A DNA stretch of 64,000 nucleotides, taken from Aeromicrobium marinum DSM 15272. GTDB lineage: Bacteria; Actinomycetota; Actinomycetes; Propionibacteriales; Nocardioidaceae. Position numbers and translations under genes: made by a program. Under the pieces are notes generated by a model. That model was not told the origin of the DNA. It did not search any database and worked only from the letters and a program-made list of their open reading frames with translations. Every line of letters starts with the position of its first letter. Position 1 is the stretch's first letter. Where the stretch lies: positions 2,603,241-2,667,240 of the forward strand of contig NZ_CM001024.1 of the NCBI RefSeq assembly GCF_000160775.2, given 5' to 3'. Positions 1 to 64,000 of the stretch are shown here, one piece after another.

Positions 1-1
1 G

Positions 2-514
2 CCCCCGGGCCACGCGCTGGACGTGGGCTGCGGCGAGGGAGCGGACGCGCTGTGGCTCGCGGCGCAGGGGTGGACGGTGGTGGGCGCCGACCTGTCCACG
101 GTCGCGCTCGGTCGCGCGGCCGAGCACGGCGCCGACCTGCAGCTGACCGAGCGGGTCGCGTGGCAGCAGACCGACCTGGTCGCCGATCCGCCGGAGCCGG
201 GGTCGTTCGACCTCGTCACCTCGCACTTCACCCACCTGCCGCCGGACGCCCGTCACCGGTTGTTCGACGGGCTGGCCGCTGCCGTGCGGTCCGGGGGGAC
301 GTTGCTGTTCGTCGGCCACGACTACGGCGACATCGCGGCCGGCATGCCCCGGCCCCCGCGGCCGGAGGTGTTCCACACCCCCGACGAGCTGGCGGCCCGG
401 CTCGACGACGCGTGGACCGTCGAGGTCAGCGAGCTGCGCCCGCGGCACGCGACGACACCCGAGGGGGTGAAGATCACGATCCACGACACCGTGCTGCGCG
501 CCCGCCGCAGTTGA
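2..514 (+). CDS. class I SAM-dependent methyltransferase, 5'-truncated
   Basis: The reading frame is open at the left edge, so the N-terminus is missing. The first visible residues lead straight into the AdoMet-binding motif I (ALDVGCGEG), followed by an acidic end of strand 2 (VVGADLS) and a later motif IV-like stretch (FDLVTSHFTHL). This is the Rossmann fold of class I methyltransferases. The likely start lies only a few dozen residues upstream, since families of this type usually run about 200 residues. A GTG lies inside motif I but cannot be the real start because it would cut the cofactor site. The methyl acceptor cannot be told from sequence. The next gene is convergent. Confidence 0.8.
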   Translation, partial: PPGHALDVGCGEGADALWLAAQGWTVVGADLSTVALGRAAEHGADLQLTERVAWQQTDLVADPPEPGSFDLVTSHFTHLPPDARHRLFDGLAAAVRSGGTLLFVGHDYGDIAAGMPRPPRPEVFHTPDELAARLDDAWTVEVSELRPRHATTPEGVKITIHDTVLRARRS

Positions 515-547
515 CCCCGCCCTGCGCCACTGCGCGCGCCACCCCGG

Positions 548-1306
548 TCAGACGAGCTTGCGGACGATCCCGAGCGGAGCGCGCTTGAGGACCTGGCCGA
601 GCGGGACCCAGGGCCACCCGGGCACCGACGCCTCGGCGACCTCCTTGTCGATCGCCTTGACGATCGACCGCACACCGGTCGCGGTGTCGGCCATCAGCTT
701 CTGCTCCGAGGCGACCACGTCGTTCATCTCCGACACGATGTATCCCGGGTAGATCGTGGTGACCTTGATGTCCAGGTTCTTGCGGCCCATCAGGTCGAGC
801 CGGATGCCCTCGGCGAGATGCGCCAGACCGGCTTTGGTGGCGGCGTAGGTCGTCACCGTCGACGGCAGCCCGCGCATCGCCGAGATGGACGAGATCACCA
901 CGAGGTGGCCGGCCTTGCGCTCGTAGAAGTGCTCCATCGCGGCCTCGCACTGGGCGAGCGCGGCCACGAAGTTGGTCTGCGCGGTCTCGGCGTTGGCGGC
1001 GAACCCTCCGGTACCGATCTTCACGCCCTTGCCGAGGCCCGCGTTGACGACGACGCGGTCGAGACCGCCGAGGTCGGCGGCGGCCTGCTTCGTGACGGCA
1101 AAGACCTGGTCGTGGTCGTTGACGTCGAGCTGGTGCACGACCACCTCGACGTCGGGGTGGGCAGCCAGGATCTCGGACCGCAGCTCCTCCAGCCGGTCGA
1201 CGCGACGCGCCGTGAGAGCGAGGTGGTGGCCCTTGGCGGCGAACTGGCGGGCCATCTCGGCGCCCAGGCCCGAGCTCGCCCCGGTGATCAGGATGTTGCG
1301 ACGCAT
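548..1306 (-). CDS. SDR family NAD(P)-dependent oxidoreductase
   Basis: Classical short-chain dehydrogenase of 252 residues. The N-terminal nucleotide motif is TGASSGLG (residues 8-15), the NAG motif follows strand 4, a serine pair lies in VVISSIS, and the catalytic pair is in YAATK. The arginine-rich end of strand 2 (TARRVDR) favours NADP(H). It starts one base after the stop of the SDR gene upstream, so the two are co-transcribed and probably translationally coupled. Paired SDRs of this kind are common in steroid or fatty-acid catabolism of actinobacteria; the substrate here is unknown. Confidence 0.88.
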   Translation of the reverse strand: MRRNILITGASSGLGAEMARQFAAKGHHLALTARRVDRLEELRSEILAAHPDVEVVVHQLDVNDHDQVFAVTKQAAADLGGLDRVVVNAGLGKGVKIGTGGFAANAETAQTNFVAALAQCEAAMEHFYERKAGHLVVISSISAMRGLPSTVTTYAATKAGLAHLAEGIRLDLMGRKNLDIKVTTIYPGYIVSEMNDVVASEQKLMADTATGVRSIVKAIDKEVAEASVPGWPWVPLGQVLKRAPLGIVRKLV

Positions 1307-1307
1307 G

Positions 1308-2102
1308 TCAGTCCTTCCGTCCCATCTGCACGGCCGCCTTGGCCATCTGCTGGTAGTACACCGGCCGCAGGAACCGCTTGGCGAAGTACGCGATGCGTCC
1401 GTTGCGGTCGGTGAGGATCACGTGGGTGCCCGTCTCGACCTGCTTCAGCACCGTGGCGGCGATGTCGGCGGCGGTGACCTTGGAGGAGTCGATGAGCTTG
1501 GCGGCCGACTGCTGCGCCGCCTCGTCCTTGCCGCGCATCGAGGAGGTGAGGTTGGTCTTGAAGAAGGTCGGGCAGACCACCGAGACCCCGACCCCGAAGG
1601 GCTTCAGCTCGTGGAAGAGCGACTCGCTCATGCCGACGACCCCGGCCTTCACGGCGGTGTACTCCGTCATCCGCGGCGGGTGCACCAGACCGGCGGCCGA
1701 GGACGTGTTGACGATGTGACCGGACCGGACGTCCTTCATCATCGGCACGAAGGTGCGGCAGCCGCGCGCGACACCGAGCAGGTTGATGTCGACGATCCAC
1801 TGCCACTGGTCCATCTCGGTCAGCTCGATGCGACCGCCGGCCGCCACGCCCGCGTTGTTGAACAGCAGGTCGAGGCCGTCCCAGTGCTCGGTGACCCAGT
1901 CGCGCGCCGTGAGCCAGTCGGCGTCGGACGTGACGTCGAGCGTGAGGTACTCGGCCCCGTCGGGCAGGTCGGCCGGTCGCTCGGCGTGGATGTCGGTGGC
2001 CAGCACCCGCACCTGCCGCTCGAGCAGCTGGTTCACGAGGGCCAGGCCCAGGCCGGAGGCACCCCCGGTGACGAGGGCGCGGGAGTTCGTGGCGATCTTC
2101 AT
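1308..2102 (-). CDS. SDR family oxidoreductase
   Basis: Short-chain dehydrogenase of 264 residues with TGGASGLG near residues 12-19, an aspartate-bearing strand 2 end (LATDIH, suggesting NAD+), NNAG, the catalytic serine in NTSSAAG, and YTAVK as the active-site Tyr-Lys pair. It is the first gene of a two-gene unit with the neighbouring SDR. The ATG has no Shine-Dalgarno sequence in front; a -10-like TAGTAT lies seven bases before it, so the message is probably leaderless. A dyad immediately upstream is a likely repressor site. The substrate cannot be assigned. Confidence 0.87.
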   Translation of the reverse strand: MKIATNSRALVTGGASGLGLALVNQLLERQVRVLATDIHAERPADLPDGAEYLTLDVTSDADWLTARDWVTEHWDGLDLLFNNAGVAAGGRIELTEMDQWQWIVDINLLGVARGCRTFVPMMKDVRSGHIVNTSSAAGLVHPPRMTEYTAVKAGVVGMSESLFHELKPFGVGVSVVCPTFFKTNLTSSMRGKDEAAQQSAAKLIDSSKVTAADIAATVLKQVETGTHVILTDRNGRIAYFAKRFLRPVYYQQMAKAAVQMGRKD

Positions 2103-2106
2103 GTTT

Positions 2107-2125
2107 CAGATACTACCGGTATCTG
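2107..2125. promoter_or_regulatory. operator-like dyad overlapping the promoter of the SDR pair
   Basis: CAGATACTACCGGTATCTG has two perfect 7-base arms (CAGATAC / GTATCTG) around five bases and ends four bases before the ATG. It overlaps the likely -10 of a leaderless promoter, the usual place for a TetR-type repressor. A related core, ATAC-N5-GTAT, occurs at 24840-24852 upstream of another catabolic gene. The binding protein is not known. Confidence 0.55.
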
Positions 2126-2150
2126 AGTTTGGCGCCGGGCCCCTTCCCCC

Positions 2151-2241
2151 GAGTGGCGCAGTTCGGGTCCCGAGTGGCGCAGTTCGGTCGCGACACGCCG
2201 TCCAAGAACGCCGAACTGCGCCACTCGCGGGAAACGGGGGT
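2151..2241. repeat. intergenic dyad element, family 1, copy 1
   Basis: Two direct copies of GAGTGGCGCAGTTCGG are followed by an inverted copy (CCGAACTGCGCCACTCGCGG), with GCGACACGCCGTCC between them. The arms can pair to form a long hairpin. A second copy with nearly the same layout and central sequence is at 12145-12241. No open frame of note overlaps it. It lies between two genes on the same strand. Function unknown. Confidence 0.75.
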
Positions 2242-2265
2242 GGACGGGGGTGGGCGGGGGGTGGG

Positions 2266-2904
2266 TCAGCGGAAGGTGACCTGGTCGCGGGGGAGGTGGG
2301 TGTGTTCGTTGAACGCGAGCAGCCGGGTGCCGCCGCGGCCCACGATCGCCGTGGTCACCGAGGCGTTGACGACCACCCGGTTGAGGGTGATGAACAGGGA
2401 CGCGTCGCCCACCAGCAGGTGCGAGGTGACCAGGGCGATCGGCCCGCCGGAGGTGAACACCGCGACGTGGCGGCCCGAGCCGGCCTCGCCGACCGCGTCG
2501 TCGAAGGCGCTCAGCACGCGGCCGCTGAACTGGTCGAAGGTCTCGCCCGCGCCCGCCGCCCCGGCGACCCAGCCGGTGAGGGCGCCGTCGAGCTCGGCCT
2601 GGAACTCCCGCGGGTCCTGCGGACGGGTGGCGGGGTCGAGGTGACCGGTGAGGGCGAGGTGGTCGTACTCGTCCCAGCCGGCGTCGACGTCGTAGAGGTC
2701 ACCGTCGATGGCGTCGATCGCCGCCACCGCGGTCTGCGCGTGCCGCTTCATCGAGCCCGCGACCGACCAGGTGGGGGCGAAGCCGGAGGCCTCCCAGGAG
2801 GCCCCCAGCCACGCTCCCTGCCGGACCCCGAGGTCCGACAGCTGGTCGTAGTCGGCGGCGCCCCAGGAGGCCTGGCCGTGTCTGATCAGTTGGATGGCGC
2901 CCAC
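2266..2904 (-). CDS. histidine phosphatase family protein (phosphoglycerate mutase-like)
   Basis: The 212-residue product opens with IQLIRHGQASWG, the RHG signature carrying the phospho-accepting histidine of the histidine phosphatase superfamily, and keeps the family length. The second half contains FTSGGPIALVTSHLL, a plausible counterpart of the second catalytic histidine region, although the usual H-G pair is replaced by S-G in this stretch. It starts with GTG ten bases after the stop of the large secreted protein gene and may be co-transcribed with it. It could act on phosphosugars, nucleotides or phosphoproteins; sequence does not decide. Confidence 0.83.
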   Translation of the reverse strand: MGAIQLIRHGQASWGAADYDQLSDLGVRQGAWLGASWEASGFAPTWSVAGSMKRHAQTAVAAIDAIDGDLYDVDAGWDEYDHLALTGHLDPATRPQDPREFQAELDGALTGWVAGAAGAGETFDQFSGRVLSAFDDAVGEAGSGRHVAVFTSGGPIALVTSHLLVGDASLFITLNRVVVNASVTTAIVGRGGTRLLAFNEHTHLPRDQVTFR

Positions 2905-2914
2905 CCGCGGCAGA

Positions 2915-5710
2915 CTACTGGGCCCCCTCCCGGCGGCGGTGGGCGGCGACGGCGATCGCGACGCCCACCGGGAGGAGCAGCAGCCCGAACAGCACCGTGA
3001 GCGGCACCTGCGACCCGACCACCGGCAGCGACCCGATCACGGTGGCGAGCCCGCCCGGGGCACCGCCGCCGACACCGGTGTCGCCCGTGTCGACCACGGG
3101 CGGCGTGACGCCGGCGTCACCGAGGCAGCGCACCGCGCCCTCACGCAGCGCCCGGCCGTCGGTCCCGTTGTCGTCGGACCAGAAGGCGGGCTTCAGCCCG
3201 TCGACGCAGCGCGACTCCGGCGCGATGGCGAAGCCCTCGTGGTTGACGTTCGGCAGACCGGCGGGTCGCTCCTGCACCTCGTCGGCGCCGAAGGCACCGT
3301 CGGTGAGGGTCAGGATCGTGCTGCGACCGTCGCAGGTGTCGTCGCACACCGCCCAGAGCCCTCGCGAGGCCGGCTCGTACTCCAGCTCCATGACGGAGCC
3401 GAAGCCGCTGTCGATCGTCGCGACCCGTGCGAACGCCCCGCCGTCGCCGAGCACGTAGGCGTAGACGGTGCCGCCGGCCTCGACGCCGAGGAAGAACACC
3501 CCGGAGCCGTGACCGGGGTAGTCGGCCGGGTCGTACGCGACCCCGGTCGACTCGTCGACGAAGCCACCCGCGACCAGGTCGGCGTCGGGGATCCAGGCGA
3601 TGCCCTCGAACCCGGCGTTCGCCGCCACCACCGGCAGGTCGGCCGTCAGGTTCCACTCGCGCGTCGCCGCGAGGTCGGGCCCGCCGCCCGACACGTCGTA
3701 GCGCAGCACCGAGAGCCGACTGCCGCCACCGTCATTGTTGCGCTCGCTGGCCACGTAGACGCCGCCGGCGGACCCGGCCGCCGTGAGCGCCACGCCCTCC
3801 GCGTCGACGTCACCGGTGCCGTCGGGGTACCGCAGGGTCCAGGTGTCGACCGGGTCCCAGACGCCGCCCGTGCTCGTGAGCCGGTGCAGGGTGCCGGGGC
3901 CGTTGACCACGGCCCAGAGCGAGTCGTCGGCGACCGATGCCGCGGCCTCGTAGGCCAGCCCGCTGAGGTTGGTCGGGAAGGTGCCCGGCACGTCGACGGC
4001 GGTCACGTCGGGCGAGCCGGGGAACGGGACCGTGACCAGGTCGCCCACACACTGGTTGACCGCACCCTTGGTGGAGACCTGGGTGGTGGCGAACTCGCCG
4101 GTGCCGTCGGGGCAACGACCGTAGGTGGTGGCCGCGTGGGTCAGCCACGCGTACTCGTCGACCAGGGTCGTGCCGTCGGGCAGGAACACGCGGGCGGAGT
4201 CCGCGCCGCCGAGGCCGAACTCGCCCGGCACCCCGTCGACGTCCACGTCGACCGCGAGGTGGCCCCCGGCCGCGATGGTGGTGCCGCCGGCGATCGCCAG
4301 GGTCCGGGAGTCGTCGTCGTCCTTCAGGATCCAGCCGGACACGTCGACCGGGGTGACACCGTTGTTGACCAGCTCGATCCAGTCGGTCGCGTCACCGTTG
4401 GACTCCACCTCGTTGATGCGCACGGCCGGACCGCAGTCGTTGGCGGCGGCCCTGGTGGTCGAGGTGGTGGTGACGAACTCCCCGGTGCCGTCGGGGCAGC
4501 GACCGTAGCTCGTGGCCGCGTGTCCCGTCCAGGAGTACTCGGCGATCAGGGTGGTGCCGTCGGGCAGGAAGATCCGGGCGGAGTCGTTGTTGCCCAACCC
4601 GAAGCCGTTCGGCAGGGAGTCGAGGTCGGTGTCGACGGCGAGGTAGCCGCCGGCCGGGACGATGGTGCCACCGGCGATCGCCAGGGTCCGTCCGTCGTCG
4701 TTGTCCTTGACGATCCAGCCGGACACGTCGACCGGGGCGGCGCCGGTGTTGAGCAGCTCGATCCAGTCGGTCGCGTCGCCGTTGGACTCGACCTCGTTGA
4801 CCACGATGCTCGGCACCGAGCCCGCCGGGCAGTCGTTGGCCGCACTCTTGGTCGACGACGTGGTCACGACGAAGTCGCCGGTGCCGTCCGGGCAACGACC
4901 GTAGGTGGTCGCCGCGTGGCCCACGTAGGCGTACTCGTCGATCAGGGTCGTGCCGTCGGGCAGGAACACCCGCGCGGTGTCGGTGCCGCCCAGCCCGAAG
5001 GTGCCGGGCGTCGTGTCGACGTTGACGTCGACGGCGAGGTAGCCACCGACCGGGATCGTGGTCCCGCCGGCGATCGCCAGGGTCCGGCTGTCGTCGTCGT
5101 CCTTCAGGATCCAGCCCGAGACGTCGGCCGGGAAGGCGCTGTTGTTGCGCAGCTCGATCCAGTCGGTGGTGTCGCCGTTGGACTCGACCTCGTTGACCAC
5201 GACGTCGGGCACCCGCGGCGTGCAGTCGTTGGCCGTGCCCTTGGTCGACGACGTGGTGGTGATGAAGTCCCCCGTGCCGTCGGGGCAGCGACCGTAGGTG
5301 GTCAGGGCGTGGCCCGCGTAGGCGTGCTCGTCGATCAGGGTCGTGCCGTCGGGCAGGAACACCCGCGCGGTGTCGGTGCCGCCGAGGCCGAACTCACCGG
5401 GCACCCCGTCGACGTCCACGTCGACCGCGAGGAAGCCGCCGGGCTCGATCGTCGTGCCGGCCGCGACGGCCAGGGTGCGGGAGTCGTCGTCGTCCTTGAG
5501 GATCCACCCCGACACGTCGACCGGCTCGACACCGGTGTTGGTGAGCTCGATCCAGTCGGTGGTGTCACCGTTGGACTCGATCTCGTTGATGACGATGTCG
5601 GCGGGGGCGGCCGCTGCCGGGGAGGCCGTCAGGACTCCGACCGGGGCCAGCAGGGAGACGCACGCGAGCAGACCCACGGTGCGGCGATGGCGGAGGCGAA
5701 CAGGGTGCAC
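2915..5710 (-). CDS. secreted lamin-tail-domain repeat protein with C-terminal esterase/phytase-like domain
   Basis: About 931 residues. I start it at a GTG preceded by AAGGA seven bases upstream; the frame stays open for 28 more codons without such a site. A signal peptide runs from the basic VHPVRLRHRR through a hydrophobic core to ASPAAAA. Four repeats of about 130 residues follow, each with an (I/V)NE(I/V)ESNGD.TDWIEL opening and a DVSGWI.KD.DD stretch, typical of the lamin tail domain. The C-terminal half (from about SPDVTAVDVP) has the beta-propeller look of esterase-like phytase domains (GFEGIAWIPD, NHEGFAIAPE). The tail has LPVVG, a hydrophobic segment and an RRR end, a plausible variant sortase or membrane anchor. 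Probably a cell-surface protein; enzymatic activity unproven. Confidence 0.82.
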   Translation of the reverse strand: MHPVRLRHRRTVGLLACVSLLAPVGVLTASPAAAAPADIVINEIESNGDTTDWIELTNTGVEPVDVSGWILKDDDDSRTLAVAAGTTIEPGGFLAVDVDVDGVPGEFGLGGTDTARVFLPDGTTLIDEHAYAGHALTTYGRCPDGTGDFITTTSSTKGTANDCTPRVPDVVVNEVESNGDTTDWIELRNNSAFPADVSGWILKDDDDSRTLAIAGGTTIPVGGYLAVDVNVDTTPGTFGLGGTDTARVFLPDGTTLIDEYAYVGHAATTYGRCPDGTGDFVVTTSSTKSAANDCPAGSVPSIVVNEVESNGDATDWIELLNTGAAPVDVSGWIVKDNDDGRTLAIAGGTIVPAGGYLAVDTDLDSLPNGFGLGNNDSARIFLPDGTTLIAEYSWTGHAATSYGRCPDGTGEFVTTTSTTRAAANDCGPAVRINEVESNGDATDWIELVNNGVTPVDVSGWILKDDDDSRTLAIAGGTTIAAGGHLAVDVDVDGVPGEFGLGGADSARVFLPDGTTLVDEYAWLTHAATTYGRCPDGTGEFATTQVSTKGAVNQCVGDLVTVPFPGSPDVTAVDVPGTFPTNLSGLAYEAAASVADDSLWAVVNGPGTLHRLTSTGGVWDPVDTWTLRYPDGTGDVDAEGVALTAAGSAGGVYVASERNNDGGGSRLSVLRYDVSGGGPDLAATREWNLTADLPVVAANAGFEGIAWIPDADLVAGGFVDESTGVAYDPADYPGHGSGVFFLGVEAGGTVYAYVLGDGGAFARVATIDSGFGSVMELEYEPASRGLWAVCDDTCDGRSTILTLTDGAFGADEVQERPAGLPNVNHEGFAIAPESRCVDGLKPAFWSDDNGTDGRALREGAVRCLGDAGVTPPVVDTGDTGVGGGAPGGLATVIGSLPVVGSQVPLTVLFGLLLLPVGVAIAVAAHRRREGAQ
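4035..5600 (-). repeat. four tandem in-gene repeats (about 390 bp each)
   Basis: These are the four lamin-tail-domain units of the surface protein. They are similar at base level as well as protein level: the stretches for SNGD.TDWIEL, DDDDSRTLA, ARVFLPDGTTL and YGRCPDGTG recur almost unchanged. Such similarity allows copy-number change by recombination. Confidence 0.8.
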
Positions 5711-5805
5711 GGAACGGTCCTTCGTCGGGGGCGAGGCGCCAGGAGTCTCTCGTCCCCGGCCGACCGGACGGTGAACACCGGGTGACCGCAGCACCCGGGA
5801 ACGGC

Positions 5806-5844
5806 GAACGGCCCGCCACCCCCGGAAGGGGTGACGGGCCGTTC
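5806..5844 (-). terminator. rho-independent-type hairpin after the fasciclin gene
   Basis: A 17-bp stem with one mismatch (GAACGGCCCG..CACCCC paired with GGGGTG..CGGGCCGTTC) around a 5-base loop. It sits 15 bases past the stop of the fasciclin gene. There is no U-tract, as usual in high-GC actinobacteria. Confidence 0.75.
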
Positions 5845-5859
5845 AGATGATCGAAGTGA

Positions 5860-6537
5860 TCAGGCCGGGGGCATGAGCACAGCGTCGATCAGGTACACCG
5901 TGGCGTTGGCGGTCTTGACGCCACCGCAGATCACGTTCGCACCGTTGACCTGCAGCGAGTCACCGGAGCCGGTGATCTCGACGTCGGCGCCGTTGACCGT
6001 GGTCTGCGTGGTGCCGGCCAGGTCGTCGGGCAGGATCTGACCCGGGATGACGTGGTAGGTCAGCACCGAGGACAGCGTTCCGCCACCCTCCTCGGTCGCC
6101 AGCGTGTCGGTGATGCCGGGCGAGCTCGCCTCGAGGGCGGCGAACGCGTCGTCGACCGGGGCGAACACGGTGAACTCGCCACCGTTGAGGGTGTCGACCA
6201 GGTCGACGGCGGGGTTGACCCCACCGGAGACGGCCGCGACCAGGGTGGTCAGCAGCGGGTTGTTCGACGCGGCGGTGGCGACCGGGTCCTGGGCCATGCC
6301 CTGGACCGAACCTCCGCCGTCCGGGACGGCGGCGGCGTAGTCGGCGCAGCCGGGGCCGACGAGGTTGGCGGCGACGTCATCGGTGTCGTCCTCCGCAGCC
6401 TCGGGGGCGTCGCTGGTGGGCGCGTCGTCCGCCGAGGTGTCAGCCTCGTCGTCCGAACCGCACGCCGCGGTGAACAGCGTCAGCGAAGCGACGGCCGCGA
6501 CGGCGAGGGTCTTCTTGCGCATGGTGGTCGTACGCAT
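5860..6537 (-). CDS. fasciclin-domain lipoprotein
   Basis: 225 residues. The start is the ATG six bases after AAAGGAG; an ATG two codons earlier directly abuts that site and is less likely. A lipoprotein signal ([17 protein letters not shown]) ends in the lipobox TAAC, then an acidic Asp/Ala linker leads to one fasciclin (FAS1) domain with the H1 motif [13 protein letters not shown] and the YHVIPGQ H2 region. This is the layout of MPT83-like surface lipoproteins. It follows the molybdopterin oxidoreductase gene by 31 bases and is closed by a hairpin, so the two form one operon. In other bacteria FAS1 proteins mediate adhesion; here it may be a partner of the membrane enzyme. Confidence 0.9.
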
Positions 6538-6568
6538 TTCCATCTCCTTTGGGTTGGGTGTTTCGGTA

Positions 6569-8143
6569 CTACTCGACACGGAACTGCACGGAGTGCAGGC
6601 CGGTCGATCCGTTCGGTGCGATGGGCACGCGATCGGACGTCTGGGTCTCGCCGTCGGCGTTGGTGGCGCGGACGGTGAGCTGGTGGTTGCCGGGGGTGGC
6701 GTCGTCCCACTGCCAGGACCACTGGCGCCACGTGTCGATGGAGTCCTGAGCGGCGAGCTCGGCGTCGACCCACTCGCCGCCGTCGACCTGCACCTCGATG
6801 CGCTCGATGCCGACGTTCTGGGCCCAGGCCACGCCACCGACGCGCACGGCGTCGACCGGGAAGGTCTGGAAGGACTCGGGGACGTCGATCCGCGACGAGA
6901 ACTTGATCGGCGCTTCCTCGTCGTACCCGCGGGTGGACCAGTAGGCCTTGTGGTCGGCGAAGCGGGTGACCTCGATGTCGACCAGCCACTTGGTGGCCGA
7001 CACGTAGCCGTACAGGCCGGGGACGACCATCCGCACGGGGAAGCCGTGACGCAGCGGCAGCGGCTCGCCGTTCATGGCGATCGCGATGATGGCGTCGCGG
7101 TTCTCGTCGTCGAGAGCTCCGAGCGGGGTGCTGATGGTCATGCCGTCGGCGCTGGTGGTCTGGACCGCGTCGGCGTCGCCCTGCACGCCGGCCCGCTCGA
7201 GCAGGTCGCGGACGGGGATGCCGATCCACGTCGCGTTGCCCACGTAGGGGCCCCCCACCTCGTTGGACACACACGTCAACGTAATGCGACGTTCGATGAG
7301 GCGCTCTTCGAGCAGATCCTGGAACGAGAGGTTCAGCTCCTTGTCGACCATGCCGTGGATCCGCAGCGAGTAGCCCTCGACGGGCACGTCGGGGATCTGC
7401 AGGGCGGTGTCGATGCGGTAGAAGTCGCGGTTCGGGGTGATGTACGAGCTGACACCCTGCACGTCGACCTCGACACCGGCGGGGACCGCCGAGGCGGGGT
7501 CGGCCGGGGTGGGGATGCGCACGTTCATGCGGGACTCAGCAGCAGCCGCGCCGCCGAAGACCCGGGCGATCAGGCCGCCGAGGGCGATGCCGATCGTGGT
7601 GCCGCCGACCGCGATGAGGAACTTGCGACGGTCGAAGCCGCTGGGCAGGTCGTCACCCTCCTTGGGCGAGAGCGCGAGGATGCCGAGCAGGAAGAGCAGG
7701 GTTCCGACCGCCACGATCGTGGTGATGATGGTGGGGATGACGGTCACGACCGCGTTGGCGGTGGACGCGTTGTCGGTGGCGGCCGCGAGGATCGCGACCG
7801 CGCCGAGGCCGAAGGTGATGCCGAGGGCCAGGTTGCGGCGCTTCAGCCCGATCACGCCGGCCACCATGGCCAGGAGGAGCAGCGTGATCGACACGCTGGC
7901 GATCAGGATCGGCTTGTCGGCGGTGCCGAACTGCCGGATCGCGAACTCCTTCAGGAACTGCGGGGTGAAGAAGATGAACCGGTTGCCGATCGAGACGATC
8001 GGGGAGGGTGCATTGATGAGGGCGGCGATGGCCGTTCCCATCACGACACCGAAGGTGGCGGCGAGGGCTCCGGAGAGCGCACCGGTCCACCTGGGGGCCG
8101 TCGGCCGGGTGGGTCGCGCTGTCAGGGTGCTCACATCAGTCAT
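6569..8143 (-). CDS. membrane-anchored molybdopterin-dependent oxidoreductase (sulfite oxidase-like)
   Basis: 524 residues. Four hydrophobic segments (about 21-43, 79-100, 105-121, 131-157) precede [11 protein letters not shown] at 171-180, a twin-arginine motif leading a fifth segment. The rest is an oxidoreductase molybdopterin-binding domain with the cofactor-ligating cysteine in [11 protein letters not shown] (Cys291), then a Mo-co dimerisation domain ([10 protein letters not shown] region). With four Sec-inserted segments the RR loop faces the cytoplasm, and the enzyme domain is probably exported by Tat to the cell surface. No haem partner gene is nearby. Start: an ATG with weak ribosome site; a GTG three codons on is an alternative. 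The substrate is unknown; sulfite is only one possibility. Confidence 0.86.
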
Positions 8144-8357
8144 TCGCCACGCCGATCGTCGAGGATTGGTCCGATTTCGCCGAACCGTGCGGTAGATGTC
8201 CTCGTTCCGCCCGTTCGGCCTGTTCTTGCAGGCAGAACGTCGGATGCAAATACTTCGGGGGGCGAGGCGCCCCGCTGCCCGGAGCCTCGCACGGTTCCGT
8301 TGAGTGCACCTAACGGGCAGGATGGCAACTCCGAGCGGCACCCCACGAGGAGGACCC

Positions 8358-9215
8358 ATGTCCCTGGCCGGAGTCACGATCATCATGTCCGGCGGCAGCC
8401 GAGGGATCGGTGAGGCGATCGCCGTCCGGGCCGCCCGCGACGGGGCGAACGTCGCGCTGCTCGCCAAGACCACCGAGCCGCACCCGTTGCTGCCGGGGAC
8501 GATCCACACGGCGGCGGCGGCGATCGAGGAGGCCGGTGGTCAGGCCCTCCCCCTGGTGGGCGACATCCGCGACGACGAGTTCGTCGCGGACGCGGTGGCC
8601 CGCACCGCCGAGCAGTTCGGCGGCATCGACGTCGTGGTCAACAACGCCAGTGCGATCGACCTGTCCCGCACCGAGGACGTGTCGATGAAGAAGTACGACC
8701 TGATGAACGACATCAACGCCCGCGGCACGTTCCTGCTCAGCAAGCTGTGCATCCCGTGGCTGCGCGAGTCGTCCAACCCGCACATCCTCACGCTGTCGCC
8801 GCCGCTGGCGCTGGACCCCAAGTGGCACACCGGCAACACCGCGTACACGATGGCGAAGTTCGCGATGAGCCTGGTGACCCTCGGTCTGTCCGGCGAGCTG
8901 CGCGAGGACGGGATCGCCGCCAACTCGCTGTGGCCCCGCACGGCCATCGACACCGCGGCGGTCCGCAACGTCGTGGGCGCGGGCCTGGTGTCGCACTCCC
9001 GGACGCCGCAGATCATGGCCGACGCGGCCTACGAGATCCTCGTGCAGCCGTCACGGGAGACCACCGGACAGTTCTTCATCGACGACGACGTGCTCGAGGC
9101 GGCCGGGGTGACCGACTTCTCGGTCTACCTCAACGGGGGCACCGAGGAGCAGCTGGCGCTGGACTTCTGGGTCGAGCCCAAGGGGCCCCACGACCCGTCC
9201 CTCACCCTGCACTGA
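8358..9215 (+). CDS. SDR family oxidoreductase (hydroxysteroid dehydrogenase-like 2 type)
   Basis: 285 residues, started at an ATG behind GAGGAGG. It has an unusual opening, SGGSRGIG in place of TGGSRGIG, then AKTTEPHPLLPGTI, an insertion typical of the HSDL2-like SDR subfamily, NNAS in place of NNAG, and YTMAK as the catalytic pair. The protein lacks the C-terminal SCP2 domain found in animal HSDL2. It is divergent from the molybdopterin gene with about 210 bases between them. Probably acts on a long or cyclic hydroxyacyl/keto substrate. Confidence 0.86.
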   Translation: MSLAGVTIIMSGGSRGIGEAIAVRAARDGANVALLAKTTEPHPLLPGTIHTAAAAIEEAGGQALPLVGDIRDDEFVADAVARTAEQFGGIDVVVNNASAIDLSRTEDVSMKKYDLMNDINARGTFLLSKLCIPWLRESSNPHILTLSPPLALDPKWHTGNTAYTMAKFAMSLVTLGLSGELREDGIAANSLWPRTAIDTAAVRNVVGAGLVSHSRTPQIMADAAYEILVQPSRETTGQFFIDDDVLEAAGVTDFSVYLNGGTEEQLALDFWVEPKGPHDPSLTLH

Positions 9216-9219
9216 CCGG

Positions 9220-9843
9220 TCAGGAGGGGCGCCGGGCGAGGGACTCGAACGCCTGCGTGCCGACGTCGGTGAGCTCGGCGGCGTCGAGATCGACCTCGCC
9301 GGCCATCCACGCCACGACCAGCTCGGCGAGACCGGCCACGTAGAGGAGCCCCTGCACGCGGGCCAGGCCCGGCGGCCAGGCGGCGTCGCCGTAGAGGGTC
9401 TCCGCCTCCTGCGCGACCAGATCGGCGAAGACGCCGAGCAGCGCGTGCCGCTTCTCGCGCAGCAACGGGTGCGAGGTCGACTCCACCAGCGCGACGCGCG
9501 CCTTGGCCGGATCGGCCTCGACCCACCCCACGAGGCCGGCGATCGCGGCCCGGACCCGGTCCGTGGCCTCACCGCTGGTGCCCTCGATCGCGGCGACGGC
9601 CATCGTCGCGATCTCGTCGGACACCGCGTCGAGGGCGGCGACCAGCGCGTCCTCGCGGGACCGGAAGCTCTCGTAGAAGTACCGCTCGGTCAGCCCGGCC
9701 TCGGCGCACACCGCGGTCATCGTGGTGCTGCCCTCGCCGCGGGTCGCCAGCAGGGTGATGGTCGCGGCGACCAGACGCTCCCGACGGCCCGCTGCGCGGG
9801 CGCCGGCCGACTGTCCGCCGTAGCTGCGTCCCGTTGCTTCCAC
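9220..9843 (-). CDS. TetR family transcriptional regulator
   Basis: About 207 residues from a GTG start. The N-terminal helix-turn-helix is clear (LVAATITLLATRGEGSTTMTAVCAEAGLTERYFYESFRSREDAL), with the TERYFYESF recognition-helix region typical of TetR. The C-terminal ligand domain is helical. It is divergent from the P450-SDR operon, and two dyads lie in the 81-base gap. The natural reading is a ligand-released repressor of itself and the P450 operon. Its stop lies close to the stop of the convergent SDR. Confidence 0.9.
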   Translation of the reverse strand: MEATGRSYGGQSAGARAAGRRERLVAATITLLATRGEGSTTMTAVCAEAGLTERYFYESFRSREDALVAALDAVSDEIATMAVAAIEGTSGEATDRVRAAIAGLVGWVEADPAKARVALVESTSHPLLREKRHALLGVFADLVAQEAETLYGDAAWPPGLARVQGLLYVAGLAELVVAWMAGEVDLDAAELTDVGTQAFESLARRPS

Positions 9844-9861
9844 GGGTCCATCGTGGCAGGC

Positions 9862-9878
9862 CACCCTTGACAAGGGTG
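9862..9878. promoter_or_regulatory. palindromic operator near the tetR start
   Basis: CACCCTTGACAAGGGTG is a perfect 8+1+8 palindrome, 18 bases upstream of the TetR gene. Size and position fit an autoregulatory TetR operator. No second copy of this word was noticed in the window. Confidence 0.65.
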
Positions 9879-9894
9879 TGACCGGGGCCACAAA

Positions 9895-9914
9895 CTGACA
9901 GCACACCCTGTCAG
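9895..9914. promoter_or_regulatory. TGACA/TGTCA dyad upstream of the P450 gene
   Basis: CTGACAG and CTGTCAG flank six bases, ending ten bases before the P450 ATG. The same half-sites recur in front of the thiolase/merR pair and the CoA-transferase operon, there with seven rather than eight bases between TGACA and TGTCA. Probably an operator in a wider lipid-catabolism regulon. Confidence 0.55.
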
Positions 9915-9924
9915 ATGGAGCACC

Positions 9925-11271
9925 ATGGCTGTCACGAACGCCCCCCGCACCCGCGGCCCCCGACGGTGGGACGTCCCGCTCGTCGGACGCACCCTGGCCT
10001 ACGTCCGGGACCCGCTGGCGATGATGCGGGACCAGTACGACCGCAGCGGACCGGTCTCGGACATCACCTTCATCGGCCGCACCTGGACCGCCCTGCTCGG
10101 CCCGGACGCCTGCGAGGCCGCGTTGCGCAACGGCGACAAGGCGTTCGCCAGCGAGGACGGCTGGGGCTACCTGGTCGGCCCGTTCTTCCACCGCGGCCTG
10201 ATGCTGCTGGACTTCGCCGAGCACCACCAGCACCGGCGGCTCATGCAGGAGGCGTTCACCCGCGACCGGCTCCGCGGCTACACCGCCCGGCTCGGACCGG
10301 CCGTCACCGCCGGGCTCGACGCGTGGCGGCCGGGTGACGACTTCCTCGCGTACCCGGCGCTGAAGCAGCTGACCCTCGACCTGGCCACCCAGATCTTCAT
10401 GGGTGGGGCGGACCTGGCCGACGACGCCGAGCTGGACCGGCTCAACCGGGCGTTCATCGACTGCGTGCAGGCGGCCACGGCCTTCATCCGCGTGCCCCTG
10501 CCGGGCACCCGGTGGGGCCGCGCCACGAAGGGCCGCAAGCTGCTGGAGGAGTTCCTGTACCGACACATCGACACCAAGCGGGCGTCGGACGGCGAGGACC
10601 TGTTCTCCGTCCTGTGCCGGCTGACCGACGACGACGGGTCGGCGTTCACCGACGAGGACGTCGTGAACCACATGATCTTCCTGCTCATGGCCGCGCACGA
10701 CACGTCGACCATCACCGTGTCCACGATGATGCAGTACCTCGGGCAGCATCCCGAGTGGCAGGAACGCTGCCGGGCGGAGTCGATGGCTCTCGGCGACCAC
10801 CCGACCCTCGACGAGCTCGACACCCTCACGTCGCTGGACCTGGTGATGAAGGAGTGTCTGCGCATCGTGCCGCCGGTGCCCGTGCTGGCCCGCAAGACCG
10901 TCAAGGAGACCGAGGTACTCGGCCACACGATCCCCGCCGGCCGGCTCACCGTCGTGATGATGCACCTGTCGCACCACATGCCGGAGCTGTGGGAGGACCC
11001 CGAGCGGTTCGACCCCGAGCGGTTCGCCGAGGACCGCCGCGACGACAAGGTGCACCGCTACGCCTGGGAACCGTTCGGCGGCGGCGTGCACAAGTGTCTG
11101 GGCCTGCACTTCGCCGGCGCCGAGGTGTCGACGATCATGCACCAGCTGCTGCGACGATTCTCCTGGGAGGTCGACCCCGACTACCGGGCGCCGATGAACT
11201 ACCACTCCCTGCCGTTCCCCTCCGACGGCCAGCCCGTCGACCTCCACCTGCTCGAAGGAGCCCCCGCATGA
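9925..11271 (+). CDS. cytochrome P450
   Basis: 448 residues, full length for a bacterial P450. The haem-binding loop is FGGGVHKCLG with Cys391 as the axial ligand. The I-helix oxygen-activation motif is AAHDT (256-260), the K-helix ExxR is E310-R313, and the PERF region (DPERFDPERF) is present. The HKC haem loop resembles CYP51/CYP135/CYP136-type enzymes. The ATG has GGAG four bases upstream. The next SDR overlaps its stop (ATGA), so hydroxylation and alcohol oxidation are likely sequential steps. Ferredoxin and reductase are not encoded here. Confidence 0.95.
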   Translation: MAVTNAPRTRGPRRWDVPLVGRTLAYVRDPLAMMRDQYDRSGPVSDITFIGRTWTALLGPDACEAALRNGDKAFASEDGWGYLVGPFFHRGLMLLDFAEHHQHRRLMQEAFTRDRLRGYTARLGPAVTAGLDAWRPGDDFLAYPALKQLTLDLATQIFMGGADLADDAELDRLNRAFIDCVQAATAFIRVPLPGTRWGRATKGRKLLEEFLYRHIDTKRASDGEDLFSVLCRLTDDDGSAFTDEDVVNHMIFLLMAAHDTSTITVSTMMQYLGQHPEWQERCRAESMALGDHPTLDELDTLTSLDLVMKECLRIVPPVPVLARKTVKETEVLGHTIPAGRLTVVMMHLSHHMPELWEDPERFDPERFAEDRRDDKVHRYAWEPFGGGVHKCLGLHFAGAEVSTIMHQLLRRFSWEVDPDYRAPMNYHSLPFPSDGQPVDLHLLEGAPA

Positions 11272-12089
11272 ACAGCATCCACGGACTCGGCGTCATCGTC
11301 ACCGGAGGCGCACGCGGCATCGGCCGCGCCACCGCCGAGCGGCTGTCGGCCGGCGGTGCCCGCGTCGCGATCGGTGACCTGGACGCCGAGCTCGCTGCCT
11401 CGGTGGCCGCCGAGATCGGCCGGGGCGTCGTGTCGGCGCACCTCGACGTGACGGACGCGGAGTCCTGGCGCACCTTCCTCGCGGCCACGTCCGCCGCCGG
11501 ACCGTTCGACGTGCTGGTCAACAACGCCGGCATCATGCCGCTGGGCTCGCTGCTGAAGGAGCCCGACGACGTGACCCGGACCATCGTCGACGTCAACCTC
11601 CACGGCGTCATCCACGGCACCAAGGCCGTCGCGCCGGGCATGATCGACCGGGGACGCGGCCACGTGGTCAACGTCGCGTCGGCGGTCGGCCGGGTCGCGA
11701 TGGCCGACGGTGCGACCTACTCGGCGTCGAAGTTCGCCGTGGTCGGCTTCAGCGAGGCGATGCGGGCCGAGCTGGCGCCGCAGGGCGTCGACGTGAGCGT
11801 GGTGCTGCCGACCGTCGTGCAGACCGAGCTCTCCGCCGGGGTCCCGGCGGCCCGCGGGGTGAAGCCGGTCACCGCCGACGACGTCGCGAAGGTGATCGAG
11901 GAGGTCATCCTCAAGCCGAAGGCCGAGGTGTGGGTGCCTCGCTGGAGCCAGGCGATCGTCAAGACGACCAACCTGCTGCCGCGGCGGGCCCAGGAGGCCA
12001 TCAGTCGTGCCATGAAGGCCGACAGCGTGCTGAGCTCGGCCGACCCCGCCGCCCGCGCCGCCTACGAGGAGCGCGCGCGGCGCCACTGA
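11268..12089 (+). CDS. SDR family oxidoreductase, coupled to the P450
   Basis: 273 residues. TGGARGIG near the N-terminus, DLD at the end of strand 2 (NAD+ preference), NNAG, the catalytic serine in NVASAVG, and YSASK. The C-terminal third is longer than in minimal SDRs, as in the group that includes retinol-dehydrogenase-like proteins. The start codon overlaps the P450 stop. It probably oxidises the alcohol made by the P450, but the substrate is unknown. Confidence 0.88.
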   Translation: MNSIHGLGVIVTGGARGIGRATAERLSAGGARVAIGDLDAELAASVAAEIGRGVVSAHLDVTDAESWRTFLAATSAAGPFDVLVNNAGIMPLGSLLKEPDDVTRTIVDVNLHGVIHGTKAVAPGMIDRGRGHVVNVASAVGRVAMADGATYSASKFAVVGFSEAMRAELAPQGVDVSVVLPTVVQTELSAGVPAARGVKPVTADDVAKVIEEVILKPKAEVWVPRWSQAIVKTTNLLPRRAQEAISRAMKADSVLSSADPAARAAYEERARRH

Positions 12090-12144
12090 ACCGGCGGTGA
12101 CGTCGGTGGGGACGGTGCTGGGTTCGCGGACCGGCCACCCAGTT

Positions 12145-12241
12145 CCGCGAGTGGCGCAGTTCGGGGCACGAGTGGCGCAGAACTGTGGCGACACGCCGTC
12201 CAAAAACACCGATCTGCGCCACTCGCGGGAAATGGGGGTGG
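12145..12241. repeat. intergenic dyad element, family 1, copy 2
   Basis: CCGCGAGTGGCGCAGTTCGG, a second partial direct copy, then an inverted GATCTGCGCCACTCGCGG. From GCGACACGCCGTCC to the end it is almost the same as the copy at 2151-2241, with a few substitutions. It lies between two genes on the plus strand. Confidence 0.75.
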
Positions 12242-12278
12242 GGATGCGGGGCTGGGTGCGACCCGACAGTCTGGGGAC

Positions 12279-13748
12279 ATGACTCGTTCTCTCGTCACCG
12301 GCGCCACCGGGTATGTCGGCGGCCGCCTCGTCCCGGAGCTGTTGAACGCCGGACACGACGTGCGGGTGCTGGTGCGCAACGAGGCGAAGGCGCGTGGTCA
12401 CGCGTGGGCCGAGGCGGTCGAGATCCATCAGGGTGACGCGCTCGACGCCGACGACGTGCGGGCGGCGATGGCCGACGTCGACGTCCTCTACTACCTGCTG
12501 CACTCCATCGGCACGGGCGACGACTTCGCCAGCACCGAGCTGACCATCGCGCAGACCTTCGCCGACGCCGCCCGCGAGGCGGGCGTGCAGCGGATCGTCT
12601 ACCTCGGCGGCATGATCCCCGAGGACGAGGTGCTCTCGGAGCACCTGCGCTCACGCAAGGAGGTCGGTGACCTGCTGCTCGCGTCGGGCACGCCCACCGC
12701 GGTGCTGCAGGCCGGCGCCGTGCTCGGGTCGGGCTCCGCCTCCTTCGAGATGCTGCGGTACCTGACCGAGCGGCTGCCGGTGATGGTGACGCCCAAGTGG
12801 GTGCACACCCGGATGCAGCCGATCGCGATCCGCGACGTCCTGCACTACCTCGTGGGGTGCGCCGCGATGCCGGTCGACGTGAACCGCCGGTTCGACATCG
12901 GCGGGCCTGACGTCATGACCTACTTCGACATGATGCAGCGCTACGCGTCGGTCGCGGGCCTGCCCAAACGTCGGGTCATGCCGGTGCCGATCCTGTCGCC
13001 CACCCTGTCGAGCCACTGGGTGGGCATCATCACCCCGGTGCCGGCGAGCCTGGCCAAGCCCCTGGTGGAGTCGTTGCGCAACACCGTGGTGGCGCAGGAC
13101 CGCGACATCGCGACGTACGTGCCGGATCCGGTGGACGGTCTCACCGGCTTCGACCGTGCGGTCGAGCTGGCCCTCACCAAGATCCGCAACCTCGACGTGC
13201 CGACCCGCTGGTCGTCGGCGACGACGGCCGGCGCCCCGTCCGAACCGCTGCCGTCGGACCCCGACTGGGCCGGAGGTTCGCTGTACGTCGACGAACGCAC
13301 CCGCGAGGTCGACGCGACCCCGGCCTCGCTGTGGCGGATCATCGAGGGCATCGGCGGCAAGAACGGCTGGTACTCGTGGGCGTTGGCCTGGTGGGTGCGC
13401 GGCATCCTCGACCGGCTGGTCGGCGGCCCGGGCCTGCGCCGCGGACGGCGCAACGACAAGGACCTGATCGTCGGTGACGCCCTGGACTTCTGGCGGGTCG
13501 AGGAGACCGACGACTCCACGTTCCTGCGCCTGCGGGCGGAGATGCGCCTGCCCGGACTCGCGTGGCTCGAGCTCAAGGTCGGCTCGACCGAGGGCGGCAC
13601 CACGACCTTCCACCACCGGGCCCTGTTCCACCCCCGCGGCCTGCTCGGCCACGCCTACTGGTGGGCCATCTATCCCTTCCACGGGATCATCTTCGGCTCG
13701 ATGCAGAAGAACATCGCCAAGGCCGCCGAGGCCCTCGACGAGGCCTGA
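12279..13748 (+). CDS. NAD(P)-binding SDR fused to DUF2867 domain
   Basis: 489 residues. The N-terminal half is an atypical (NmrA/epimerase-like) Rossmann protein: VTGATGYVGGRLVPELL, then VLVRNEAKA, and LYYLLHSIG. The C-terminal part, from about residue 335 (SLYVDERTREVDATPASLWRIIEGIGGKNGWY), is a DUF2867 domain with conserved tryptophans, related to START/SRPBCC-type ligand-binding folds. This fusion is common in actinobacteria and has no established reaction. It probably handles a hydrophobic quinone- or lipid-like molecule, but that is inference. The start is the ATG that gives the Rossmann motif at residue 7. Confidence 0.87.
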   Translation: MTRSLVTGATGYVGGRLVPELLNAGHDVRVLVRNEAKARGHAWAEAVEIHQGDALDADDVRAAMADVDVLYYLLHSIGTGDDFASTELTIAQTFADAAREAGVQRIVYLGGMIPEDEVLSEHLRSRKEVGDLLLASGTPTAVLQAGAVLGSGSASFEMLRYLTERLPVMVTPKWVHTRMQPIAIRDVLHYLVGCAAMPVDVNRRFDIGGPDVMTYFDMMQRYASVAGLPKRRVMPVPILSPTLSSHWVGIITPVPASLAKPLVESLRNTVVAQDRDIATYVPDPVDGLTGFDRAVELALTKIRNLDVPTRWSSATTAGAPSEPLPSDPDWAGGSLYVDERTREVDATPASLWRIIEGIGGKNGWYSWALAWWVRGILDRLVGGPGLRRGRRNDKDLIVGDALDFWRVEETDDSTFLRLRAEMRLPGLAWLELKVGSTEGGTTTFHHRALFHPRGLLGHAYWWAIYPFHGIIFGSMQKNIAKAAEALDEA

Positions 13749-13763
13749 CGCGCGCCCGCCCCG

Positions 13764-14054
13764 TCAATCTCGGGGAGTCGGCGTCGTGGCGGCCTCGTGG
13801 AGAGCGACGACCGCACGGCGCAGGTCGGCCCGCTCGACGACCTCTACCGTCCACGGGATTCGCACGGTGACGGCCGAGCGGCCCACGACGGCCCGCCAGG
13901 TCCCGGCCTCGGCGTCGAGGTCGGTCATCACCGCCGAGACCGCGTCGGGCTCGGCGAAGGCACGCACGATCACCAGACTGTCGTCGGTGTGGTCCTCGTT
14001 CATGTGACCGATGACGGCTCGGACGACCTCGGGGGCGAACGTCACGGTCGTCAT
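13764..14054 (-). CDS. DUF2470 domain protein
   Basis: 96 residues with HMNEDHTDDSL, the signature of DUF2470, the C-terminal domain of haem-utilisation proteins of the HugZ/HutZ type and of plant GluTR-binding proteins. Here it stands alone. Its start overlaps the stop of the siderophore ABC ATPase (ATGA), so it is the last gene of the iron-uptake operon. A role in haem or siderophore-iron handling is a reasonable inference. Confidence 0.8.
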   Translation of the reverse strand: MTTVTFAPEVVRAVIGHMNEDHTDDSLVIVRAFAEPDAVSAVMTDLDAEAGTWRAVVGRSAVTVRIPWTVEVVERADLRRAVVALHEAATTPTPRD

Positions 14055-14890
14055 CCTCGCACCAGGTCGGCCCGGTCGGCAGCACCGCTGTGGTGACGAC
14101 CGCGGGGCACGACCATCGGCGTGCCGCTCACCGGGTCGGGCACCACGGCGCAGGCCAGGTCGAACACCTCGGTGACGAGCTCTGCGGTGACGACCTCACG
14201 GGGCGCGCCCTCGGCGACGATCCGGCCCGCCTTCATGGCGATCAGGTGGTCGGCGTAGCGGCAGGCGAGGTTGAGGTCGTGCAGCACCAGCACCACGGTG
14301 GTGCCCCGGTCACGGTTGAGGTCGGTCAGCAGGTCCAGCAGCTCGACCTGGTGATGGATGTCGAGGAAGGTCGTGGGCTCGTCGAGCAGCAGCAGGTCGG
14401 TCTGCTGGGCGAGCGCCATCGCGACCCACACCCGCTGCCGTTGTCCGCCCGACAGCTCGTCGAGGCGCCGGCCGGCCAGGTCGGCGGTGCCGGTGGCCTC
14501 GAGAGCGGCCTCGACCGCGGTGTCGTCCTCGGCGCTCCACGTCCGGAACCAGCCCTGGTGGGGGTAGCGGCCTCGGCCCACCAGGTCGGACACCGTGATG
14601 CCGTCAGGAGCGACCGGCGACTGCGGCAGCAGCCCGAGCACCTTGGCCACGTCGATGCTGCGCCGGCTGCCGATGTCCTGCCCGTCGAGCACCACCCGAC
14701 CGCTGCGAGGGGCCAGCAGGCGGGCGAGTCCCCGCAGCAGGGTCGACTTGCCGCACGCGTTGGCGCCGACGATCACGGTGACCCGTGCCGGCGGGATCGA
14801 GACGTCGAGGTCGTCGACGACCCTCCGCTCGTCGTAGGCCAGGCTGAGCGACTCGGCGCGCAGCTCGTGGGTGTGCTCGTGGGGACTCAT
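14051..14890 (-). CDS. iron-siderophore ABC transporter ATP-binding protein (FecE/FepC-like)
   Basis: 279 residues: Walker A GANACGKST, Q-loop LLPQSP, ABC signature LSGGQRQRV, Walker B LLLLDEPTTFLD and H-loop LVLHD. The spacing and the DIHHQVELLDLL stretch are those of FepC/FecE-type importer ATPases. The start overlaps the stop of the upstream permease (ATGA). Together with the two permeases it forms the energy-coupling core of a siderophore or haem importer. Confidence 0.93.
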   Translation of the reverse strand: MSPHEHTHELRAESLSLAYDERRVVDDLDVSIPPARVTVIVGANACGKSTLLRGLARLLAPRSGRVVLDGQDIGSRRSIDVAKVLGLLPQSPVAPDGITVSDLVGRGRYPHQGWFRTWSAEDDTAVEAALEATGTADLAGRRLDELSGGQRQRVWVAMALAQQTDLLLLDEPTTFLDIHHQVELLDLLTDLNRDRGTTVVLVLHDLNLACRYADHLIAMKAGRIVAEGAPREVVTAELVTEVFDLACAVVPDPVSGTPMVVPRGRHHSGAADRADLVRG

Positions 14891-15942
14891 CCGCCACGTC
14901 CTTCCCGGTTGACCCTGGCCAGCAGCCAGATGAGGTAGGGGGCGCCGACGGCGCCGGTGATCACGCCGGTGGGCAGAGCGGTGGGCAGCACGTGCTGCGC
15001 GACGAGGTCGGCCAGCAGGACGGTGACCGCGCCGACCAGACCGGCGGCGACGATGGTGCGCCCCGACCCGCCGACGAGCCGGGTGGCGATCGGACCGGCG
15101 ATCAGGGCGACGAACGCCAAGGGGCCGGCGGCGGCCACCGCCACGGCGATCAGCACGACGGCGATGACGAGCAGGGCGATGCGCACCGTCTCGACGCGGG
15201 CACCCAGGGCGGTGGCGGCCTCGTCGCCGAGCCCGAGCACGCCGAGCTGCCGCTCGAGCACCACCACGACCGGGGTCAGGACGGCCACGGTGACGAGCAC
15301 GGTGCGGAGCTCGCCGCTGCCCGCCTGGCCGACGGATCCGACCAGCCACGTCATCGCCTCGCGGGCGTCGTAGAGGTCGGCCCGGGCCACCACGAAGCCG
15401 ACCAGCGAGACGAACAGCTGGGAGACCGCGATGCCGATGAGGATGAAGCGGTACCCCGTCACCCCGTCCCGCCAGGCCAGCAGGTAGATGGAGGTCGCCG
15501 CCACGATCGCCCCGATGAGCGCGAACCCGGAGACGCCCAGGCTGCTCGTGCCGGCGAAGACGATCGATCCCACCGCGAACAGGCTGGCTCCGGCCGAGAC
15601 CCCGACGAAGTCCGGGGAGGCCAGGGGGTTGGACAGCAGTCGCTGGAAGATGATGCCCGACATGCCCATCGCCAGACCGACGGCCAGACCGGTGGCGGCG
15701 GTGGGCAGCCGCAGGTTCTGGACGATGAAGTCGACGGCGGGGTCGTCGCGCAGACCGAGCAGCGAGGTGACCACCTCGGCGGCGGACAGCCGGAAGCTGC
15801 CGACCATGAGGGTCACCACGACCAGCCCGAGCACCGTGACGCCCAGGCCGCCGGTGACGACCAGCGCCCGGCGACGGCCGGCTCGGCGGACCCGGCCCGG
15901 CTCGGGGGCCGCTGGTCGGGTCGGTCGCAGCGTGACCGTCAC
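14887..15942 (-). CDS. FecCD family iron-siderophore permease (second permease)
   Basis: 351 residues from a GTG that overlaps the stop of the first permease (GTGA). The hydrophobic profile of about nine to ten segments, the RLPTAATGLAVGLAMGMSG opening and the GPLAFVALIAGPIATRLVGG cytoplasmic coupling region are those of FecD/FepG permeases. It pairs with the other permease as a heterodimer. A long basic segment precedes the first membrane segment. Confidence 0.92.
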   Translation of the reverse strand: MTVTLRPTRPAAPEPGRVRRAGRRRALVVTGGLGVTVLGLVVVTLMVGSFRLSAAEVVTSLLGLRDDPAVDFIVQNLRLPTAATGLAVGLAMGMSGIIFQRLLSNPLASPDFVGVSAGASLFAVGSIVFAGTSSLGVSGFALIGAIVAATSIYLLAWRDGVTGYRFILIGIAVSQLFVSLVGFVVARADLYDAREAMTWLVGSVGQAGSGELRTVLVTVAVLTPVVVVLERQLGVLGLGDEAATALGARVETVRIALLVIAVVLIAVAVAAAGPLAFVALIAGPIATRLVGGSGRTIVAAGLVGAVTVLLADLVAQHVLPTALPTGVITGAVGAPYLIWLLARVNREGRGG

Positions 15943-16988
15943 AGCTGCACCACGTTCTTGGCCCGCACCAGGGCGATGAACGCCGGGGCACCGAGGACCC
16001 CGAGCACCACGCCGACCTGCAGCTCGCCGGGTGACACGACCACGCGGCCGACGATGTCGGCGACCAGCAGCACGATGGGACTGATCAGCAGCGCGTACGC
16101 GAGGATCCACCGGTAGTCCGGCCCGCAGAGGAGCCGCGCGACGTGCGGGACGATCAACCCGACGAAGACGATCGGTCCGCACGCGGCCACCGCGGCCCCG
16201 CACAGCACCGCCACGACGGCGAACAGGGTGATCCGGCTGAGCCGCACGCGCTGACCGAGGGCGGCCGCGACGTCCTCGCCCAGGGCGAGACCGTTCAGCA
16301 CCCGTCCCGTGCCCAGGGCCAGCACGATGCCCAGCACCATGAACGGCACCGTCTGTTCGACGACGGGCTGGTAGCGGCCGGCGAGCGACCCGACCTGCCA
16401 GAACCGCAGCTCGTTGAGCGCCGCCAGGTCGGTCATGATGACGGCGCTGGTGATCGAGAACATGCCGGCCGTCACCGCGGCACCGGCCAGCGCCAGCTTC
16501 ACCGGGGTGGCACCCTCGCGCCCGAAGGAGGCGACCGAGTACACGAGCACGGTGGCCGCTGCGGCGCCGGCGAAACCGAACCAGACCGTGGCGGCCAGGC
16601 CCTGCAGGTCCAGCAGGGAGACGCCGACGACGATGAAGGCCGCGGCGCCGGCGTTGATGCCCATGATCCCGGGATCGGCCAGCGGGTTGCGGGTGAGGCC
16701 CTGCAGGATCGTCCCGGAGAGCCCGAGAGCCGCCCCGACGGTGAGGCCGAGGATCGTTCGGGGCACGCGCAGGTCGCGGACGACCACGTGGGCGGGGTCG
16801 TCGGGGTCGAAGCCGGTGAAGGCGTCGAGCACCACGCCGAGGGTCATGCCGCGGGAGCCCAGGCTGATGCTGAGGAAGCAGACGACGGCAAGCACCCCGA
16901 GCACCACGAGGAGTCCCGCCGGCCGGCCCACCCCGCGCAGGTGGGGTCGACGCACCGGGGCGGGGGTCTCGTCGACGAGGGCGGTCAC
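15939..16988 (-). CDS. FecCD family iron-siderophore permease (first permease)
   Basis: 349 residues, GTG start. RVPRTILGLTVGAALGLSGTILQGLTRNPLADPGIMGINAGAA is the classical FecC/FepD signature, and GPIVFVGLIVPHVARLLCGPDYR is the EAA-like loop contacting the ATPase. First gene of the operon, with an iron-box-like sequence 15 bases upstream of the start. No substrate-binding protein gene accompanies it, so the binding protein must lie elsewhere. Confidence 0.92.
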   Translation of the reverse strand: MTALVDETPAPVRRPHLRGVGRPAGLLVVLGVLAVVCFLSISLGSRGMTLGVVLDAFTGFDPDDPAHVVVRDLRVPRTILGLTVGAALGLSGTILQGLTRNPLADPGIMGINAGAAAFIVVGVSLLDLQGLAATVWFGFAGAAAATVLVYSVASFGREGATPVKLALAGAAVTAGMFSITSAVIMTDLAALNELRFWQVGSLAGRYQPVVEQTVPFMVLGIVLALGTGRVLNGLALGEDVAAALGQRVRLSRITLFAVVAVLCGAAVAACGPIVFVGLIVPHVARLLCGPDYRWILAYALLISPIVLLVADIVGRVVVSPGELQVGVVLGVLGAPAFIALVRAKNVVQL

Positions 16989-17002
16989 AAGGTCACCCTA
17001 AC

Positions 17003-17021
17003 TTAGGTAGCCCTCACCCCC
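17003..17021 (-). promoter_or_regulatory. candidate DtxR/IdeR iron box
   Basis: Plus-strand TTAGGTAGCCCTCACCCCC agrees with the TTAGGTTAGSCTAACCTAA iron-box consensus in the left half and at C-T and A-C-C of the right half, about 12 of 19 positions. It lies 15 bases upstream of the first permease start. Iron-dependent repression is the expected logic for this operon; the right half is weak. Confidence 0.45.
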
Positions 17022-17025
17022 CGCC

Positions 17026-17109
17026 GGGGCGGTGGATTCGCGACCGAAAGGCCCCGGCGGTGCCCAGCCGACCGAATGAGGCCTCTTTCGGTCGCATACT
17101 CACCGCCCC
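17026..17109. repeat. intergenic dyad element, family 2, copy 1
   Basis: Outer arms GGGGCGGTGG..GCGACCGAAAG and CTTTCGGTCGC..CACCGCCCC enclose an inner dyad, GACCGAA-T-GAGGCCTC-T-TTCGGTC. The same arrangement occurs at 38546-38640 with matched changes in both arms. It lies between two minus-strand genes. Confidence 0.72.
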
Positions 17110-17131
17110 GCGGGATCCGGGACCGACGACG

Positions 17132-17159
17132 CGACCCCCGGCCAGGAGGCCGGGGGTCG
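17132..17159 (-). terminator. terminator hairpin after the fadB gene
   Basis: A perfect 12-bp stem (CGACCCCCGGCC / GGCCGGGGGTCG) around AGGA, about 30 bases beyond the fadB stop. No U-tract. Confidence 0.8.
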
Positions 17160-17188
17160 GATCGAGCCGTCAGGTGGGGCCGGTCGGG

Positions 17189-19384
17189 TCAGGCGAAGTT
17201 CTCGCCCGACTTGGCCTTCTCGAGCAGCAGCGCCGGCGGGGCGAACCGCTCGCCGTACTTCTCGGCCAGCTCCTGGGCGCGCTCGGTGAACGCCTGGATG
17301 CCGATGCGACCGTCGGCCGCCTCGTAGCCGTTGACGTACTGCAGCGCACCGCCGTGCACGGGCGGGAACCCGATGCCGAAGATCGAGCCGATGTTGGCGT
17401 CGGCGACCGTGCGCAGCACGCCCTCCTCGAGGCAACGGATCGTCTCGATGCTCATGATGAACGTGAGCCGCTCCTTGATGTCCTCCAGCGGCACCCCGGC
17501 GTCGTCCTTGCCGAAGTGCTCCAGCAGGCCCGGCCAGATGTGCTTCTTGCCGCCGTCGGTCGGGTACTCGTAGAAGCCCGCGCCGCCGGCCTTGCCGGTA
17601 CGACCGAGGTCGACCAGCTTGTCGATGACCTTCATGGCCGGCGACTCCGGGAGGCTCTTGCCCTCGGCGGCGGCAGCCTTCTGGGCCTCGGCGTTGATGC
17701 TCTGCGGCAGGGTCAGCGAGACCTCGTCGATCATGGCGAGCGGCTGGCCCGGGAAGCCCGACAGCGACGCGGCCCGCTCGACGGTGACGGGGTGGACACC
17801 CTCGCCGACCATCTGCGCACCCTCCATGACCAGCGTGCCGAACACCCGCGAGGTGAAGAACCCGCGGCTGTCGTTGACGACGATCGGCGTCTTGCGGATC
17901 TGCTTGGTGTAGTCGATCGCGCGGGCGATGGCCTCGTCGGAGGTCTTCTCGCCCACGACGATCTCGACCAGCGGCATCTTGTCGACCGGGGAGAAGAAGT
18001 GGATCCCGATGAAGTCCTCGGGACGCTTGACGCCCTCGGCCAGGATCGTGATCGGCAGGGTCGACGTGTTGGAGCCGAGCAGCGCGTCCGGCTTGACGAC
18101 GTCCTGCAGGTCGCCGAAGACGGTGTGCTTGAGCTCGACGGACTCGAAGACCGCCTCGACGACGAAGTCGCAGCCCGCCAGGTCGGCGTAGTCGGCCGTC
18201 GGCGTGATGCGGGCGAGGACCTCGTCACGCTTGGCCTCGGTGATGCGACCCTTGGCGACGGCCTTGTCGAGCAGGTTCTGGCTGTACGCCTTGCCCTTCT
18301 CGGCCGCCTCGATCGTGACGTCCTTCAGCACGACCTCGATGCCCACCTGGGCCGAGACGTACGCGATGCCCGCGCCCATCATGCCGGCGCCGAGGATGGC
18401 GAGCTTCTCGGCCTTGGTCGGCGCGATGCCGTCCGGACGCGACCCGCCCGCGTTGATGGCGCCGAGGTCGAAGAAGAACGCGTTGGTCATGTTCTTGAAC
18501 TGCTGACCGACGATCAGCTCGACGAGGTAGCGCGACTCGATGCGGCTGGCGGTGTCGAAGTCGACCGCCGCACCCTCGACCGCGGCCGAGAGAATGTTGC
18601 GTGGGGCCTTCATGGGCGAGCCCTTGAGCTGCTTGCGCACCGTGGAGGGGAACGACGGCAGGATCGCGGCGAGCGACGGGGTCGACGGGGTGCCGCCCGG
18701 CATCCGGTAGCCCTTGCGGTCCCACGGCTGGCTGGCCGCGTCGGGGTTGTCGGCGTTGGCCTCGATCCACGCCTTCGCGGCGGGGATCAGCTCGTCCTGC
18801 GTGGCGACGAGCTCGTCGACCAGGCCGGCGGACAGCGCCTTGGCCGGCTTCATGCGGGCGCCCTGGACCAGGACGTTCATGAGCGCGTCGGCGATGCCGA
18901 ACATGCGCACGGTGCGGGTGACGCCACCGCCGCCGGGCAGCAGACCGAGGGTCACCTCGGGCAGACCGATCTCGTAGCGACCCTCGACGGCAATGCGGTG
19001 GTGGGTCGCGAGCGCGATCTCGAGCCCGCCACCGAGCGCCGCACCGTTGATGGCGGCGACGACGGGCTTGCCGCAGGTCTCGAGCGCGCGCAGCGAGGCC
19101 TTGACCTGCTCCACGCCGTCGAACAGCTCCTGCGCGTCGGCCGGGGTGGCCTTGATCATGCCCTTGAGGTCGCCACCGGCGAAGAAGGTCTTCTTCGCCG
19201 ACGACACGATGACACCGCGGATCGCGGCGGCGTCGGCCTCGATGTCGGACTTCAGCGCCGCGACGGCGCGAGCCATCGAGTCGGTGTAGTCCTGGTTCAT
19301 CGTGTTGGCGCTCTGGTTGGGGTCGTCGAGGATCAGGTGCGCGATCCCGGACTCGACCTCGTAACGAACGGCTTCAGTGCTCAT
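17189..19384 (-). CDS. fadB: fatty-acid oxidation multifunctional alpha subunit: enoyl-CoA hydratase / 3-hydroxyacyl-CoA dehydrogenase
   Basis: 731 residues. The crotonase domain comes first, with the oxyanion-hole stretches FFAGGDLKGM and NGAALGGGLEIALATHHRI and a catalytic glutamate in GLPEVTLGLLPGGGG. The 3-hydroxyacyl-CoA dehydrogenase Rossmann domain follows at about residue 330 (LAILGAGMMGAGIA), with the catalytic His in GIHFFSPVDKMPLVE, and ends in two HADH C-terminal domains. It converts trans-2-enoyl-CoA to 3-ketoacyl-CoA and hands over to the thiolase, whose gene lies 31 bases upstream in the same operon. Start: ATG followed by STEAVRYE. Confidence 0.95.
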   Translation of the reverse strand: MSTEAVRYEVESGIAHLILDDPNQSANTMNQDYTDSMARAVAALKSDIEADAAAIRGVIVSSAKKTFFAGGDLKGMIKATPADAQELFDGVEQVKASLRALETCGKPVVAAINGAALGGGLEIALATHHRIAVEGRYEIGLPEVTLGLLPGGGGVTRTVRMFGIADALMNVLVQGARMKPAKALSAGLVDELVATQDELIPAAKAWIEANADNPDAASQPWDRKGYRMPGGTPSTPSLAAILPSFPSTVRKQLKGSPMKAPRNILSAAVEGAAVDFDTASRIESRYLVELIVGQQFKNMTNAFFFDLGAINAGGSRPDGIAPTKAEKLAILGAGMMGAGIAYVSAQVGIEVVLKDVTIEAAEKGKAYSQNLLDKAVAKGRITEAKRDEVLARITPTADYADLAGCDFVVEAVFESVELKHTVFGDLQDVVKPDALLGSNTSTLPITILAEGVKRPEDFIGIHFFSPVDKMPLVEIVVGEKTSDEAIARAIDYTKQIRKTPIVVNDSRGFFTSRVFGTLVMEGAQMVGEGVHPVTVERAASLSGFPGQPLAMIDEVSLTLPQSINAEAQKAAAAEGKSLPESPAMKVIDKLVDLGRTGKAGGAGFYEYPTDGGKKHIWPGLLEHFGKDDAGVPLEDIKERLTFIMSIETIRCLEEGVLRTVADANIGSIFGIGFPPVHGGALQYVNGYEAADGRIGIQAFTERAQELAEKYGERFAPPALLLEKAKSGENFA

Positions 19385-19415
19385 GTGTGCTGTCTCTCCT
19401 GGAGGTTCGTGCGGG

Positions 19416-20630
19416 TCAGATGCGCTCGACGACGGTGGCGATGCCCATGCCGCCGCCGACGCAGAGGGTCGCGAGGCCGTAGCGCTTCTCGCGGCGCTCC
19501 AGCTCGTCGACGAGCGTGCCGAGGATCATCGCGCCGGTCGCGCCGAGCGGGTGGCCCATCGCGATCGCGCCGCCGTTGACGTTGGTCTGCTCGTGCGGGT
19601 AGTGGTCGAGATCCTTCATGAGGCGCATGGCCACGGCCGCGAAGGCCTCGTTGATCTCGATCAGGTCGATGTCCTCGATGGACAGGCCGGCCTTCTCCAG
19701 CGCCTTGCGGCTGGCCGGGCCGGGGCCCGTCAGCATGATGGTGGGCTCGGAGCCGACCACGGCGGTGGAGAGGATGCGGGCGCGCGGCGTCAGGCCGTGG
19801 CGGGTGCCGGCGGCCTCCGAGCCGATCAGCACCAGGGCGGCGCCGTCGACGATGCCCGAGCTGTTGCCGGCGTGGTGCACGTGGTTGATCGCCTCGACCT
19901 CGGTGTACTTCTCGAGGGCGACGGCGTCGAACCCGGCCATCTCGCCCATGTCGCCGAAGGACGCCTTCAGGCCCGACAGGCTCTCGACCGTGGTGCCCTC
20001 GCGGACGAACTCGTCGTGGTCGAGGATCGTCATGCCGTTGATGTCCTTGACCGGGATGACGGACTTGGCGAAGTAGCCGTTGGCGATCGCCTTGGCGGCG
20101 CGGGCCTGGCTCTCGGCGGCGAAGGTGTCGACGTCCTCGCGGCTGTAGCCCTCGAGGGTCGCGATCAGGTCGGCGCCGATGCCCTGGGGCACGAAGTCGG
20201 CGGTGAAGGCGGTGCGGGGGTCCATGGCCCAGGGGCCGCCGTCGGAGCCCATCGGCACGCGGCTCATCGACTCGACGCCACCGGCGAGGATCAGGTCCTC
20301 CCAGCCGGAGCGGACGCGCTGCGAGGCCTGGTTGACGGCCTCGAGGCCGGAGGCGCAGAAGCGGTTGAGCTGGACACCGGCGACGTCGTTGGGCAGACCG
20401 GCGGCGAGCGCGGCAGTCTTGGCGATGTCGGCGCCCTGGTCGCCCACCGGGGCGACGCAGCCGAGGACGATGTCCTCGATGGCAGCGGGGTCGAGGGAGG
20501 GGTTGCGGGTCTGGATCTCGTCGATCAGGCCGGTCACCAGCGTGACGGGCTTGACCTCGTGGAGGGAGCCGGTCTTCTTGCCGCGACCTCGGGGGGTGCG
20601 GATGGCGTCGTAGACGAATGCCTCGGTCAT
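19416..20630 (-). CDS. fadA: acetyl-CoA acyltransferase (3-ketoacyl-CoA thiolase)
   Basis: 404 residues with the full thiolase set: the nucleophilic cysteine in [12 protein letters not shown] (Cys92), the histidine in [15 protein letters not shown], and the second cysteine in LCVGGGMG. It forms the beta subunit of the trifunctional beta-oxidation complex with the downstream FadB. The ATG is preceded by GAGGACACGC. A TGACA-N7-TGTCA dyad lies about 45 bases upstream, shared with the divergent MerR gene, so the MerR product is the obvious candidate regulator. Confidence 0.95.
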
Positions 20631-20672
20631 GTGCGTGTCCTCAGGGTGGATGTAGAACCGTCAGGCTCGATT

Positions 20673-20691
20673 GTGACACCAACACTGTCAG
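20673..20691. promoter_or_regulatory. TGACA-N7-TGTCA dyad between fadA and merR
   Basis: GTGACA and TGTCAG flank seven bases (CCAACAC) in the 90-base divergent gap. It could serve both promoters. Related dyads occur at 9895-9914 and 24801-24821. For the MerR gene, a TAATGT -10-like hexamer ends seven bases before the ATG, suggesting leaderless transcription just downstream of the site. Confidence 0.55.
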
Positions 20692-20720
20692 AGTGGTAGT
20701 GCAGGGGCTAATGTCGACCC

Positions 20721-21467
20721 ATGACCGCCCCCACCACGGACGCCACCACGCCCGCCGAGGCCCCGCTCGAGACGCTCAGCGTCGAGCAGCTCGCGGCCCG
20801 GGTCGGCATGACGGTGCGGACCGTCCGGTTCTACGCCGGCCGCGGACTCATCCCCCCGCCCCGCCGCGAGGGCCGCAACGGCTACTACGGTCCCGACCAC
20901 CTCGCCCGGCTCGAGCTGGTCAAGGAGCTGCAGGCCCACGGGTTCACCCTGTCGGCGATCGAGGGCTACCTGGAGCAGATCGCCCCCGGCACCTCACCGG
21001 AGCAGATCGCCCTGCACCGCACCCTGCTGGCGCCGTGGATGCCCGAGCTGCCGGAGACCCTCACCCGTGAGGCACTCGAGGTGCGAGCGGGTCGCCGGCT
21101 CGACGACGACGCGCTCGAGCTGCTCGTGGCGCTGGGCGTCATCGAGCCGACACCGGCCGAGGACGTCTTCCAGGTGGCCCCGGCCCACCTCGCGGTCGGC
21201 ATCGGGTTCCTGGAGGCCGACCTGCCGATCGAGGCAGCCCTGGCCGCCCGGCGCATCATGACCGAGCACGGCACCGCGCTCGCCCAGGAGCTCACGGGGC
21301 TGTTCCGCGACATGGTCTGGCCGCACCTGAAGAGCTCCGGCCAGCCCGCCGAGCTGATGACCGCGATGGTCGAGCGGTTCAAGCCGCTCACCATCCAGGC
21401 CCTGGTGACCGCGTACGAGCAGGCCGTCGACGAGGAGAAGCGGCAGACCGTCCGCCGCCGCACCTGA
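20721..21467 (+). CDS. MerR family transcriptional regulator
   Basis: 248 residues. The winged helix-turn-helix is clear: LSVEQLAARVGMTVRTVRFYAGRGLIPPPRREGRNGYYGPDHLARLELV. The C-terminal part lacks metal-binding cysteines and is longer than in metal sensors (about 150 residues, helical), so it probably binds an organic ligand such as an acyl-CoA. It is divergent from fadAB and shares its operator region. Such MerR-like regulators next to beta-oxidation genes are common in actinobacteria. Confidence 0.88.
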   Translation: MTAPTTDATTPAEAPLETLSVEQLAARVGMTVRTVRFYAGRGLIPPPRREGRNGYYGPDHLARLELVKELQAHGFTLSAIEGYLEQIAPGTSPEQIALHRTLLAPWMPELPETLTREALEVRAGRRLDDDALELLVALGVIEPTPAEDVFQVAPAHLAVGIGFLEADLPIEAALAARRIMTEHGTALAQELTGLFRDMVWPHLKSSGQPAELMTAMVERFKPLTIQALVTAYEQAVDEEKRQTVRRRT

Positions 21468-21490
21468 GCCGATCGGCAGGACCGCCGTGG

Positions 21491-22423
21491 CTAGATGCCC
21501 GTGGCGGGCCGTGGTTCCACCGCGGGTCGCGGGCCCAGGTCCATCAGGGTGCGGAGTGCCTCAGCGGTGCCGTCCATGCCCCCGAGGTGAGCCCCCCCGT
21601 CGAGCGAGACGAAGGTGGCGTGGGGCAGTCGCTCGACACAGTGCATGCCGTGGCGCTGCGGGATGATGTGGTCGCAGTCACCGTGCCACCACATCACCGG
21701 GACGTCGACGTCGGACAGCTCGAATCCCCAGTGCCGGTTGAACAGCAGGAGGTCGGCCAACGGGCCGCCGACCTGGAAGCGGGCGCCGTTCAGGAGGTCG
21801 TCGAGGAACATCGCCCTGAACTCCGGACGGCCCAGGAGCTCCCGGTCACCGCGCGGCTGCACGGCCGCGTAGGAGTCGATCACCAGTCCTGCCAGCGGAC
21901 GAACCAGTCGGATGCCTGCTGCCAGGGCGTAGCTCAGTGGCACCCGAGTACGGCTCACCACGGGAGCCGCGAAGGGGACCAAGGCCGTCAGTCCGCCGCC
22001 GATGCCGTCGGGCCCGATGCGCGGAGCCACCCCGCCGAAGACACCCACGGCGTGCACGCGGTCCGGTAGACCCACTCCCGCGGCCAGGGCGTACGGCCCG
22101 CCGCCGGACAGGCCGACCACCCGCATCGTGGTGATGCCCAGGTGGTCGGCCAACGCGGCGAGATCGCCGGTCCAGTCGAGCACGTTCTCGTACACGTGAG
22201 GCGTGGACGTCCCGATGCCCGGCCGGTCGACGCCGATGATGCGCAGGTCGTGCTCCGCGGCGTGGCGCCGGGCCTCGAGCGGAACCTGCCGGCGTGCACC
22301 CGGTGTGCCGTGCATCCAGATGACGGCAGCGCCCTGCCTCGTGCCGAACTCGGCGAACGACAGGCGCCGACCGCCGCGGACCGCGACCGAACCTTCGAGG
22401 ACAGGGCGGTCGACATCGATCAT
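21491..22423 (-). CDS. alpha/beta hydrolase
   Basis: 310 residues. The oxyanion-hole strand is MHGTPGARR, the nucleophile elbow GLSGGGPYALAAG, the acid probably in HGDCDHIIPQRH, and the catalytic histidine in GGAHLGG. I start at the ATG behind GAGGA with seven-base spacing; a GTG six codons upstream is the alternative. Resembles proline-iminopeptidase/epoxide-hydrolase-like esterases. The substrate is unknown. It is convergent with the MerR gene. Confidence 0.85.
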   Translation of the reverse strand: MIDVDRPVLEGSVAVRGGRRLSFAEFGTRQGAAVIWMHGTPGARRQVPLEARRHAAEHDLRIIGVDRPGIGTSTPHVYENVLDWTGDLAALADHLGITTMRVVGLSGGGPYALAAGVGLPDRVHAVGVFGGVAPRIGPDGIGGGLTALVPFAAPVVSRTRVPLSYALAAGIRLVRPLAGLVIDSYAAVQPRGDRELLGRPEFRAMFLDDLLNGARFQVGGPLADLLLFNRHWGFELSDVDVPVMWWHGDCDHIIPQRHGMHCVERLPHATFVSLDGGAHLGGMDGTAEALRTLMDLGPRPAVEPRPATGI

Positions 22424-22477
22424 GCCCACATCCTCACCCACCGGACGTCGACCCGGCAGGGAATCCGCGATCCAGGG

Positions 22478-23620
22478 CTACAGGCCCATCCCGCGACCGA
22501 TGATCTCCTTCATGATCTCGGTCGTGCCGCCGTAGATGGTCTGGATGCGGGTGTCGAGGTACGCCTTGCTGATCGGGTACTCGCTCATGTAGCCGTAGCC
22601 GCCGTGCAGCTGCAGGCACTGGTCGACGGTCTTCTTCTGCAGCTCGGTGGTCCACCACTTGCCCATCGCCGCGTCGTCGACGGTCAGCTGCTTGGCGTTG
22701 AGCTGTGTGATCGACTCGTCGACGAACACCTGCGCGATACGGGCCTCGGTCTCCAGCGTGGCCAGCGTGAACCGGCTGTTCTGGAACGAGCCGATCGGCT
22801 TGCCGAACGCCTTGCGCTCCTTGACGTAGTCGACCGTCATGTCGATGACCCGGCGGCACGCGGCCGCCGCGACGACCGAGATCGACAGCCGCTCCTGCGG
22901 CAGCTTCTCCATCAGATAGATGAAGCCCTGGCCGGGCTCGCCGATCAGGTTCTCCTTCGGCACGCGCACGTTGTCGAAGAACAGCTCGGCGGTGTCCTGT
23001 GCCTTGAGGCCGATCTTGTCGAGGTTGCGGCCACGCTCGAAGCCCTCGGCGCCTCGCTCGACGGCGATCAGCGAGAAGCCCATGGCGCCGGCCGACGGAT
23101 CGGTCTGGCACACCACGAGCACCAGGTCGGCGTTGATGCCGTTGGTGATGAAGGTCTTGGAGCCGTTGATGACGTACTCGTCGCCGTCGAGGACCGCCGA
23201 GGTCTTGATGCCCTGCAGGTCCGACCCGGTGCCGGGCTCGGTCATGGCGATGGCCGTGATGGTCTCACCGGTGCAGAACTTCGGCAGCCAGCGCGCCTTC
23301 TGCTCGTCGCTGGCGTAGGAGAGCAGGTAGCCCGAGACGAGGTCGGTCTGGATGACGAAGCCGATGCCGCTGGCGCCGATCCGGGTGATCTCCTCGGTGA
23401 GGATGGCGTTGTAGCGGAAGTCGTCGACGCCGCCTCCGCCGTACTCCTCGGGCATCATGAACCCGAGCAGGCCCAGCGCTCCGGCCTTCTCCCAGATCTC
23501 GCGCGGGACGATGCCGACCTTCTCCCACTCGTCGTGGTGCGGGGCGATCTCCTTCTCGCAGAAGGTGCGGACGGTGTCGCGGAACGCCTCGTGGTCGGCG
23601 TCGAAGATGGTGCGCTTCAT
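22478..23620 (-). CDS. acyl-CoA dehydrogenase
   Basis: 380 residues, full length. N-terminal helical domain with MMPEEYGGGG, middle beta domain with AMTEPGTGSDLQGI and ITNGINADLVLV, C-terminal helical domain with RKAFGKPIGSFQ, LHGGYGYMSEYPISK and IYGGTTEIMKEII. The catalytic base is expected in the YGGTTEI stretch. Uses FAD and an electron-transfer flavoprotein to form 2-enoyl-CoA. It begins two bases after the CoA-transferase gene stop, forming an operon. Confidence 0.94.
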   Translation of the reverse strand: MKRTIFDADHEAFRDTVRTFCEKEIAPHHDEWEKVGIVPREIWEKAGALGLLGFMMPEEYGGGGVDDFRYNAILTEEITRIGASGIGFVIQTDLVSGYLLSYASDEQKARWLPKFCTGETITAIAMTEPGTGSDLQGIKTSAVLDGDEYVINGSKTFITNGINADLVLVVCQTDPSAGAMGFSLIAVERGAEGFERGRNLDKIGLKAQDTAELFFDNVRVPKENLIGEPGQGFIYLMEKLPQERLSISVVAAAACRRVIDMTVDYVKERKAFGKPIGSFQNSRFTLATLETEARIAQVFVDESITQLNAKQLTVDDAAMGKWWTTELQKKTVDQCLQLHGGYGYMSEYPISKAYLDTRIQTIYGGTTEIMKEIIGRGMGL

Positions 23621-23622
23621 GG

Positions 23623-24792
23623 TCAGTCCTCTCGTTGCACGGCGATGCCGTCGGCAATGAGGCCGTCGACGTCGTGGATGCCCCAGGCGGTCAGGGCCTC
23701 GCGGGTGTGGGTCCCGGCGGCCGCCGGGGGGATGGTCAGCTCTGCCGGTGTGGCGGAGAATCGGGGCGCCGGCGCGGGCTGCGTGACGCCGTGGTGCTCG
23801 ACGTAGGTGCCGCGCGCGACGTTGTGGGGATGGTCGTAGGCCTCGACGAGCGGGACGACGGGGGCCACACACGCGTCGGAGTCGCCGAAGATCTCGGTCC
23901 ACTCGGCCTGGGTCTTCTCGGCGAACCGGTCGGTCAGCGCCTGCCGCAGCTCGCCCCAGCGACCGAAGTCGTTGCGGTCGGGCAGCTCGACGCCGATGCG
24001 CTCGACGAGCACCGCCCAGAACTGGCCCTCCAGTGGTCCGACCGACATGTAGCGGTCGTCCGCGGTCCGGTACACGTCGTAGTACGGCACGGCGGAGCCC
24101 AGCATGTTGGTGCCGCGCTGGCCGTCCCAGATGCCGCCCTGCTGCATCGACACGGCCATGGCCATGAGGTGGGCGGCGCCGTCGGTGATCGCGGCGTCGA
24201 CGACCTGGCCCTCGCCGGTGGCACGGGCGTGCGTCAGGGCGGCCAGCACACCGGTGACGAGGTACAGCGAACCGCCGCCGAAGTCGCCCAGCAGGTTCAT
24301 GGGGAAGCCGGGGGCCTCACCCATCCGGCCGAGCGGGTCGAGCGCGCCGGCGATCGAGATGTAGTTCATGTCGTGTCCGGCCGACTGCGCGAGCGGGCCG
24401 TCCTGCCCCCAGCCGGTCATCCGCCCGTAGACCAGCGCGGGGTTGCGGGCGTGGCAGGCCTCCGGCCCGAACCCGAGTCGCTCGGTGACGCCCGGACGGA
24501 ACCCCTCGATGAGGATGTCGGCGGACGCGACCAGGTCGAGGACCACCTCGACCCCCCGGGGCGACTTCAGGTCGAGGGCCACGGTGTGGCGGCCACGGGC
24601 GAGGATGTCGTGCTGCGGAGCGGTCATCTTCATCGCGTTGCCGCCGGGGCGGTCGACGCGGATGACGTCGGCACCGAGGTCGGCCAGCAGCATCGCCGCG
24701 AACGGGCCGGGACCGATGCCGACGATCTCGACGACCTTGACCCCGGCGAGCGGGCCGGGACGCGGGGACGGGGTGGGTTCAGGGACTGTCAC
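23623..24792 (-). CDS. CaiB/BaiF CoA transferase family protein, probable alpha-methylacyl-CoA racemase
   Basis: 389 residues. The N-terminal VKVVEIVGIGPGPFAAMLLADLGADVIRVDRPGG and the GHDMNYISIAGAL and NLLGDFGGGSLYL stretches match alpha-methylacyl-CoA racemases, whose catalytic His and Asp lie in these two segments. Racemisation of 2-methyl branches is needed before dehydrogenation of branched or steroid side chains, which fits the acyl-CoA dehydrogenase just downstream. The GTG start has no ribosome-binding site and lies eight bases after a dyad, so the mRNA is probably leaderless. Confidence 0.88.
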   Translation of the reverse strand: MTVPEPTPSPRPGPLAGVKVVEIVGIGPGPFAAMLLADLGADVIRVDRPGGNAMKMTAPQHDILARGRHTVALDLKSPRGVEVVLDLVASADILIEGFRPGVTERLGFGPEACHARNPALVYGRMTGWGQDGPLAQSAGHDMNYISIAGALDPLGRMGEAPGFPMNLLGDFGGGSLYLVTGVLAALTHARATGEGQVVDAAITDGAAHLMAMAVSMQQGGIWDGQRGTNMLGSAVPYYDVYRTADDRYMSVGPLEGQFWAVLVERIGVELPDRNDFGRWGELRQALTDRFAEKTQAEWTEIFGDSDACVAPVVPLVEAYDHPHNVARGTYVEHHGVTQPAPAPRFSATPAELTIPPAAAGTHTREALTAWGIHDVDGLIADGIAVQRED

Positions 24793-24800
24793 AGCACAAG

Positions 24801-24821
24801 TGTGACAGTGGTGCTGTCACA
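24801..24821. promoter_or_regulatory. TGTGACAG-N5-CTGTCACA palindrome upstream of the racemase operon
   Basis: Perfect 8-base arms around TGGTG, eight bases before the GTG start on the minus strand. It is the best example of the TGACA-N7-TGTCA dyad seen also at 20673 and, with one more base, at 9895. Its position would block a leaderless promoter. Confidence 0.65.
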
Positions 24822-24839
24822 GTCGCAAGCCCGGTTCAC

Positions 24840-24852
24840 ATACCGTCAGTAT
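24840..24852. promoter_or_regulatory. ATAC-N5-GTAT dyad upstream of the hydrolase
   Basis: ATACCGTCAGTAT resembles ATACCGGTAGTAT (minus strand of 2112-2122 and flanks) in front of the SDR pair: same 4-base arms and spacing, most inner bases shared. It lies 66 bases before the hydrolase ATG in the divergent promoter region. Confidence 0.4.
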
Positions 24853-24918
24853 CCGATGTGTCATCATCAGTGTCACGAACATCTCCCAGCACCTCCCGCA
24901 GCACCGAATGAGGACCGC

Positions 24919-25737
24919 ATGATTTCTGAACTCGTCTACACACGCAAGGGCTCCGGCGAGCCCCTGGTGCTGATCCACGGCATCGGCCACCGCCGCCAGG
25001 CCTGGGACCCGATCTTCGACCGCCTGGCCGAGACGTACGACGTCATCGCCGTCGACCTCGCCGGCTTCGGCGAGTCCCCGGCCTACCCCGTGGGGACCAA
25101 GTACTCCTCCGAGGTCGCGTGCCACAACCTGCAGGCGAACTTCGAGCACTGGGGCATCAAGCGGCCCCACGTCGTGGGCAACTCCCTTGGCGGGGCCATC
25201 AGCCTCGAGCTGGCCAACCGCGGCCTGGTCTCCTCGGTCACGGCGCTCAGCCCCGCCGGGTTCTTCGGCCGGCTCAACCTCCTGCAGGCGATCTTCCACC
25301 TGTTCGTGCTGCGTCTGTCGGCACTGTTCACGCCCATGCCGCTGCTGCGCAAGGTGCTGGCGGTGCCGGCGTTGCGCAACGCGATGATGTCCTCGCTGTT
25401 CGCCCATCCCGAGCGGCTCGACGAGGACGCCATCGTCGGCGACTCGCTCGCCCTGCGCCACGCGCGCGCCTTCGAACGCACGGCGCTGGCCAACCTGGGC
25501 TACCACTTCACGGGGATGGTCCCGGTGCCGACGACGATCGCGTGGGGCACGCGCGACAAGATCCTGCCGTACAGCCAGGCCGGCACCGCCGTGGAGCGCC
25601 TGCCCCACGCGCTCCACGTGCCGCTCCCCGGCAGCGGCCACGTGCCGATGGTCGACGACCCCGACGCCATCATCGAGCTGATCCACGCGACGGTCGACCG
25701 GGCCACCGGTCGCGACCACCTGGCCCGACCGGCCTGA
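24919..25737 (+). CDS. alpha/beta fold hydrolase
   Basis: 272 residues from an ATG with GAGGA nearby. LIHGIGHRRQAWDPI is the oxyanion-hole region, DLAGFGES follows strand 5's counterpart, VVGNSLGGAISLELA is the nucleophile elbow, WGTRDKILP holds the acid and GSGHVPMVDDP the histidine. The fold and the HGIGHRRQ opening resemble meta-cleavage-product and carboxylesterase-type hydrolases. It is divergent from the racemase-acyl-CoA dehydrogenase operon and probably works in the same catabolic route. Confidence 0.87.
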   Translation: MISELVYTRKGSGEPLVLIHGIGHRRQAWDPIFDRLAETYDVIAVDLAGFGESPAYPVGTKYSSEVACHNLQANFEHWGIKRPHVVGNSLGGAISLELANRGLVSSVTALSPAGFFGRLNLLQAIFHLFVLRLSALFTPMPLLRKVLAVPALRNAMMSSLFAHPERLDEDAIVGDSLALRHARAFERTALANLGYHFTGMVPVPTTIAWGTRDKILPYSQAGTAVERLPHALHVPLPGSGHVPMVDDPDAIIELIHATVDRATGRDHLARPA

Positions 25738-25740
25738 CCC

Positions 25741-26156
25741 CGCGGGGTTCGCCTCGCTCCGCTCCCGCCCTCGCACGTCCTCGGTGGTTGAGGTGCTGCG
25801 AGGAACGAGCAGCCTCGAAACCACACCCCTGCGGTCGCCAGGGAGCGCAGCGACCGTGAGGGCGAAGCCCGAGGCGACCCTCGCGTGGGTTCGCCTCGCT
25901 GCGCTCACGGCCTCGCAAGCTCGGGCTGGCGAACGCGAAGCCGCGCGCCCTCGGTGGTTGAGGTGCTGCGAGGAACGAGCAGCCTCGAAACCACACCCCC
26001 GCAGCGACCGTGAGGGCGCAGCCCGAGGCGACGGCCGCGTCGGTTCGCCTCGCTGTGCTCACGCCCTCGCAAGCTCGGGCTGGCGAACGGTGCCTGTGGT
26101 CGCCAGGGAGCGCAGCGACCGTGAGGGCGAAGCCCGAGGCGACCCTCACGTGAGGT
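25741..26156. repeat. modular intergenic repeat mosaic (modules A, B, C)
   Basis: This gene-free stretch is made of three recurring words. A: GTTCGCCTCGCTGCGCTCAC to CTGGCGAAC. B: GGTGGTTGAGGTGCTGCGAG to CAGCCTCGAAACCAC. C: GGTCGCCAGGGAGCGCAGCG to GAGGCGACC. A and C each have ends that pair. The order is A-B-C-A-B-C-A-C with small changes. A and C recur at 45887-46686 and B-like units at 48893-49131. Frames that run through it are repeat artefacts. Confidence 0.8.
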
Positions 26157-26200
26157 GCTCCGCGCGGCATAACCGGCCGACCCCGACGGTTGGACCCGGT

Positions 26201-27268
26201 GTGGAGGTCCTCGACAGTGTCGTCATCGGTGCCGGACAGGCGGGGCTGTCGACGTCGTTCCACCTGCGCAGACGTGGCGTCGAGCACGTGGTCCTCGACG
26301 CGAACGCGGAGCCCGGTGGGGCATGGCAGCACCGATGGGACGCCCTGGTCATGCGCGACGTCCACGGCGTGGCCGACCTGCCCGACGCAGCCGTTCCGCC
26401 CGCCGGAGGCGACGAACGTGCGAACACCTTCGTGCCGGCCTACTTCGCCGCCTACGAGGCCGAGCACGACCTGCCGGTCGTACGACCCGTGCGGGTCCGC
26501 CGGGTGGTCGACGACGGCGGCCTCCTGCGGGTCGAGAGCGACGCCGGCACCTGGACGTCCCGCACGTTGGTGAACGCCACCGGCACCTGGCGACGTCCGT
26601 TCGTGCCGCGGCTCCCGGGCGCGGAGTCGTTCCGCGGTCGCCAGTTCCACACTGCCGGCTATCCCGGGCCTGACCGGTTCCGCGGTCGCCGCACGCTGGT
26701 GGTGGGCGGCGGGGCGTCGGCCGTGCAGTTCCTCGGCGCGATCGCCCCGCTCACCGACACCCTGTGGGTGACCCGGCGTGAACCCGTGTGGCGCACCGAG
26801 CCGTTCGACCCCGAGGCGGGCCGCGAGGCCGTGGCGCACGTGGAGGAACGGGTGCGGCGCGGCCTCCCGCCCCGCAGCGTGGTCAGCGTGACGGGCCTGA
26901 TGCTGCGCGAGCAGGAGCGGGAGGCCGAACGGCTCGGCGCCTACCACCGGCTCCCGATGTTCGACCGGATCGAGCCGCGGGGGGTGCGCTGGGACTCCGG
27001 CCGGTTCGAGCCGGTCGACGTGATCCTCTGGGCCACCGGGTTCCGCCCGGACATCGCCCATCTCGGGCCCCTGCACCTGCGCAGCCCGCTCGGCGGGATC
27101 CGGCTGGGGTCGACCCTGGCGACCAGCACGACGGCCGTCGTCGACCCCCGCGTGCAGCTGGTCGGCTACGGGCCGTCGGCCAGCACGATCGGGGCCAACC
27201 GGGCGGGCCGCGTCGCAGCCAACGCGGTGGCCGCGGCGGTCGCCGATCAGGCGGGGGCGACCACGTAG
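26201..27268 (+). CDS. FAD-dependent NAD(P)-binding monooxygenase
   Basis: 355 residues. The FAD motif VIGAGQAGLSTSFHL is at the N-terminus, an E/D-type strand end (VLDANAEPGGAW) follows, and a second dinucleotide motif VVGGGASAVQFLG is for NADPH. WATGFRPD near the C-terminus is the ATG motif of flavin monooxygenases and related CzcO-type proteins. The first start that keeps the FAD motif is GTG; the frame upstream runs through repeats and is not coding. The last 22 bases overlap the convergent FMN enzyme gene. Confidence 0.86.
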   Translation: MEVLDSVVIGAGQAGLSTSFHLRRRGVEHVVLDANAEPGGAWQHRWDALVMRDVHGVADLPDAAVPPAGGDERANTFVPAYFAAYEAEHDLPVVRPVRVRRVVDDGGLLRVESDAGTWTSRTLVNATGTWRRPFVPRLPGAESFRGRQFHTAGYPGPDRFRGRRTLVVGGGASAVQFLGAIAPLTDTLWVTRREPVWRTEPFDPEAGREAVAHVEERVRRGLPPRSVVSVTGLMLREQEREAERLGAYHRLPMFDRIEPRGVRWDSGRFEPVDVILWATGFRPDIAHLGPLHLRSPLGGIRLGSTLATSTTAVVDPRVQLVGYGPSASTIGANRAGRVAANAVAAAVADQAGATT

Positions 27269-28284
27269 CTCGCGTCGAGGTCCTCGGCCCGGGGGCAGCC
27301 CAGGAGGCCGAGGGTGCTGTCGAACTCGGTGACGAGCTGCTCCAGCACCCGTCGGGCGCCGTCGGAGCCCTCGCAGGCGAGCCCCCACAGGACGGGCCGT
27401 CCGACCATGACCGCGTCGGCCCCGAGGGCGAGCGCCTTGGCCGCGTCCCAGCCGCGCCGGACCCCGCCGTCGACGAGCACGTCGATGCGGCCGGCGACGG
27501 CGTCGACGACGGCCGGCAGCGCAGCCGCCCCTGATAGCACCGTGTCGAGCTGGCGGCCACCGTGGTTCGACACCACGATCCCGGCGGCGCCGACCTGCAC
27601 GGCCCGCTCGGCGTCCGCGGGACCGAGCACCCCCTTCAGGACGATCGGCAGTCCGCTGGCCTCACCGAAGCCGGCGATGTCGTCCCACGTGAGGGTCGGG
27701 TCGTGCATGGCGTGCCGCTCGGCAGGGGTCAGCGGCGTGCCCGAGAGCTGGACGTAGGGGGCGTGGTCGACCACGTAGCCCGAGCGGCGGTCCCGGTCGC
27801 GCCAGCCGCCGAAGGGGAAGTCGACCGTGATGACGAGCGCCTCGAAGGATCCCTCGCGGGCCGCCTGCACGAGGTCGTCGGTGAGGCCGCGGTCCCGGAA
27901 GACGTAGAGCTGCATCCAGCGGTCGGCGGCACCCCCGGCCGCCGCGACCGCTCGCGGATCCGTCGAGGTCTGGGAGGACAGGACGAAGGTCGAGCCGGTG
28001 GCCGCGGCCGCGCGCGCCGTGCCGATCTCGGCGTCCTCGTGGGCACTGCGCTGGTAGGCCATGGGTGCCACGACGAACGGGTGCGGGCGACGCCGCCCGA
28101 GCACCGTGACCGAGGTGTCGCGCTCGCTCACGTCGACCAGGACCCGGGGCGCCAGGGCGATCCGTCGCCACGCCTCGACGTTGTCGCGCAGCGTGAGCTC
28201 GTCCCCCGCGCCGCCGGCGAAGTAGCCGTGCGCGCCGGCGCCGAGCAGCTCGGCGGCCCGTGCCTCGAAGTCAGCGGGTTCCAT
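27247..28284 (-). CDS. FMN-dependent alpha-hydroxy-acid oxidase/dehydrogenase family protein
   Basis: 345 residues. GYFAGGAGDELTLRDN is the N-terminal substrate/FMN region, VAPMAYQ, LSSQTS and QLYVFRDR follow, LKGVLGPADAERAVQVGAAGIVVSNHGGRQLD carries the strand-7 lysine and the catalytic histidine in SNHGG, and VDGGVRRGWDAAKALALGADAVMVGRP is the phosphate site. This is the lactate/glycolate oxidase and lactate 2-monooxygenase family. The substrate is open. Its start is an ATG; the 3' end overlaps the convergent monooxygenase gene by 22 bases. Confidence 0.92.
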   Translation of the reverse strand: MEPADFEARAAELLGAGAHGYFAGGAGDELTLRDNVEAWRRIALAPRVLVDVSERDTSVTVLGRRRPHPFVVAPMAYQRSAHEDAEIGTARAAAATGSTFVLSSQTSTDPRAVAAAGGAADRWMQLYVFRDRGLTDDLVQAAREGSFEALVITVDFPFGGWRDRDRRSGYVVDHAPYVQLSGTPLTPAERHAMHDPTLTWDDIAGFGEASGLPIVLKGVLGPADAERAVQVGAAGIVVSNHGGRQLDTVLSGAAALPAVVDAVAGRIDVLVDGGVRRGWDAAKALALGADAVMVGRPVLWGLACEGSDGARRVLEQLVTEFDSTLGLLGCPRAEDLDASYVVAPA

Positions 28285-28320
28285 GGGTCCCTCCCGTGCC
28301 GGTCATGGCCGATCCTACGC

Positions 28321-28384
28321 GCGCGGAGTGTGACGTTCTTGTTCGTTCCCGCGCTCGGAACGACCAAGAACTGCACACTTCGCG
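28321..28384. repeat. intergenic dyad element, family 4, copy 1
   Basis: GCGCGGAGTGTG..GTTCTTGTTCGTTCC and GGAACGACCAAGAAC..CACACTTCGCG form an imperfect inverted repeat with a 7-base loop. It lies between two divergent genes, so it is not simply a terminator. A similar, more perfect element is at 61306-61380. Confidence 0.65.
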
Positions 28385-28410
28385 GGGGCGGTACCCGGGG
28401 TACAGCGGTG

Positions 28411-28431
28411 GTTGCAGTGCAACGAGTTGCA
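28411..28431. promoter_or_regulatory. overlapping palindromes, PadR operator
   Basis: GTTGCA-G-TGCAAC overlaps TGCAAC-GA-GTTGCA, giving three TTGCA/TGCAA half-sites in 21 bases, 15 bases before the PadR start. PadR regulators usually bind dyads of this kind in their own promoter. Confidence 0.65.
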
Positions 28432-28446
28432 TAGTAGCCTCCGCGC

Positions 28447-28998
28447 ATGGCCCTCGAGCACGCGATCCTCGTGTCCCTGGCGGAGCGGTCCGCCTCGGGC
28501 TACGAGCTCGCCCGCCGGTTCGACGCCTCGATCGGCAACTTCTGGAAGGCCAGTCACCAGCAGATCTACAAGGTGCTGGGTCGCATGGAGACCGGCGGAC
28601 AGGTCGCGTCCGAGCTCGTCGAACAGGACGGCCGGCCCGACAAGAAGGTGTACGCGATCACGACCTCGGGTCGCGATGAGCTCAGCCGCTGGGTCGGGAC
28701 GCCCACCCCCGCCGAGGCACTGCGCAGCGAGTTCGCCGTGAAGCTGCGGGCCCTGCACCTCGCGGACCCGGCGACGCTGCGGGCCGACGTCGGACGCCGG
28801 CGCGTGCAGCACACCGAGAAGCTGGCCTACTACGAGGCGAGCCGGCAGAAGTTCTACCCCGATCCGGCGGCAGTCTCCCCCGAGGCGCTCGGCGGGTACC
28901 TCGTCCTGCGCGGCGGGATGCTGGCCGAGCAGGCCGGTCTCGACTGGTGTGACGAGATCCTCGGTCAGCTCGACACGGTGGACGGGGCCGTGCGGTGA
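28447..28998 (+). CDS. PadR family transcriptional regulator
   Basis: 183 residues. N-terminal winged helix with LEHAILVSLAERSASGYELARRFDASIGNFWKASHQQIYKVLGRMETGGQV and the wing DKKVYAITTSGRDEL, then a helical C-terminal dimerisation arm typical of the longer PadR/VirulenceA group. The dyad in front suggests autoregulation. It probably controls the dienoyl-CoA reductase unit downstream. The 3' end overlaps the convergent small membrane protein gene. Confidence 0.92.
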   Translation: MALEHAILVSLAERSASGYELARRFDASIGNFWKASHQQIYKVLGRMETGGQVASELVEQDGRPDKKVYAITTSGRDELSRWVGTPTPAEALRSEFAVKLRALHLADPATLRADVGRRRVQHTEKLAYYEASRQKFYPDPAAVSPEALGGYLVLRGGMLAEQAGLDWCDEILGQLDTVDGAVR

Positions 28999-29213
28999 GC
29001 CCGCCACCCGATCACCAGCACGACCACGCCCAGCGTGATCGCGGTGCCGATCAGCACCGCATGGACCCACAGGAACGACGTGGGCGCACTCGACCAGGCC
29101 TGGCCCGACCACGCGCGTTCGTCGTCGACGATCGCCTTCGCGAACCGTGGCCAGATCACGATGTTGAAGACCCCCGCCACGAGCAGCAGGCGGGCCGAGG
29201 TTCGCGAGATCAC
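28965..29213 (-). CDS. small membrane protein, SCO4848-like
   Basis: About 82 residues from a GTG; the frame allows 15 more residues upstream. Two membrane segments: LLLVAGVFNIVIWPRFAKAI and VLIGTAITLGVVVLVIGW. The VIWPRF stretch, the WSSAPTSFLWVH loop and length fit the SCO4848 family of actinobacterial membrane proteins of unknown function. Its last 34 bases overlap the end of the PadR gene on the other strand. Confidence 0.65.
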   Translation of the reverse strand: MISRTSARLLLVAGVFNIVIWPRFAKAIVDDERAWSGQAWSSAPTSFLWVHAVLIGTAITLGVVVLVIGWRAHRTAPSTVSS

Positions 29214-29260
29214 CCCGCCATTCGACCACGCCGCACCCCACCCCAGCCGAGGAGACACCC

Positions 29261-29644
29261 ATGAAGGCCTTCCGAGAAGCCGTCGAGCGCGGCGCGTTCG
29301 ACGAGCTCGGCGACCTGCTCGCCGACGACGTCGTGTTCACCAGTCCGGTCGCGTTCACGCCGTACCCCGGCAAGCCGGTGACCGCGGCGATCCTGCGGGC
29401 GGTCGGACGGGTCTTCACCGACTTCCGGTACACCGGCGAGATCGTCGACGGACGTCGGTCGGCGCTCATCTTCGAGTGCAAGGTCGGCGACGTGGTCGTC
29501 AACGGCTGCGACTTCATCACGACCGACGACGCCGGACTCATCAGCGAGTTCACCGTCATGGTCCGCCCGCTCAAGGGCGCCAACGCGCTCGCCGCCGCCA
29601 TGGCGGAGCAGTTCCCCCGCATCCAGGAAGAGGCCAGCGCATGA
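29261..29644 (+). CDS. nuclear transport factor 2 family (SnoaL-like) protein
   Basis: 127 residues. AVERGAFDELGDLLADDVVFTSPV and a central VFTDFRYTGEIVDGR are typical of the NTF2-like cone fold. The GGAGAC preceding the ATG is a good ribosome site. The dienoyl-CoA reductase gene overlaps its stop. NTF2-like proteins in such positions are small isomerases/hydratases or accessory proteins; no catalytic residues can be assigned with confidence. Confidence 0.8.
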   Translation: MKAFREAVERGAFDELGDLLADDVVFTSPVAFTPYPGKPVTAAILRAVGRVFTDFRYTGEIVDGRRSALIFECKVGDVVVNGCDFITTDDAGLISEFTVMVRPLKGANALAAAMAEQFPRIQEEASA

Positions 29645-31668
29645 CCAGTCCCTACCCCCACCTGCTGAGCCCGCTCGACCTCGGCCACACGACGCTGCGC
29701 AACCGGGTGATCATGGGCTCGATCCACTCCAAGCTGGAGGACAAGGCCAAGGACGTGCCCAAGTGGGCGGCCTACTTCGCCGCCCGCGCCGAGGGTGGCG
29801 TGGCGCTGTCGATCACGGGCGGCATCTCGCCCAACCGCACCGGGTGGCTACTCCCGTTCGGCGGCACCATGAACTCCACCAAGGTCGCCGACCGGCACCG
29901 GGTGGTGACCGACGCGGTGCACGAGCACGACGGCAAGATCGCGATGCAGGTGCTGCACGCCGGCCGCTACGGCTACCACCCGTTCAGCAAGGGCGCGTCG
30001 AGCCGCAAGTCGCCCATCACCCCGTTCCGGCCCCGCACGATGAGCACCAAGGAGGTCGACCGCACCGCGACCGACTTCGCGAAGGCCGCCCAGCTGGCCC
30101 GCCGCGCCGGCTACGACGGCGTCGAGATCATGGGGTCGGAGGGGTACTTCATCAACCAGATGCTGGCCGCCCGCACCAACACCCGCACCGACGCGTGGGG
30201 CGGTACCGCCGAGAAGCGCATGCGGTTCCCGGTCGAGGTGGTGCGCCGCACCCGTGACCTGGTCGGCGACGACTTCATCATCATCTACCGGATGAGCCTG
30301 CTCGACCTGGTCGACAACGCCCCGACCTGGGACGAGACGGCCGCCCTGGCCCGGCACGTCGAGGAGGCCGGCGTCTCGATCATCAACACCGGCATCGGCT
30401 GGCACGAGGCGCGCATCCCCACGATCGTCACGTCGGTGCCGCGGGCCGCGTTCGCGTGGACGACCGCGAAGCTCAAGGCCGAGGTGTCGGTGCCGGTGAT
30501 GGCGTCCAACCGCATCAACACGCCCGAGGTGGCCGAGAAGATCCTCAGCGACGGCCAAGCGGACCTGATCTCGATGGCCCGGCCCCTGCTGGCCGATCCC
30601 GACTTCGTGAACAAGGCGGCCGAGGGCCGTGCCGACGAGATCATCACCTGCATCGCCTGCAACCAGGCCTGCCTCGACCACACCTTCAAGAACCAGCGGG
30701 CCAGCTGCATGCTCAACCCGACCGCCGGGTTCGAGACCGAGCTGGTGCTGCTGCCGACCAAGACGGTCAAGCGGGTAGCCGTCGTCGGTGCCGGGCCCGC
30801 CGGGCTCGCCGCGGCGATCGAGACTGCGGGGCGCGGCCACACCGTCGAGCTGTTCGAGGCGTCGGACCGCATCGGTGGTCAGTTCCTCCTGGCCAGCCAG
30901 ATCCCCGGCAAGGAGGAGTTCACCGAGACGATCCGCTACTACACGCGGATGATCGAGGTCCGCGGCGTGAAACTGCACCTGAACCGGCGGGCGACGGTCG
31001 ACGACCTCGCGGAGTTCGACGAGGTCGTCGTCGCGACCGGCGTCGAGCCGCGCGTGCCGTCGATCCCCGGCGTCGACCACCCCTCGGTCGTCACCTACCA
31101 ACAGCTGATCGCCGACGGGGTGCCCGCGGGCGACACCGTCGCGGTGCTGGGTGCCGGCGGCATCGGCTTCGACGTGAGCGAGTTCCTGCTGCACGAGGTC
31201 GGCGAGTCGATCGAGGAGTGGATGCAGCGGTGGGGCGTCGTCGATCCTTCCGAGGCCGCCGGCGGTCTGGGCACGAAGCTCAAGGCCCCGCCCAAGCGTC
31301 AGGTGTACCTGCTGCAGCGCAAGACCACCGACCTCGGCAAGGGCCTGGGCAAGACCACCGGGTGGGTGCACCGCACCACGCTCAAGGACTCCGGTGTCGA
31401 GATGCTCAAGGGCGTGTCGTACGACCGCATCGACGACGAGGGGCTGCACGTCACGGTGCGCGCCCACGACAAGGCCGAACCGGTCGAGACCCTCATCAAG
31501 GCCGACACCATCGTGCTGTGCACCGGGCAGGAGTCGGTGCGCGACCTGGTCGACGGGCTCGCGGCCGCCGGCGTCTCGCACCACGTCATCGGTGGCGCCG
31601 ACGTCGCGGTCGAGATCGACGCCAAGCGTGCCATCAAGCAGGCGACCGAGCTCGCCGCCCGCCTCTGA
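29641..31668 (+). CDS. fadH: 2,4-dienoyl-CoA reductase (NADPH), FMN/FAD/4Fe-4S type
   Basis: 675 residues, the usual length. An old-yellow-enzyme TIM barrel (HAGRYGYHP, DGVEIMGSEGYFINQML, RTDAWGG, ISMARPLLADP) is followed by the iron-sulfur cysteines C337, C340, C344 and C356 in the expected C-x2-C-x3-C-x11-C order. An FAD/NAD(P)-binding domain follows (VAVVGAGPAGLAAAIETAGRGH, VAVLGAGGIGFDVSEFLLHE). It removes double bonds of unsaturated acyl-CoAs so beta-oxidation can proceed. The start overlaps the NTF2-like gene stop. Confidence 0.93.
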   Translation: MTSPYPHLLSPLDLGHTTLRNRVIMGSIHSKLEDKAKDVPKWAAYFAARAEGGVALSITGGISPNRTGWLLPFGGTMNSTKVADRHRVVTDAVHEHDGKIAMQVLHAGRYGYHPFSKGASSRKSPITPFRPRTMSTKEVDRTATDFAKAAQLARRAGYDGVEIMGSEGYFINQMLAARTNTRTDAWGGTAEKRMRFPVEVVRRTRDLVGDDFIIIYRMSLLDLVDNAPTWDETAALARHVEEAGVSIINTGIGWHEARIPTIVTSVPRAAFAWTTAKLKAEVSVPVMASNRINTPEVAEKILSDGQADLISMARPLLADPDFVNKAAEGRADEIITCIACNQACLDHTFKNQRASCMLNPTAGFETELVLLPTKTVKRVAVVGAGPAGLAAAIETAGRGHTVELFEASDRIGGQFLLASQIPGKEEFTETIRYYTRMIEVRGVKLHLNRRATVDDLAEFDEVVVATGVEPRVPSIPGVDHPSVVTYQQLIADGVPAGDTVAVLGAGGIGFDVSEFLLHEVGESIEEWMQRWGVVDPSEAAGGLGTKLKAPPKRQVYLLQRKTTDLGKGLGKTTGWVHRTTLKDSGVEMLKGVSYDRIDDEGLHVTVRAHDKAEPVETLIKADTIVLCTGQESVRDLVDGLAAAGVSHHVIGGADVAVEIDAKRAIKQATELAARL

Positions 31669-31681
31669 CCCCGACCCTGGA

Positions 31682-31838
31682 CCCGGGCGGTAGGTGGGCA
31701 ACCCTTCGAAGGCCCGGGCGGTAGGTGGGCAACCCTTCGAAGGCCCGGGCGGTAGGTGGGCAACCTTTCAGAGCCCTTGATCGGTTGCTCACCTACCTCC
31801 GCTCGCGAGGTTCGGTTGCTCACCTACCGCCGCGCCGG
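31682..31838. repeat. 31-bp-period intergenic repeat, family 3 (three direct, two inverted copies)
   Basis: CCCGGGCGGTAGGTGGGCAA recurs at 31682, 31713 and 31744, exactly 31 bases apart. CGGTTGCTCACCTACC, the opposite orientation, occurs at 31782 and 31813, again 31 apart. The arms can form nested hairpins. It lies between two plus-strand genes. Copies are too few and too regular in their spacers for a CRISPR array. Confidence 0.8.
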
Positions 31839-31866
31839 GTGGGCCTCGGCGACCTAGGCTGGACGG

Positions 31867-32676
31867 GTGGACCTGGACCGGCTGGGTGAGCTGCTCGCGG
31901 CTGGTCGCGTGCTCGTGCTCACCGGTGCCGGGGTGTCGACCGACTCCGGGATCCCGGACTACCGCGGTCCCGGCGCGCCGGTCCGCGCCCCGATGACCTT
32001 CAGCGAGTTCGTGCACAGCGCCGAGGCCCGGCAGCGCTACTGGGCCCGCGCCCACGTCGGTTGGTCCCGCATGGGATCGGCCGCACCCAACGCGACCCAC
32101 CTGCGGCTGGTCGAGCTGGACCGGGCCGGGATCCTGGCCGGGCTCGTCACCCAAAACGTCGACGGGCTGCACTCCAAGGCCGGGCACCCGGGGGTGATCG
32201 ACCTGCACGGCCGGGTCGACCGGGTGATCTGCCTCGACTGTTCGCAGGTCGTCCCGCGGGCACACCACGAGCGGCGACTCGCCGACCGCAACCCCGGGTG
32301 GACGGAGCGGACGGGACTGTTCGCCCCGGACGGCGACGTGGTCCTGGAGGAGACCGCCGACTTCGTCGTCGCCGCCTGCGAGGCGTGCGGGGGGCGGCTC
32401 AAGCCCGACGTCGTGTTCTTCGGAGAGTCGGTGGCCAAGCCGCTCGTCGCGCACTGCTTCGCCCTCACCGAGGCGGCGTCGGCCGTGGTCGTCCTGGGCT
32501 CGTCGCTGCAGGTGATGTCCGGGCTGCGTTTCGTCCGTCGGGCCGCGTCGCTCGGCATCCCCGTCGCCATCGTGAACCGGGGTCCCACCCGTGGCGACGA
32601 CCTTGCCGACGTGCGGATCGACGCGGGCTGCGCCGAGACCCTGCTGTCGGTCGCCGGCGCTACGCTCGCGCCATGA
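31867..32676 (+). CDS. Sir2 family NAD-dependent protein deacylase
   Basis: 269 residues from a GTG. GAGVSTDSGIPDYRG (20-34) and TQNVDGLH (95-102) bind NAD+, His114 in DLHGRV is the catalytic base, and two pairs of zinc cysteines are present (CLDC from 122, CEAC further on) with a longer-than-usual insert between them. Sirtuins deacylate lysines on metabolic enzymes such as acyl-CoA synthetases. It overlaps the next gene (ATGA). Confidence 0.93.
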   Translation: MDLDRLGELLAAGRVLVLTGAGVSTDSGIPDYRGPGAPVRAPMTFSEFVHSAEARQRYWARAHVGWSRMGSAAPNATHLRLVELDRAGILAGLVTQNVDGLHSKAGHPGVIDLHGRVDRVICLDCSQVVPRAHHERRLADRNPGWTERTGLFAPDGDVVLEETADFVVAACEACGGRLKPDVVFFGESVAKPLVAHCFALTEAASAVVVLGSSLQVMSGLRFVRRAASLGIPVAIVNRGPTRGDDLADVRIDAGCAETLLSVAGATLAP

Positions 32677-33200
32677 GCCCCCGGATCATCCTGCTGCGGG
32701 CGGTCAACGTCGGCGGCAGCACCCTGCCGATGGCGGACCTCCGGGCCCTCGCGTCCGAGCTCGGCGCCACCGACGTCCGGACCTACATCGCGTCCGGCAA
32801 CCTCATCTGCACGCCGCCGGGCGACCCGGACGAGTTCGACCGCGCCCTGGAGGCGGCGGTCGAGCAGCGTTTCGGTTTTTTCCGCGAGGCGATCAGCCGC
32901 AGCCGCGACGAGGTCGCCGCCGCCCTGACCGCCCACCCCTTCGAGGTGCTGGAGCCGAAGTTCTCGTACGTCACGTTCCTGCTCACCGAGCCCAGTCCGG
33001 CCGGCATCGAGAAGGCGCGCACCTTCGCGACCGGTGACGACCGCTGGCAGGTCGTCGGCCGCGAGCTGCACGTCCGCTACGCCACCGGCGCAGGGCGACC
33101 GCAGATGAAGGACGCCTCGATCGGGCGGGCGCTGGGTGTCCCGGGCACGGCCCGCAACCTCAACACCGTCACGAAGCTCATCGAGCTCGCCGGCCCCTGA
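32673..33200 (+). CDS. DUF1697 domain protein
   Basis: 175 residues. ILLRAVNVGGSTLPMADLRALASELGATDVRTYIASGNLI is the DUF1697 signature opening, and the C-terminal ARNLNTVTKLIEL matches the usual end. Function is unknown; the domain is widespread in bacteria. It is coupled to the sirtuin gene by a 4-base overlap. Confidence 0.9.
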   Translation: MSPRIILLRAVNVGGSTLPMADLRALASELGATDVRTYIASGNLICTPPGDPDEFDRALEAAVEQRFGFFREAISRSRDEVAAALTAHPFEVLEPKFSYVTFLLTEPSPAGIEKARTFATGDDRWQVVGRELHVRYATGAGRPQMKDASIGRALGVPGTARNLNTVTKLIELAGP

Positions 33201-33216
33201 GGTCCGGACGCGCGAA

Positions 33217-33242
33217 GGGCCGCCACCCCGAGGTGACGGCCC
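33217..33242. terminator. bidirectional terminator hairpin
   Basis: GGGCCG-C-CACC CCGA GGTG-A-CGGCCC: an 11-bp stem with one mismatch, placed between two convergent genes, so it can serve both. Confidence 0.72.
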
Positions 33243-33270
33243 GGCCTGACCCGCGGTCAGTGGTCGTGGG

Positions 33271-33426
33271 TCAGTAGTAGTGTCTGCGGCCCCCGACGGC
33301 TCGGTCCATGCTTCCGAGCACGAAGAGGATGACGCCGACGACGGCCAGGATCCCACCGATCGTGTACAGGATCGGGATGTTCAGGACCGCTCCCAGAATG
33401 AGCAGTACGACACCAAGAATGATCAT
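33271..33426 (-). CDS. small membrane protein, DUF6131 family
   Basis: 51 residues, started at the ATG behind GGAGGAG. Two hydrophobic segments (MIILGVVLLILGAVLN and YTIGGILAVVGVILFVLG) and a C-terminal GSMDRAVGGRRHYY tail, which matches the DUF6131 family of mycobacteria and streptomycetes. Function unknown; probably an integral inner-membrane hairpin. The frame extends 23 codons further upstream, but that part is unlike the family. Confidence 0.82.
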   Translation of the reverse strand: MIILGVVLLILGAVLNIPILYTIGGILAVVGVILFVLGSMDRAVGGRRHYY

Positions 33427-33507
33427 GTGATCTCCTCCCACCGGCCGCCGGACGGCAACCGATGGACCGCAGGTACCCACGGGGAGACCGTTCATGCACG
33501 CCCAGGA

Positions 33508-34764
33508 TCAGCTGAGCTGCCGCAGCCGCACCGTCTCGGGCAGCTCGGCCAGCTCGGCCAGCACCGACGGCTGGACCTCGGCGCCCACGTCGGTCACCAC
33601 GTAGCCCAGCTCGCCGCGGGTCGCGAGCTGCTGACCCTCGATGTTGACGCCACGCTCGCCCAGCAGGGTGTTGACCGATGCGAGCACGCCGGGGGCGTTG
33701 CGGTGCACGTGGGCCAGCCGGTGCTTCTCGGGGTCGACGGGCAGGTTCAGCTCGGGCAGGTTGACGCTCATCGCCGTGCTGCCGAACGCCGCGTAGGCCC
33801 GCAGCTTGGAGGCGACGAACCGGCCGATGTCCTGCTGGGCCTCCTCGGTCGACCCGCCCACGTGAGGCGTGAGGATGACGTTGGGCACGCCCTGCAGCCC
33901 GGACTCGAACGGGTCGCCCTGACGCTTGGGCTCGATGGGGAACACGTCGAGCGCCGCACCGGCGATGTGCCCCGACTCCAGGTGGCCCCGCAGGGCGTCG
34001 GTGTCGACCGCGATGCCCCGCGAGAGGTTGAGGAACAGCGAGCGGGGCTTCATCAACGCCATCTGCTCGGCACCGAAGAGCCCGGCGTTGCCGGGCCGGC
34101 CGTCGACGTGCAGCGTGACGACGTCGGCCTCGGCGAGCAGCTCCTCCATCGTGGAGCACCGCTTGGCGTTGCCGAGCGCGAGCTTGTCGTCGATGTCGTA
34201 GAAGATCACCTTGAGGCCCAGCGCCTCGGCCACCACCGACAACTGGCTGCCGATGTTGCCGTAGCCCACGATGCCCAGCGTGCGGCCGCGCACCTCGTGG
34301 CTGCCGGCCGCCGACTTGTTCCACACCCCGCGGTGCATGTCGGTCGACTTCTCGTGCAGGCGCCGGGCGAGGGAGATGATCTCGGCGATCGCCAGCTCCA
34401 CGACCGACCGGGTGTTGGAGTACGGGGCGTTGAACACCGCCACGCCGGCGCGGGAGGTCGCGGCCAGGTCGATCTGGTTGGTGCCGATGCAGAAGGCGCC
34501 GATGCCGAGCAGGTCCGGCGCGTTCTGCAGCACCCGCTCGGTGACGTAGGTCGTGGAGCGGATGCCGAGCAGGTGCACGCCCTGGACGGCCTCGATCAGG
34601 TCGTCCTCGCTCAGCGCGCCGTCCTGGGCCTCGACCTGGTAGCCCTTGCCGCGGAGGAACTCCCGCCCGTCGGCGTGGATGTTCTCCAGCAGCAGGACCC
34701 GGATGTCCTCGTCGGCGAGACGCTCGGTCGGGGTGGAATCGGTCGTGGTCATGGACATCATCAT
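33508..34764 (-). CDS. serA: D-3-phosphoglycerate dehydrogenase
   Basis: 418 residues, the short form with one C-terminal ACT domain. The NAD-binding core has LGIVGYGNIGSQLSVVAEALG and DID at strand 2's end, LNLSRGIAVD, and the catalytic histidine in LTPHVGGSTEEAQ. The C-terminal 80 residues (VHRNAPGVLASVNTLLGERGVNIEGQ) are the ACT domain that senses serine. It catalyses the first step of serine synthesis. The first of three clustered ATGs has GGAGG at eight bases and is chosen. Confidence 0.94.
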   Translation of the reverse strand: MMMSMTTTDSTPTERLADEDIRVLLLENIHADGREFLRGKGYQVEAQDGALSEDDLIEAVQGVHLLGIRSTTYVTERVLQNAPDLLGIGAFCIGTNQIDLAATSRAGVAVFNAPYSNTRSVVELAIAEIISLARRLHEKSTDMHRGVWNKSAAGSHEVRGRTLGIVGYGNIGSQLSVVAEALGLKVIFYDIDDKLALGNAKRCSTMEELLAEADVVTLHVDGRPGNAGLFGAEQMALMKPRSLFLNLSRGIAVDTDALRGHLESGHIAGAALDVFPIEPKRQGDPFESGLQGVPNVILTPHVGGSTEEAQQDIGRFVASKLRAYAAFGSTAMSVNLPELNLPVDPEKHRLAHVHRNAPGVLASVNTLLGERGVNIEGQQLATRGELGYVVTDVGAEVQPSVLAELAELPETVRLRQLS

Positions 34765-34886
34765 GTCGCGTGCCTCCAGTCAGCGGAACTCGGCTGACGT
34801 GGGGCCCAGGCGAACGGTCCCGATGTCACAGGTGTCGTCGCTCCCCGGTGGACCTCCACCTCAACGCCAGTCGCGACATCCTGAGT

Positions 34887-35306
34887 CTAGCGACCCTCGA
34901 ACTGCGCGACCATCTCGGGCGGGACGGGCTGATCGAGGTTGGCCAGCCGCACCTGGCCCTGGGCGACCAGCTTGCCGTCGGGGCCCACCGACTCGAGGTG
35001 CCACAGCTGCTGGGTGCGTCCCCGGTGGATCGGGGTGGCCGTCGTGGTGATCGTGTCGCCGACCTTGGCCTGGCGGATGAAGTCGGTGGAGTTGTTCGTC
35101 CCGACCACGATGCCCTGGGTCCCGAGCCAGATCTGGCCCGCGAGGCTGGCCGTCGACTCGTGCACCGTGCAGTACGTGCCACCGTGGGGGATGCCGAAGG
35201 GTTGCAGGTGCTGGGCGCCGATGGTGAACCGCACCACGACCCTGTCGGCGGTGAGCTCGACGTGCTCGACACCGAGCACACCGTCCAGTCCGGGAATCTC
35301 GGTCAT
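34887..35306 (-). CDS. hotdog-fold thioesterase (PaaI-like)
   Basis: 139 residues. FGIPHGGTYCTVHESTASLAG is the hotdog thioesterase signature (H-G-G followed by an acidic catalytic residue in the next helix), and GTNNSTDFIRQAKVGDTITTTATPIHRGRTQQLW is the central sheet. Acts on acyl-CoA or aryl-CoA thioesters. It stands alone, upstream of serA on the same strand but about 120 bases apart. Confidence 0.9.
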   Translation of the reverse strand: MTEIPGLDGVLGVEHVELTADRVVVRFTIGAQHLQPFGIPHGGTYCTVHESTASLAGQIWLGTQGIVVGTNNSTDFIRQAKVGDTITTTATPIHRGRTQQLWHLESVGPDGKLVAQGQVRLANLDQPVPPEMVAQFEGR

Positions 35307-35340
35307 GGGAGGGAGCGTAGCCAGCGACGCTGCAGCGGGC

Positions 35341-35368
35341 TTGACTCCATACCCATGGGGGGTATGGT
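35341..35368 (+). promoter_or_regulatory. copper-operon promoter with embedded CsoR operator
   Basis: TTGACT (35341-35346) and TATGGT (35363-35368) are 16 bases apart as -35 and -10. Between and into them lies ATACCCATGGGGGGTAT, a dyad with ATACCC/GGGTAT arms like known CsoR sites. The -10 ends six bases before the ATG, so the transcript is probably leaderless. Confidence 0.75.
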
Positions 35369-35374
35369 CGAACC

Positions 35375-35893
35375 ATGAGAACCCTCGGAGCCGTCCTGAT
35401 CTCGCTGACCCTCCTGCTGACCGCCTGCTCGGGCGACGACGGCCACAACGACGCCGACGTCGCCTTCGCCCAGCAGATGGTGCCCCACCACGAACAGGCG
35501 GTCGAGATGGCCGACCTGGCGCTGGAGAACTCCTCCGACGACGACGTCCTGAGCCTCGCGCGGATGATCGCCACGGAGCAGTCCCAGGAGGTCCGCACCC
35601 TGCGGTCCTGGTTGGGCGAGTGGGACGAGGACTCCATGGCGGGCATGGACCACTCCGACATGGACGGCATGCGGGGCATGGCCTCCGACGGTGACCTGGC
35701 CGACCTGGCCGAGGCCCGCGACGCCGCGTTCGACGAGCTGTGGCTGCGGCTGATGATCGCCCACCACGAGGGCGCCATCGAGATGGCCGAGACGGTCATC
35801 GACGACGGGTCCAGCGACGAGGTCAAGGAGTTCGCCCGCACGGTCATCGAGACCCAACGCACCGAGGTCACCCGGATGGAGGGCCTGCAGTGA
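35375..35893 (+). CDS. DUF305 domain lipoprotein
   Basis: 172 residues. Lipoprotein signal ending in LLTAC (Cys18). The two DUF305 halves carry MVPHHEQAVEMADLAL and MIAHHEGAIEMAETVI, His-His-Glu motifs that form a ferritin-like four-helix bundle. A Met/Asp/His-rich linker (MAGMDHSDMDGMRGM) lies between them, the type of sequence that binds copper. First gene of the copper operon, probably an outer-face copper-binding protein. Confidence 0.92.
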   Translation: MRTLGAVLISLTLLLTACSGDDGHNDADVAFAQQMVPHHEQAVEMADLALENSSDDDVLSLARMIATEQSQEVRTLRSWLGEWDEDSMAGMDHSDMDGMRGMASDGDLADLAEARDAAFDELWLRLMIAHHEGAIEMAETVIDDGSSDEVKEFARTVIETQRTEVTRMEGLQ

Positions 35894-36192
35894 CCGCCGC
35901 CGTGCCCGAGGCGCCCGGCTACTCCGACGACAAGGTGGCCGTGCTGAAGCGGCTCCGGCGCATCGAGGGCCAGGTGCGGGGACTCACCCGCATGGTCGAG
36001 GAGGACACCTACTGCATCGACGTGCTCACGCAGGTCAGCGCGACCACCCGGGCGCTCGAGGCCGTGGCCCTGAAGCTGCTCGACGAGCACCTGGCCCACT
36101 GCGTCGTCAACGCCGCTCGGGCCGGCGGGCCCGAGGCCGACCTCAAGGTCAAGGAAGCATCCGACGCCATCGCACGTCTCGTCCGTTCCTAG
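35890..36192 (+). CDS. csoR: copper-sensing transcriptional repressor CsoR
   Basis: 100 residues from a GTG that overlaps the DUF305 gene stop. [28 protein letters not shown] and LDEHLAHCV are the CsoR/DUF156 hallmarks. The Cu(I) ligands Cys42, His67 and Cys71 are all present in the C-x24-H-x3-C spacing of copper-sensing members. It should bind the dyad at the operon promoter and let go on Cu(I) binding. Confidence 0.93.
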
Positions 36193-36200
36193 GAGGAACC

Positions 36201-36419
36201 ATGAACACCACCACCTACTCCGTCACCGGCATGACCTGCGCCCACTGCGTCCAGGCCGTCACCGCCGAGCTCGCCGCCCTCCCCGGCGTGCAGCACGTCC
36301 GCGTCGACCTCGTCGAGTCCGGCACCTCCCAGGTGCACGTCGACAGCGAGGCGCCCCTCGACACCGGTGCCGTCGCCGCCGCCGTCGACGAGGCGGGGTA
36401 CACCGTGGTGGCGTCGTGA
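36201..36419 (+). CDS. copZ: heavy-metal-associated domain copper chaperone
   Basis: 72 residues. GMTCAHC carries the CxxC that binds Cu(I) in a ferredoxin-like beta-alpha-beta-beta-alpha-beta fold, and GVQHVRVDL and EAGYTV match the family. AGGAGG lies just upstream. It delivers copper to the ATPase encoded by the next gene, whose GTG overlaps its stop. Confidence 0.93.
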
Positions 36420-38530
36420 CCACCTTCCGGCTCGAGGTCGACGGGATGTCGTGCACCTCGTGCGCGGCCCGCATCGAGAAGAAGCTGAACCGACTCGACG
36501 GCGTCGAGGCGACCGTCAACTACGCCACCGAACGGGCGACCGTGAACGCACCGGACGGCCTGGACCCCCAGGATCTCGTCGAGGTGGTCGAACGCACCGG
36601 GTACCACGCCCGGCTGCACGACGAGGCGGCTCCCGGCGGGGCCGACCACGACGACCACGGAGGCCTCCACGGCGCGACGTCGATGCGCCGCCGTCTGCTG
36701 GTCAGCGCGCCACTGGCGCTGGTCACGGTGGCCCTGTCGATGGTTCCTGCCTGGCAGTTCGACGGCTGGCAGTGGGTGACGCTCGCCGCAGCGACCCCGG
36801 TCGTGCTGTGGGGGGCCTACCCGTTCCACTGGTCCGCCGCCCTCAACGCCCGACACGGCACGGCGACCATGGACACCCTGGTCAGCGTCGGGGTCTCGGC
36901 GGCGTACCTGTGGTCGGTGTACGCCCTGCTGTTCGGCGGGGCCGGCGCGATCGGCATGCAGATGCAGTGGCAGTGGTTCGCCGACGGTCCCGCGACGCAC
37001 GAGATCTACCTCGAGGTGGCGGCCGCGGTCACGGTGTTCATCCTGGCGGGGCACTACCTGGAGGCCTCGGCGAAGAAGCGGTCCAGCGCGGCACTGCGGG
37101 CGCTGATGGAGCTGCAGCCGCAGGTCGACGTGGCACCGGGCGACACGTTCACGGTGCGGCCGGGCGAGCGCATCGCCACCGACGGCGTGGTCACCGACGG
37201 CGGGTCGAGCGTCGACGAGGCGATGCTCACCGGCGAGTCGATGCCGGTCGAGAAGACCGTGGGCGACCCGGTCACCGGTGCGACCCTGAACCTCTCGGGA
37301 CGGCTGGTGGTGCGGGCGACCGCCGTCGGCGCCGACACCCGCCTGGCGCAGATGACCCGACTGGTCGAGGAGGCCCAGGAGGGCAAGGCCGAGGTGCAGC
37401 GCCTCGCCGACCGGGTGTCGGCCCGCTTCGTGCCGGCCGTGATCGGACTGGCCGCAGCCACCTTCGCCGGATGGCTGCTGCTGGACGGCAGCGTCACGGC
37501 GGCGTTCGTCGCGTCGATCGCGGTGCTGATCATCGCCTGCCCGTGCGCGCTCGGCCTGGCGACCCCCACCGCCCTGATGGTCGGCACGGGGCGCGGGGCG
37601 CAGCTGGGCATCCTCATCAAGGGCCCGCAGGTGCTGGAGTCGACCCGGCGCATCGACACCGTGGTGCTCGACAAGACCGGGACGGTGACCACCGGGCGGA
37701 TGGCCGTGGTGGCCGTGGAGCCGGTCGAGCCGTCCCGGGAGACCGAGCTGAGGCGCTTCGCGGCGGCCGTCGAGGCGCCGTCGGAGCACCCCGTCGGCCG
37801 CGCCATCGCCACGCTCGCCCCGCCCGAGGAGGTGTCGGAGTTCGCCAACCACGCGGGCCAGGGCGTCAGCGGCGTCGTCGACGGGCGGACCGTGCGGGCC
37901 GGGCGACCCTCGTGGGTAGGACACCCGGGGTCCGCCCATGCCGGCACGACCGTCGCCGTGGAGGTCGACGGCCGCGTGCTGGGCACCGTCACGGTCGCCG
38001 ACACCGTCAAGGAGACCTCGGTCTCCGCGGTCGCGGCGCTGCGCGACCTGGGCCTCGAGCCGGTGCTGCTGACGGGTGACCGGCGCTCGGTCGCCGAGGC
38101 GGTGGCCCGCGAGGTCGGCATCGAGCGGGTCGAGGCCGAGGTGACCCCGGAGGACAAGCTGCGCACGGTGCAGCGGCTGCGCTCCGAGGGCCGGGTGGTG
38201 GCGATGGTGGGTGACGGCGTCAACGACGCGGCCGCGCTGGCGGCTGCCGACCTGGGCATCGCGATGGGTACCGGCACCGACGTCGCCATCGCGGCCTCGG
38301 ACCTGACCCTGGTGAGTGGCGACCTGGCCACGGCCGTCGTGGCCGTGCGGTTGTCACGGGCCACCCTGCGCACGATCCGGGGCAACCTGTTCTGGGCGTT
38401 CGCCTACAACGTCGCCGCGATCCCCGTCGCGATGGCCGGTCTGCTGAACCCGATGCTCGCGGGCGCCGCGATGGCCGCCAGCTCGCTGTTCGTCGTCACC
38501 AACTCGTTGCGTCTCCGCCGCTTCCACTGA
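36416..38530 (+). CDS. copA: copper-translocating P1B-type ATPase
   Basis: 704 residues. One N-terminal metal-binding domain (GMSCTSC), then P1B membrane helices, the TGES actuator loop ([10 protein letters not shown]), the intramembrane CPC motif ([15 protein letters not shown]), the phosphorylation site DKTGT, the P1B His-Pro (SEHPVG) and GDGVND. The actuator domain is short: between LMELQP and VRPGERI it lacks about 19 residues that usually form a beta strand and turn. All catalytic residues remain. Exports Cu(I) from the cytoplasm. Confidence 0.94.
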
Positions 38531-38545
38531 CTCCCTTCCCCGCCC

Positions 38546-38640
38546 GGGGCGGTGGGTATGGGACCGAATGAGCCGTCTTTCGGTCCCATACCCACCGATC
38601 GCGAGCGGGAGCCACCATTCGGTCGCAAATCCACCGCCCC
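38546..38640. repeat. intergenic dyad element, family 2, copy 2
   Basis: GGGGCGGTGGGTATGGGACC..AATGAG pairs with TCTTTCGGTCCCATACCCACC. A further inverted word (ATTCGGTCGCAAATCCACCG CCCC) follows. Compared with the copy at 17026-17109 the arms differ, but the two arms of each copy match each other. Confidence 0.72.
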
Positions 38641-38685
38641 GGTGGGGGTGGGAACAGGCGGGCGGCGAGTCCGGTTGCACCTGGC

Positions 38686-39522
38686 ATGACCACGATCGCC
38701 GTGACCGGTGCCACCGGCTCGATCGGCCGACTCACGGCCGACCTGCTCACCGGCGCCGGTCTGCGTCCGCGCCTCCTCGCTCCCCGCCCGCAGCGGCTCG
38801 ACACCGACCTGCCCACCGCACGCTGCGACTACGCCGACGGCAGCTCGGTCCGGGCCGCCCTGGCCGGCGTCGACGTCGCCCTGTTCGTCTCCGGCCGCGA
38901 GGACGCCGACCGGCTGAGCCAGCACCGCACCTTCGTCGACGCCGCCCGCGACGCCGGGGTGCAGCACCTGGTCTACACCTCGTTCGTGGGGGCCAGCCCG
39001 ACCTCGGGCTTCACCCTCGGCCACGACCACGCGGCCACCGAGGCGTCCATCGTCGAGTCCGGACTCACCGCCACCTTCCTGCGCGACAACTTCTACGCCG
39101 AGGTGTTCGGTCACTTCGCCGACGGGTCCGGGGCGATCCGTGGGCCGGCCGGCCGAGGTCGGGTCGCCGCGGTGTCGCAGCGCGACGTGGCAGCCGTCGC
39201 GGCCCACGTGCTGGGCGACCCCGCGCGGCACGCCGATGCCACCTACGACCTGACGGGCCCCGAGGCGCTGAGCCTCGACGAGATCGCGGCACACCTCAGC
39301 GCCGTGACCGGACGACCGCACCGGTTCGTCGACGAGACGCTCGACGAGGCCCGAGCCAGCCGCGCCGGCCACGGCGCCCCCGACTGGCAGGTCGACGCGT
39401 GGATCAGCACGTACACGGCGATCCGCGACGGCGAGCTCGCCGCCGTGTCGGGTGACGTCGAGCGCCTTCTGGGTCGCCCGGCGCTGACCTTCCGTGACGC
39501 GCTCGTCGGCACCGACGCCTAG
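38686..39522 (+). CDS. NmrA-like NAD(P)-binding protein
   Basis: 278 residues. VTGATGSIGRLTADLLTGAG is the glycine-rich start, CDYADGSSVRAALAGVDVALFVSG is typical of the NmrA / QOR2-type quinone reductase group, and HLVYTSFVGA and FLRDNFYAE follow. It lacks the Tyr-x3-Lys pair of classical SDRs, as NmrA-like members do. Role unclear: either quinone reduction or redox-sensing regulation. Confidence 0.86.
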   Translation: MTTIAVTGATGSIGRLTADLLTGAGLRPRLLAPRPQRLDTDLPTARCDYADGSSVRAALAGVDVALFVSGREDADRLSQHRTFVDAARDAGVQHLVYTSFVGASPTSGFTLGHDHAATEASIVESGLTATFLRDNFYAEVFGHFADGSGAIRGPAGRGRVAAVSQRDVAAVAAHVLGDPARHADATYDLTGPEALSLDEIAAHLSAVTGRPHRFVDETLDEARASRAGHGAPDWQVDAWISTYTAIRDGELAAVSGDVERLLGRPALTFRDALVGTDA

Positions 39523-39531
39523 CATCGACCC

Positions 39532-39840
39532 ATGACCGCCACCCTGCTGACCGTGTCCGGAACGCTCTCGATCGCCGACGGCTCCGCGCCCTCCGGCGGC
39601 GGTGTCGCGACGGTCAAGGTGGTCGACGCCGAGGGCGAGGTGCTCGCCGCCTCGGCGCTCGAGGTCGACCGGCTGCCGGCCCCGTTCTCCCTCACCGTCG
39701 ACCCGACGCTGACGCCCGACCCCTCGGCGCTGCAGGTCTGGGCCTTCCTGCGGGCGGGGACCGCCGGCTGGGGCACCCTCGAGCTCGTCGACGCGGGGGC
39801 CGACGACGTCGGGGTCGTCCTCACGCGGATCGACGACTGA
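39532..39840 (+). CDS. hypothetical protein, possible YbaY/YscW-like domain
   Basis: 102 residues, no signal peptide. LTVSGTLSIADG, then TVKVVDAEGEVLAAS and LPAPFSLTVDPTLTPDP, follow the beta-sandwich pattern of YbaY/YscW-type domains, though without the usual lipobox. It is nine bases after the NmrA-like gene, and its stop overlaps the ABC exporter start (TGATG). Similarity is weak and function unknown. Confidence 0.68.
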   Translation: MTATLLTVSGTLSIADGSAPSGGGVATVKVVDAEGEVLAASALEVDRLPAPFSLTVDPTLTPDPSALQVWAFLRAGTAGWGTLELVDAGADDVGVVLTRIDD

Positions 39841-41801
39841 TGCCCCGCGGCACCCAGATCACGCACCTGACCGACGACGAGGTCACCGCCTCGGGCTCAC
39901 CCGTGCTCGGCCGGATCGCCCGTCTGCTGCGGCCGTACCGCGGCAAGATCGTGTTCGTCGCCGTCGCCGTGGTCGTCTCGGCCGCGCTCAGCTCGATCGT
40001 CCCGTTCCTGACCAAGGCCGTGTTCGACGACGCGCTCTTCCCGGTCGACGGATCGGCCCCCGACCTGGGACTGCTGGCCGTCCTGGTCGCCGCCATGTGC
40101 ATCATCCCGGTGGTCACCGCGCTCATCGGCATCGGCCAGAACTGGCTCACGTCGACGGTCGGCAACTCCGCGATGGCCGACCTGCGCGGCGACCTGTTCG
40201 CCCACCTGCAGAAGATGGAGCTGGCGTTCTTCACCTCCACCCGCACCGGCGCCATCCAGTCGCGTCTGGCCAACGACGTGGCCGGTGTCCGGACGGTGCT
40301 CACCGACACCGCCACCACGATCCTGCAGAACACCGTCACGGTCGCGGCCGCGTTCATCGCGATGGTGATCCTGTCGTGGCAGCTGACCATCCTGACCCTG
40401 ATCCTCATGCCGGTGTTCGTCTGGATCCAGCTGCAGGTCGGCCGGCGGCGGCAGCGCCTGGCCCGCCGCACCCAGGAGTCGTTGTCGGAGATGACGGCCA
40501 TCACCGAGGAGGCGCTCAGCGTCTCGGGCATCCTGCTGTCGAAGGTCTTCGGCCGCGGCGACGCGGAGGTCGAGCGCTACCGCCGCGCCAACCGGCAACA
40601 GACCCGCCTGCAGGTCGAGCAGGCCATGACCGGTCGCACCTTCTTCGCGACCGTGCAGACGTTCTTCGCCATCACCCCGGCGCTCATCTACCTGGTCGCC
40701 GGCTGGATGCTCACCGGTGCTGTGCCCGGTGGCGACGCCTCTCTCACCGCCGGCACCCTGGTGGCGTTCACGACGCTGCAGGCCCGCCTGCAGATGCCCC
40801 TGCTGCAGCTGATGCGGGTCACCCTCGACGTGCAGACCTCGCTCGCCCTGTTCCGCAGGATCTTCGAGTACCTCGACCTCGAACCCGCCATCACCGAACG
40901 CCCCGGTGCGGTGACCCTCGACCCCGAGCGTCTCCGCGGTCGCATCGAGTTCCGCGACGTCACCTTCCGGTACCCCGAACCGCGCCGCCTCTCCGGCACC
41001 GTCCTGCGCGACCGGTTCGCCGAGGACCCCGGTCCCGACGAGGAGGTGCAGGCCGTCACGGGCGCCCCGGTCCGCGAGTCCTGGGGCCTGCGGGGCATCT
41101 CCCTGGTCGTCGAACCGGGGCAGCTGGCCGCCATCGTCGGCCCGTCGGGGGCGGGCAAGACCACGGCCACCTACCTGGTCCCCCGGTTCTACGACGTCAC
41201 CTCCGGCGCCGTGCTCGTCGACGGCCACGACGTGCGCGACCTGACGGCCGACTCCCTCGCGGCCTCGGTGGGCGTGGTCACCCAGGAGCCGTACCTGTTC
41301 CACGGCAGCATCCGCGACAACATCGCCTACGCCCGACCCGGGGCCGGTCGCGACGAGATCGAGCAGGCGGCCCGCGACGCGAACATCCACGACCGCATCA
41401 TGAGCTTCGCGGCGGGCTACGAGACGATCACCGGCGAGCGCGGCTACCGGCTGTCCGGGGGCGAGAAGCAACGCCTCGCCATCGCCCGGGTGCTGCTGAA
41501 GGACCCACGGATCCTCATCCTCGACGAGGCCACGTCGGCCCTGGACACCGAGACCGAACGGCTGGTGCAGGAGGCGCTCGAACGCGCCACCCACGACCGC
41601 ACGACCATCGCGATCGCCCACCGCCTCTCCACGATCCTGGGCGCCGACGTGATCTTCGGCATCGAGGACGGCCGGCTGGTGGAGTCCGGCACCCACGACG
41701 AGCTGCTCGCGGCCGGCGGCCTGTACTCCCGGCTGTACGTCGAGCAGTTCAGCCGCGACCGAGCGGTCCCCGACGGCCGCCGGGCCGACGTCGCGTTCTA
41801 G
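39840..41801 (+). CDS. ABC exporter, fused permease and ATPase
   Basis: 653 residues. A six-helix type I exporter transmembrane domain (about residues 25-350) is followed by a nucleotide-binding domain with Walker A GPSGAGKTT, Q-loop VTQEPYLF, signature LSGGEKQRLAIAR, Walker B ILILDEATSALD and an H-loop histidine (IAHRLST). An insert of about 25 residues sits between the first NBD strand and the rest (RRLSGTVLRDRFAEDPGPDEEV). Acts as a homodimer or with another half; the substrate (lipid or drug) cannot be told. Confidence 0.93.
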   Translation: MPRGTQITHLTDDEVTASGSPVLGRIARLLRPYRGKIVFVAVAVVVSAALSSIVPFLTKAVFDDALFPVDGSAPDLGLLAVLVAAMCIIPVVTALIGIGQNWLTSTVGNSAMADLRGDLFAHLQKMELAFFTSTRTGAIQSRLANDVAGVRTVLTDTATTILQNTVTVAAAFIAMVILSWQLTILTLILMPVFVWIQLQVGRRRQRLARRTQESLSEMTAITEEALSVSGILLSKVFGRGDAEVERYRRANRQQTRLQVEQAMTGRTFFATVQTFFAITPALIYLVAGWMLTGAVPGGDASLTAGTLVAFTTLQARLQMPLLQLMRVTLDVQTSLALFRRIFEYLDLEPAITERPGAVTLDPERLRGRIEFRDVTFRYPEPRRLSGTVLRDRFAEDPGPDEEVQAVTGAPVRESWGLRGISLVVEPGQLAAIVGPSGAGKTTATYLVPRFYDVTSGAVLVDGHDVRDLTADSLAASVGVVTQEPYLFHGSIRDNIAYARPGAGRDEIEQAARDANIHDRIMSFAAGYETITGERGYRLSGGEKQRLAIARVLLKDPRILILDEATSALDTETERLVQEALERATHDRTTIAIAHRLSTILGADVIFGIEDGRLVESGTHDELLAAGGLYSRLYVEQFSRDRAVPDGRRADVAF

Positions 41802-41829
41802 ACCTTCCGCGCGGGCGTAGGGTGCCGAC

Positions 41830-42408
41830 ATGAGCGACGGCAGCTCCGGCGACGGCAGGACCACCTACCTGCTCGTCGACGGCGAGAACATCGACGCAAC
41901 CCTCGGCCAGTCCATCCTCGGACGACGGCCGCACCCGACGGAGCGTCCGCGGTGGGACCGGTTGCTGCGGTTCGCCGAGGAGCACTGGGACCAGCAGGTC
42001 AAGGGCCTGTTCTTCCTCGCCGTCACGGCAGGAGAGCTGCCGATGGGGTTCGTGCAGGCGCTGACCGCCATCGGGTTCCGCCCGGTCCCGCTGGCCGGGG
42101 CGCCGGAGCAGAAGGTCGTCGACGTCGCCATCCAGCGGACGCTGGAGGAGATCGCCCGGCGCGAGGCCGATGTCGTGCTGGCCAGCAACGACGGCGACTT
42201 CCTGCCGCAGATCGAGGCCCTGGTGCAGGGCTCGCGCCGCGTGGCGATGCTGGGCTTCGAGGAGTTCCGCAACGCCGGCTTCAGTGCCCTGGAGGCCCGC
42301 GGGCTGGAGCTGCTCGACCTCGAGCACGACGTCGACGCCTTCAACGTGGCGTTGCCCCGCCTGCGGATCATCCCGATCGACGAGTTCGACCCCGTCGACT
42401 TCCTCTAG
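41830..42408 (+). CDS. NYN domain protein (PIN-like RNase fold)
   Basis: 192 residues. LLVDGENIDATL has the first conserved aspartate of NYN domains, EQKVVDVAIQRTLEEIARREADVVLASNDGDFLPQIEAL supplies the further acidic residues (D-x-x-I and SNDGDF), and VAMLGFEEF follows. These four acids form the metal site of the PIN-like nuclease fold. The last residues overlap the convergent response-regulator gene. Probably a single-domain RNase acting on structured or tRNA substrates; target unknown. Confidence 0.88.
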   Translation: MSDGSSGDGRTTYLLVDGENIDATLGQSILGRRPHPTERPRWDRLLRFAEEHWDQQVKGLFFLAVTAGELPMGFVQALTAIGFRPVPLAGAPEQKVVDVAIQRTLEEIARREADVVLASNDGDFLPQIEALVQGSRRVAMLGFEEFRNAGFSALEARGLELLDLEHDVDAFNVALPRLRIIPIDEFDPVDFL

Positions 42409-43013
42409 ATCCACCCCCGGCTGCGGGCGGTCCGAGCCGCCTCCACCCGGGTGCTGCTGCCGGTCTTGCCGATCGCGGCCGAGAGGTAGTTGCGCACGGT
42501 GCCCGGCGACAGGTGCAGGTGTGCGGCGATGTCGGCCACGGTGGCACCGCCCAGGGCCTCACGCAGCACCTCGGCCTCCCGGTCGGTCAATGGGTTGGCG
42601 CCGCCCGCCAGCGACTCGGCCGCCAGGGCCGGATCGACGACCCGCAGCCCCGCGTGGACCCGGCGCACCGCGTCGGCGAGCTCGCGCGCCGGGGTGTCCT
42701 TGACGACGAACCCGCTCGCGCCGGCCTCCAGCGCCCTGCGCACGTAGCCCGGGCGGCCGAACGTGGTGACCACCAGCGAACGGCAGCCCGGCACCTCGGC
42801 GGTGAGGCGGGCGGCCACCTCGATGCCGTCGAGCCCGGGCATCTCGATGTCGAGCAGACAAACGTGGACCCCGTGCTCGATCGCGGCCCCGACCACCTCG
42901 TCGCCGCGGCCCACCTCGGCCACCACCTCCAGGTCGGACTCCAGGCCCAGCAGTGCACCGAGGGCGCCGCGGACCAGCGCCTGGTCGTCGGCCAGGAGAA
43001 GACGGATGCTCAC
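42405..43013 (-). CDS. LuxR/NarL-type response regulator
   Basis: 202 residues. Receiver domain with the acidic pair DDQ near residue 9, the phospho-acceptor aspartate in CLLDIEMPGLDGIEV, and Lys in VKDTPA; the C-terminal LuxR helix-turn-helix is LTDREAEVLREALGGATVADIAAHLHLSPGTVRNYLSAAIGKTG. GTG start overlapping the kinase stop (GTGA). It is the output of the kinase, probably acting on the ABC export operon it is in. Confidence 0.93.
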   Translation of the reverse strand: MSIRLLLADDQALVRGALGALLGLESDLEVVAEVGRGDEVVGAAIEHGVHVCLLDIEMPGLDGIEVAARLTAEVPGCRSLVVTTFGRPGYVRRALEAGASGFVVKDTPARELADAVRRVHAGLRVVDPALAAESLAGGANPLTDREAEVLREALGGATVADIAAHLHLSPGTVRNYLSAAIGKTGSSTRVEAARTARSRGWI

Positions 43014-44116
43014 AGGGTCACCTCCAGCCGGGTGCCCCGACCGTCGGGTCCGGTGGCGAGGACGAACCGGCCGCCGGCGGCCGCGACCCGCTCGCGCAGC
43101 CCGCGCAGACCGGTGCCCTCGGGCAGGTCCCCGGTGCCGATCCCGTCGTCGTCGACGGTGATCGATGCACGCTCGAGGACGACGGCGCAGCGGGAGGCCC
43201 GACTGTGACGCACCACGTTGGTGACGGCCTCCCGCAGCACCCACGCCAGGACGATGCGGTGCCGCGGGTCCACCACGAACGGGTCGTCGGGGAGCTCGGC
43301 CTCGATCCCCGCTCCGCCCAGCGCCACCGCCGCCGCCTCGACCTCGTCGTCGATCCGGGCGACCCGCAGGCCCGCGACCGTCGCGCGGATCTCGGCCAGC
43401 GCGGTGCGCGTCAGGCTCTGGATGTCGTCGAGCTCGACCTTGGCACGCGCCGGGTCGAGGTCGACCAGCCGACCGGCCAGCTCGGCCTTGACCGTCACCA
43501 CGGTGAGGCTGTGGCCGAGCACGTCGTGCACGTCACGCGCGACCCTCTCCCGCTCCGAGACGATCGTCATCTGCCGGGCCAGCTCACGATGCTCGGCACC
43601 CCGGTGGTCGAGCACCCGGACCAGACCGGTCGAGACCATCACCAGCGCGACGATCAGGACGAAGAACCACAGCTCGGCGATCACCCCGAGCGCCCAGGGG
43701 ACCAGGACCGCGGTCAGGAGCCCGGCCAGACCGAACGCGAGGGCCGCCCGCAGGTCCAGGCTGAACATCGCGAACGCGACGAGGAACGGCAGCAGACCCA
43801 GGGCCTCGGCCCCGATGACCAGGGCGGGAACGACGGCCAGCCCGATCAGCACCGCCAGGGTGCGGAGCCCGAAGCGGTGGACCTCACGCGCCGTGTCGAA
43901 GGAGTCCAGCCGCCGGAACCCTGCCACGTACACCCCGGCGAAGGCCACGATGGCGACGACCGAGAGGCCCCGCCACGGCGCCGCGGTGTCGGCCTGCCAC
44001 GACTCGACCAGGGGGAAGACGAGGAAGACCAGCCAGATCGCCCCCATGATCCAGCCGTGACTCTCCCACGGGTCGGCGGCGACGGTCGGCCGGGGCGACT
44101 CCCGATCGTCGGTCAC
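43010..44116 (-). CDS. sensor histidine kinase (HisKA_3)
   Basis: 368 residues. Five or six membrane segments without a large extracellular sensor domain, then the dimerisation/phosphoacceptor helix ERERVARDVHDVLGHSLTVV (His in DVHDVLGH) and an HATPase domain with N-box VLREAVTNVVRHS and DDDGIG and GTGLRGLRERV. The GTG overlaps the upstream permease stop. Such DesK/LiaS-like kinases commonly sense membrane or antibiotic stress and control the neighbouring exporter. Confidence 0.92.
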   Translation of the reverse strand: MTDDRESPRPTVAADPWESHGWIMGAIWLVFLVFPLVESWQADTAAPWRGLSVVAIVAFAGVYVAGFRRLDSFDTAREVHRFGLRTLAVLIGLAVVPALVIGAEALGLLPFLVAFAMFSLDLRAALAFGLAGLLTAVLVPWALGVIAELWFFVLIVALVMVSTGLVRVLDHRGAEHRELARQMTIVSERERVARDVHDVLGHSLTVVTVKAELAGRLVDLDPARAKVELDDIQSLTRTALAEIRATVAGLRVARIDDEVEAAAVALGGAGIEAELPDDPFVVDPRHRIVLAWVLREAVTNVVRHSRASRCAVVLERASITVDDDGIGTGDLPEGTGLRGLRERVAAAGGRFVLATGPDGRGTRLEVTL

Positions 44117-44874
44117 TGCCGGCCTCTGCTCCGCCGCACCAGCCACACCGTCACGAGCGCCAGGATCACGGTCCACACCGCGACGTTGAGCGCCGGGACC
44201 CACAGCGCCTCCTGCACGAGCGGCCCCCCGGTGGTGTCGGCGAGCTCGCCCTCGGTGATCGGGTACCGCGCGAGTCCCACGTACCCGTACAGCGGGGTGA
44301 ACTTCGCGATGGTCAGCAGCGTGCCCGACAGCGGGAAGAAGATGTTGCCGAGGAACGCCAGGATCACGATCGACCCGCTGGCCGCGCTGACGGCTGCCTC
44401 GGACCGGAAGGCCAGCCCGAACGCCAGCCCCCACAGCGCGAAGACGGTCGCCCCGACGACCACCACGAGCCCGCTGACCAGCCAGGCCTGCCACGACCCC
44501 TCGGCGCCGGTCAGCACGCCGAGCACGTAGATGAGCGCGACGGGGACGGCCGCGATCGTCACCGACACCAGTGCCTTGATCACGATGTAGGCGCCGTCGC
44601 CCATCGGGGTCAGGCCGAGCTGGCGGCCCCACCCCTGCATGCGCTCGACCGCGGCCATGCCGCCGATCCCGGTGGTGGCCGTCACTGCTCCGTACGCCGC
44701 CATGGACACCATGATGTACATGGTCACGTTGCCGTTGCCGAAGCGCTCGTCGCCGAAGTCCTGCGAGGCGCCGAAGATCAGGTAGAAGAACGCCGGCAGC
44801 ACCGCGATGAAGAACATGCTGGCGTAGTCGCGCACCGTGCGGCGCAGCTCGAGCAGGGCGTAGGTGCTGTTCAT
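44113..44874 (-). CDS. ABC-2 type transporter permease
   Basis: 253 residues, six membrane segments, with the ABC-2 features LLELRRTVRDYASMFF at the N-terminus and AAVSAASGSIVILAFLGNIFFPLSGTLL in the second half. The start overlaps the ATPase gene stop (ATGA). Together they form a DrrAB-like exporter. Substrate unknown. Confidence 0.91.
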   Translation of the reverse strand: MNSTYALLELRRTVRDYASMFFIAVLPAFFYLIFGASQDFGDERFGNGNVTMYIMVSMAAYGAVTATTGIGGMAAVERMQGWGRQLGLTPMGDGAYIVIKALVSVTIAAVPVALIYVLGVLTGAEGSWQAWLVSGLVVVVGATVFALWGLAFGLAFRSEAAVSAASGSIVILAFLGNIFFPLSGTLLTIAKFTPLYGYVGLARYPITEGELADTTGGPLVQEALWVPALNVAVWTVILALVTVWLVRRSRGRQ

Positions 44875-45803
44875 CGGGTCTCCTCGGCCGAGCGCGGCGC
44901 GGTGATCTGCAGGAAGGCGCTCTCCAGGGAGCCGGAGCTGATCTCGAGGTTGCGGCCGCCGAGCTCGGTGAGCAGGGCCCGGGCGACGGCGTCGGAGTCG
45001 CCCGCGTGGACGGTGACCCGGGTGCCGTCGGCCTCGGCATCGATGACCTCGGGCAGGGCTCGCAACCGTGGCAGCACGCGGTCCGGGTCGTCGAGGTCGG
45101 CCGTGACGACCCGCCCGCTGGCCTGGGCCCGGATCTCGTGCGTGCTGCCGTCGGCCACCACCCGACCGCCGGCCACCATGACGATGCGCTGGGCGAAGGC
45201 GTCGGCCTCCTCCAGGTAGTGGGTCGCGAACACCACGGTGCGCCCGGCGGCGGCATCGGCGTGCATCGTCTCCCAGAACCCCGCTCGCGACGAGACGTCC
45301 ATGCCCGCGGTGGGCTCGTCGAGGATGATCAGGTCGGGGTCCGGCAGGAGGGCCAGCGCGTACCGCAGTCGCTGCTGCTCGCCGCCGGAGCACTTCGAGA
45401 CCTTGCGACCGGCGATGCCCAGGAGGTCGGCGCGGCCCATCACGGCGTCGACGCCGGCGTGGGTGGCGAAGGTGGACGCGATCATCTGCACGGTCTCGCG
45501 CACCGAGAGGTCGCGCAGCAGTCCGCCGGTCTGCAGCACCGCCGACACGCGGCCCCCCATGACCGCTCTGCGGGGCGGCTCGCCGTAGACGCTGACCGAT
45601 CCGGACGTGGGATCGGTGAGGCCCAGCACCATGTCGAGGGTGGTGGTCTTGCCGGCACCGTTGGGACCGAGGAAGGCCACGACCTCACCGGGGCGCACGG
45701 TCAGGTCGAGGCCGTCGACCGCGGTGACGGTCCCGGCGCCGGGCGACGTGAACGACTTGACGACGTCGCGCAGCTCGATCGCGGGTGCGGAGGAGGAGAG
45801 CAT
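44871..45803 (-). CDS. ABC transporter ATP-binding protein (DrrA-like)
   Basis: 310 residues. Walker A GPNGAGKTTT, Q-loop VLQTGGLL, a variant signature CSGGEQQRLRYA in place of LSGGQ, Walker B LIILDEPTAGMD, H-loop FATHYLEEA, and the extra C-terminal domain of DrrA-type exporter ATPases. First gene of a tightly coupled four-gene operon (ATPase, permease, kinase, regulator). Confidence 0.93.
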   Translation of the reverse strand: MLSSSAPAIELRDVVKSFTSPGAGTVTAVDGLDLTVRPGEVVAFLGPNGAGKTTTLDMVLGLTDPTSGSVSVYGEPPRRAVMGGRVSAVLQTGGLLRDLSVRETVQMIASTFATHAGVDAVMGRADLLGIAGRKVSKCSGGEQQRLRYALALLPDPDLIILDEPTAGMDVSSRAGFWETMHADAAAGRTVVFATHYLEEADAFAQRIVMVAGGRVVADGSTHEIRAQASGRVVTADLDDPDRVLPRLRALPEVIDAEADGTRVTVHAGDSDAVARALLTELGGRNLEISSGSLESAFLQITAPRSAEETR

Positions 45804-45886
45804 GCCCTCATCGTGTCGTCCCGACCGCCATGGCGACAGAGTGCGTTGTCACCGGTCCGCCATGACGGATGTCACGACCGGCCCAC

Positions 45887-46686
45887 GTCGGGTTCGCCTC
45901 GCTCCGCTCACGCCCTCGTCCCTCGGGCTGGCGAACACATGGCCGCGGGGCGGGCGTCAGGTGGACTGGCGAACACCTGGACCCGGTCGCCAGGGAGCGC
46001 AGCGACCGTGAGGGCGAGGAACGAGCCCGAGGCGACACTCACGCACGGTTAGCCTCGCTGCGCCCACGCCCTCGTCCCACGGGCCGGCGAACGCAGGGCC
46101 GCGGGGCGGGCGCTCCTCGGGCTGGCGAACACGTGGACCCGGCCGCCAGGGAGCGCAGCGACCGTGAGGGCGAGGAACGAGCCCGAGGCGACCCTCACGC
46201 AGGATTCGCCTCGCTGCGCTCACGCCCTCGCAAGCTCGGGCTGGCGAACGCGTGGCCGCGGGGCGGGCGCTCCTCGGGCTGGCGAACACGTGGACCCGGT
46301 CGCCAGGGAGCGCAGCGACCGTGAGGGCGAGGAACGAGCCCGAGGCGACACTCACGCACGGTTAGCCTCGCTCCGCTCACGCCCTCGCAAGCTCGGGCTG
46401 GCGAACGCAGGGCCGCGGGGCGGGCGTCCCTCGGGCTGGCGAACACGTGGACCCGGTCGCCAGGGAGCGCAGCGACCGTGAGGGCGAGGAACGAGCCCGA
46501 GGCGACACTCACGCACCCAAGCTTCGCCTCGCTGCGCTCACGCCCTCGCTCGCTCGGGCTGGCGAACGCTTGGACCCGGTCGCCAGGGAGCGCAGCGACC
46601 GTGAGGGCGAGGAACGAGCCCGAGGCGACACCCACGCAAGGTTCGCCTCGCTGCGCTCACGCCCTCGTCCCTCGGGCTGGCGAACG
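45887..46686. repeat. tandem intergenic repeat array (modules A and C, about 157-bp period)
   Basis: A gene-free block of about 800 bases. Module C (GGTCGCCAGGGAGCGCAGCG, to CCCGAGGCGAC) begins at 45985, 46141, 46298, 46455 and 46578; the first three intervals are 156, 157 and 157, the last 123. Module A (TTCGCCTCGCTGCGCTCACG to CTGGCGAAC) alternates with it. Both are dyads by their ends. Frames through it only translate the repeat. The same modules occur at 25741-26156. Confidence 0.85.
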
Positions 46687-46702
46687 CAGGGGCGGGCGGG
46701 CG

Positions 46703-47374
46703 TCAGGTGGGGACGGCGCCGCTGTCGATCGCGGCCCGGTGGGCGCTGCGCAGGGCGGTGCGCGCCCGGTCGGCGACCTCGGCGGACTCCGTCAGGCCCT
46801 CGGCGGAGAAGACCACCGAGGTGAAGACCCCGTCGGTGCAGGTCTGGGCCTGGACCCCCGTCCCGGAACCCAGCGGCAGGAAGGCCACGACCTCGCCGTC
46901 GACGGGCTCGGCGCCGATCGCCTGCGCGAGCGGGGCGAACAGCTCGCAGGCGTCGACCGCGGTCAGGGTCTCCCGCCCGTCGACCAGGGCAGTGAGGCGG
47001 GTCAGCTCCGCATCGTCCTCGGGACTGATCGGCCGGCCCGAGCCGCGCAACGAGTCGATGAGGCCCGGCAACGAGCGGGCCCAGGCCCCGGCGTCCAGGG
47101 AACTGACCTCGACGAACGTCACGTTGTCGCCCCACCGGCACTGCAGCCCGAGGTCCGAGAGGGCCGGGTCGGTGACCTCGTCGACGCGCTCGCCCACCAG
47201 CTCGGCCCGTTGCTCGGCGTCCAGCAGCGAGCAGGCGACGGCACGGTCAGGGCTCGGTTCGGCCGCCGGCTCGCTCGCGGCGGGCTCGTCAGGAGACCCG
47301 CACGCCGCCGCACCTGCGACCAGGAACGCGGTCACCAGCGCTGCGACCCCGGTCCGCGCCGCCGATCGGCTCAC
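46703..47374 (-). CDS. lipoprotein, DUF3558-like
   Basis: 223 residues. Signal with the lipobox GAAACG, an acidic/Ala-Pro linker, then CSLLDAEQRAELVGERV and a paired LQCRWGDN, which resemble the cysteine-containing pattern of DUF3558 lipoproteins; DACELFAPLAQAIG and QAQTCTDGVF give a second cysteine pair. Likely two disulfides on the outer face. The GTG start overlaps the aldehyde dehydrogenase stop. Function unknown. Confidence 0.78.
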   Translation of the reverse strand: MSRSAARTGVAALVTAFLVAGAAACGSPDEPAASEPAAEPSPDRAVACSLLDAEQRAELVGERVDEVTDPALSDLGLQCRWGDNVTFVEVSSLDAGAWARSLPGLIDSLRGSGRPISPEDDAELTRLTALVDGRETLTAVDACELFAPLAQAIGAEPVDGEVVAFLPLGSGTGVQAQTCTDGVFTSVVFSAEGLTESAEVADRARTALRSAHRAAIDSGAVPT

Positions 47375-48843
47375 AGGGCGATGCCGACGTACTTCGTCTC
47401 CAGGTACTCCTCGATGCCCTCGGCGCCGCCCTCCCGACCGAAACCCGAGGCCTTGACCCCGCCGAACGGTGCAGCGGGGTTCGACACGATGCCCTGGTTC
47501 AGGCCGACCATGCCGGTCTGCAGCCCCTCGTACACGCGGACCGCACGGGCGTGGTCGCGGGTGAACGCGTACGCCACCAGGCCGTACTCGGTGTCGTTGG
47601 CCAGCGCCAACCCCTCCTCCTCGGTGCGGAAGGTGACGACGGGGGCGACGGGGCCGAAGATCTCCTCGCGGTTCAGTCGGGCGGAGGCGGGGACGTCGAC
47701 CAGCACGGTGGGCGGGTAGAACCAGCCGGGCCCGTCGGGGCGCTCACCTCCGGTCAGCACGCGGGCGCCGGCCTGCACGGCATCGTCGACGAGCTCGGCC
47801 ACGGCGTCCTGCTGGTTGCGGTCGACCAACGGCCCCACGTCGACCCCCGGCTCCAGGCCCGGGCCGACGACGAGAGCGCCCATGCGCTCGGCCAGCCGCC
47901 GGCCGAACTCCTCGGCCACGTCCTCGTGCACGATGAACCGGTTGGCCGCGGTGCAGGCCTCTCCGACGTTGCGCATCTTGGCGAGCATGGCGCCGTCGAC
48001 GGCGGCATCGAGGTCGGCGTCGTCGAACACCACGAACGGCGCGTTGCCGCCGAGCTCCATCGACACGCGCAGCAGACCCTCGGCGCTCTGCTCGATGAGG
48101 GAGCGGCCCACCTCGGTGGACCCGGTGAAGGTCAGCTTGCGCAGCCGCGGGTCCCGGATGATCGGCTCCATGACCTCACCGGTCTGCTTCGTGGTGACGA
48201 CGTTGAGCACACCCGGCGGCAGGCCGGCCTCGGTCATCACGTCGGCGAGCCACAGCATCGTGAGCGGGGTGAGCCCGGCGGGCTTGACGACCATGGTGCA
48301 CCCCGCGGCCACCGCGGGGGCGATCTTGCGGGTCCCCATCGCGAAGGGGAAGTTCCACGGCGTGATCATCAGGCACGGCCCGACCGGCTGCTTCAGGGTC
48401 AGCAGACGGGTCGCGCCGTTCGGGGCGACCGAGTACCGGCCGGCGATGCGGACGGCCTCCTCGGAGAACCACCGGAAGAACTCGGCGCCGTAGCCGATCT
48501 CGGCCTTGCTCTCGGCGATCGCCTTGCCCATCTCGGCGGTCATCAGCACCGCCAGCTCCTCGGTGCGGTCCGAGACGATCTCGAACGCCCGCCGCAGGAT
48601 CTCGCCGCGGTCGCGCGGCGCCGTGGCGGCCCAGTCGGCCTGGGCGGCCACCGCGGCGTCGAGCGCGGCCCGGCCGTCGGCCACGCTCGCGTCGGCCACG
48701 TGGGTGAGCGTCTCGCCGGTCGCGGGGTCGTCGACGGCGAAGGTGCCGCCGCCCTCGGCGTCGCGCCACTGCCCGCCGATCAGCAGCTGGCGGTGGACAC
48801 GGTCGACGATCGGCTGCGGGTCGGGCGTGCTGTCACTACTCAT
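47371..48843 (-). CDS. NAD(P)-dependent aldehyde dehydrogenase, succinate-semialdehyde dehydrogenase-like
   Basis: 490 residues. The active-site Glu263 is in MELGGNAPF and the nucleophile Cys297 in GEACTAANRF; the cofactor motif is FTGSTEVGRSL, and TPWNFPFAMGTRK holds the transition-state asparagine. LKQPVGPCLMITPWNFP and PFGGVKASGFGREGG..GIEEYLETKYVGI are characteristic of the GabD group. Start at the ATG followed by SSDSTPD; 11 further codons upstream are open but lack a good site. Oxidises succinate semialdehyde or a similar aldehyde. Confidence 0.9.
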   Translation of the reverse strand: MSSDSTPDPQPIVDRVHRQLLIGGQWRDAEGGGTFAVDDPATGETLTHVADASVADGRAALDAAVAAQADWAATAPRDRGEILRRAFEIVSDRTEELAVLMTAEMGKAIAESKAEIGYGAEFFRWFSEEAVRIAGRYSVAPNGATRLLTLKQPVGPCLMITPWNFPFAMGTRKIAPAVAAGCTMVVKPAGLTPLTMLWLADVMTEAGLPPGVLNVVTTKQTGEVMEPIIRDPRLRKLTFTGSTEVGRSLIEQSAEGLLRVSMELGGNAPFVVFDDADLDAAVDGAMLAKMRNVGEACTAANRFIVHEDVAEEFGRRLAERMGALVVGPGLEPGVDVGPLVDRNQQDAVAELVDDAVQAGARVLTGGERPDGPGWFYPPTVLVDVPASARLNREEIFGPVAPVVTFRTEEEGLALANDTEYGLVAYAFTRDHARAVRVYEGLQTGMVGLNQGIVSNPAAPFGGVKASGFGREGGAEGIEEYLETKYVGIAL

Positions 48844-48892
48844 GGCGCCACTGTAGGACGAGGTAGAAGGGACCACCCTCCGCCGTGAGCAC

Positions 48893-49131
48893 GCCGGGTG
48901 GTTTCGAGGCTCGGGCGCGGGGCGCCCTCACACCTCAACCACCGGAACACCCGGTCGGCGGTCCAGGTGCGACGAGCTCTGCGAGGAGCCTCGAGACCAC
49001 TCCCCACGGGAACGCCCCGTCGGCGGTCCAGGTGCGAGGAGCCTCGAGACCCCCACCCCGGAGCACCCGGTCGGCGGTCGAGGTGCGACGAGCTCTGCGA
49101 GGAGCCTCGAGACCACTCCCCACGACGGTCC
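48893..49131. repeat. intergenic repeat, B-type modules in tandem
   Basis: CCGGTCGGCGGTCCAGGTGC, then GACGAGCTCTGCGAGGAGCC and TCGAGACCACTCCCC, recur three times with small changes (starting near 48950, 49016 and 49068), after an inverted copy GGTGGTTTCGAGGCTCGGGC to CCTCAACCACCGG. This is the same word family as module B at 25790 and 25950. Confidence 0.75.
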
Positions 49132-49135
49132 GACG

Positions 49136-50023
49136 TCAGGCGATGCGACGGACGAACCGCGCGGCCGGGTGGTCCCCGCAGCGGTCGGGGTGCAGGGCTG
49201 CTGCCATCGCCTCGACGCCGTCGACCAGCCGTGGTCCGGGCCGCACCACGACCGCGTTGCCGTCGACAGCCCAGACCTCGACGCCCGGCAGCCGGTCCAC
49301 GACGGTGCCGGCCTGCGCGGCCGCCGCATCGAGCCCGTAGCCGCACGGCGCCACGAACACGACCTCCGGCGACGCCGACTGCAGGTGGTCCCACGGGGTC
49401 GGACCCGACGCCGTGCCGCGGTGGCCGGCGACGCTGACCGCCCCGGCCGCCTCGATCTGGTCGGGGATCCAGTGCCCACCGGTGTAGAGCGGATCGGTCC
49501 ACTCCACGACCGCGACCCGGCGCCGGGGTGCGGTGTCGACCGCGGCGGCGACCGCGTCCAGCCGGCCCTGCAGGTCACTGACGACGGTGCGGGCACGGTC
49601 GGGGACGCCGGCCCGTTCCCCCACGAGGGTGACGCAGTCGAGGACCTCGGACAGACGCATCGGGTCCAGCGTGACGACCTCGGCCCGGCAGCCCAGGTGG
49701 TCGAGCGCGGCGTCGACCTGACCGGTCGGCACGGCACACACGCGACACAGGTCCTGGGTGAGGATCAGGTCGGGGTCCAGCCGGCTCATCGCCCCCTCGT
49801 CCAGGGTGTAGAGGTCCTCACCGGCCGCCATCCGGTCCCGGACGTAGGCATCGATGTCGGCCACCGACATCGTGGACGTGTCGCGACCACTCACCACGAC
49901 GGTGTGGTCGTGGCGGGCCCGGGCCGGCTCGTCGCACTCGAAGGTCACGCCGACCAGCTGGTCCTCCAGACCGAGGGCGTAGACGATCTCGGTGGCCGAG
50001 GGCAGGAGGGAGACGATCCGCAC
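49136..50023 (-). CDS. cobalamin/metal-chelate-binding protein, BtuF-like
   Basis: 295 residues, GTG start, no signal peptide or lipobox. VSLLPSATEIVYALGLEDQLVGVTFECDEP is the N-terminal motif of BtuF-type class III binding proteins, and LYTLDEGAMSRLDPDLILTQDLCRVCAVP and PWDHLQSASPEVVFVAPCGYGLD follow. The absence of an export signal makes a transport role doubtful; cytoplasmic homologues are common in actinobacteria. Starts one base after the DedA gene stop, so they share a transcript. Confidence 0.85.
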   Translation of the reverse strand: MRIVSLLPSATEIVYALGLEDQLVGVTFECDEPARARHDHTVVVSGRDTSTMSVADIDAYVRDRMAAGEDLYTLDEGAMSRLDPDLILTQDLCRVCAVPTGQVDAALDHLGCRAEVVTLDPMRLSEVLDCVTLVGERAGVPDRARTVVSDLQGRLDAVAAAVDTAPRRRVAVVEWTDPLYTGGHWIPDQIEAAGAVSVAGHRGTASGPTPWDHLQSASPEVVFVAPCGYGLDAAAAQAGTVVDRLPGVEVWAVDGNAVVVRPGPRLVDGVEAMAAALHPDRCGDHPAARFVRRIA

Positions 50024-50024
50024 G

Positions 50025-50687
50025 TCAGGCCCGCTTCCGGCGCTGCTCCAGCAGCCGCATCGTCACGAAGCCGCCGACCACGACCAGCACCAGCACGATG
50101 ACGACCAGCTGAAAGGTCTCCGCGTACGGCTCCACGGACTCCCAGTCCGAGCCGAGCCGGAACCCCGCGACCACGAAGATCGCGTTCCAGATGGCGCTGC
50201 CCGCGGTGGTCAGGGTCACGAAGTACCAGAAGTTCATCCGCTCCACGCCGGCCGGGAGGGAGATCAGGCTGCGGAAGATCGGCACCATCCGGCCGAAGAA
50301 CACCGCCTTGCCGCCGTGCCGGTGGAACCACGCCTCGGTCCGCTCCAGGTCCGAGACCTTGAGCAGCGGGACCTTGTCGAACACCGTCACGGCCCGGTCG
50401 CGGCCGAAGCCGCGCCCCAGCCAGTACAGGACGATCGCTCCGACCACGGAGCCGACCGTGGTCGCGACCAGGGCACCGGTGAGGCTGAACACCCCTTGGC
50501 TCGCGGCGAAGCCGGCCAGCGGCAGGACGATCTCGCTGGGGATCGGGGGGAAGAGGTTGTCGAGCCCCACGGCGATCGCCGCACCGAGCAGTCCCAGCCG
50601 GTCCATCAGGTCGACCATCACCCCGGCGAGGCCGTCAGGACGGTTCTCGATGGGGATCTCGGACGCGATCAGATCCAGTAGGGTCAC
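50025..50687 (-). CDS. DedA family membrane protein
   Basis: About 220 residues from the GTG; the family's core (DRLGLLGAAIAVGLDNLFPPIPSEIVLPLAGFAAS) begins at about residue 28, so the ATG at 50618 is an alternative start giving 197 residues. WLGRGFGRDRA, FHRHGGKAVFFGRMVPIFRSLISLPAG and MNFWYFVTLTTAGSAIWNAIF are standard DedA motifs, with the re-entrant loops of the undecaprenyl-phosphate/phospholipid flippase fold. Integral inner-membrane protein. Confidence 0.9.
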   Translation of the reverse strand: MTLLDLIASEIPIENRPDGLAGVMVDLMDRLGLLGAAIAVGLDNLFPPIPSEIVLPLAGFAASQGVFSLTGALVATTVGSVVGAIVLYWLGRGFGRDRAVTVFDKVPLLKVSDLERTEAWFHRHGGKAVFFGRMVPIFRSLISLPAGVERMNFWYFVTLTTAGSAIWNAIFVVAGFRLGSDWESVEPYAETFQLVVIVLVLVVVGGFVTMRLLEQRRKRA

Positions 50688-50691
50688 GCCG

Positions 50692-52191
50692 GTGAGCCTA
50701 ACGGGACGTGCAGCGGTTCGAGCCGCGGCGACGTCCGTCGCGGTCGCCGCACTGCTGCTGGGGGCGGGTGCCCCGGGCCCCGTCGACCGGCCGGTCGGAC
50801 CGGACGAGCGGGTCGTGGGGACCTCGATGCCGGACCGGCCGACGCTGCCGACCACCACCGTCGTGGAGGCGCCGGAGCCGGCCGATCGCGCCGTCGCGAT
50901 GTCGCGACTGCTGCACGTCCGGGCCGAGGTCGTCGTCGTCGCCGGGGAGGCAGCCGCCGAGGAGCTCGCCGCCTCGGCCGCCGTCCGCCTGCGGGCGCCG
51001 GCGCTGTCCTCGACGGCACCCGGTCTGGCCGACGAGATCGACCGGCTGGGTGCCCGCACGGTGCTGGTCATCGGCGGCGGTCCCGGGGTCCACCCCGACG
51101 AACGACTCGTGCGGGCCGTGGGCCGAGAGGTCGACGCCGCCGTCTCCGAGCTCCGACCGACCGCCGCGGACGATCCGCCCGGTGCCGACGTGGTGCTGCT
51201 GACCCGCGACCCGGCGGCCGACCGGCTGGCCGTCGCGACCGCCGCGGGTGCCGAGGTCGTCGCCGTCCCGGGTGGTGACGCCCGTGGGGAGCCGGGTGCG
51301 GTCCGGGCGCTGCGCGACGGACCCGAGCGCCCCGCGATCGTCCTCGGCCCGGACTGGGCCGACCCGGCGTACACCCTCGACGTGCTGCGGCACGCGCCCG
51401 AGCAGCCCGGCGGAGGTCACCTGGTGCTGCCGGGCCGGCACCTCGTGGCGCTCTACGGCCATCCGCAGACCGCCGCCCTCGGCCTGCTCGGAGAGCAGGA
51501 CCCGGCCGCCAGCGTCGAGCGGGTCCGGGCCCTCGCCGCCGAGTACGCGGCCCTCGACGCAGCCCCGGTCGTGCCGACGTTCGAGATCATCGCGACGATC
51601 GCGTCCGCGGGGCCCGGCGCCGACGGCGACTACTCCGACGAGACCCCCGTCGGGGTGCTCCGGCCGTGGGTCGACGCCGCCCGCGACGCCGGTGTCTACG
51701 TCATCCTCGACCTGCAGCCCGGCCGGACCGACTTCCTCACCCAGGCGCGGCTGTACGCCGACCTGCTCGCGGAGCCGCACGTCGGCCTCGCGCTGGACCC
51801 CGAGTGGCGGCTGCGGGCCGACCAGGTGCACCTGCGCCAGATCGGCACGGTCACCACGGCGGAGATCAACGCCGTCGGCGACTGGCTGGCCGCACTGACC
51901 CGCGACCGCCGGCTCCCGCAAAAGCTCTTCGTGCTGCACCAGTTCTCGCGCAGCATGATCACCGAGCGCGAGCAGCTGGCCACCGGCCGCGCCGAGCTGG
52001 CCACCGTGGTGCACGTGGACGGGCAGGGCGCGCAGCCCGACAAGCGCTCGACCTGGGCCGTCATCCGCGACGGTGCGCCCCCCGGTCTGTTCTGGGGCTG
52101 GAAGAACTTCATCGACGAGGACCTGCCGATGGCGACGCCGGCCGAGACGTGGGCGGTCGACCCCCGGCCGGACCTGGTGACCTACCAGTAG
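50692..52191 (+). CDS. secreted protein of unknown function, possible TIM-barrel C-terminal half
   Basis: 499 residues from a GTG. A signal peptide (RAAVRAAATSVAVAALLLGAGAPG) starts it. The first half (AEVVVVAGEAAAEELAASAA, TVLVIGGGPGVHPDERL) resembles cell-wall-binding repeat 2-like units in rhythm. The second half (VPTFEIIATIASAGPGADGDYSDETPVGVLRPWVDAARDAGVYVILDLQPGR, HVGLALDPEWRL, LFVLHQFSRSMI, VVHVDGQG, FFWGWKNF) has the strand-helix pattern and strand-end acids (LDL, LDPEW, HVDG) of a TIM-barrel glycosidase-like domain. No family can be named with confidence. Its start is only four bases from that of the divergent DedA gene. Confidence 0.7.
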   Translation: MSLTGRAAVRAAATSVAVAALLLGAGAPGPVDRPVGPDERVVGTSMPDRPTLPTTTVVEAPEPADRAVAMSRLLHVRAEVVVVAGEAAAEELAASAAVRLRAPALSSTAPGLADEIDRLGARTVLVIGGGPGVHPDERLVRAVGREVDAAVSELRPTAADDPPGADVVLLTRDPAADRLAVATAAGAEVVAVPGGDARGEPGAVRALRDGPERPAIVLGPDWADPAYTLDVLRHAPEQPGGGHLVLPGRHLVALYGHPQTAALGLLGEQDPAASVERVRALAAEYAALDAAPVVPTFEIIATIASAGPGADGDYSDETPVGVLRPWVDAARDAGVYVILDLQPGRTDFLTQARLYADLLAEPHVGLALDPEWRLRADQVHLRQIGTVTTAEINAVGDWLAALTRDRRLPQKLFVLHQFSRSMITEREQLATGRAELATVVHVDGQGAQPDKRSTWAVIRDGAPPGLFWGWKNFIDEDLPMATPAETWAVDPRPDLVTYQ

Positions 52192-52281
52192 GTGTCCAGT
52201 GGACAGTGGCGCGGCCGGATGACAAGATCACGGCCGGAGGGCTGAACCGGTCCCAGGGGTCCGGCTACGAAAGGAATCACC

Positions 52282-52686
52282 ATGGCGTCGAAGCCAGATC
52301 CGGCGATCATCGAGGCCCTGAAGGCCGTCACCGACTTCGATGACGAGACCGTGCGGGCGCTGGCCGCCCACGGCACCTTCATCAACGTGCCGGCCCGGTG
52401 GTCCCTGATGTGGGAGCAGACCCCCGCCGACAAGGCGTACATCATCCTCGAGGGTGAGGTCGTCATCCGCCGCAACAACGCCGACGTCGCCGAGCTCGGA
52501 CCCGGCTCGGTCCTCGGCGAGATCGCGCTGGTCAACCACAAGCTGCGCAGCGCCTCGGTGTTCGCGCTGACGCCCCTGAAGGCACTGCACTTCACCGACA
52601 CGGTCATCGCCGACCTCGTGCGTGAGAACCAGGCGTTCGGCGACGCGCTGAGGACTGCCGCCGAGCAGCGCCTCGCCTCCGACTGA
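52282..52686 (+). CDS. cyclic nucleotide-binding domain protein
   Basis: 134 residues, one cNMP-binding domain and nothing else. AYIILEGEVVIRRNNADVAELGPGSVLGEIALVNHKLRSASVFAL contains the phosphate-binding cassette (GSVLGEIALV..RSASV, with the expected E and R). GAAAGGA precedes the ATG. There is no helix-turn-helix, so it is not a CRP-type regulator. Its stop is four bases before the adenylate cyclase start, so sensor and cyclase form one operon. Confidence 0.92.
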   Translation: MASKPDPAIIEALKAVTDFDDETVRALAAHGTFINVPARWSLMWEQTPADKAYIILEGEVVIRRNNADVAELGPGSVLGEIALVNHKLRSASVFALTPLKALHFTDTVIADLVRENQAFGDALRTAAEQRLASD

Positions 52687-52690
52687 CCCC

Positions 52691-53710
52691 GTGGCCGACC
52701 CCACCCCCGAGCACGGCGCCGACTCCGGGGGTGACGACGCCTTCGACCCGGCCATCCTCATCGAGGTGGCCGGGTCGTACCTGTTGGGCGAGACCCCCAG
52801 CCTGACCCGGCGGGAGGTGGCGGAGCGGTCCGGTGTCGAGCTCGACGTCGCGGTGGCGCTGTGGCGCTCGCTGGGGTTCCCCGAGATCGGCGACGACAAG
52901 GTGGCCTTCACGCCGTCGGACGTCGAGGCGATCAACATCACCCGGCGTCTGACCGAGCTGCACGTCCTGCAGCCCGACATGATCCAGACTTTCGTGCGGG
53001 CCATGGGGCAGTCGTTCGCGCGGCTGGCCGACTGGCAGACCCGCCTGCTGCTCAGCTCGCTGGGCGACGACGAGGACGCCCTGCCGCTCGAGCTGCTGTC
53101 GGAGGTCGTGCCGCTGGTCGAGGAGGTGCAGGCCTACATCTGGCGGCGCCACCTGGTGAGCGCCGCGAGCCGGATCCTGCTGCGCTCGTCGACCGACGCC
53201 ACCGGACTGCCGCTGGCGGTCGGCTTCGTCGACATCGTCGGCTACACCTCGCGCAGCCGGCAGATGAGCGCCCGCGACCTCGCGGTGCTGGTCGACGGGT
53301 TCGAGCAGGTCGTCACCGATCTGGTGGTCGACCACGGCGGCCAGGTCATCAAGACCATCGGCGACGAGGTGTTGTACACCGTCGACGACCCCGCGCAGGC
53401 CGCCCTGCTCGCGCTGGAGCTGATCGGGCGGCACGAGGAGGACGAGGCGTTCCCCCTCGTGCGGGTGGGCACCGCCTACGGCCAGGTGCTCTCGCGACTC
53501 GGGGACGTCTACGGGCCGGTGGTGAACATCGCCTCGCGGCTGACCTCGGTGGCCCGTCCCGGTCGCGCGCTGGTCGACGTCGAGCTCGCCCGGCTCCTGC
53601 GCGGTGACGAGCGCTTCCGGCTCAAGCGCACCCGCAACCGCTCGGTCAAGGGCTACGAGCACCTCGAGCCCTGGGCCCTCAAGCACCCTCGCGACCGCAG
53701 CGACGACTGA
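52691..53710 (+). CDS. class III adenylate cyclase with N-terminal regulatory domain
   Basis: 339 residues. An N-terminal helical domain of about 165 residues (LTRREVAERSGVELDVAVALWRSLGFPEIGDDKVAFTPSDVEAI) resembles the autoinhibitory domain of mycobacterial Rv1264-type cyclases. The catalytic domain has both metal aspartates (Asp181 in FVDIVGYT, Asp225 in TIGDEV), the adenine-selecting pair Lys221 and Asp272, and the transition-state Asn279 and Arg283 in NIASRLT. All residues for cAMP synthesis are present. GTG start. Co-transcribed with the cNMP-binding protein. Confidence 0.93.
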   Translation: MADPTPEHGADSGGDDAFDPAILIEVAGSYLLGETPSLTRREVAERSGVELDVAVALWRSLGFPEIGDDKVAFTPSDVEAINITRRLTELHVLQPDMIQTFVRAMGQSFARLADWQTRLLLSSLGDDEDALPLELLSEVVPLVEEVQAYIWRRHLVSAASRILLRSSTDATGLPLAVGFVDIVGYTSRSRQMSARDLAVLVDGFEQVVTDLVVDHGGQVIKTIGDEVLYTVDDPAQAALLALELIGRHEEDEAFPLVRVGTAYGQVLSRLGDVYGPVVNIASRLTSVARPGRALVDVELARLLRGDERFRLKRTRNRSVKGYEHLEPWALKHPRDRSDD

Positions 53711-53745
53711 ACCCGGGCTCGGTCGGACTCTGGCACGATGCCGAC

Positions 53746-54159
53746 ATGTCCGAGATCTCCGCCCGGCTCGCGTCGGTCGTCGACGCGCTGCCGCTGGTGC
53801 CGGGGATGCGGGTCGTGGAGTTCGGGTGCGGACCCGGAGCTGCGGCGCGGGAGGTGGCACGGCGGCTCGGCGACGGTCACGTGCTCGGGGTGGACCGGTT
53901 GTCCCGCGCGATCGAGTGGGCCGTCGGTGGTGCCGGTGTCGACGGCGCGACGCTGGAATTCCGGACCGGGTCCGTGGAGACGTTCACCCTCCTCGAGGGG
54001 GAGCCACCGTACGATCTCGCTTTCGCCGTCCGCGTCGGCGTCCTCGACGGGCGTCATCCCGACGGGTTCGCCGCGGCGGTCACCTCGATCATCGGGGCGC
54101 TGGGGCCGGGGGGCAGGCTGTTCGTCGACGGCGACGAGATCAGCCTCGGGCGACGCTGA
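53746..54159 (+). CDS. class I SAM-dependent methyltransferase (short)
   Basis: 137 residues. VVEFGCGPGAAAREVARRLGDGHVLGVDRLSRAI is motif I and the acidic residue at strand 2; YDLAFAVRVGVLDGRHPD is motif IV-like. It is shorter than usual, ending soon after the GRLFVDGDE strand. The last 20 bases overlap the convergent LysE-family gene. Methyl acceptor unknown. Confidence 0.82.
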   Translation: MSEISARLASVVDALPLVPGMRVVEFGCGPGAAAREVARRLGDGHVLGVDRLSRAIEWAVGGAGVDGATLEFRTGSVETFTLLEGEPPYDLAFAVRVGVLDGRHPDGFAAAVTSIIGALGPGGRLFVDGDEISLGRR

Positions 54160-54745
54160 CGGCGATCAAGACCATCACGACCGCGATCGCGCCGTCGAGC
54201 ACCCGCCACGCCGCCGGGCGGGCGAACACCGGAGCGAGCCATCTCGCGCCGAACCCGAGGGCGACGAACCACACCGTGCTGCCCAGGACGGCACCGGTGG
54301 CGAACCACCAACGCCCGTCGCTCCCGTGGGTGCTGGCGATCGACCCCAGCAGCAGCACGGTGTCCAGGTACACGTGCGGGTTGAGCAGGGTCAGGGCCAG
54401 CACCGTCGCCACCGCGGTGCCACGGCGGGTCGGCGTCGTGGTGTCACCAGCTCGCAGGACGCCCGGCCGGACCGCCCGCCGCAGCGCCAGCGCGGCGTAG
54501 CCCAGCAGGAACACGACACCGGCGACCCGGACGACCTCCAGCACGGCCGGCGCCCGCTCGACCAACGTGCCGATGCCCGCCACTCCCGCCAGGATCAGGG
54601 CGGCGTCCGCCACGACGCAGATGGCGACGACGACCCCCACGTGTTCCCGGCGGATCCCCTGGCGCAGGACGAAGGCGTTCTGCGCACCGATGGCGACGAT
54701 GAGGGACAAGCCGGTGGCGAAGCCGGACACCACGAGGGCGATCAC
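54140..54745 (-). CDS. LysE/ArgO family amino-acid exporter
   Basis: 201 residues, GTG start. VSGFATGLSLIVAIGAQNAFVLRQGIRREHVG is the LysE/ArgO signature, and LALTLLNPHVYLDTVLLLGSIAS is the second conserved loop. Six membrane segments. Exports basic amino acids such as lysine or arginine. No LysG-type regulator is adjacent. It follows dnaB's end on the same strand by position, but about 30 bases separate them. Confidence 0.93.
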   Translation of the reverse strand: MIALVVSGFATGLSLIVAIGAQNAFVLRQGIRREHVGVVVAICVVADAALILAGVAGIGTLVERAPAVLEVVRVAGVVFLLGYAALALRRAVRPGVLRAGDTTTPTRRGTAVATVLALTLLNPHVYLDTVLLLGSIASTHGSDGRWWFATGAVLGSTVWFVALGFGARWLAPVFARPAAWRVLDGAIAVVMVLIAVSVARG

Positions 54746-54775
54746 GGCGTCACGCCACGGCCCTGGATCCCGGGC

Positions 54776-56188
54776 TCAGTAGAAGTCGCCGGCCGCGGTG
54801 GCCCCGGCGGCGGGCTCGACGTCGCGCGCCATCGGTGTGAACCGCGAGTAGTGGCCCTGGAAGGTCACGGCCACCTTGACGCCGGCCGGACCGGAACGGT
54901 TCTTGGCCACGATGATGTCGGCCTCACCCGGGCGGTCGGACTCGCCGCCACCTTGCATGTCGGGCCGGCTGAGCAGCATGACCATGTCGGCGTCCTGCTC
55001 GATCGAGCCGGACTCACGCAGGTCCGACAGCTGGGGGGTCTTGTCGGTGCGCTGCTCGGAGCCTCGGTTGAGCTGGCTGATGGCCACGATGGGCACCTCG
55101 AGCTCCTTGGCGAGCAGCTTGATCTGGCGGCTGAACTCGCTGACCTCGACCTGACGGTTCTCGACCCGCTTGCCCGACGTCATCAGCTGCAGGTAGTCGA
55201 TGACGACCAGGCCCAGGCCGTGCTGCTTCTTGATGCGTCGCGCCTTGGAGCGGATGTCGGGCATGGTCATGTTGGGGGAGTCGTCGATGACGATCGGCGC
55301 GCCCATGACCCGCGGCATGGTGCGGCTGATGGCGTCCCAGTCGAACTTGTTGGTGGACCCGCCGCGCATGTGGGCGATGCTGACCTTGGCCTCGGCGGAC
55401 AGCATGCGCATGGCGATCTCGGCGCCGGTCATCTCCAAGGAGAAAATGGCCGAGGGGATGTTCTGCCGGATCGAGGCGGCCCGCACGAAGTCGAGCCCGA
55501 TCGTGGACTTGCCGACACCCGGACGGGCGGCGACGACGATCATCTGACCGGGCCGGAACCCGGTGGTGTACTTGTCGAGGTCGGGGAACCCCGACTCGAC
55601 GCCGGCCATCTCGCCGTCGCGGCTGGCGATGTCCTCGATCTCCTGCACCGTCTCGGGCATGAGGTCGGCGACCGTGCGGTAGTCCTCGCCGCCGGCGCGG
55701 CCGTCGACGTCGAGGACGGCGGCCTGGGCCCGGTCGACCAGCTCGGTGACCTGACCGGTCTGGTCGTAGCCGATCTGCTGGATGTGCGTGCCGACCTCGA
55801 CGAGTCGCCGCAGGACGGCCTTCTCGTGCACGATCTCGGCGTAGTAGTCGACGTTGGCCGCGGTGGGGACGCCGGAGACCAGGGTGTGCAGGTACGGTGC
55901 GCCCCCGACCCGGGCGAGCTCACCGCGCCGCTGCAGCTCGGCGGCCACCGTGATGGCGTCGGCCGGCTCACCCCGGTTGGCCAGGTCGGCGATGGTGTCG
56001 AAGATCTGCTCGTGCGCGGGCCGGTAGAAGTCTCGGCTCTGCAGCTGGTCCGTGGCGGGGTCGATGGCGTTCTTGGACAGCAGCATCGCGCCCAGGACGC
56101 TCTGCTCGGCCGCGACGTCCTGCGGGGGTACACGGCCGGGTCCGGTGTCGTCCTCGGGTTCTGCCGGGTACAGGTCCGCCACGCTCAC
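54776..56188 (-). CDS. dnaB: replicative DNA helicase DnaB
   Basis: 470 residues. I start at the GTG (VSVADLYPAEPEDD) behind AGGAGG at seven bases, rather than at any start in the open 23 codons upstream. The N-terminal primase-interacting domain (PPQDVAAEQSVLGAMLLSKNAIDPA) precedes the RecA-like motor with Walker A ARPGVGKST, Walker B VVIDYLQLM and the SQLNRGSE and LRESGSIEQDAD motifs. No intein is present, unlike several actinobacterial DnaBs. Loads at the replication fork as a hexamer. Confidence 0.96.
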   Translation of the reverse strand: MSVADLYPAEPEDDTGPGRVPPQDVAAEQSVLGAMLLSKNAIDPATDQLQSRDFYRPAHEQIFDTIADLANRGEPADAITVAAELQRRGELARVGGAPYLHTLVSGVPTAANVDYYAEIVHEKAVLRRLVEVGTHIQQIGYDQTGQVTELVDRAQAAVLDVDGRAGGEDYRTVADLMPETVQEIEDIASRDGEMAGVESGFPDLDKYTTGFRPGQMIVVAARPGVGKSTIGLDFVRAASIRQNIPSAIFSLEMTGAEIAMRMLSAEAKVSIAHMRGGSTNKFDWDAISRTMPRVMGAPIVIDDSPNMTMPDIRSKARRIKKQHGLGLVVIDYLQLMTSGKRVENRQVEVSEFSRQIKLLAKELEVPIVAISQLNRGSEQRTDKTPQLSDLRESGSIEQDADMVMLLSRPDMQGGGESDRPGEADIIVAKNRSGPAGVKVAVTFQGHYSRFTPMARDVEPAAGATAAGDFY

Positions 56189-56300
56189 CTGATCGCCTCC
56201 TGATCTCCTGCTCGACACGGTAGGGACCCCCACCGACAGTCCGGCCCGACGGCCCACCCTAGGCCGCCCACGGGGGTCGGTCGAGCCACGGCCGAGAAGC

Positions 56301-56481
56301 TGTCAACAGGGGGTGTGGGCAACTCGACCCAGGCTGTGGAAATCGCCGCGAGGAATGTGCACAGGCGGTGGACAGCGGTGTGGACAAAGGCGTCATGAGA
56401 CCTGAGTCACGTGCTCTGACCTGCGCAAACACCATTCTTCGCGTGTGGAGCAAAGAATTCTTCGACGATCGGCTGTCCACG
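56301..56481. promoter_or_regulatory. cluster of DnaA-box-like sites upstream of dnaB
   Basis: The 383-base gap between dnaB and the MATE gene contains TGTCAACA (56301), TGTGGAAAT (56335), TGTGCACAG (56356), GGTGGACAG (56367), TGTGGACAA (56379, the exact complement of TTGTCCACA) and CTGTCCACG (56473). One is a perfect actinobacterial DnaA box and the others differ by one or two bases. The gap also holds the promoters of both genes. No dnaA or dnaN gene is near. Confidence 0.5.
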
Positions 56482-56571
56482 GGCACCTGAGGATAGACAT
56501 GTCGACTTCGGGGCCGGGCAGCGGCGCTAGGATGCCCGTGACGCATGGTGATCGTGGGGCGGAGGGCAACG

Positions 56572-57879
56572 ATGCGCGCACCCGACGACGTCGACCGGCA
56601 GATCCTGCGGATCGCCGTGCCCGCCTTCGCTGCCCTCGTCACCGAGCCCCTGATGGTGCTCACCGACACCGCCGTGGTGGGCCGGCTCGGGACCACCAGC
56701 CTGGCCGGCCTGGCCGCCGCCGGCGCCGTGCTCGGCACGGTCGTCGGGCTCTGTGTGTTCCTCGCGTACGGGACCACCGCGGTGGTCGCCCGCAACGCCG
56801 GTGGCGGGCGTCCCGACCGCGCTGCGGCAGCGGCGGTCGGCGGTGTCTGGTTGGCGGCCGGCCTGGGGGTGCTCCTGGGAGCCGGCATCGCGATCTCGGC
56901 CGGACCGGTCGGACGCGCCCTCGCCAGCTCGCCGGCCTCGGCCGACGCCGCTCGTGAGTACCTGGTGGTGTCGTCGTTGGGCCTGCCGTCGATGCTCGTG
57001 ATGCTGGCGACCACCGGCGCGCTGAGGGGCCTGATGGACCTGCGCACGCCGGTCGTGGTAGCCGTGGTCTCCAACCTGCTGAACGCCGCACTGAGCGTCT
57101 TCCTCGTCCACGGCGTGGGCTGGGGCCTGGCCGGGGCGGCGGCCGGCACCGTCGTCGCCCAGACCGTCGGTGCGGTGTGGCTGGTCGTTGTCGTGGCCGG
57201 TCACGCCCGCCGGCACGGCGCCGGACTGGCGCCCCGCGCCGCGGACGTCCTCGACGCGGCACTGCGGGGGGTTCCCCTGCTGGTGCGCACCGGCGCCCTG
57301 CGCGCCGCACTGCTGATCGCCGTGGCCGTGGCCGCGACCTTCGGCGACGCTCCGCTGGCCGCCCACCAGATCGCGGTCGGCCTGGTGACCCTGCTCGCGT
57401 TCGCCCTCGACGCGCTGGCCATCGCGGGCCAGACCCTCACCGGCCGCTCCCTGGGCGCCGGTGACGTGGTCGGCACCCGTGCCCTCACCCGCCGGATGAT
57501 GGCGTGGGGGGCCGGCTTCGGCGGGGCGGCCGGTCTGCTCCTGCTGGCCTCCGCACCGTTCGTCGCCCGGTTGTTCACGACCGACCCGGCCGTGCTCGAC
57601 GCCGCCGTGCCCGCGATCGTCGCCATCGCCGTGATCCAGCCGCTGTCCGGGGTGGTGTTCGTGCTGGACGGGGTGCTGATCGGCGCCGGTGACGGGGCCT
57701 ACCTGGCCTGGGCCGGCCTGCTCACCCTGGCGGTCTACGCACCCCTGGCCGTGGGCGTCGGGTGGGCCGGCGGCGGCCTGACCTGGCTGTGGGTCGCCTA
57801 CGGGGGGTTCATCCTGGCGCGTCTGCTGACCCTCGTGGTGCGCGAGCGCGACGGCCGTTGGGCGGTCACCGGCGCCTAG
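56572..57879 (+). CDS. MATE family efflux transporter
   Basis: 435 residues, twelve membrane segments. I start at the ATG behind GGAGG at six bases; an ATG nine codons upstream is weaker. LRIAVPAFAALVTEPLMVLTDTAVVGRLG and the later GRSLGAGDVVGTRALTRRMMAWG and VVFVLDGVLIGAGDGAYLAWA are typical MATE motifs of the DinF-like group. A cation-driven drug or lipid exporter. It sits between rplI and dnaB, a common actinobacterial arrangement. Its stop overlaps the convergent binding-protein gene by four bases. Confidence 0.92.
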   Translation: MRAPDDVDRQILRIAVPAFAALVTEPLMVLTDTAVVGRLGTTSLAGLAAAGAVLGTVVGLCVFLAYGTTAVVARNAGGGRPDRAAAAAVGGVWLAAGLGVLLGAGIAISAGPVGRALASSPASADAAREYLVVSSLGLPSMLVMLATTGALRGLMDLRTPVVVAVVSNLLNAALSVFLVHGVGWGLAGAAAGTVVAQTVGAVWLVVVVAGHARRHGAGLAPRAADVLDAALRGVPLLVRTGALRAALLIAVAVAATFGDAPLAAHQIAVGLVTLLAFALDALAIAGQTLTGRSLGAGDVVGTRALTRRMMAWGAGFGGAAGLLLLASAPFVARLFTTDPAVLDAAVPAIVAIAVIQPLSGVVFVLDGVLIGAGDGAYLAWAGLLTLAVYAPLAVGVGWAGGGLTWLWVAYGGFILARLLTLVVRERDGRWAVTGA

Positions 57880-59537
57880 CCGCGGAAGCCGACCGACGTC
57901 CAGTCGGCACCGCCGAACTGTCGCGGCTCCAGGTTGACGACGTCCTCGGCGACCGCCAGCACCTGCGGCTCGACCGCGAGCGGCACGGTGGCCCCGGCGG
58001 CGAAGACCGCAGCGTCGAACTGGGCGACGAGGTCGTCGCGAGCCGCCGGGTCGAGCGTGAGGCGGAGCCGGGCGCCGAGGTCGGCCACGGTGGGGTCGGC
58101 CTGCCCGGTGAAGTTCTCCTTGGCGTCGACCGGCGCGTAGCGCGCGGTGGCCGAGGTCAGGCCGAACGCCTCGCCGTCCCAGAGGAAGGTCACGAGGTCG
58201 AACGCCAGCGGCACGACGACGGTGGCGAAGAACTCCTCCGCCGGCACCTCGACGACGTCGACCGTGATGCCGACGTCCGCGAGGTCGTCGGCGATCCGGC
58301 GGGTGCGCCGCAGGTTGGGGTCGGTGCCGGCCGGGACCGGCATCGTGAGGGTGAGGGGGACGCCGTCGCCGCCGACGGCCAGACCCGCGGCGTCACGGGT
58401 GTAGCCGGCCGCCTCGAGCAGCCGCCGCGCCTCGGCCGGGTCGTGCGGCAGGGCTGCCTCGGCCGTGTCGCGGTATCCACGCTGACCGGGCAGCAGCAGC
58501 ACGCTGCCGACCGCCTCGGCCTCGGTGTCGAGAGCTGCTCCGGTGTCGGCGACGATGCCGTCGCGGTCGACCGCGAGGGCGACCGCCCGACGCACCTCGG
58601 GCACGGAGAGCGGACCGCGGGCGGCATTCAGCGTCAGCTGGCTCCAGTCCGTGCTCGGCGCCTGCAGCAGCCGGGCGTCGTCGCCCTCGGCGACCGCGCG
58701 CACCGTGCCCTCGTCGACCGTCACGGCGTCGAGGTCACCGGCCTCGAAGGCCTCGGCCCGGTCGGTGGACGAGGCGGCCGTGAAGGTGACGGCGTCGAGC
58801 CGCGGCTCGGGGCCCCACCACTGCGGGTTGCGGACGAGCTCCACCGTGCCGCTCTCGCGGTCGATCGTGTCGACGACGAACGGCCCGTTGCCGGGCGGCG
58901 CGGCGTCGACGAACCCGTTGTAGACGTCGGGTGCGGTGGCCTCGGCCGGCAGTCCGGGGTACACGAAGGCCGGCCAGTCCGCGGTGGTCTCGGCGAAGAC
59001 GACGGTGTAGGACCAGGGGTCCTCCCCGGCCTGCACCTCGGTCACCACACCCCACCCGTCGACCGTGGTCTGTTGCCCTGCCGCTCCCTGCTGGGCGGCG
59101 ACGAAGGCCTGCATGTCGGCCGCGTCGATGGGGCTGCCGTCGGACCACACGCCGTCGGGGTTGAGCCGGACGGCCACGCTCAGGGGAGCGTCGCCGACGA
59201 TCTCGACCGACTCCGCGTAGAGCGGGTCGACCTCCCAGGACCCGTCGGGCTGCACCTGGACGGCGCTGCCCGTGGCCGGACCCAGCAGGTCACCGACGGC
59301 CGAGAAGGGCTCGGCACGGTACGGGTTGAAGCTGCCGGGCAGCGCCGGCACGGCCAGCCGCAGCGTCCCTCCGTCGCGCACGGTCTCCCGCGGCTGCACG
59401 ACGGGGGCGGGGTCCCCGGAACAGGCCGCCAGCACCAGGCCGAGCAGCACGGCGACCGCGAGGCGACCGGGTCGGCGCCGCCGCACACGAGCGAGCCCGG
59501 CCGACCTGGGGTCGACCGGGCTGCTGGGGTGGAGCAT
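57876..59537 (-). CDS. ABC transporter substrate-binding lipoprotein, family 5 (peptide/oligopeptide)
   Basis: 553 residues. Basic start, hydrophobic stretch and lipobox LVLAACSG. The SBP_bac_5 pattern is clear: GTLRLAVPALPGSFNPYRA, VRLNPDGVWSDGSPIDAADMQAFV, GNGPFVVDTIDRESGTVELVRNPQWWG, and VRRAVALAVDRDGIV. Permease and ATPase genes are missing around it, so it is an orphan binding protein or serves a distant transporter. It ends the stretch upstream of the ribosomal genes, on the same strand as rplI but just after it. Confidence 0.9.
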   Translation of the reverse strand: MLHPSSPVDPRSAGLARVRRRRPGRLAVAVLLGLVLAACSGDPAPVVQPRETVRDGGTLRLAVPALPGSFNPYRAEPFSAVGDLLGPATGSAVQVQPDGSWEVDPLYAESVEIVGDAPLSVAVRLNPDGVWSDGSPIDAADMQAFVAAQQGAAGQQTTVDGWGVVTEVQAGEDPWSYTVVFAETTADWPAFVYPGLPAEATAPDVYNGFVDAAPPGNGPFVVDTIDRESGTVELVRNPQWWGPEPRLDAVTFTAASSTDRAEAFEAGDLDAVTVDEGTVRAVAEGDDARLLQAPSTDWSQLTLNAARGPLSVPEVRRAVALAVDRDGIVADTGAALDTEAEAVGSVLLLPGQRGYRDTAEAALPHDPAEARRLLEAAGYTRDAAGLAVGGDGVPLTLTMPVPAGTDPNLRRTRRIADDLADVGITVDVVEVPAEEFFATVVVPLAFDLVTFLWDGEAFGLTSATARYAPVDAKENFTGQADPTVADLGARLRLTLDPAARDDLVAQFDAAVFAAGATVPLAVEPQVLAVAEDVVNLEPRQFGGADWTSVGFRG

Positions 59538-59542
59538 GGCGA

Positions 59543-59989
59543 CTACTTGGACGCCACCACGTTGAGCTTGACCGTGGCGGTCACCTCGGCGTGCACCCGC
59601 ACCGACACCGTGTGGGCGCCGAGCGACTTGATCGGGTTGCCGACCTCGATGCGACGCTTGTCGACCTGACCGCCGGCGGCGGCCAGCGCGTCGGCGATGT
59701 CGGCGACGGTGACGGCGCCGAACAGCCGGCCGCCCTCACCGGCACGCACCGGCAGGTTGACCGGTCCGGCCTCGAGCCGCGAGCGGATGGCCTTGGCCTC
59801 GTCGAGGTCGTGCACGGCACGGGCGTCGCGCCCGGCCTTGATGGACTCGACCTGCCGGGCCGCGCCCTTGCTCCACCGGATGGCGAAGTTGCGGGGCAGC
59901 AGGTAGTTGCGGCCGTAGCCGTCCTTGACCTCGACGATGTCGCCGGGGGCGCCGAGGTTCGTGACCTCGTGGGTGAGGATGAGCTTCAT
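59543..59989 (-). CDS. rplI: 50S ribosomal protein L9
   Basis: 148 residues. [36 protein letters not shown] is the L9 N-terminal signature, followed by the long helix and the C-terminal domain ([22 protein letters not shown]). AGGAG precedes the ATG. Last gene of the rpsF-ssb-rpsR-rplI unit. Binds 23S rRNA near the L1 stalk base. Confidence 0.97.
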
Positions 59990-60008
59990 CTGATTCTCCT
60001 GGACCCGG

Positions 60009-60245
60009 TCAGCGGCTGCTGGACGTGTAGGGCAGCAGGGCCATCTCGCGGGCGTTCTTGATGGCCTTGGCGATCAGGCGCTGCTCCTGGACGGAGACGC
60101 CGGTGACCCGACGCGCGCGGATCTTGCCGCGGTCGGAGATGAACTTGCGCAGCAGCGCGGTGTCCTTGTAGTCGATGGTGGTGACGCCGGCGACCGCGAG
60201 CGGGTTGCTCTTCTTCTTCGGCTTCCGGATGACGGGCTTGGCCAT
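60009..60245 (-). CDS. rpsR: 30S ribosomal protein S18, cysteine-free form
   Basis: 78 residues. [53 protein letters not shown] is the S18 signature. The N-terminal segment is [16 protein letters not shown], without the CxxC zinc pair of the usual form (VCAFCK), so this is the zinc-independent type even though it lies in the main ribosomal cluster. Start is the ATG of [12 protein letters not shown]. Binds S6 on the 30S platform. Confidence 0.96.
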
Positions 60246-60279
60246 GATGCTCCTGAATGTTCTGCTGATGCGTTGAGGT

Positions 60280-60798
60280 TTAGAAAGGGGGCTCGTCGGC
60301 GGCTGCGCCGCCACCCCACGGGTCGGCACCGCCGGCGCGCGGCTGCGCGGCAGGGGTGGACCAGGCGTCACCGGACGCGGCTGCTCCGCCGCCACCGCCG
60401 CCGCCGTAGCTGCCGCCACCGCCGCCGTCACCACGCGAGGCGCGGGTGACCTTGGCCGTGGCGTACCGCAGCGAAGGACCGATCTCGTCGACGTTCATCT
60501 CGACGCTGGTGCCCTTCGAGCCGTCCTGACGCTCGAAGTTGCGGACCTTCAACGCGCCGGTGACGACGACGCGCTGACCCTTGGTGAGGGACTCCGCGAC
60601 GTTCTCGGCCAGCTGACGCCACGCGGCGCAGCGGATGAACATCGCGTCGCCGTCCTTCCACTCGTTCGTCTGCTTGTCGAACGTGCGCGCGGTCGAGGCG
60701 ACGGTGAAGTTGGCCACCGGCGCGCCGGAGGGGGTGAACTTCAGCTCCGGGTCGTCGGTGAGGTTGCCGACGAGCGTGATGATGGTTTCGCCTGCCAT
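60280..60798 (-). CDS. ssb: single-stranded DNA-binding protein
   Basis: 172 residues. The OB fold begins [30 protein letters not shown], with [33 protein letters not shown]; the tail is rich in glycine ([14 protein letters not shown]) and ends in DEPPF, the acidic tip that recruits partners. Sits between rpsF and rpsR as in most bacteria. Binds single-stranded DNA as a tetramer. Confidence 0.97.
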
Positions 60799-60892
60799 GG
60801 GACTCAGCCTTTCGAGTGGTCGAGGGGTCGTGGACCAGTGAACCGCAGCCTGCCGACAGGTCGCGAGGACCTGTCCACAGGAGCGGGACCGG

Positions 60893-61189
60893 TCACTTCA
60901 CGTCGGGGCGCTGGACCTTGGTGCGGACGACGGACTCGTTCAGGCCGAGCTGACGGTCCAGCTCCTTGACCGCGGCCGGGGTGGCCTGCAGGTCCAGGAC
61001 GGCGTAGATGCCCTCGGTCTGCTTGTTGATCTCGTAGGCGAACCGGCGCTTGCCCCACACGTCGACCTTGTCGACGCTGCCACCGTCGGCGCGGATGACA
61101 TTGAGGTAGGTGTCCAGGCTCGGCTCCACCGTGCGCTCGTCGAGCGAGGCATCGAGGATGACCATGACTTCGTAGTGACGCAACGACAA
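60893..61189 (-). CDS. rpsF: 30S ribosomal protein S6
   Basis: 98 residues. I start at a TTG (product [13 protein letters not shown]) seven bases after AAGGAGG; no ATG fits before the conserved start. [15 protein letters not shown] and [24 protein letters not shown] are typical S6. First gene of the cluster. Binds 16S rRNA with S18. Confidence 0.95.
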
Positions 61190-61305
61190 GGTGCGTCCTC
61201 CTTCGGACTCAGCGGCTGCAGACGTTCTGCAGCAGGAGGTGTAACCGGGCAAGACTACCCGGCGGCTCGCGGCACGGCCAAATCGCGCCGACGCCTCCCG
61301 TGCTA

Positions 61306-61380
61306 CCTCCCCGCGATCTGTGCAGAAGATGTTCGTTCCGGGCCTGAGAACGAACATCTTCTGCACAGATCTCGGGGAGG
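61306..61380. repeat. intergenic dyad element, family 4, copy 2
   Basis: A 33-base inverted repeat with one mismatch: CCTCCCCG.GATCTGTGCAG and AAGATGTTCGTTC on the left, the complement on the right, around a 9-base loop. It lies between the divergent rpsF and LON-domain genes, 117 bases upstream of the rpsF start. There is no U-tract on either side. It resembles the element at 28321-28384 (shared TGTGCAG and GTTCGTTC words). Confidence 0.78.
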
Positions 61381-61412
61381 TGAGGGGGCGGTCGAGCACC
61401 TACGCTGGACGG

Positions 61413-62033
61413 GTGCCGTCCGCCACGCCGATGTTCCCCCTCGGGTCCGCCCTGCTGCCCGGGATGCCCTTGCCGTTGCGGTTGTTCGAGCCGCGGTACC
61501 TCGCGATGCTGCAGGTCGTGATGGAGCGACAGCCGACCGACTTCGGCGTGGTGCTGATCGAGCGGGGCACCGAGGCGGGCGGTGGTGAGACCCGGTTCGA
61601 CGTCGGCACCATGGCCACGATCGAGCAGATCGCCCCCGACGGCGAGACCTTCGTGCTGATCGCGCGGGGCACGACGCGCTTCACCGTCGACCGGTGGCTC
61701 CCCGACGACCCCTACCCGCAGGCGGAGATCTCCGAGCTCGCCCCGCTCGAGTGGTCCGACGAGCTCGCGTCCGCGCTGATCGTCGCCGAGGACGCCGTGC
61801 GGACCCACCTCGCCCGGGCGGCGGAGTTCGTCGAGCTCCCGTGGTCGGCGGACATCGTCCTGGACGACGACCCGGTCGAGCGCAGCTGGCAGCTCGCCGG
61901 CATCGCCCTGCTCGGCGAGCTCGACCACGTCGAGGCACTCAGGTCCACCTCGGTCGGCGAGCTCCTCGACCGCACCGTGACGGGGTCCCAGGCAGGCCTC
62001 GACCAGATCCTGTTCAACCACGGACCCCACTGA
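61413..62033 (+). CDS. LON peptidase N-terminal (substrate-binding) domain protein
   Basis: 206 residues from a GTG; an ATG six codons on gives MFPLGSALLP and is the alternative. PMFPLGSALLPGMPLPLRLFEPRYLAML is the Lon N-terminal domain signature, followed by GVVLIERGTEAGGGE and ATIEQIAPDGETFVLIARGTTRFTVDRWL. No ATPase or peptidase domain, so it is the free-standing PUA-like form common in actinobacteria. Function unclear. Confidence 0.92.
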   Translation: MPSATPMFPLGSALLPGMPLPLRLFEPRYLAMLQVVMERQPTDFGVVLIERGTEAGGGETRFDVGTMATIEQIAPDGETFVLIARGTTRFTVDRWLPDDPYPQAEISELAPLEWSDELASALIVAEDAVRTHLARAAEFVELPWSADIVLDDDPVERSWQLAGIALLGELDHVEALRSTSVGELLDRTVTGSQAGLDQILFNHGPH

Positions 62034-62137
62034 TTCACTGTGATGCAGGTCACAGACACGGATGTCCGGATCGTGCTGTCCCGAACGTCCTCAGGGTGAG
62101 ACGTTCACCGTGGACGTCATGAACGAGAGGGCCTGAC

Positions 62138-62485
62138 ATGACCACCTACGCCGCCATCATCTACTCCCGCGACGCCGACTGGCTCTCGCCCGAGGAAGCC
62201 TCCACCATGCAGGAGTACGGAGCGTTCAGCGCCGCCGCCGGGTCCGCGATCGTCGGTGGAGCCGCGCTCCACCCGACGTCGACCGCCACGACCGTGCGGG
62301 TCACCGGCGGCAAGGGGGGCGACGTCGTCACGACCGACGGGCCGTTCGCGGAGGCCCGCGAGGTCCTCTCGGGCTTCTTCCTCCTGGAGGCGGCCGACCT
62401 CGACGAGGCCGTCGCGCTCGCCGCCCAGATCCCCGGCGCCTGGGACGGCGGCATCGAGCTGCGGCCGATCCTGCCCATGGGCTGA
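62138..62485 (+). CDS. YCII-related (DGPF) domain protein
   Basis: 115 residues. VTTDGPFAEAREVLSGFFLLEAADLDEAVALAAQIPGAWDGGIELRPI is the DGPF signature of YCII-related proteins with the usual E and R pattern. A GAGAGG precedes the ATG. These proteins are routinely encoded just before an ECF sigma factor of the ECF41-like/DUF6596 type, exactly as here. Role unknown. Confidence 0.92.
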   Translation: MTTYAAIIYSRDADWLSPEEASTMQEYGAFSAAAGSAIVGGAALHPTSTATTVRVTGGKGGDVVTTDGPFAEAREVLSGFFLLEAADLDEAVALAAQIPGAWDGGIELRPILPMG

Positions 62486-62517
62486 CCGCGTGACCGACGC
62501 CTCCGCGGCTCGCCGAG

Positions 62518-63720
62518 GTGGTGCGGACCGAGCAGCGACGGGTGCTCGCCACGCTGGTCCGCACCACCGGCGACCTCGGGCTGGCCGAGGACGCCGTGCA
62601 GGACGCCGTCCTGAGTGCGCTCCAGCGGTGGCCGGTGGACGGCGTGCCGGACGAGCCCCGCGCCTGGCTCACCACCGTCGCGCGTCGCAAGGCGATCGAC
62701 CGGATCCGGCGTGAGGCCCGACGCACGGGCAAGGAGGGGGACCGGATGGAGCTGTTCGACCCCCAGCCCGACCCGCCCGCGTCGGTCGTGCGCGACGACC
62801 AGCTGCGGCTGGTGTTCACCTGTTGCCACCCGGCCCTCGCCCTCGACACCCAGGTCACGCTCGCCCTCACCACCTTGTGCGGTCTGACCGCCGCCGACGC
62901 GGCCCGGCTGCTGCTGGTGACCGAGAGCGCGATGGCCCGCCGCCTCACCCGGGCCAAACAGAAGATCGCCGTGGCCGGCATCCCCTACCGGATCCCCGAC
63001 GTCGCCGAGCTGCCCGACCGCCTCGACGGCGTGGCGACCACGGTGCACCTGCTCTTCACGTCCGGGGTCGCCTCCGGGGACGCCCAGCGGGAGGAACGGC
63101 TGTGCGACGAGGCCGTCCGGCTCGCGCGGCTGCTGCTGGAGCTGATGCCCGACGAGTCCCGACTGCAGGGCCTGCTCGCGCTGCTCCTGCTGACCGGTGC
63201 CCGCAGGGCCACCCGACTCGACGTGACCGGCGACCAGGTCCCCCTGGCCGATCAGGACCGGTCGGCCTGGGACCACCGTGCGATCGCTGAGGGCGTCGGT
63301 CTGGTCGAGCAGGCCCTGCGCCGCTCACGTCACCGGGCGGGCCGGTTCGAGCTGCAGGCAGCCATCGCGGCCTGCCACGCGTCGGCACCGAGGTTCGAGG
63401 ACACCGACTGGACCGACGTGGTCGCCCTGTACGACGCGTTGCTGGTGCTCGAACCCACCGATGTCGTGCGGCTGAACCGGGCCGTCGCGATCGGGGAGCG
63501 GGACGGCCCGCAGGCGGCGCTGACCGAGATCGACGAGCTGGCCGGACTGCACGGATTCCACCTCTGGCACAGCTGCCGGGCCGAGCTGCTCGACCGGCTG
63601 GGTCGGACCGAGGAGTCCCGCGCGGCCTTCGAGGCGGCCCTGGCCTGCTCGCCCCCGCCGGCCGCCGAACGGCGGATCCGTCGCCGCCGGGACGAGGTCG
63701 GTCGCACGGTCGAGGGGTAG
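62518..63720 (+). CDS. ECF-type RNA polymerase sigma factor with DUF6596 extension
   Basis: 400 residues from GTG. Sigma region 2 is VRTTGDLGLAEDAVQDAVLSALQRWPVDGVPDEPRAWLTTVARRKAIDRIRREAR; region 4 is LALTTLCGLTAADAARLLLVTESAMARRLTRAKQKI. The DUF6596 extension (RFELQAAIAACHASAPRFEDTDWTDVVALYDALL, with the tetratricopeptide-like rest) follows. Paired with the YCII gene. The N-terminus is uncertain: a GTG at 62490 reads VTDASA but in another frame, so a 1-base shift or a later start must be assumed. Confidence 0.88.
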   Translation: MVRTEQRRVLATLVRTTGDLGLAEDAVQDAVLSALQRWPVDGVPDEPRAWLTTVARRKAIDRIRREARRTGKEGDRMELFDPQPDPPASVVRDDQLRLVFTCCHPALALDTQVTLALTTLCGLTAADAARLLLVTESAMARRLTRAKQKIAVAGIPYRIPDVAELPDRLDGVATTVHLLFTSGVASGDAQREERLCDEAVRLARLLLELMPDESRLQGLLALLLLTGARRATRLDVTGDQVPLADQDRSAWDHRAIAEGVGLVEQALRRSRHRAGRFELQAAIAACHASAPRFEDTDWTDVVALYDALLVLEPTDVVRLNRAVAIGERDGPQAALTEIDELAGLHGFHLWHSCRAELLDRLGRTEESRAAFEAALACSPPPAAERRIRRRRDEVGRTVEG

Positions 63721-63729
63721 CGTCGCCCC

Positions 63730-64000
63730 GTGGAGATCGAGATCGTGCACCTCGTGGTGTCGCCCCGCCACCGCTACGACGGACGTCCCTCCGACGGGGC
63801 CACCGCCACGACCGTCGACGAGACCCCGGCTTCGGTGCGCGTCCGCGCCGGCAAGGGCCTCGTGGGCGACCGGTACTTCGGCACCCGGTTCACCTACGCG
63901 TCGGTCACACTCATCGCCGCGGAGAAGATCGAGCAGCTCGAGGCCGAGCTGGTCGGCGACGGGCTGTTCCCGGCTGCCCCTCGCGCGTCGTTCGACCCGG
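63730..64000 (+). CDS. MOSC domain protein, 3'-truncated by window edge
   Basis: 90 codons from a GTG to the window end. EIVHLVVSPRHRYDGRP, ETPASVRVRAGKGLVGDRYFG and FTYASVTLIAAEKIEQLEAEL match the N-terminal half of MOSC domains, where the GLVGDRY stretch precedes the cysteine that binds sulfur or the molybdenum cofactor. That cysteine would lie past the edge. Such proteins move sulfur or act on N-hydroxylated substrates. Only nine bases follow the sigma factor stop, so it may be in the same operon. Confidence 0.82.
   Translation, partial: MEIEIVHLVVSPRHRYDGRPSDGATATTVDETPASVRVRAGKGLVGDRYFGTRFTYASVTLIAAEKIEQLEAELVGDGLFPAAPRASFDP

Follow-up and report, generated by a model that had tools for sequence, protein, structure and literature searches.

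The window analysed here is a stretch of 64,000 nucleotides from Aeromicrobium marinum DSM 15272, whose genome is a single contig of 3,079,740 bases. At positions 45887–46686 of the window we have found an array of 11 strictly alternating modules, six of type C and five of type A, all on one strand according to a profile scan. Both bordering genes are on the minus strand and thus co-directional, with the array lying after the stop codon of one and before the start of the other. The features are as follows.

25746..26143, plus strand: second array of A, B and C modules, order C-B-A-C-B-A-C-A (profile scan)
44871..45803, minus strand: ORF read by eye as an ABC exporter ATPase, start ~87 nt from the array
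45887..46686, plus strand: BIME-like REP array C-A-C-A-C-A-C-A-C-A-C, 11 modules (TRF, profile scan)
45891..45936, plus strand: C module 1, a REP of the minus-facing type (nhmmer E 8.1e-12)
45986..46036, plus strand: A module 1, a REP of the plus-facing type (nhmmer E 4.8e-16)
46047..46092, plus strand: C module 2 (nhmmer E 1e-7)
46144..46192, plus strand: A module 2 (nhmmer E 1.1e-14)
46204..46249, plus strand: C module 3 (nhmmer E 2.4e-14)
46299..46349, plus strand: A module 3 (nhmmer E 4.8e-16)
46360..46406, plus strand: C module 4 (nhmmer E 4.6e-14)
46456..46506, plus strand: A module 4 (nhmmer E 4.8e-16)
46523..46567, plus strand: C module 5 (nhmmer E 6.6e-12)
46579..46629, plus strand: A module 5 (nhmmer E 4.8e-16)
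46640..46685, plus strand: C module 6, ~18 nt from the stop codon of the lipoprotein gene (nhmmer E 5.2e-12)
46703..47374, minus strand: ORF read by eye as a lipoprotein gene, end ~18 nt from the array
48898..49115, strand unassigned: B-type (GAG/CGA) repeats (signature scan; TRF at 48980–49093; by eye)

The earlier note had described this block as a tandem array with a 157-bp period, in which five copies of C alternate with A. The period and the alternation are borne out: TRF gives a period of 157 with 4.3 copies and a score of 1090 at 45891–46573, and the copy spacings are 156, 157, 157 and 123. The count of C modules has to be raised from five to six by the profile scan. The 38-base A core occurs 5 times with 0 mismatches (0.00 expected from shuffles), and the 22-base C core, at up to 3 mismatches, occurs 9 times in the window (0.01 expected), 6 of them inside the block with 0 or 1 mismatch. 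The recurrence of A and C in another order at 25.7 kb is likewise seen, at 25.7–26.1 kb and together with a third module, B. In addition, the repeats at 48898–49115 comprise one full B-type REP on the minus strand (48898–48942) plus three shorter relatives found by eye, and they are of the type that also surrounds the second nuclease gene (at 2,574.6 kb) described below.

Several other origins of the block were considered and rejected. An assembly artefact is contradicted by the single contig, by the differences among the array copies themselves, and by the 39 clusters found in the genome; that is, the copies are by no means restricted to this block and to 25.7 kb, as an artefact or a chance duplication would have them. 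A coding origin was rejected as well: long ORFs cross the array in several frames and are put down to high G+C, and the gene caller places no gene there. The same holds for a tRNA-derived repeat, since no tRNA was found in the window. As regards a CRISPR array, the 157-nt copies are 75–94% alike to the reference copy, and the intervals are themselves repeats, not unique spacers. The suggestion of a structured RNA receives little support, as Rfam gives no match in the array at the gathering score and the fold excess of A, C and the array is weak. Rfam does match one ZMP/ZTP riboswitch outside the array, at window positions 34797–34884 on the minus strand (51.7 bits). Elsewhere in the window, TRF reports four ~393-bp tandem copies at 4055–5602 (80% matches), perhaps a repetitive protein gene, and a 31-bp unit at 31682–31769 (2.8 copies, 98% matches).

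In the A. marinum genome, A and C share their ends, GTTCGCC or GTCGCC ... GAGGCGAAC or GAGGCGAC, with the middle rearranged. In the congener G012, one C-type copy when inverted is alike to one A-type copy at 48 of 50 bases (the copies were hand-picked). The partial reverse-complement likeness of the two modules, already noticed in the first reading, arises because A and C are two orientations of one palindrome. Actually, 137 of the 155 neighbouring A/C pairs in the genome alternate, and in all 37 clusters with at least two A/C modules these modules lie on one strand. As A is an inverted C, these 137 pairs display the regular spacing and alternating orientation of REPs that characterise BIMEs. 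Because A and C represent the same palindrome facing in opposite directions, the array is a mosaic of REP-type elements resembling a BIME, and in its form it is an ordinary BIME.

Compared with shuffles, the folding excess is modest for A (z −1.65), for C (z −1.82) and for the whole array (z −1.78); module B, which is absent from the block, folds well (z −4.63). By eye, the hairpins contain an internal loop, with GA opposite GA in the TGAG type and A opposite GA in the A/C type. The GTAG tag was not found at the ends of the 226 modules described below (GTAG 1 and CTAC 1; expected 7.0 and 5.8), and the CGTC tag is not enriched there (CGTC 31 and GACG 16; expected 37.4 and 36.6). The RAYT/Y1 domain PF01797 has 0 matches in the genome, with 5 of 14 control genomes positive, and a RAYT as the mobilising agent was therefore rejected. 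The A/C array thus belongs to no known REP family, being without both the GTAG tag and the RAYT transposase.

In a blastn search of the genome, one 158-base period has 159 matches. When the 26 stretches taken around these matches were scanned together with the window for the A, B and C profiles, 226 modules (94 A, 100 C and 32 B) were obtained in 39 clusters. The number of B modules is an under-count, because the scan covered stretches near A/C matches alone; one B-type pattern has 66 copies across the whole genome. Eight B-type palindromes in both orientations are also densely clustered outside the A/C clusters, at C1:271474–271927. The 194 A and C modules exceed the figure of 100 short extragenic palindromes per genome that is expected for REPs, and the earlier proposal that the modules spread as units is supported.

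According to a simple codon-usage gene caller, 38 of the 39 clusters lie between predicted genes, where an overlap with a gene end of up to 60 nt was tolerated (three cluster edges overlap by 26–28 nt). The remaining one, at 1,419.6 kb, is located within a predicted gene. The description of the array as gene-free can thus be kept for the block and for 37 of the 39 clusters, and has to be given up for the 1,419.6-kb cluster and for that at 134 kb, which holds a nuclease gene. In the congener G012 (L065, near 6010–6060, minus strand), an A-type REP seems, by eye, to be located inside an ORF whose frame it keeps open. Judged by the two nearest genes, 16 clusters are convergent, 21 co-directional (including the 1,419.6-kb cluster) and 2 divergent, compared with 60, 215 and 56 of the 331 neighbouring gene pairs in the same stretches (convergent excess p 0.0025; divergent deficit p 0.06). 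The median distance from cluster edges is 21.5 nt to gene 3' ends (52 edges) and 78.5 nt to 5' ends (24 edges).

The sole predicted gene wholly within a cluster is a GIY-YIG gene. It lies in the A/C cluster at 133.8–134.7 kb and encodes a 95-aa protein that matches PF01541 with 56.7 bits (cut-off 22.6). Another small GIY-YIG gene lies at 2,574.6 kb with B-type repeats on both sides, and a third small match, at 427.8 kb, is a partial domain whose flank read shows no such repeats. That is, 2 of the 3 small stand-alone GIY-YIG genes of this genome sit among A/C or B repeats; two further GIY-YIG matches are in frames of ~650 aa. NCBIfam has no name for the nucleases at 134 kb and 2,574.6 kb. Y5, Y15, G17, R25, Y37 and E62 are invariant in 11 aligned nucleases, so that by sequence these proteins possess both the PF01541 domain and the conserved Tyr, Gly, Arg and Glu of GIY-YIG nucleases. 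We assume that these residues have their catalytic roles here, and we take the small nucleases to be YhbQ-like.

We have further compared 41 genomes of the genus, which contain 25 small GIY-YIG genes (91–103 aa; the partial 427.8-kb match was left out), and 15 genes of ~650 aa taken for uvrC served as controls. When 1 kb upstream was compared with 1 kb downstream (blastn E 1e-3), shared repeats were found on both sides of 23 of the 25 small GIY-YIG genes vs 2 of the 15 uvrC controls, both of the latter being 19-nt matches. The two misses are L118 and L116, the latter with 88 nt downstream before the contig end. In three congeners with identical nuclease protein, the gene differs at 10, 18 and 19 of 309 bases, and all but 2, 0 and 2 of these differences are at third positions; the gene is therefore under purifying selection in the Aeromicrobium genomes compared. 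The flanks read by eye (sets of 22 and 19 loci) hold complete REPs, not two halves of one. Hairpin orientation was scored in 54 of 93 loci, namely those with a hairpin on each side within 250 nt, and the nearest hairpins are + then − in 27 of them (++ in 15, −− in 8, −+ in 4).

All 25 genus genes have TGTGGA upstream, at −46 to −50 relative to a start codon chosen by our own rule (expected within 150 nt: 1.07). It directly follows a REP in most of them, the exceptions being L110, L111 and L112. When the same 150 nt were searched for TGTGGA or its complement, 1 of the 15 uvrC genes had it (0.66 expected); among the matches listed, so did 13 of 14 genes from other Actinobacteria, at −47 to −84 and on either strand (0.68 expected), and 4 of 54 non-actinobacterial genes (3.35 expected). 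With its context, which in some genes is TGTGGATAA, TTATCCACA or TTGTCCACA, it resembles a DnaA box.

The number of palindromes varies with the nuclease. The A pattern has 77 copies in the A. marinum genome; G012, G047 and G043 have 11, 7 and 6, G023 and G014 have 2 and 1, and the remaining 35 of the 41 genus genomes have none. The reversed-pattern control gives 0. The A/C family is dispersed, alternating in orientation, and by far most abundant in its own genome. Clade-i nucleases are found in G000, G012, G043, G047 and G009, and at least 6 A-pattern copies are present in 4 of these 5 genomes vs 0 of the 36 without clade i (Fisher p 5e-5; since the genomes are not independent, this and the following copy-number p-values overstate). 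G009 has a clade-i nuclease and no A-pattern copies. Similarly, all five genomes with the matching nuclease clade contain at least 26 copies of CCTTGAGCYTGTCGAAAGG, which also has 5–31 copies in six genomes without that clade plus 1 in two more (p 6e-4). Such orphans without the matching clade include G020 (31 copies), G047 (22), G051 (22) and G008 (21).

At the order level, where a single REP pattern was counted, 4 or more copies were reached by 17 of the 31 genomes that possess a small GIY-YIG gene vs 6 of the 86 that do not (p 9e-8), at a threshold chosen after the counts had been seen; 14 of the 31 nuclease-bearing genomes have fewer than 4 copies of the tested pattern. This sample consists of 117 genomes, 66 unlisted ones being counted as the remainder of the same 117, and in 2 of the 31 nuclease-positive genomes the match has an internal stop. 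Two genomes of the order sample, G099 and G141, contain 197 and 80 copies of a GGTTGAG...TCGAAACC palindrome with no small GIY-YIG match at E 1e-10; these palindromes are either orphan REPs or have another partner.

On a tree of 39 nuclease proteins, the five repeat-type labels require 8 changes vs a shuffled mean of 19.7, and 0 of 200 shuffles are as low; the split between GCC/CTAG and TGAG takes one change. The labels denote the flank repeat type and were assigned by regular expressions written after the flanks had been read, with 2 unlabelled rows left uncounted and a few flanks of mixed type, e.g., L131. REP type follows the nuclease phylogeny, as is expected for co-evolution of enzyme and REP.

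Beyond the genus, one genome per species was scanned, which yielded at least 80 named GIY-YIG loci among the best matches listed. We tested 76 of them for flank repeats, four with too short a flank being left out, with tandem GIY-YIG copies masked and shared repeats scored above 40 bits. Among the matches listed, repeats are shared by the flanks of 14 of 17 actinobacterial loci (3 of them records of genomes already in the genus set), 14 of 36 Bacteroidetes loci and 11 of 23 other loci, and by 0 of 33 actinobacterial and 1 of 62 Bacteroidetes control positions 3.3 kb away. Masking cost one actinobacterial case, Janibacter, in this listed set (15 to 14 of 17). The Agrococcus flank repeat has 29 matches in its own genome. 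The flanks on a Stenotrophomonas P13 contig (L193) resemble those of Microbacterium, and this contig may be contamination.

Since repeat sharing is weaker outside Actinobacteria, it is the hairpin signature that carries the case there. The GAG...CGA pattern was first seen by eye, after which all triplets inside hairpin stems were tabulated. The top-ranked pair combines GAG in the 5' arm with CGA in the 3' arm (reverse complement included); stems with this pair are present at 16 of 16 clade-ii genus loci and, among the matches listed, at 9 of 13 loci from other Actinobacteria and 47 of 54 from outside that group. This does not extend to the 9 clade-i (A/C-type) genus loci, where AG..CGA occurs 25 times vs 22 times in 15 uvrC loci, which is hardly above background. 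A count with controls was made for hairpins within 400 nt at 68 loci, leaving out three records of genus-set genomes and nine loci with a reading frame of at least 450 bases. Among the matches listed, the signature is present at 47 of 54 non-actinobacterial loci vs 8 of 173 control windows, and at 10 of 14 actinobacterial loci vs 14 of 55, though some of these ten look like chance. For the genus, the numbers are 19 of 25 GIY-YIG genes vs 1 of 15 uvrC genes. The motif CTGAGCN{1,4}GTCGAAG was searched in 25 genomes chosen from the 54 of the matches listed, all nuclease-bearing, and 24 of the 25 contain 4 to 127 dispersed copies (reversed control 0–1). Overall, the pairing of a small GIY-YIG gene with a REP type recurs in other genera and phyla.

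The arrays also change in length. Around the identical nuclease of G005, G042 and G053, the flanking DNA aligns at 88–92%, and the arrays beside the gene differ: G005 is ~510 bp longer than G042 or G053 upstream, and ~350 and 650 bp longer downstream. Worked out from the alignment ends, this excess corresponds to about 3, 2 and 4 units of 163 bp. A downstream difference of ~270 bp separates G049 from G040, whose nucleases are near-identical. At the lipoprotein locus, the 400 nt that follow the gene were scanned at 15 loci of 14 congeners (two further copies, L246 and L247, not being among them), and none of the A, B and C profiles gave a match. As the lipoprotein relatives examined are merely 30–39% identical at the protein level, no empty site can be aligned and no insertion junction read. 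In three congeners (L234, L240 and L242) a long near-perfect inverted repeat (CGGTTTACCAAGAGGTCA ... TGACCTCTTGGTAAACCG) lies just after the lipoprotein stop codon, in the place occupied by the A/C array in A. marinum; it is either another small element class or a terminator.

Based on the above analyses, we give a probability of about 0.7 to the reading that the block is a BIME-like array of non-autonomous REP-type palindromes accumulating at gene 3' ends, with the GIY-YIG nuclease as their likely mobiliser. Of the roles guessed at earlier for this array, a non-autonomous mobile element fits best, given the dispersal, the copy number highest in its own genome, and the cognate nuclease locus. 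By analogy with RAYTs elsewhere, we infer that the nuclease would mobilise these REPs. In this model, the REP would form a hairpin in single-stranded DNA, with an outer stem, a purine internal loop (GA/GA or A/GA) and an inner stem; the nuclease may recognise this hairpin, probably on the lagging-strand template, and nick it, and repair would then copy the REP into new intergenic sites. Arrays could grow or shrink by unequal recombination or slippage (of the 157-bp unit here), and the DnaA-box-like site ~48 nt upstream might tie the nuclease to replication. More broadly, the comparison of sequences makes it fairly probable that small GIY-YIG (UPF0213-type) nucleases are a second REP-mobilising enzyme class in many phyla, behind the TGAG...TCGAA palindromes that are dispersed in genomes of Actinobacteria, Bacteroidota, Cyanobacteria, Ignavibacteria and others, and that the A/C family is an Aeromicrobium offshoot in which the palindrome changed with the nuclease. 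On the other hand, the weak folding and weak signature of A/C, the + then − arrangement at 27 of 54 loci, the orphan REPs and the orphan nucleases speak against mobilisation by the nuclease.

GIY-YIG nucleases are classic free-standing homing enzymes, and the small gene could accordingly be a homing-type parasite that lands in REPs which first arose by another route, rather than their maker. REPs without the nuclease do exist, as this would predict, but REP type tracks the nuclease phylogeny and REP abundance tracks nuclease presence. Moreover, the flanks hold complete REPs instead of halves, and the start codon keeps a near-fixed distance from TGTGGA, which itself directly follows a REP in most genus genes. 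We therefore regard such a parasite as unlikely. Still less likely is it that the arrays serve the host, having been selected as transcription terminators, as gyrase/nucleoid sites or for stabilising mRNA, while the nuclease is an accessory processing enzyme. The closeness of cluster edges to gene 3' ends, the excess of convergent clusters and the scarcity of divergent ones agree with such functions, although selection against disruption would equally leave a 3'-end location; the A pattern is missing from 35 of 40 congeners, no A, B or C follows the lipoprotein gene at the 15 congener loci, and the array is without a strong fold excess. A MITE of a DDE transposase, or a decayed insertion sequence, would also give dispersed, palindromic and intergenic elements. 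The modular mosaics, the alternating orientation, and the identity of the sole predicted gene wholly in a cluster as GIY-YIG make this explanation very improbable.

The standard example of mobile palindromes paired with a domesticated transposase is that of REPs and RAYTs, and to our knowledge RAYTs are the only REP enzymes; the GIY-YIG fold is unrelated to HUH/Y1. In a search of open-licence papers, no link between GIY-YIG and REP-type palindromes was found by title or start of abstract among the matches listed, and an earlier description is possible. PMC9465073 mentions both GIY-YIG and an extragenic palindrome, in the part available unrelated to the pairing. Broader searches led to papers on RAYTs. 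The A/C array belongs to a kind of REP with a GIY-YIG nuclease as its apparent partner, a pairing for which we have found no description. If this is true, an unrelated nuclease paired with its own palindromes in many phyla would be a convergent solution to that of the RAYTs, and would provide a candidate gene for a common class of unexplained intergenic repeats. The pairing makes the spread of REP-like repeats in genomes without RAYT directly testable.

As to known systems, the small nucleases resemble UPF0213/YhbQ-like proteins in domain and length (phmmer E 2.6e-9 to 1zg2 and 6.7e-9 to 1ywl), structures that are labelled "hypothetical" and for which the available parts of the records state no repeat association. 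They are also like the free-standing GIY-YIG homing endonucleases in being small mobile-type nuclease genes outside introns; unlike those, which have one allelic homing site, the genes here lie within multicopy palindromes. The closest likeness is to the REP/BIME plus RAYT "REPtrons", as far as the accessible parts of PMC2817692, PMC8266576 and PMC3733652 describe them: more than 100 short extragenic palindromes in alternating mosaics, which also border the gene of a cognate enzyme, with enzyme and palindromes diverging together and copy number correlating with the presence of the enzyme. The BIME layout in the part of PMC2817692 available matches the alternating A/C arrangement, and the action of RAYT/TnpA-REP reported or proposed in the corresponding parts of PMC2817692 and PMC8266576 resembles the mechanism proposed here. 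The REPs of PMC3733652 are given there, in the part at hand, as 20–40 bp, while the present modules are 45–51 nt. Unlike in REPtrons, the enzyme here is a GIY-YIG nuclease, with neither Y1_Tnp nor the GTAG tag, and the repeats outside the A/C branch carry an internal GAG/CGA mismatch.
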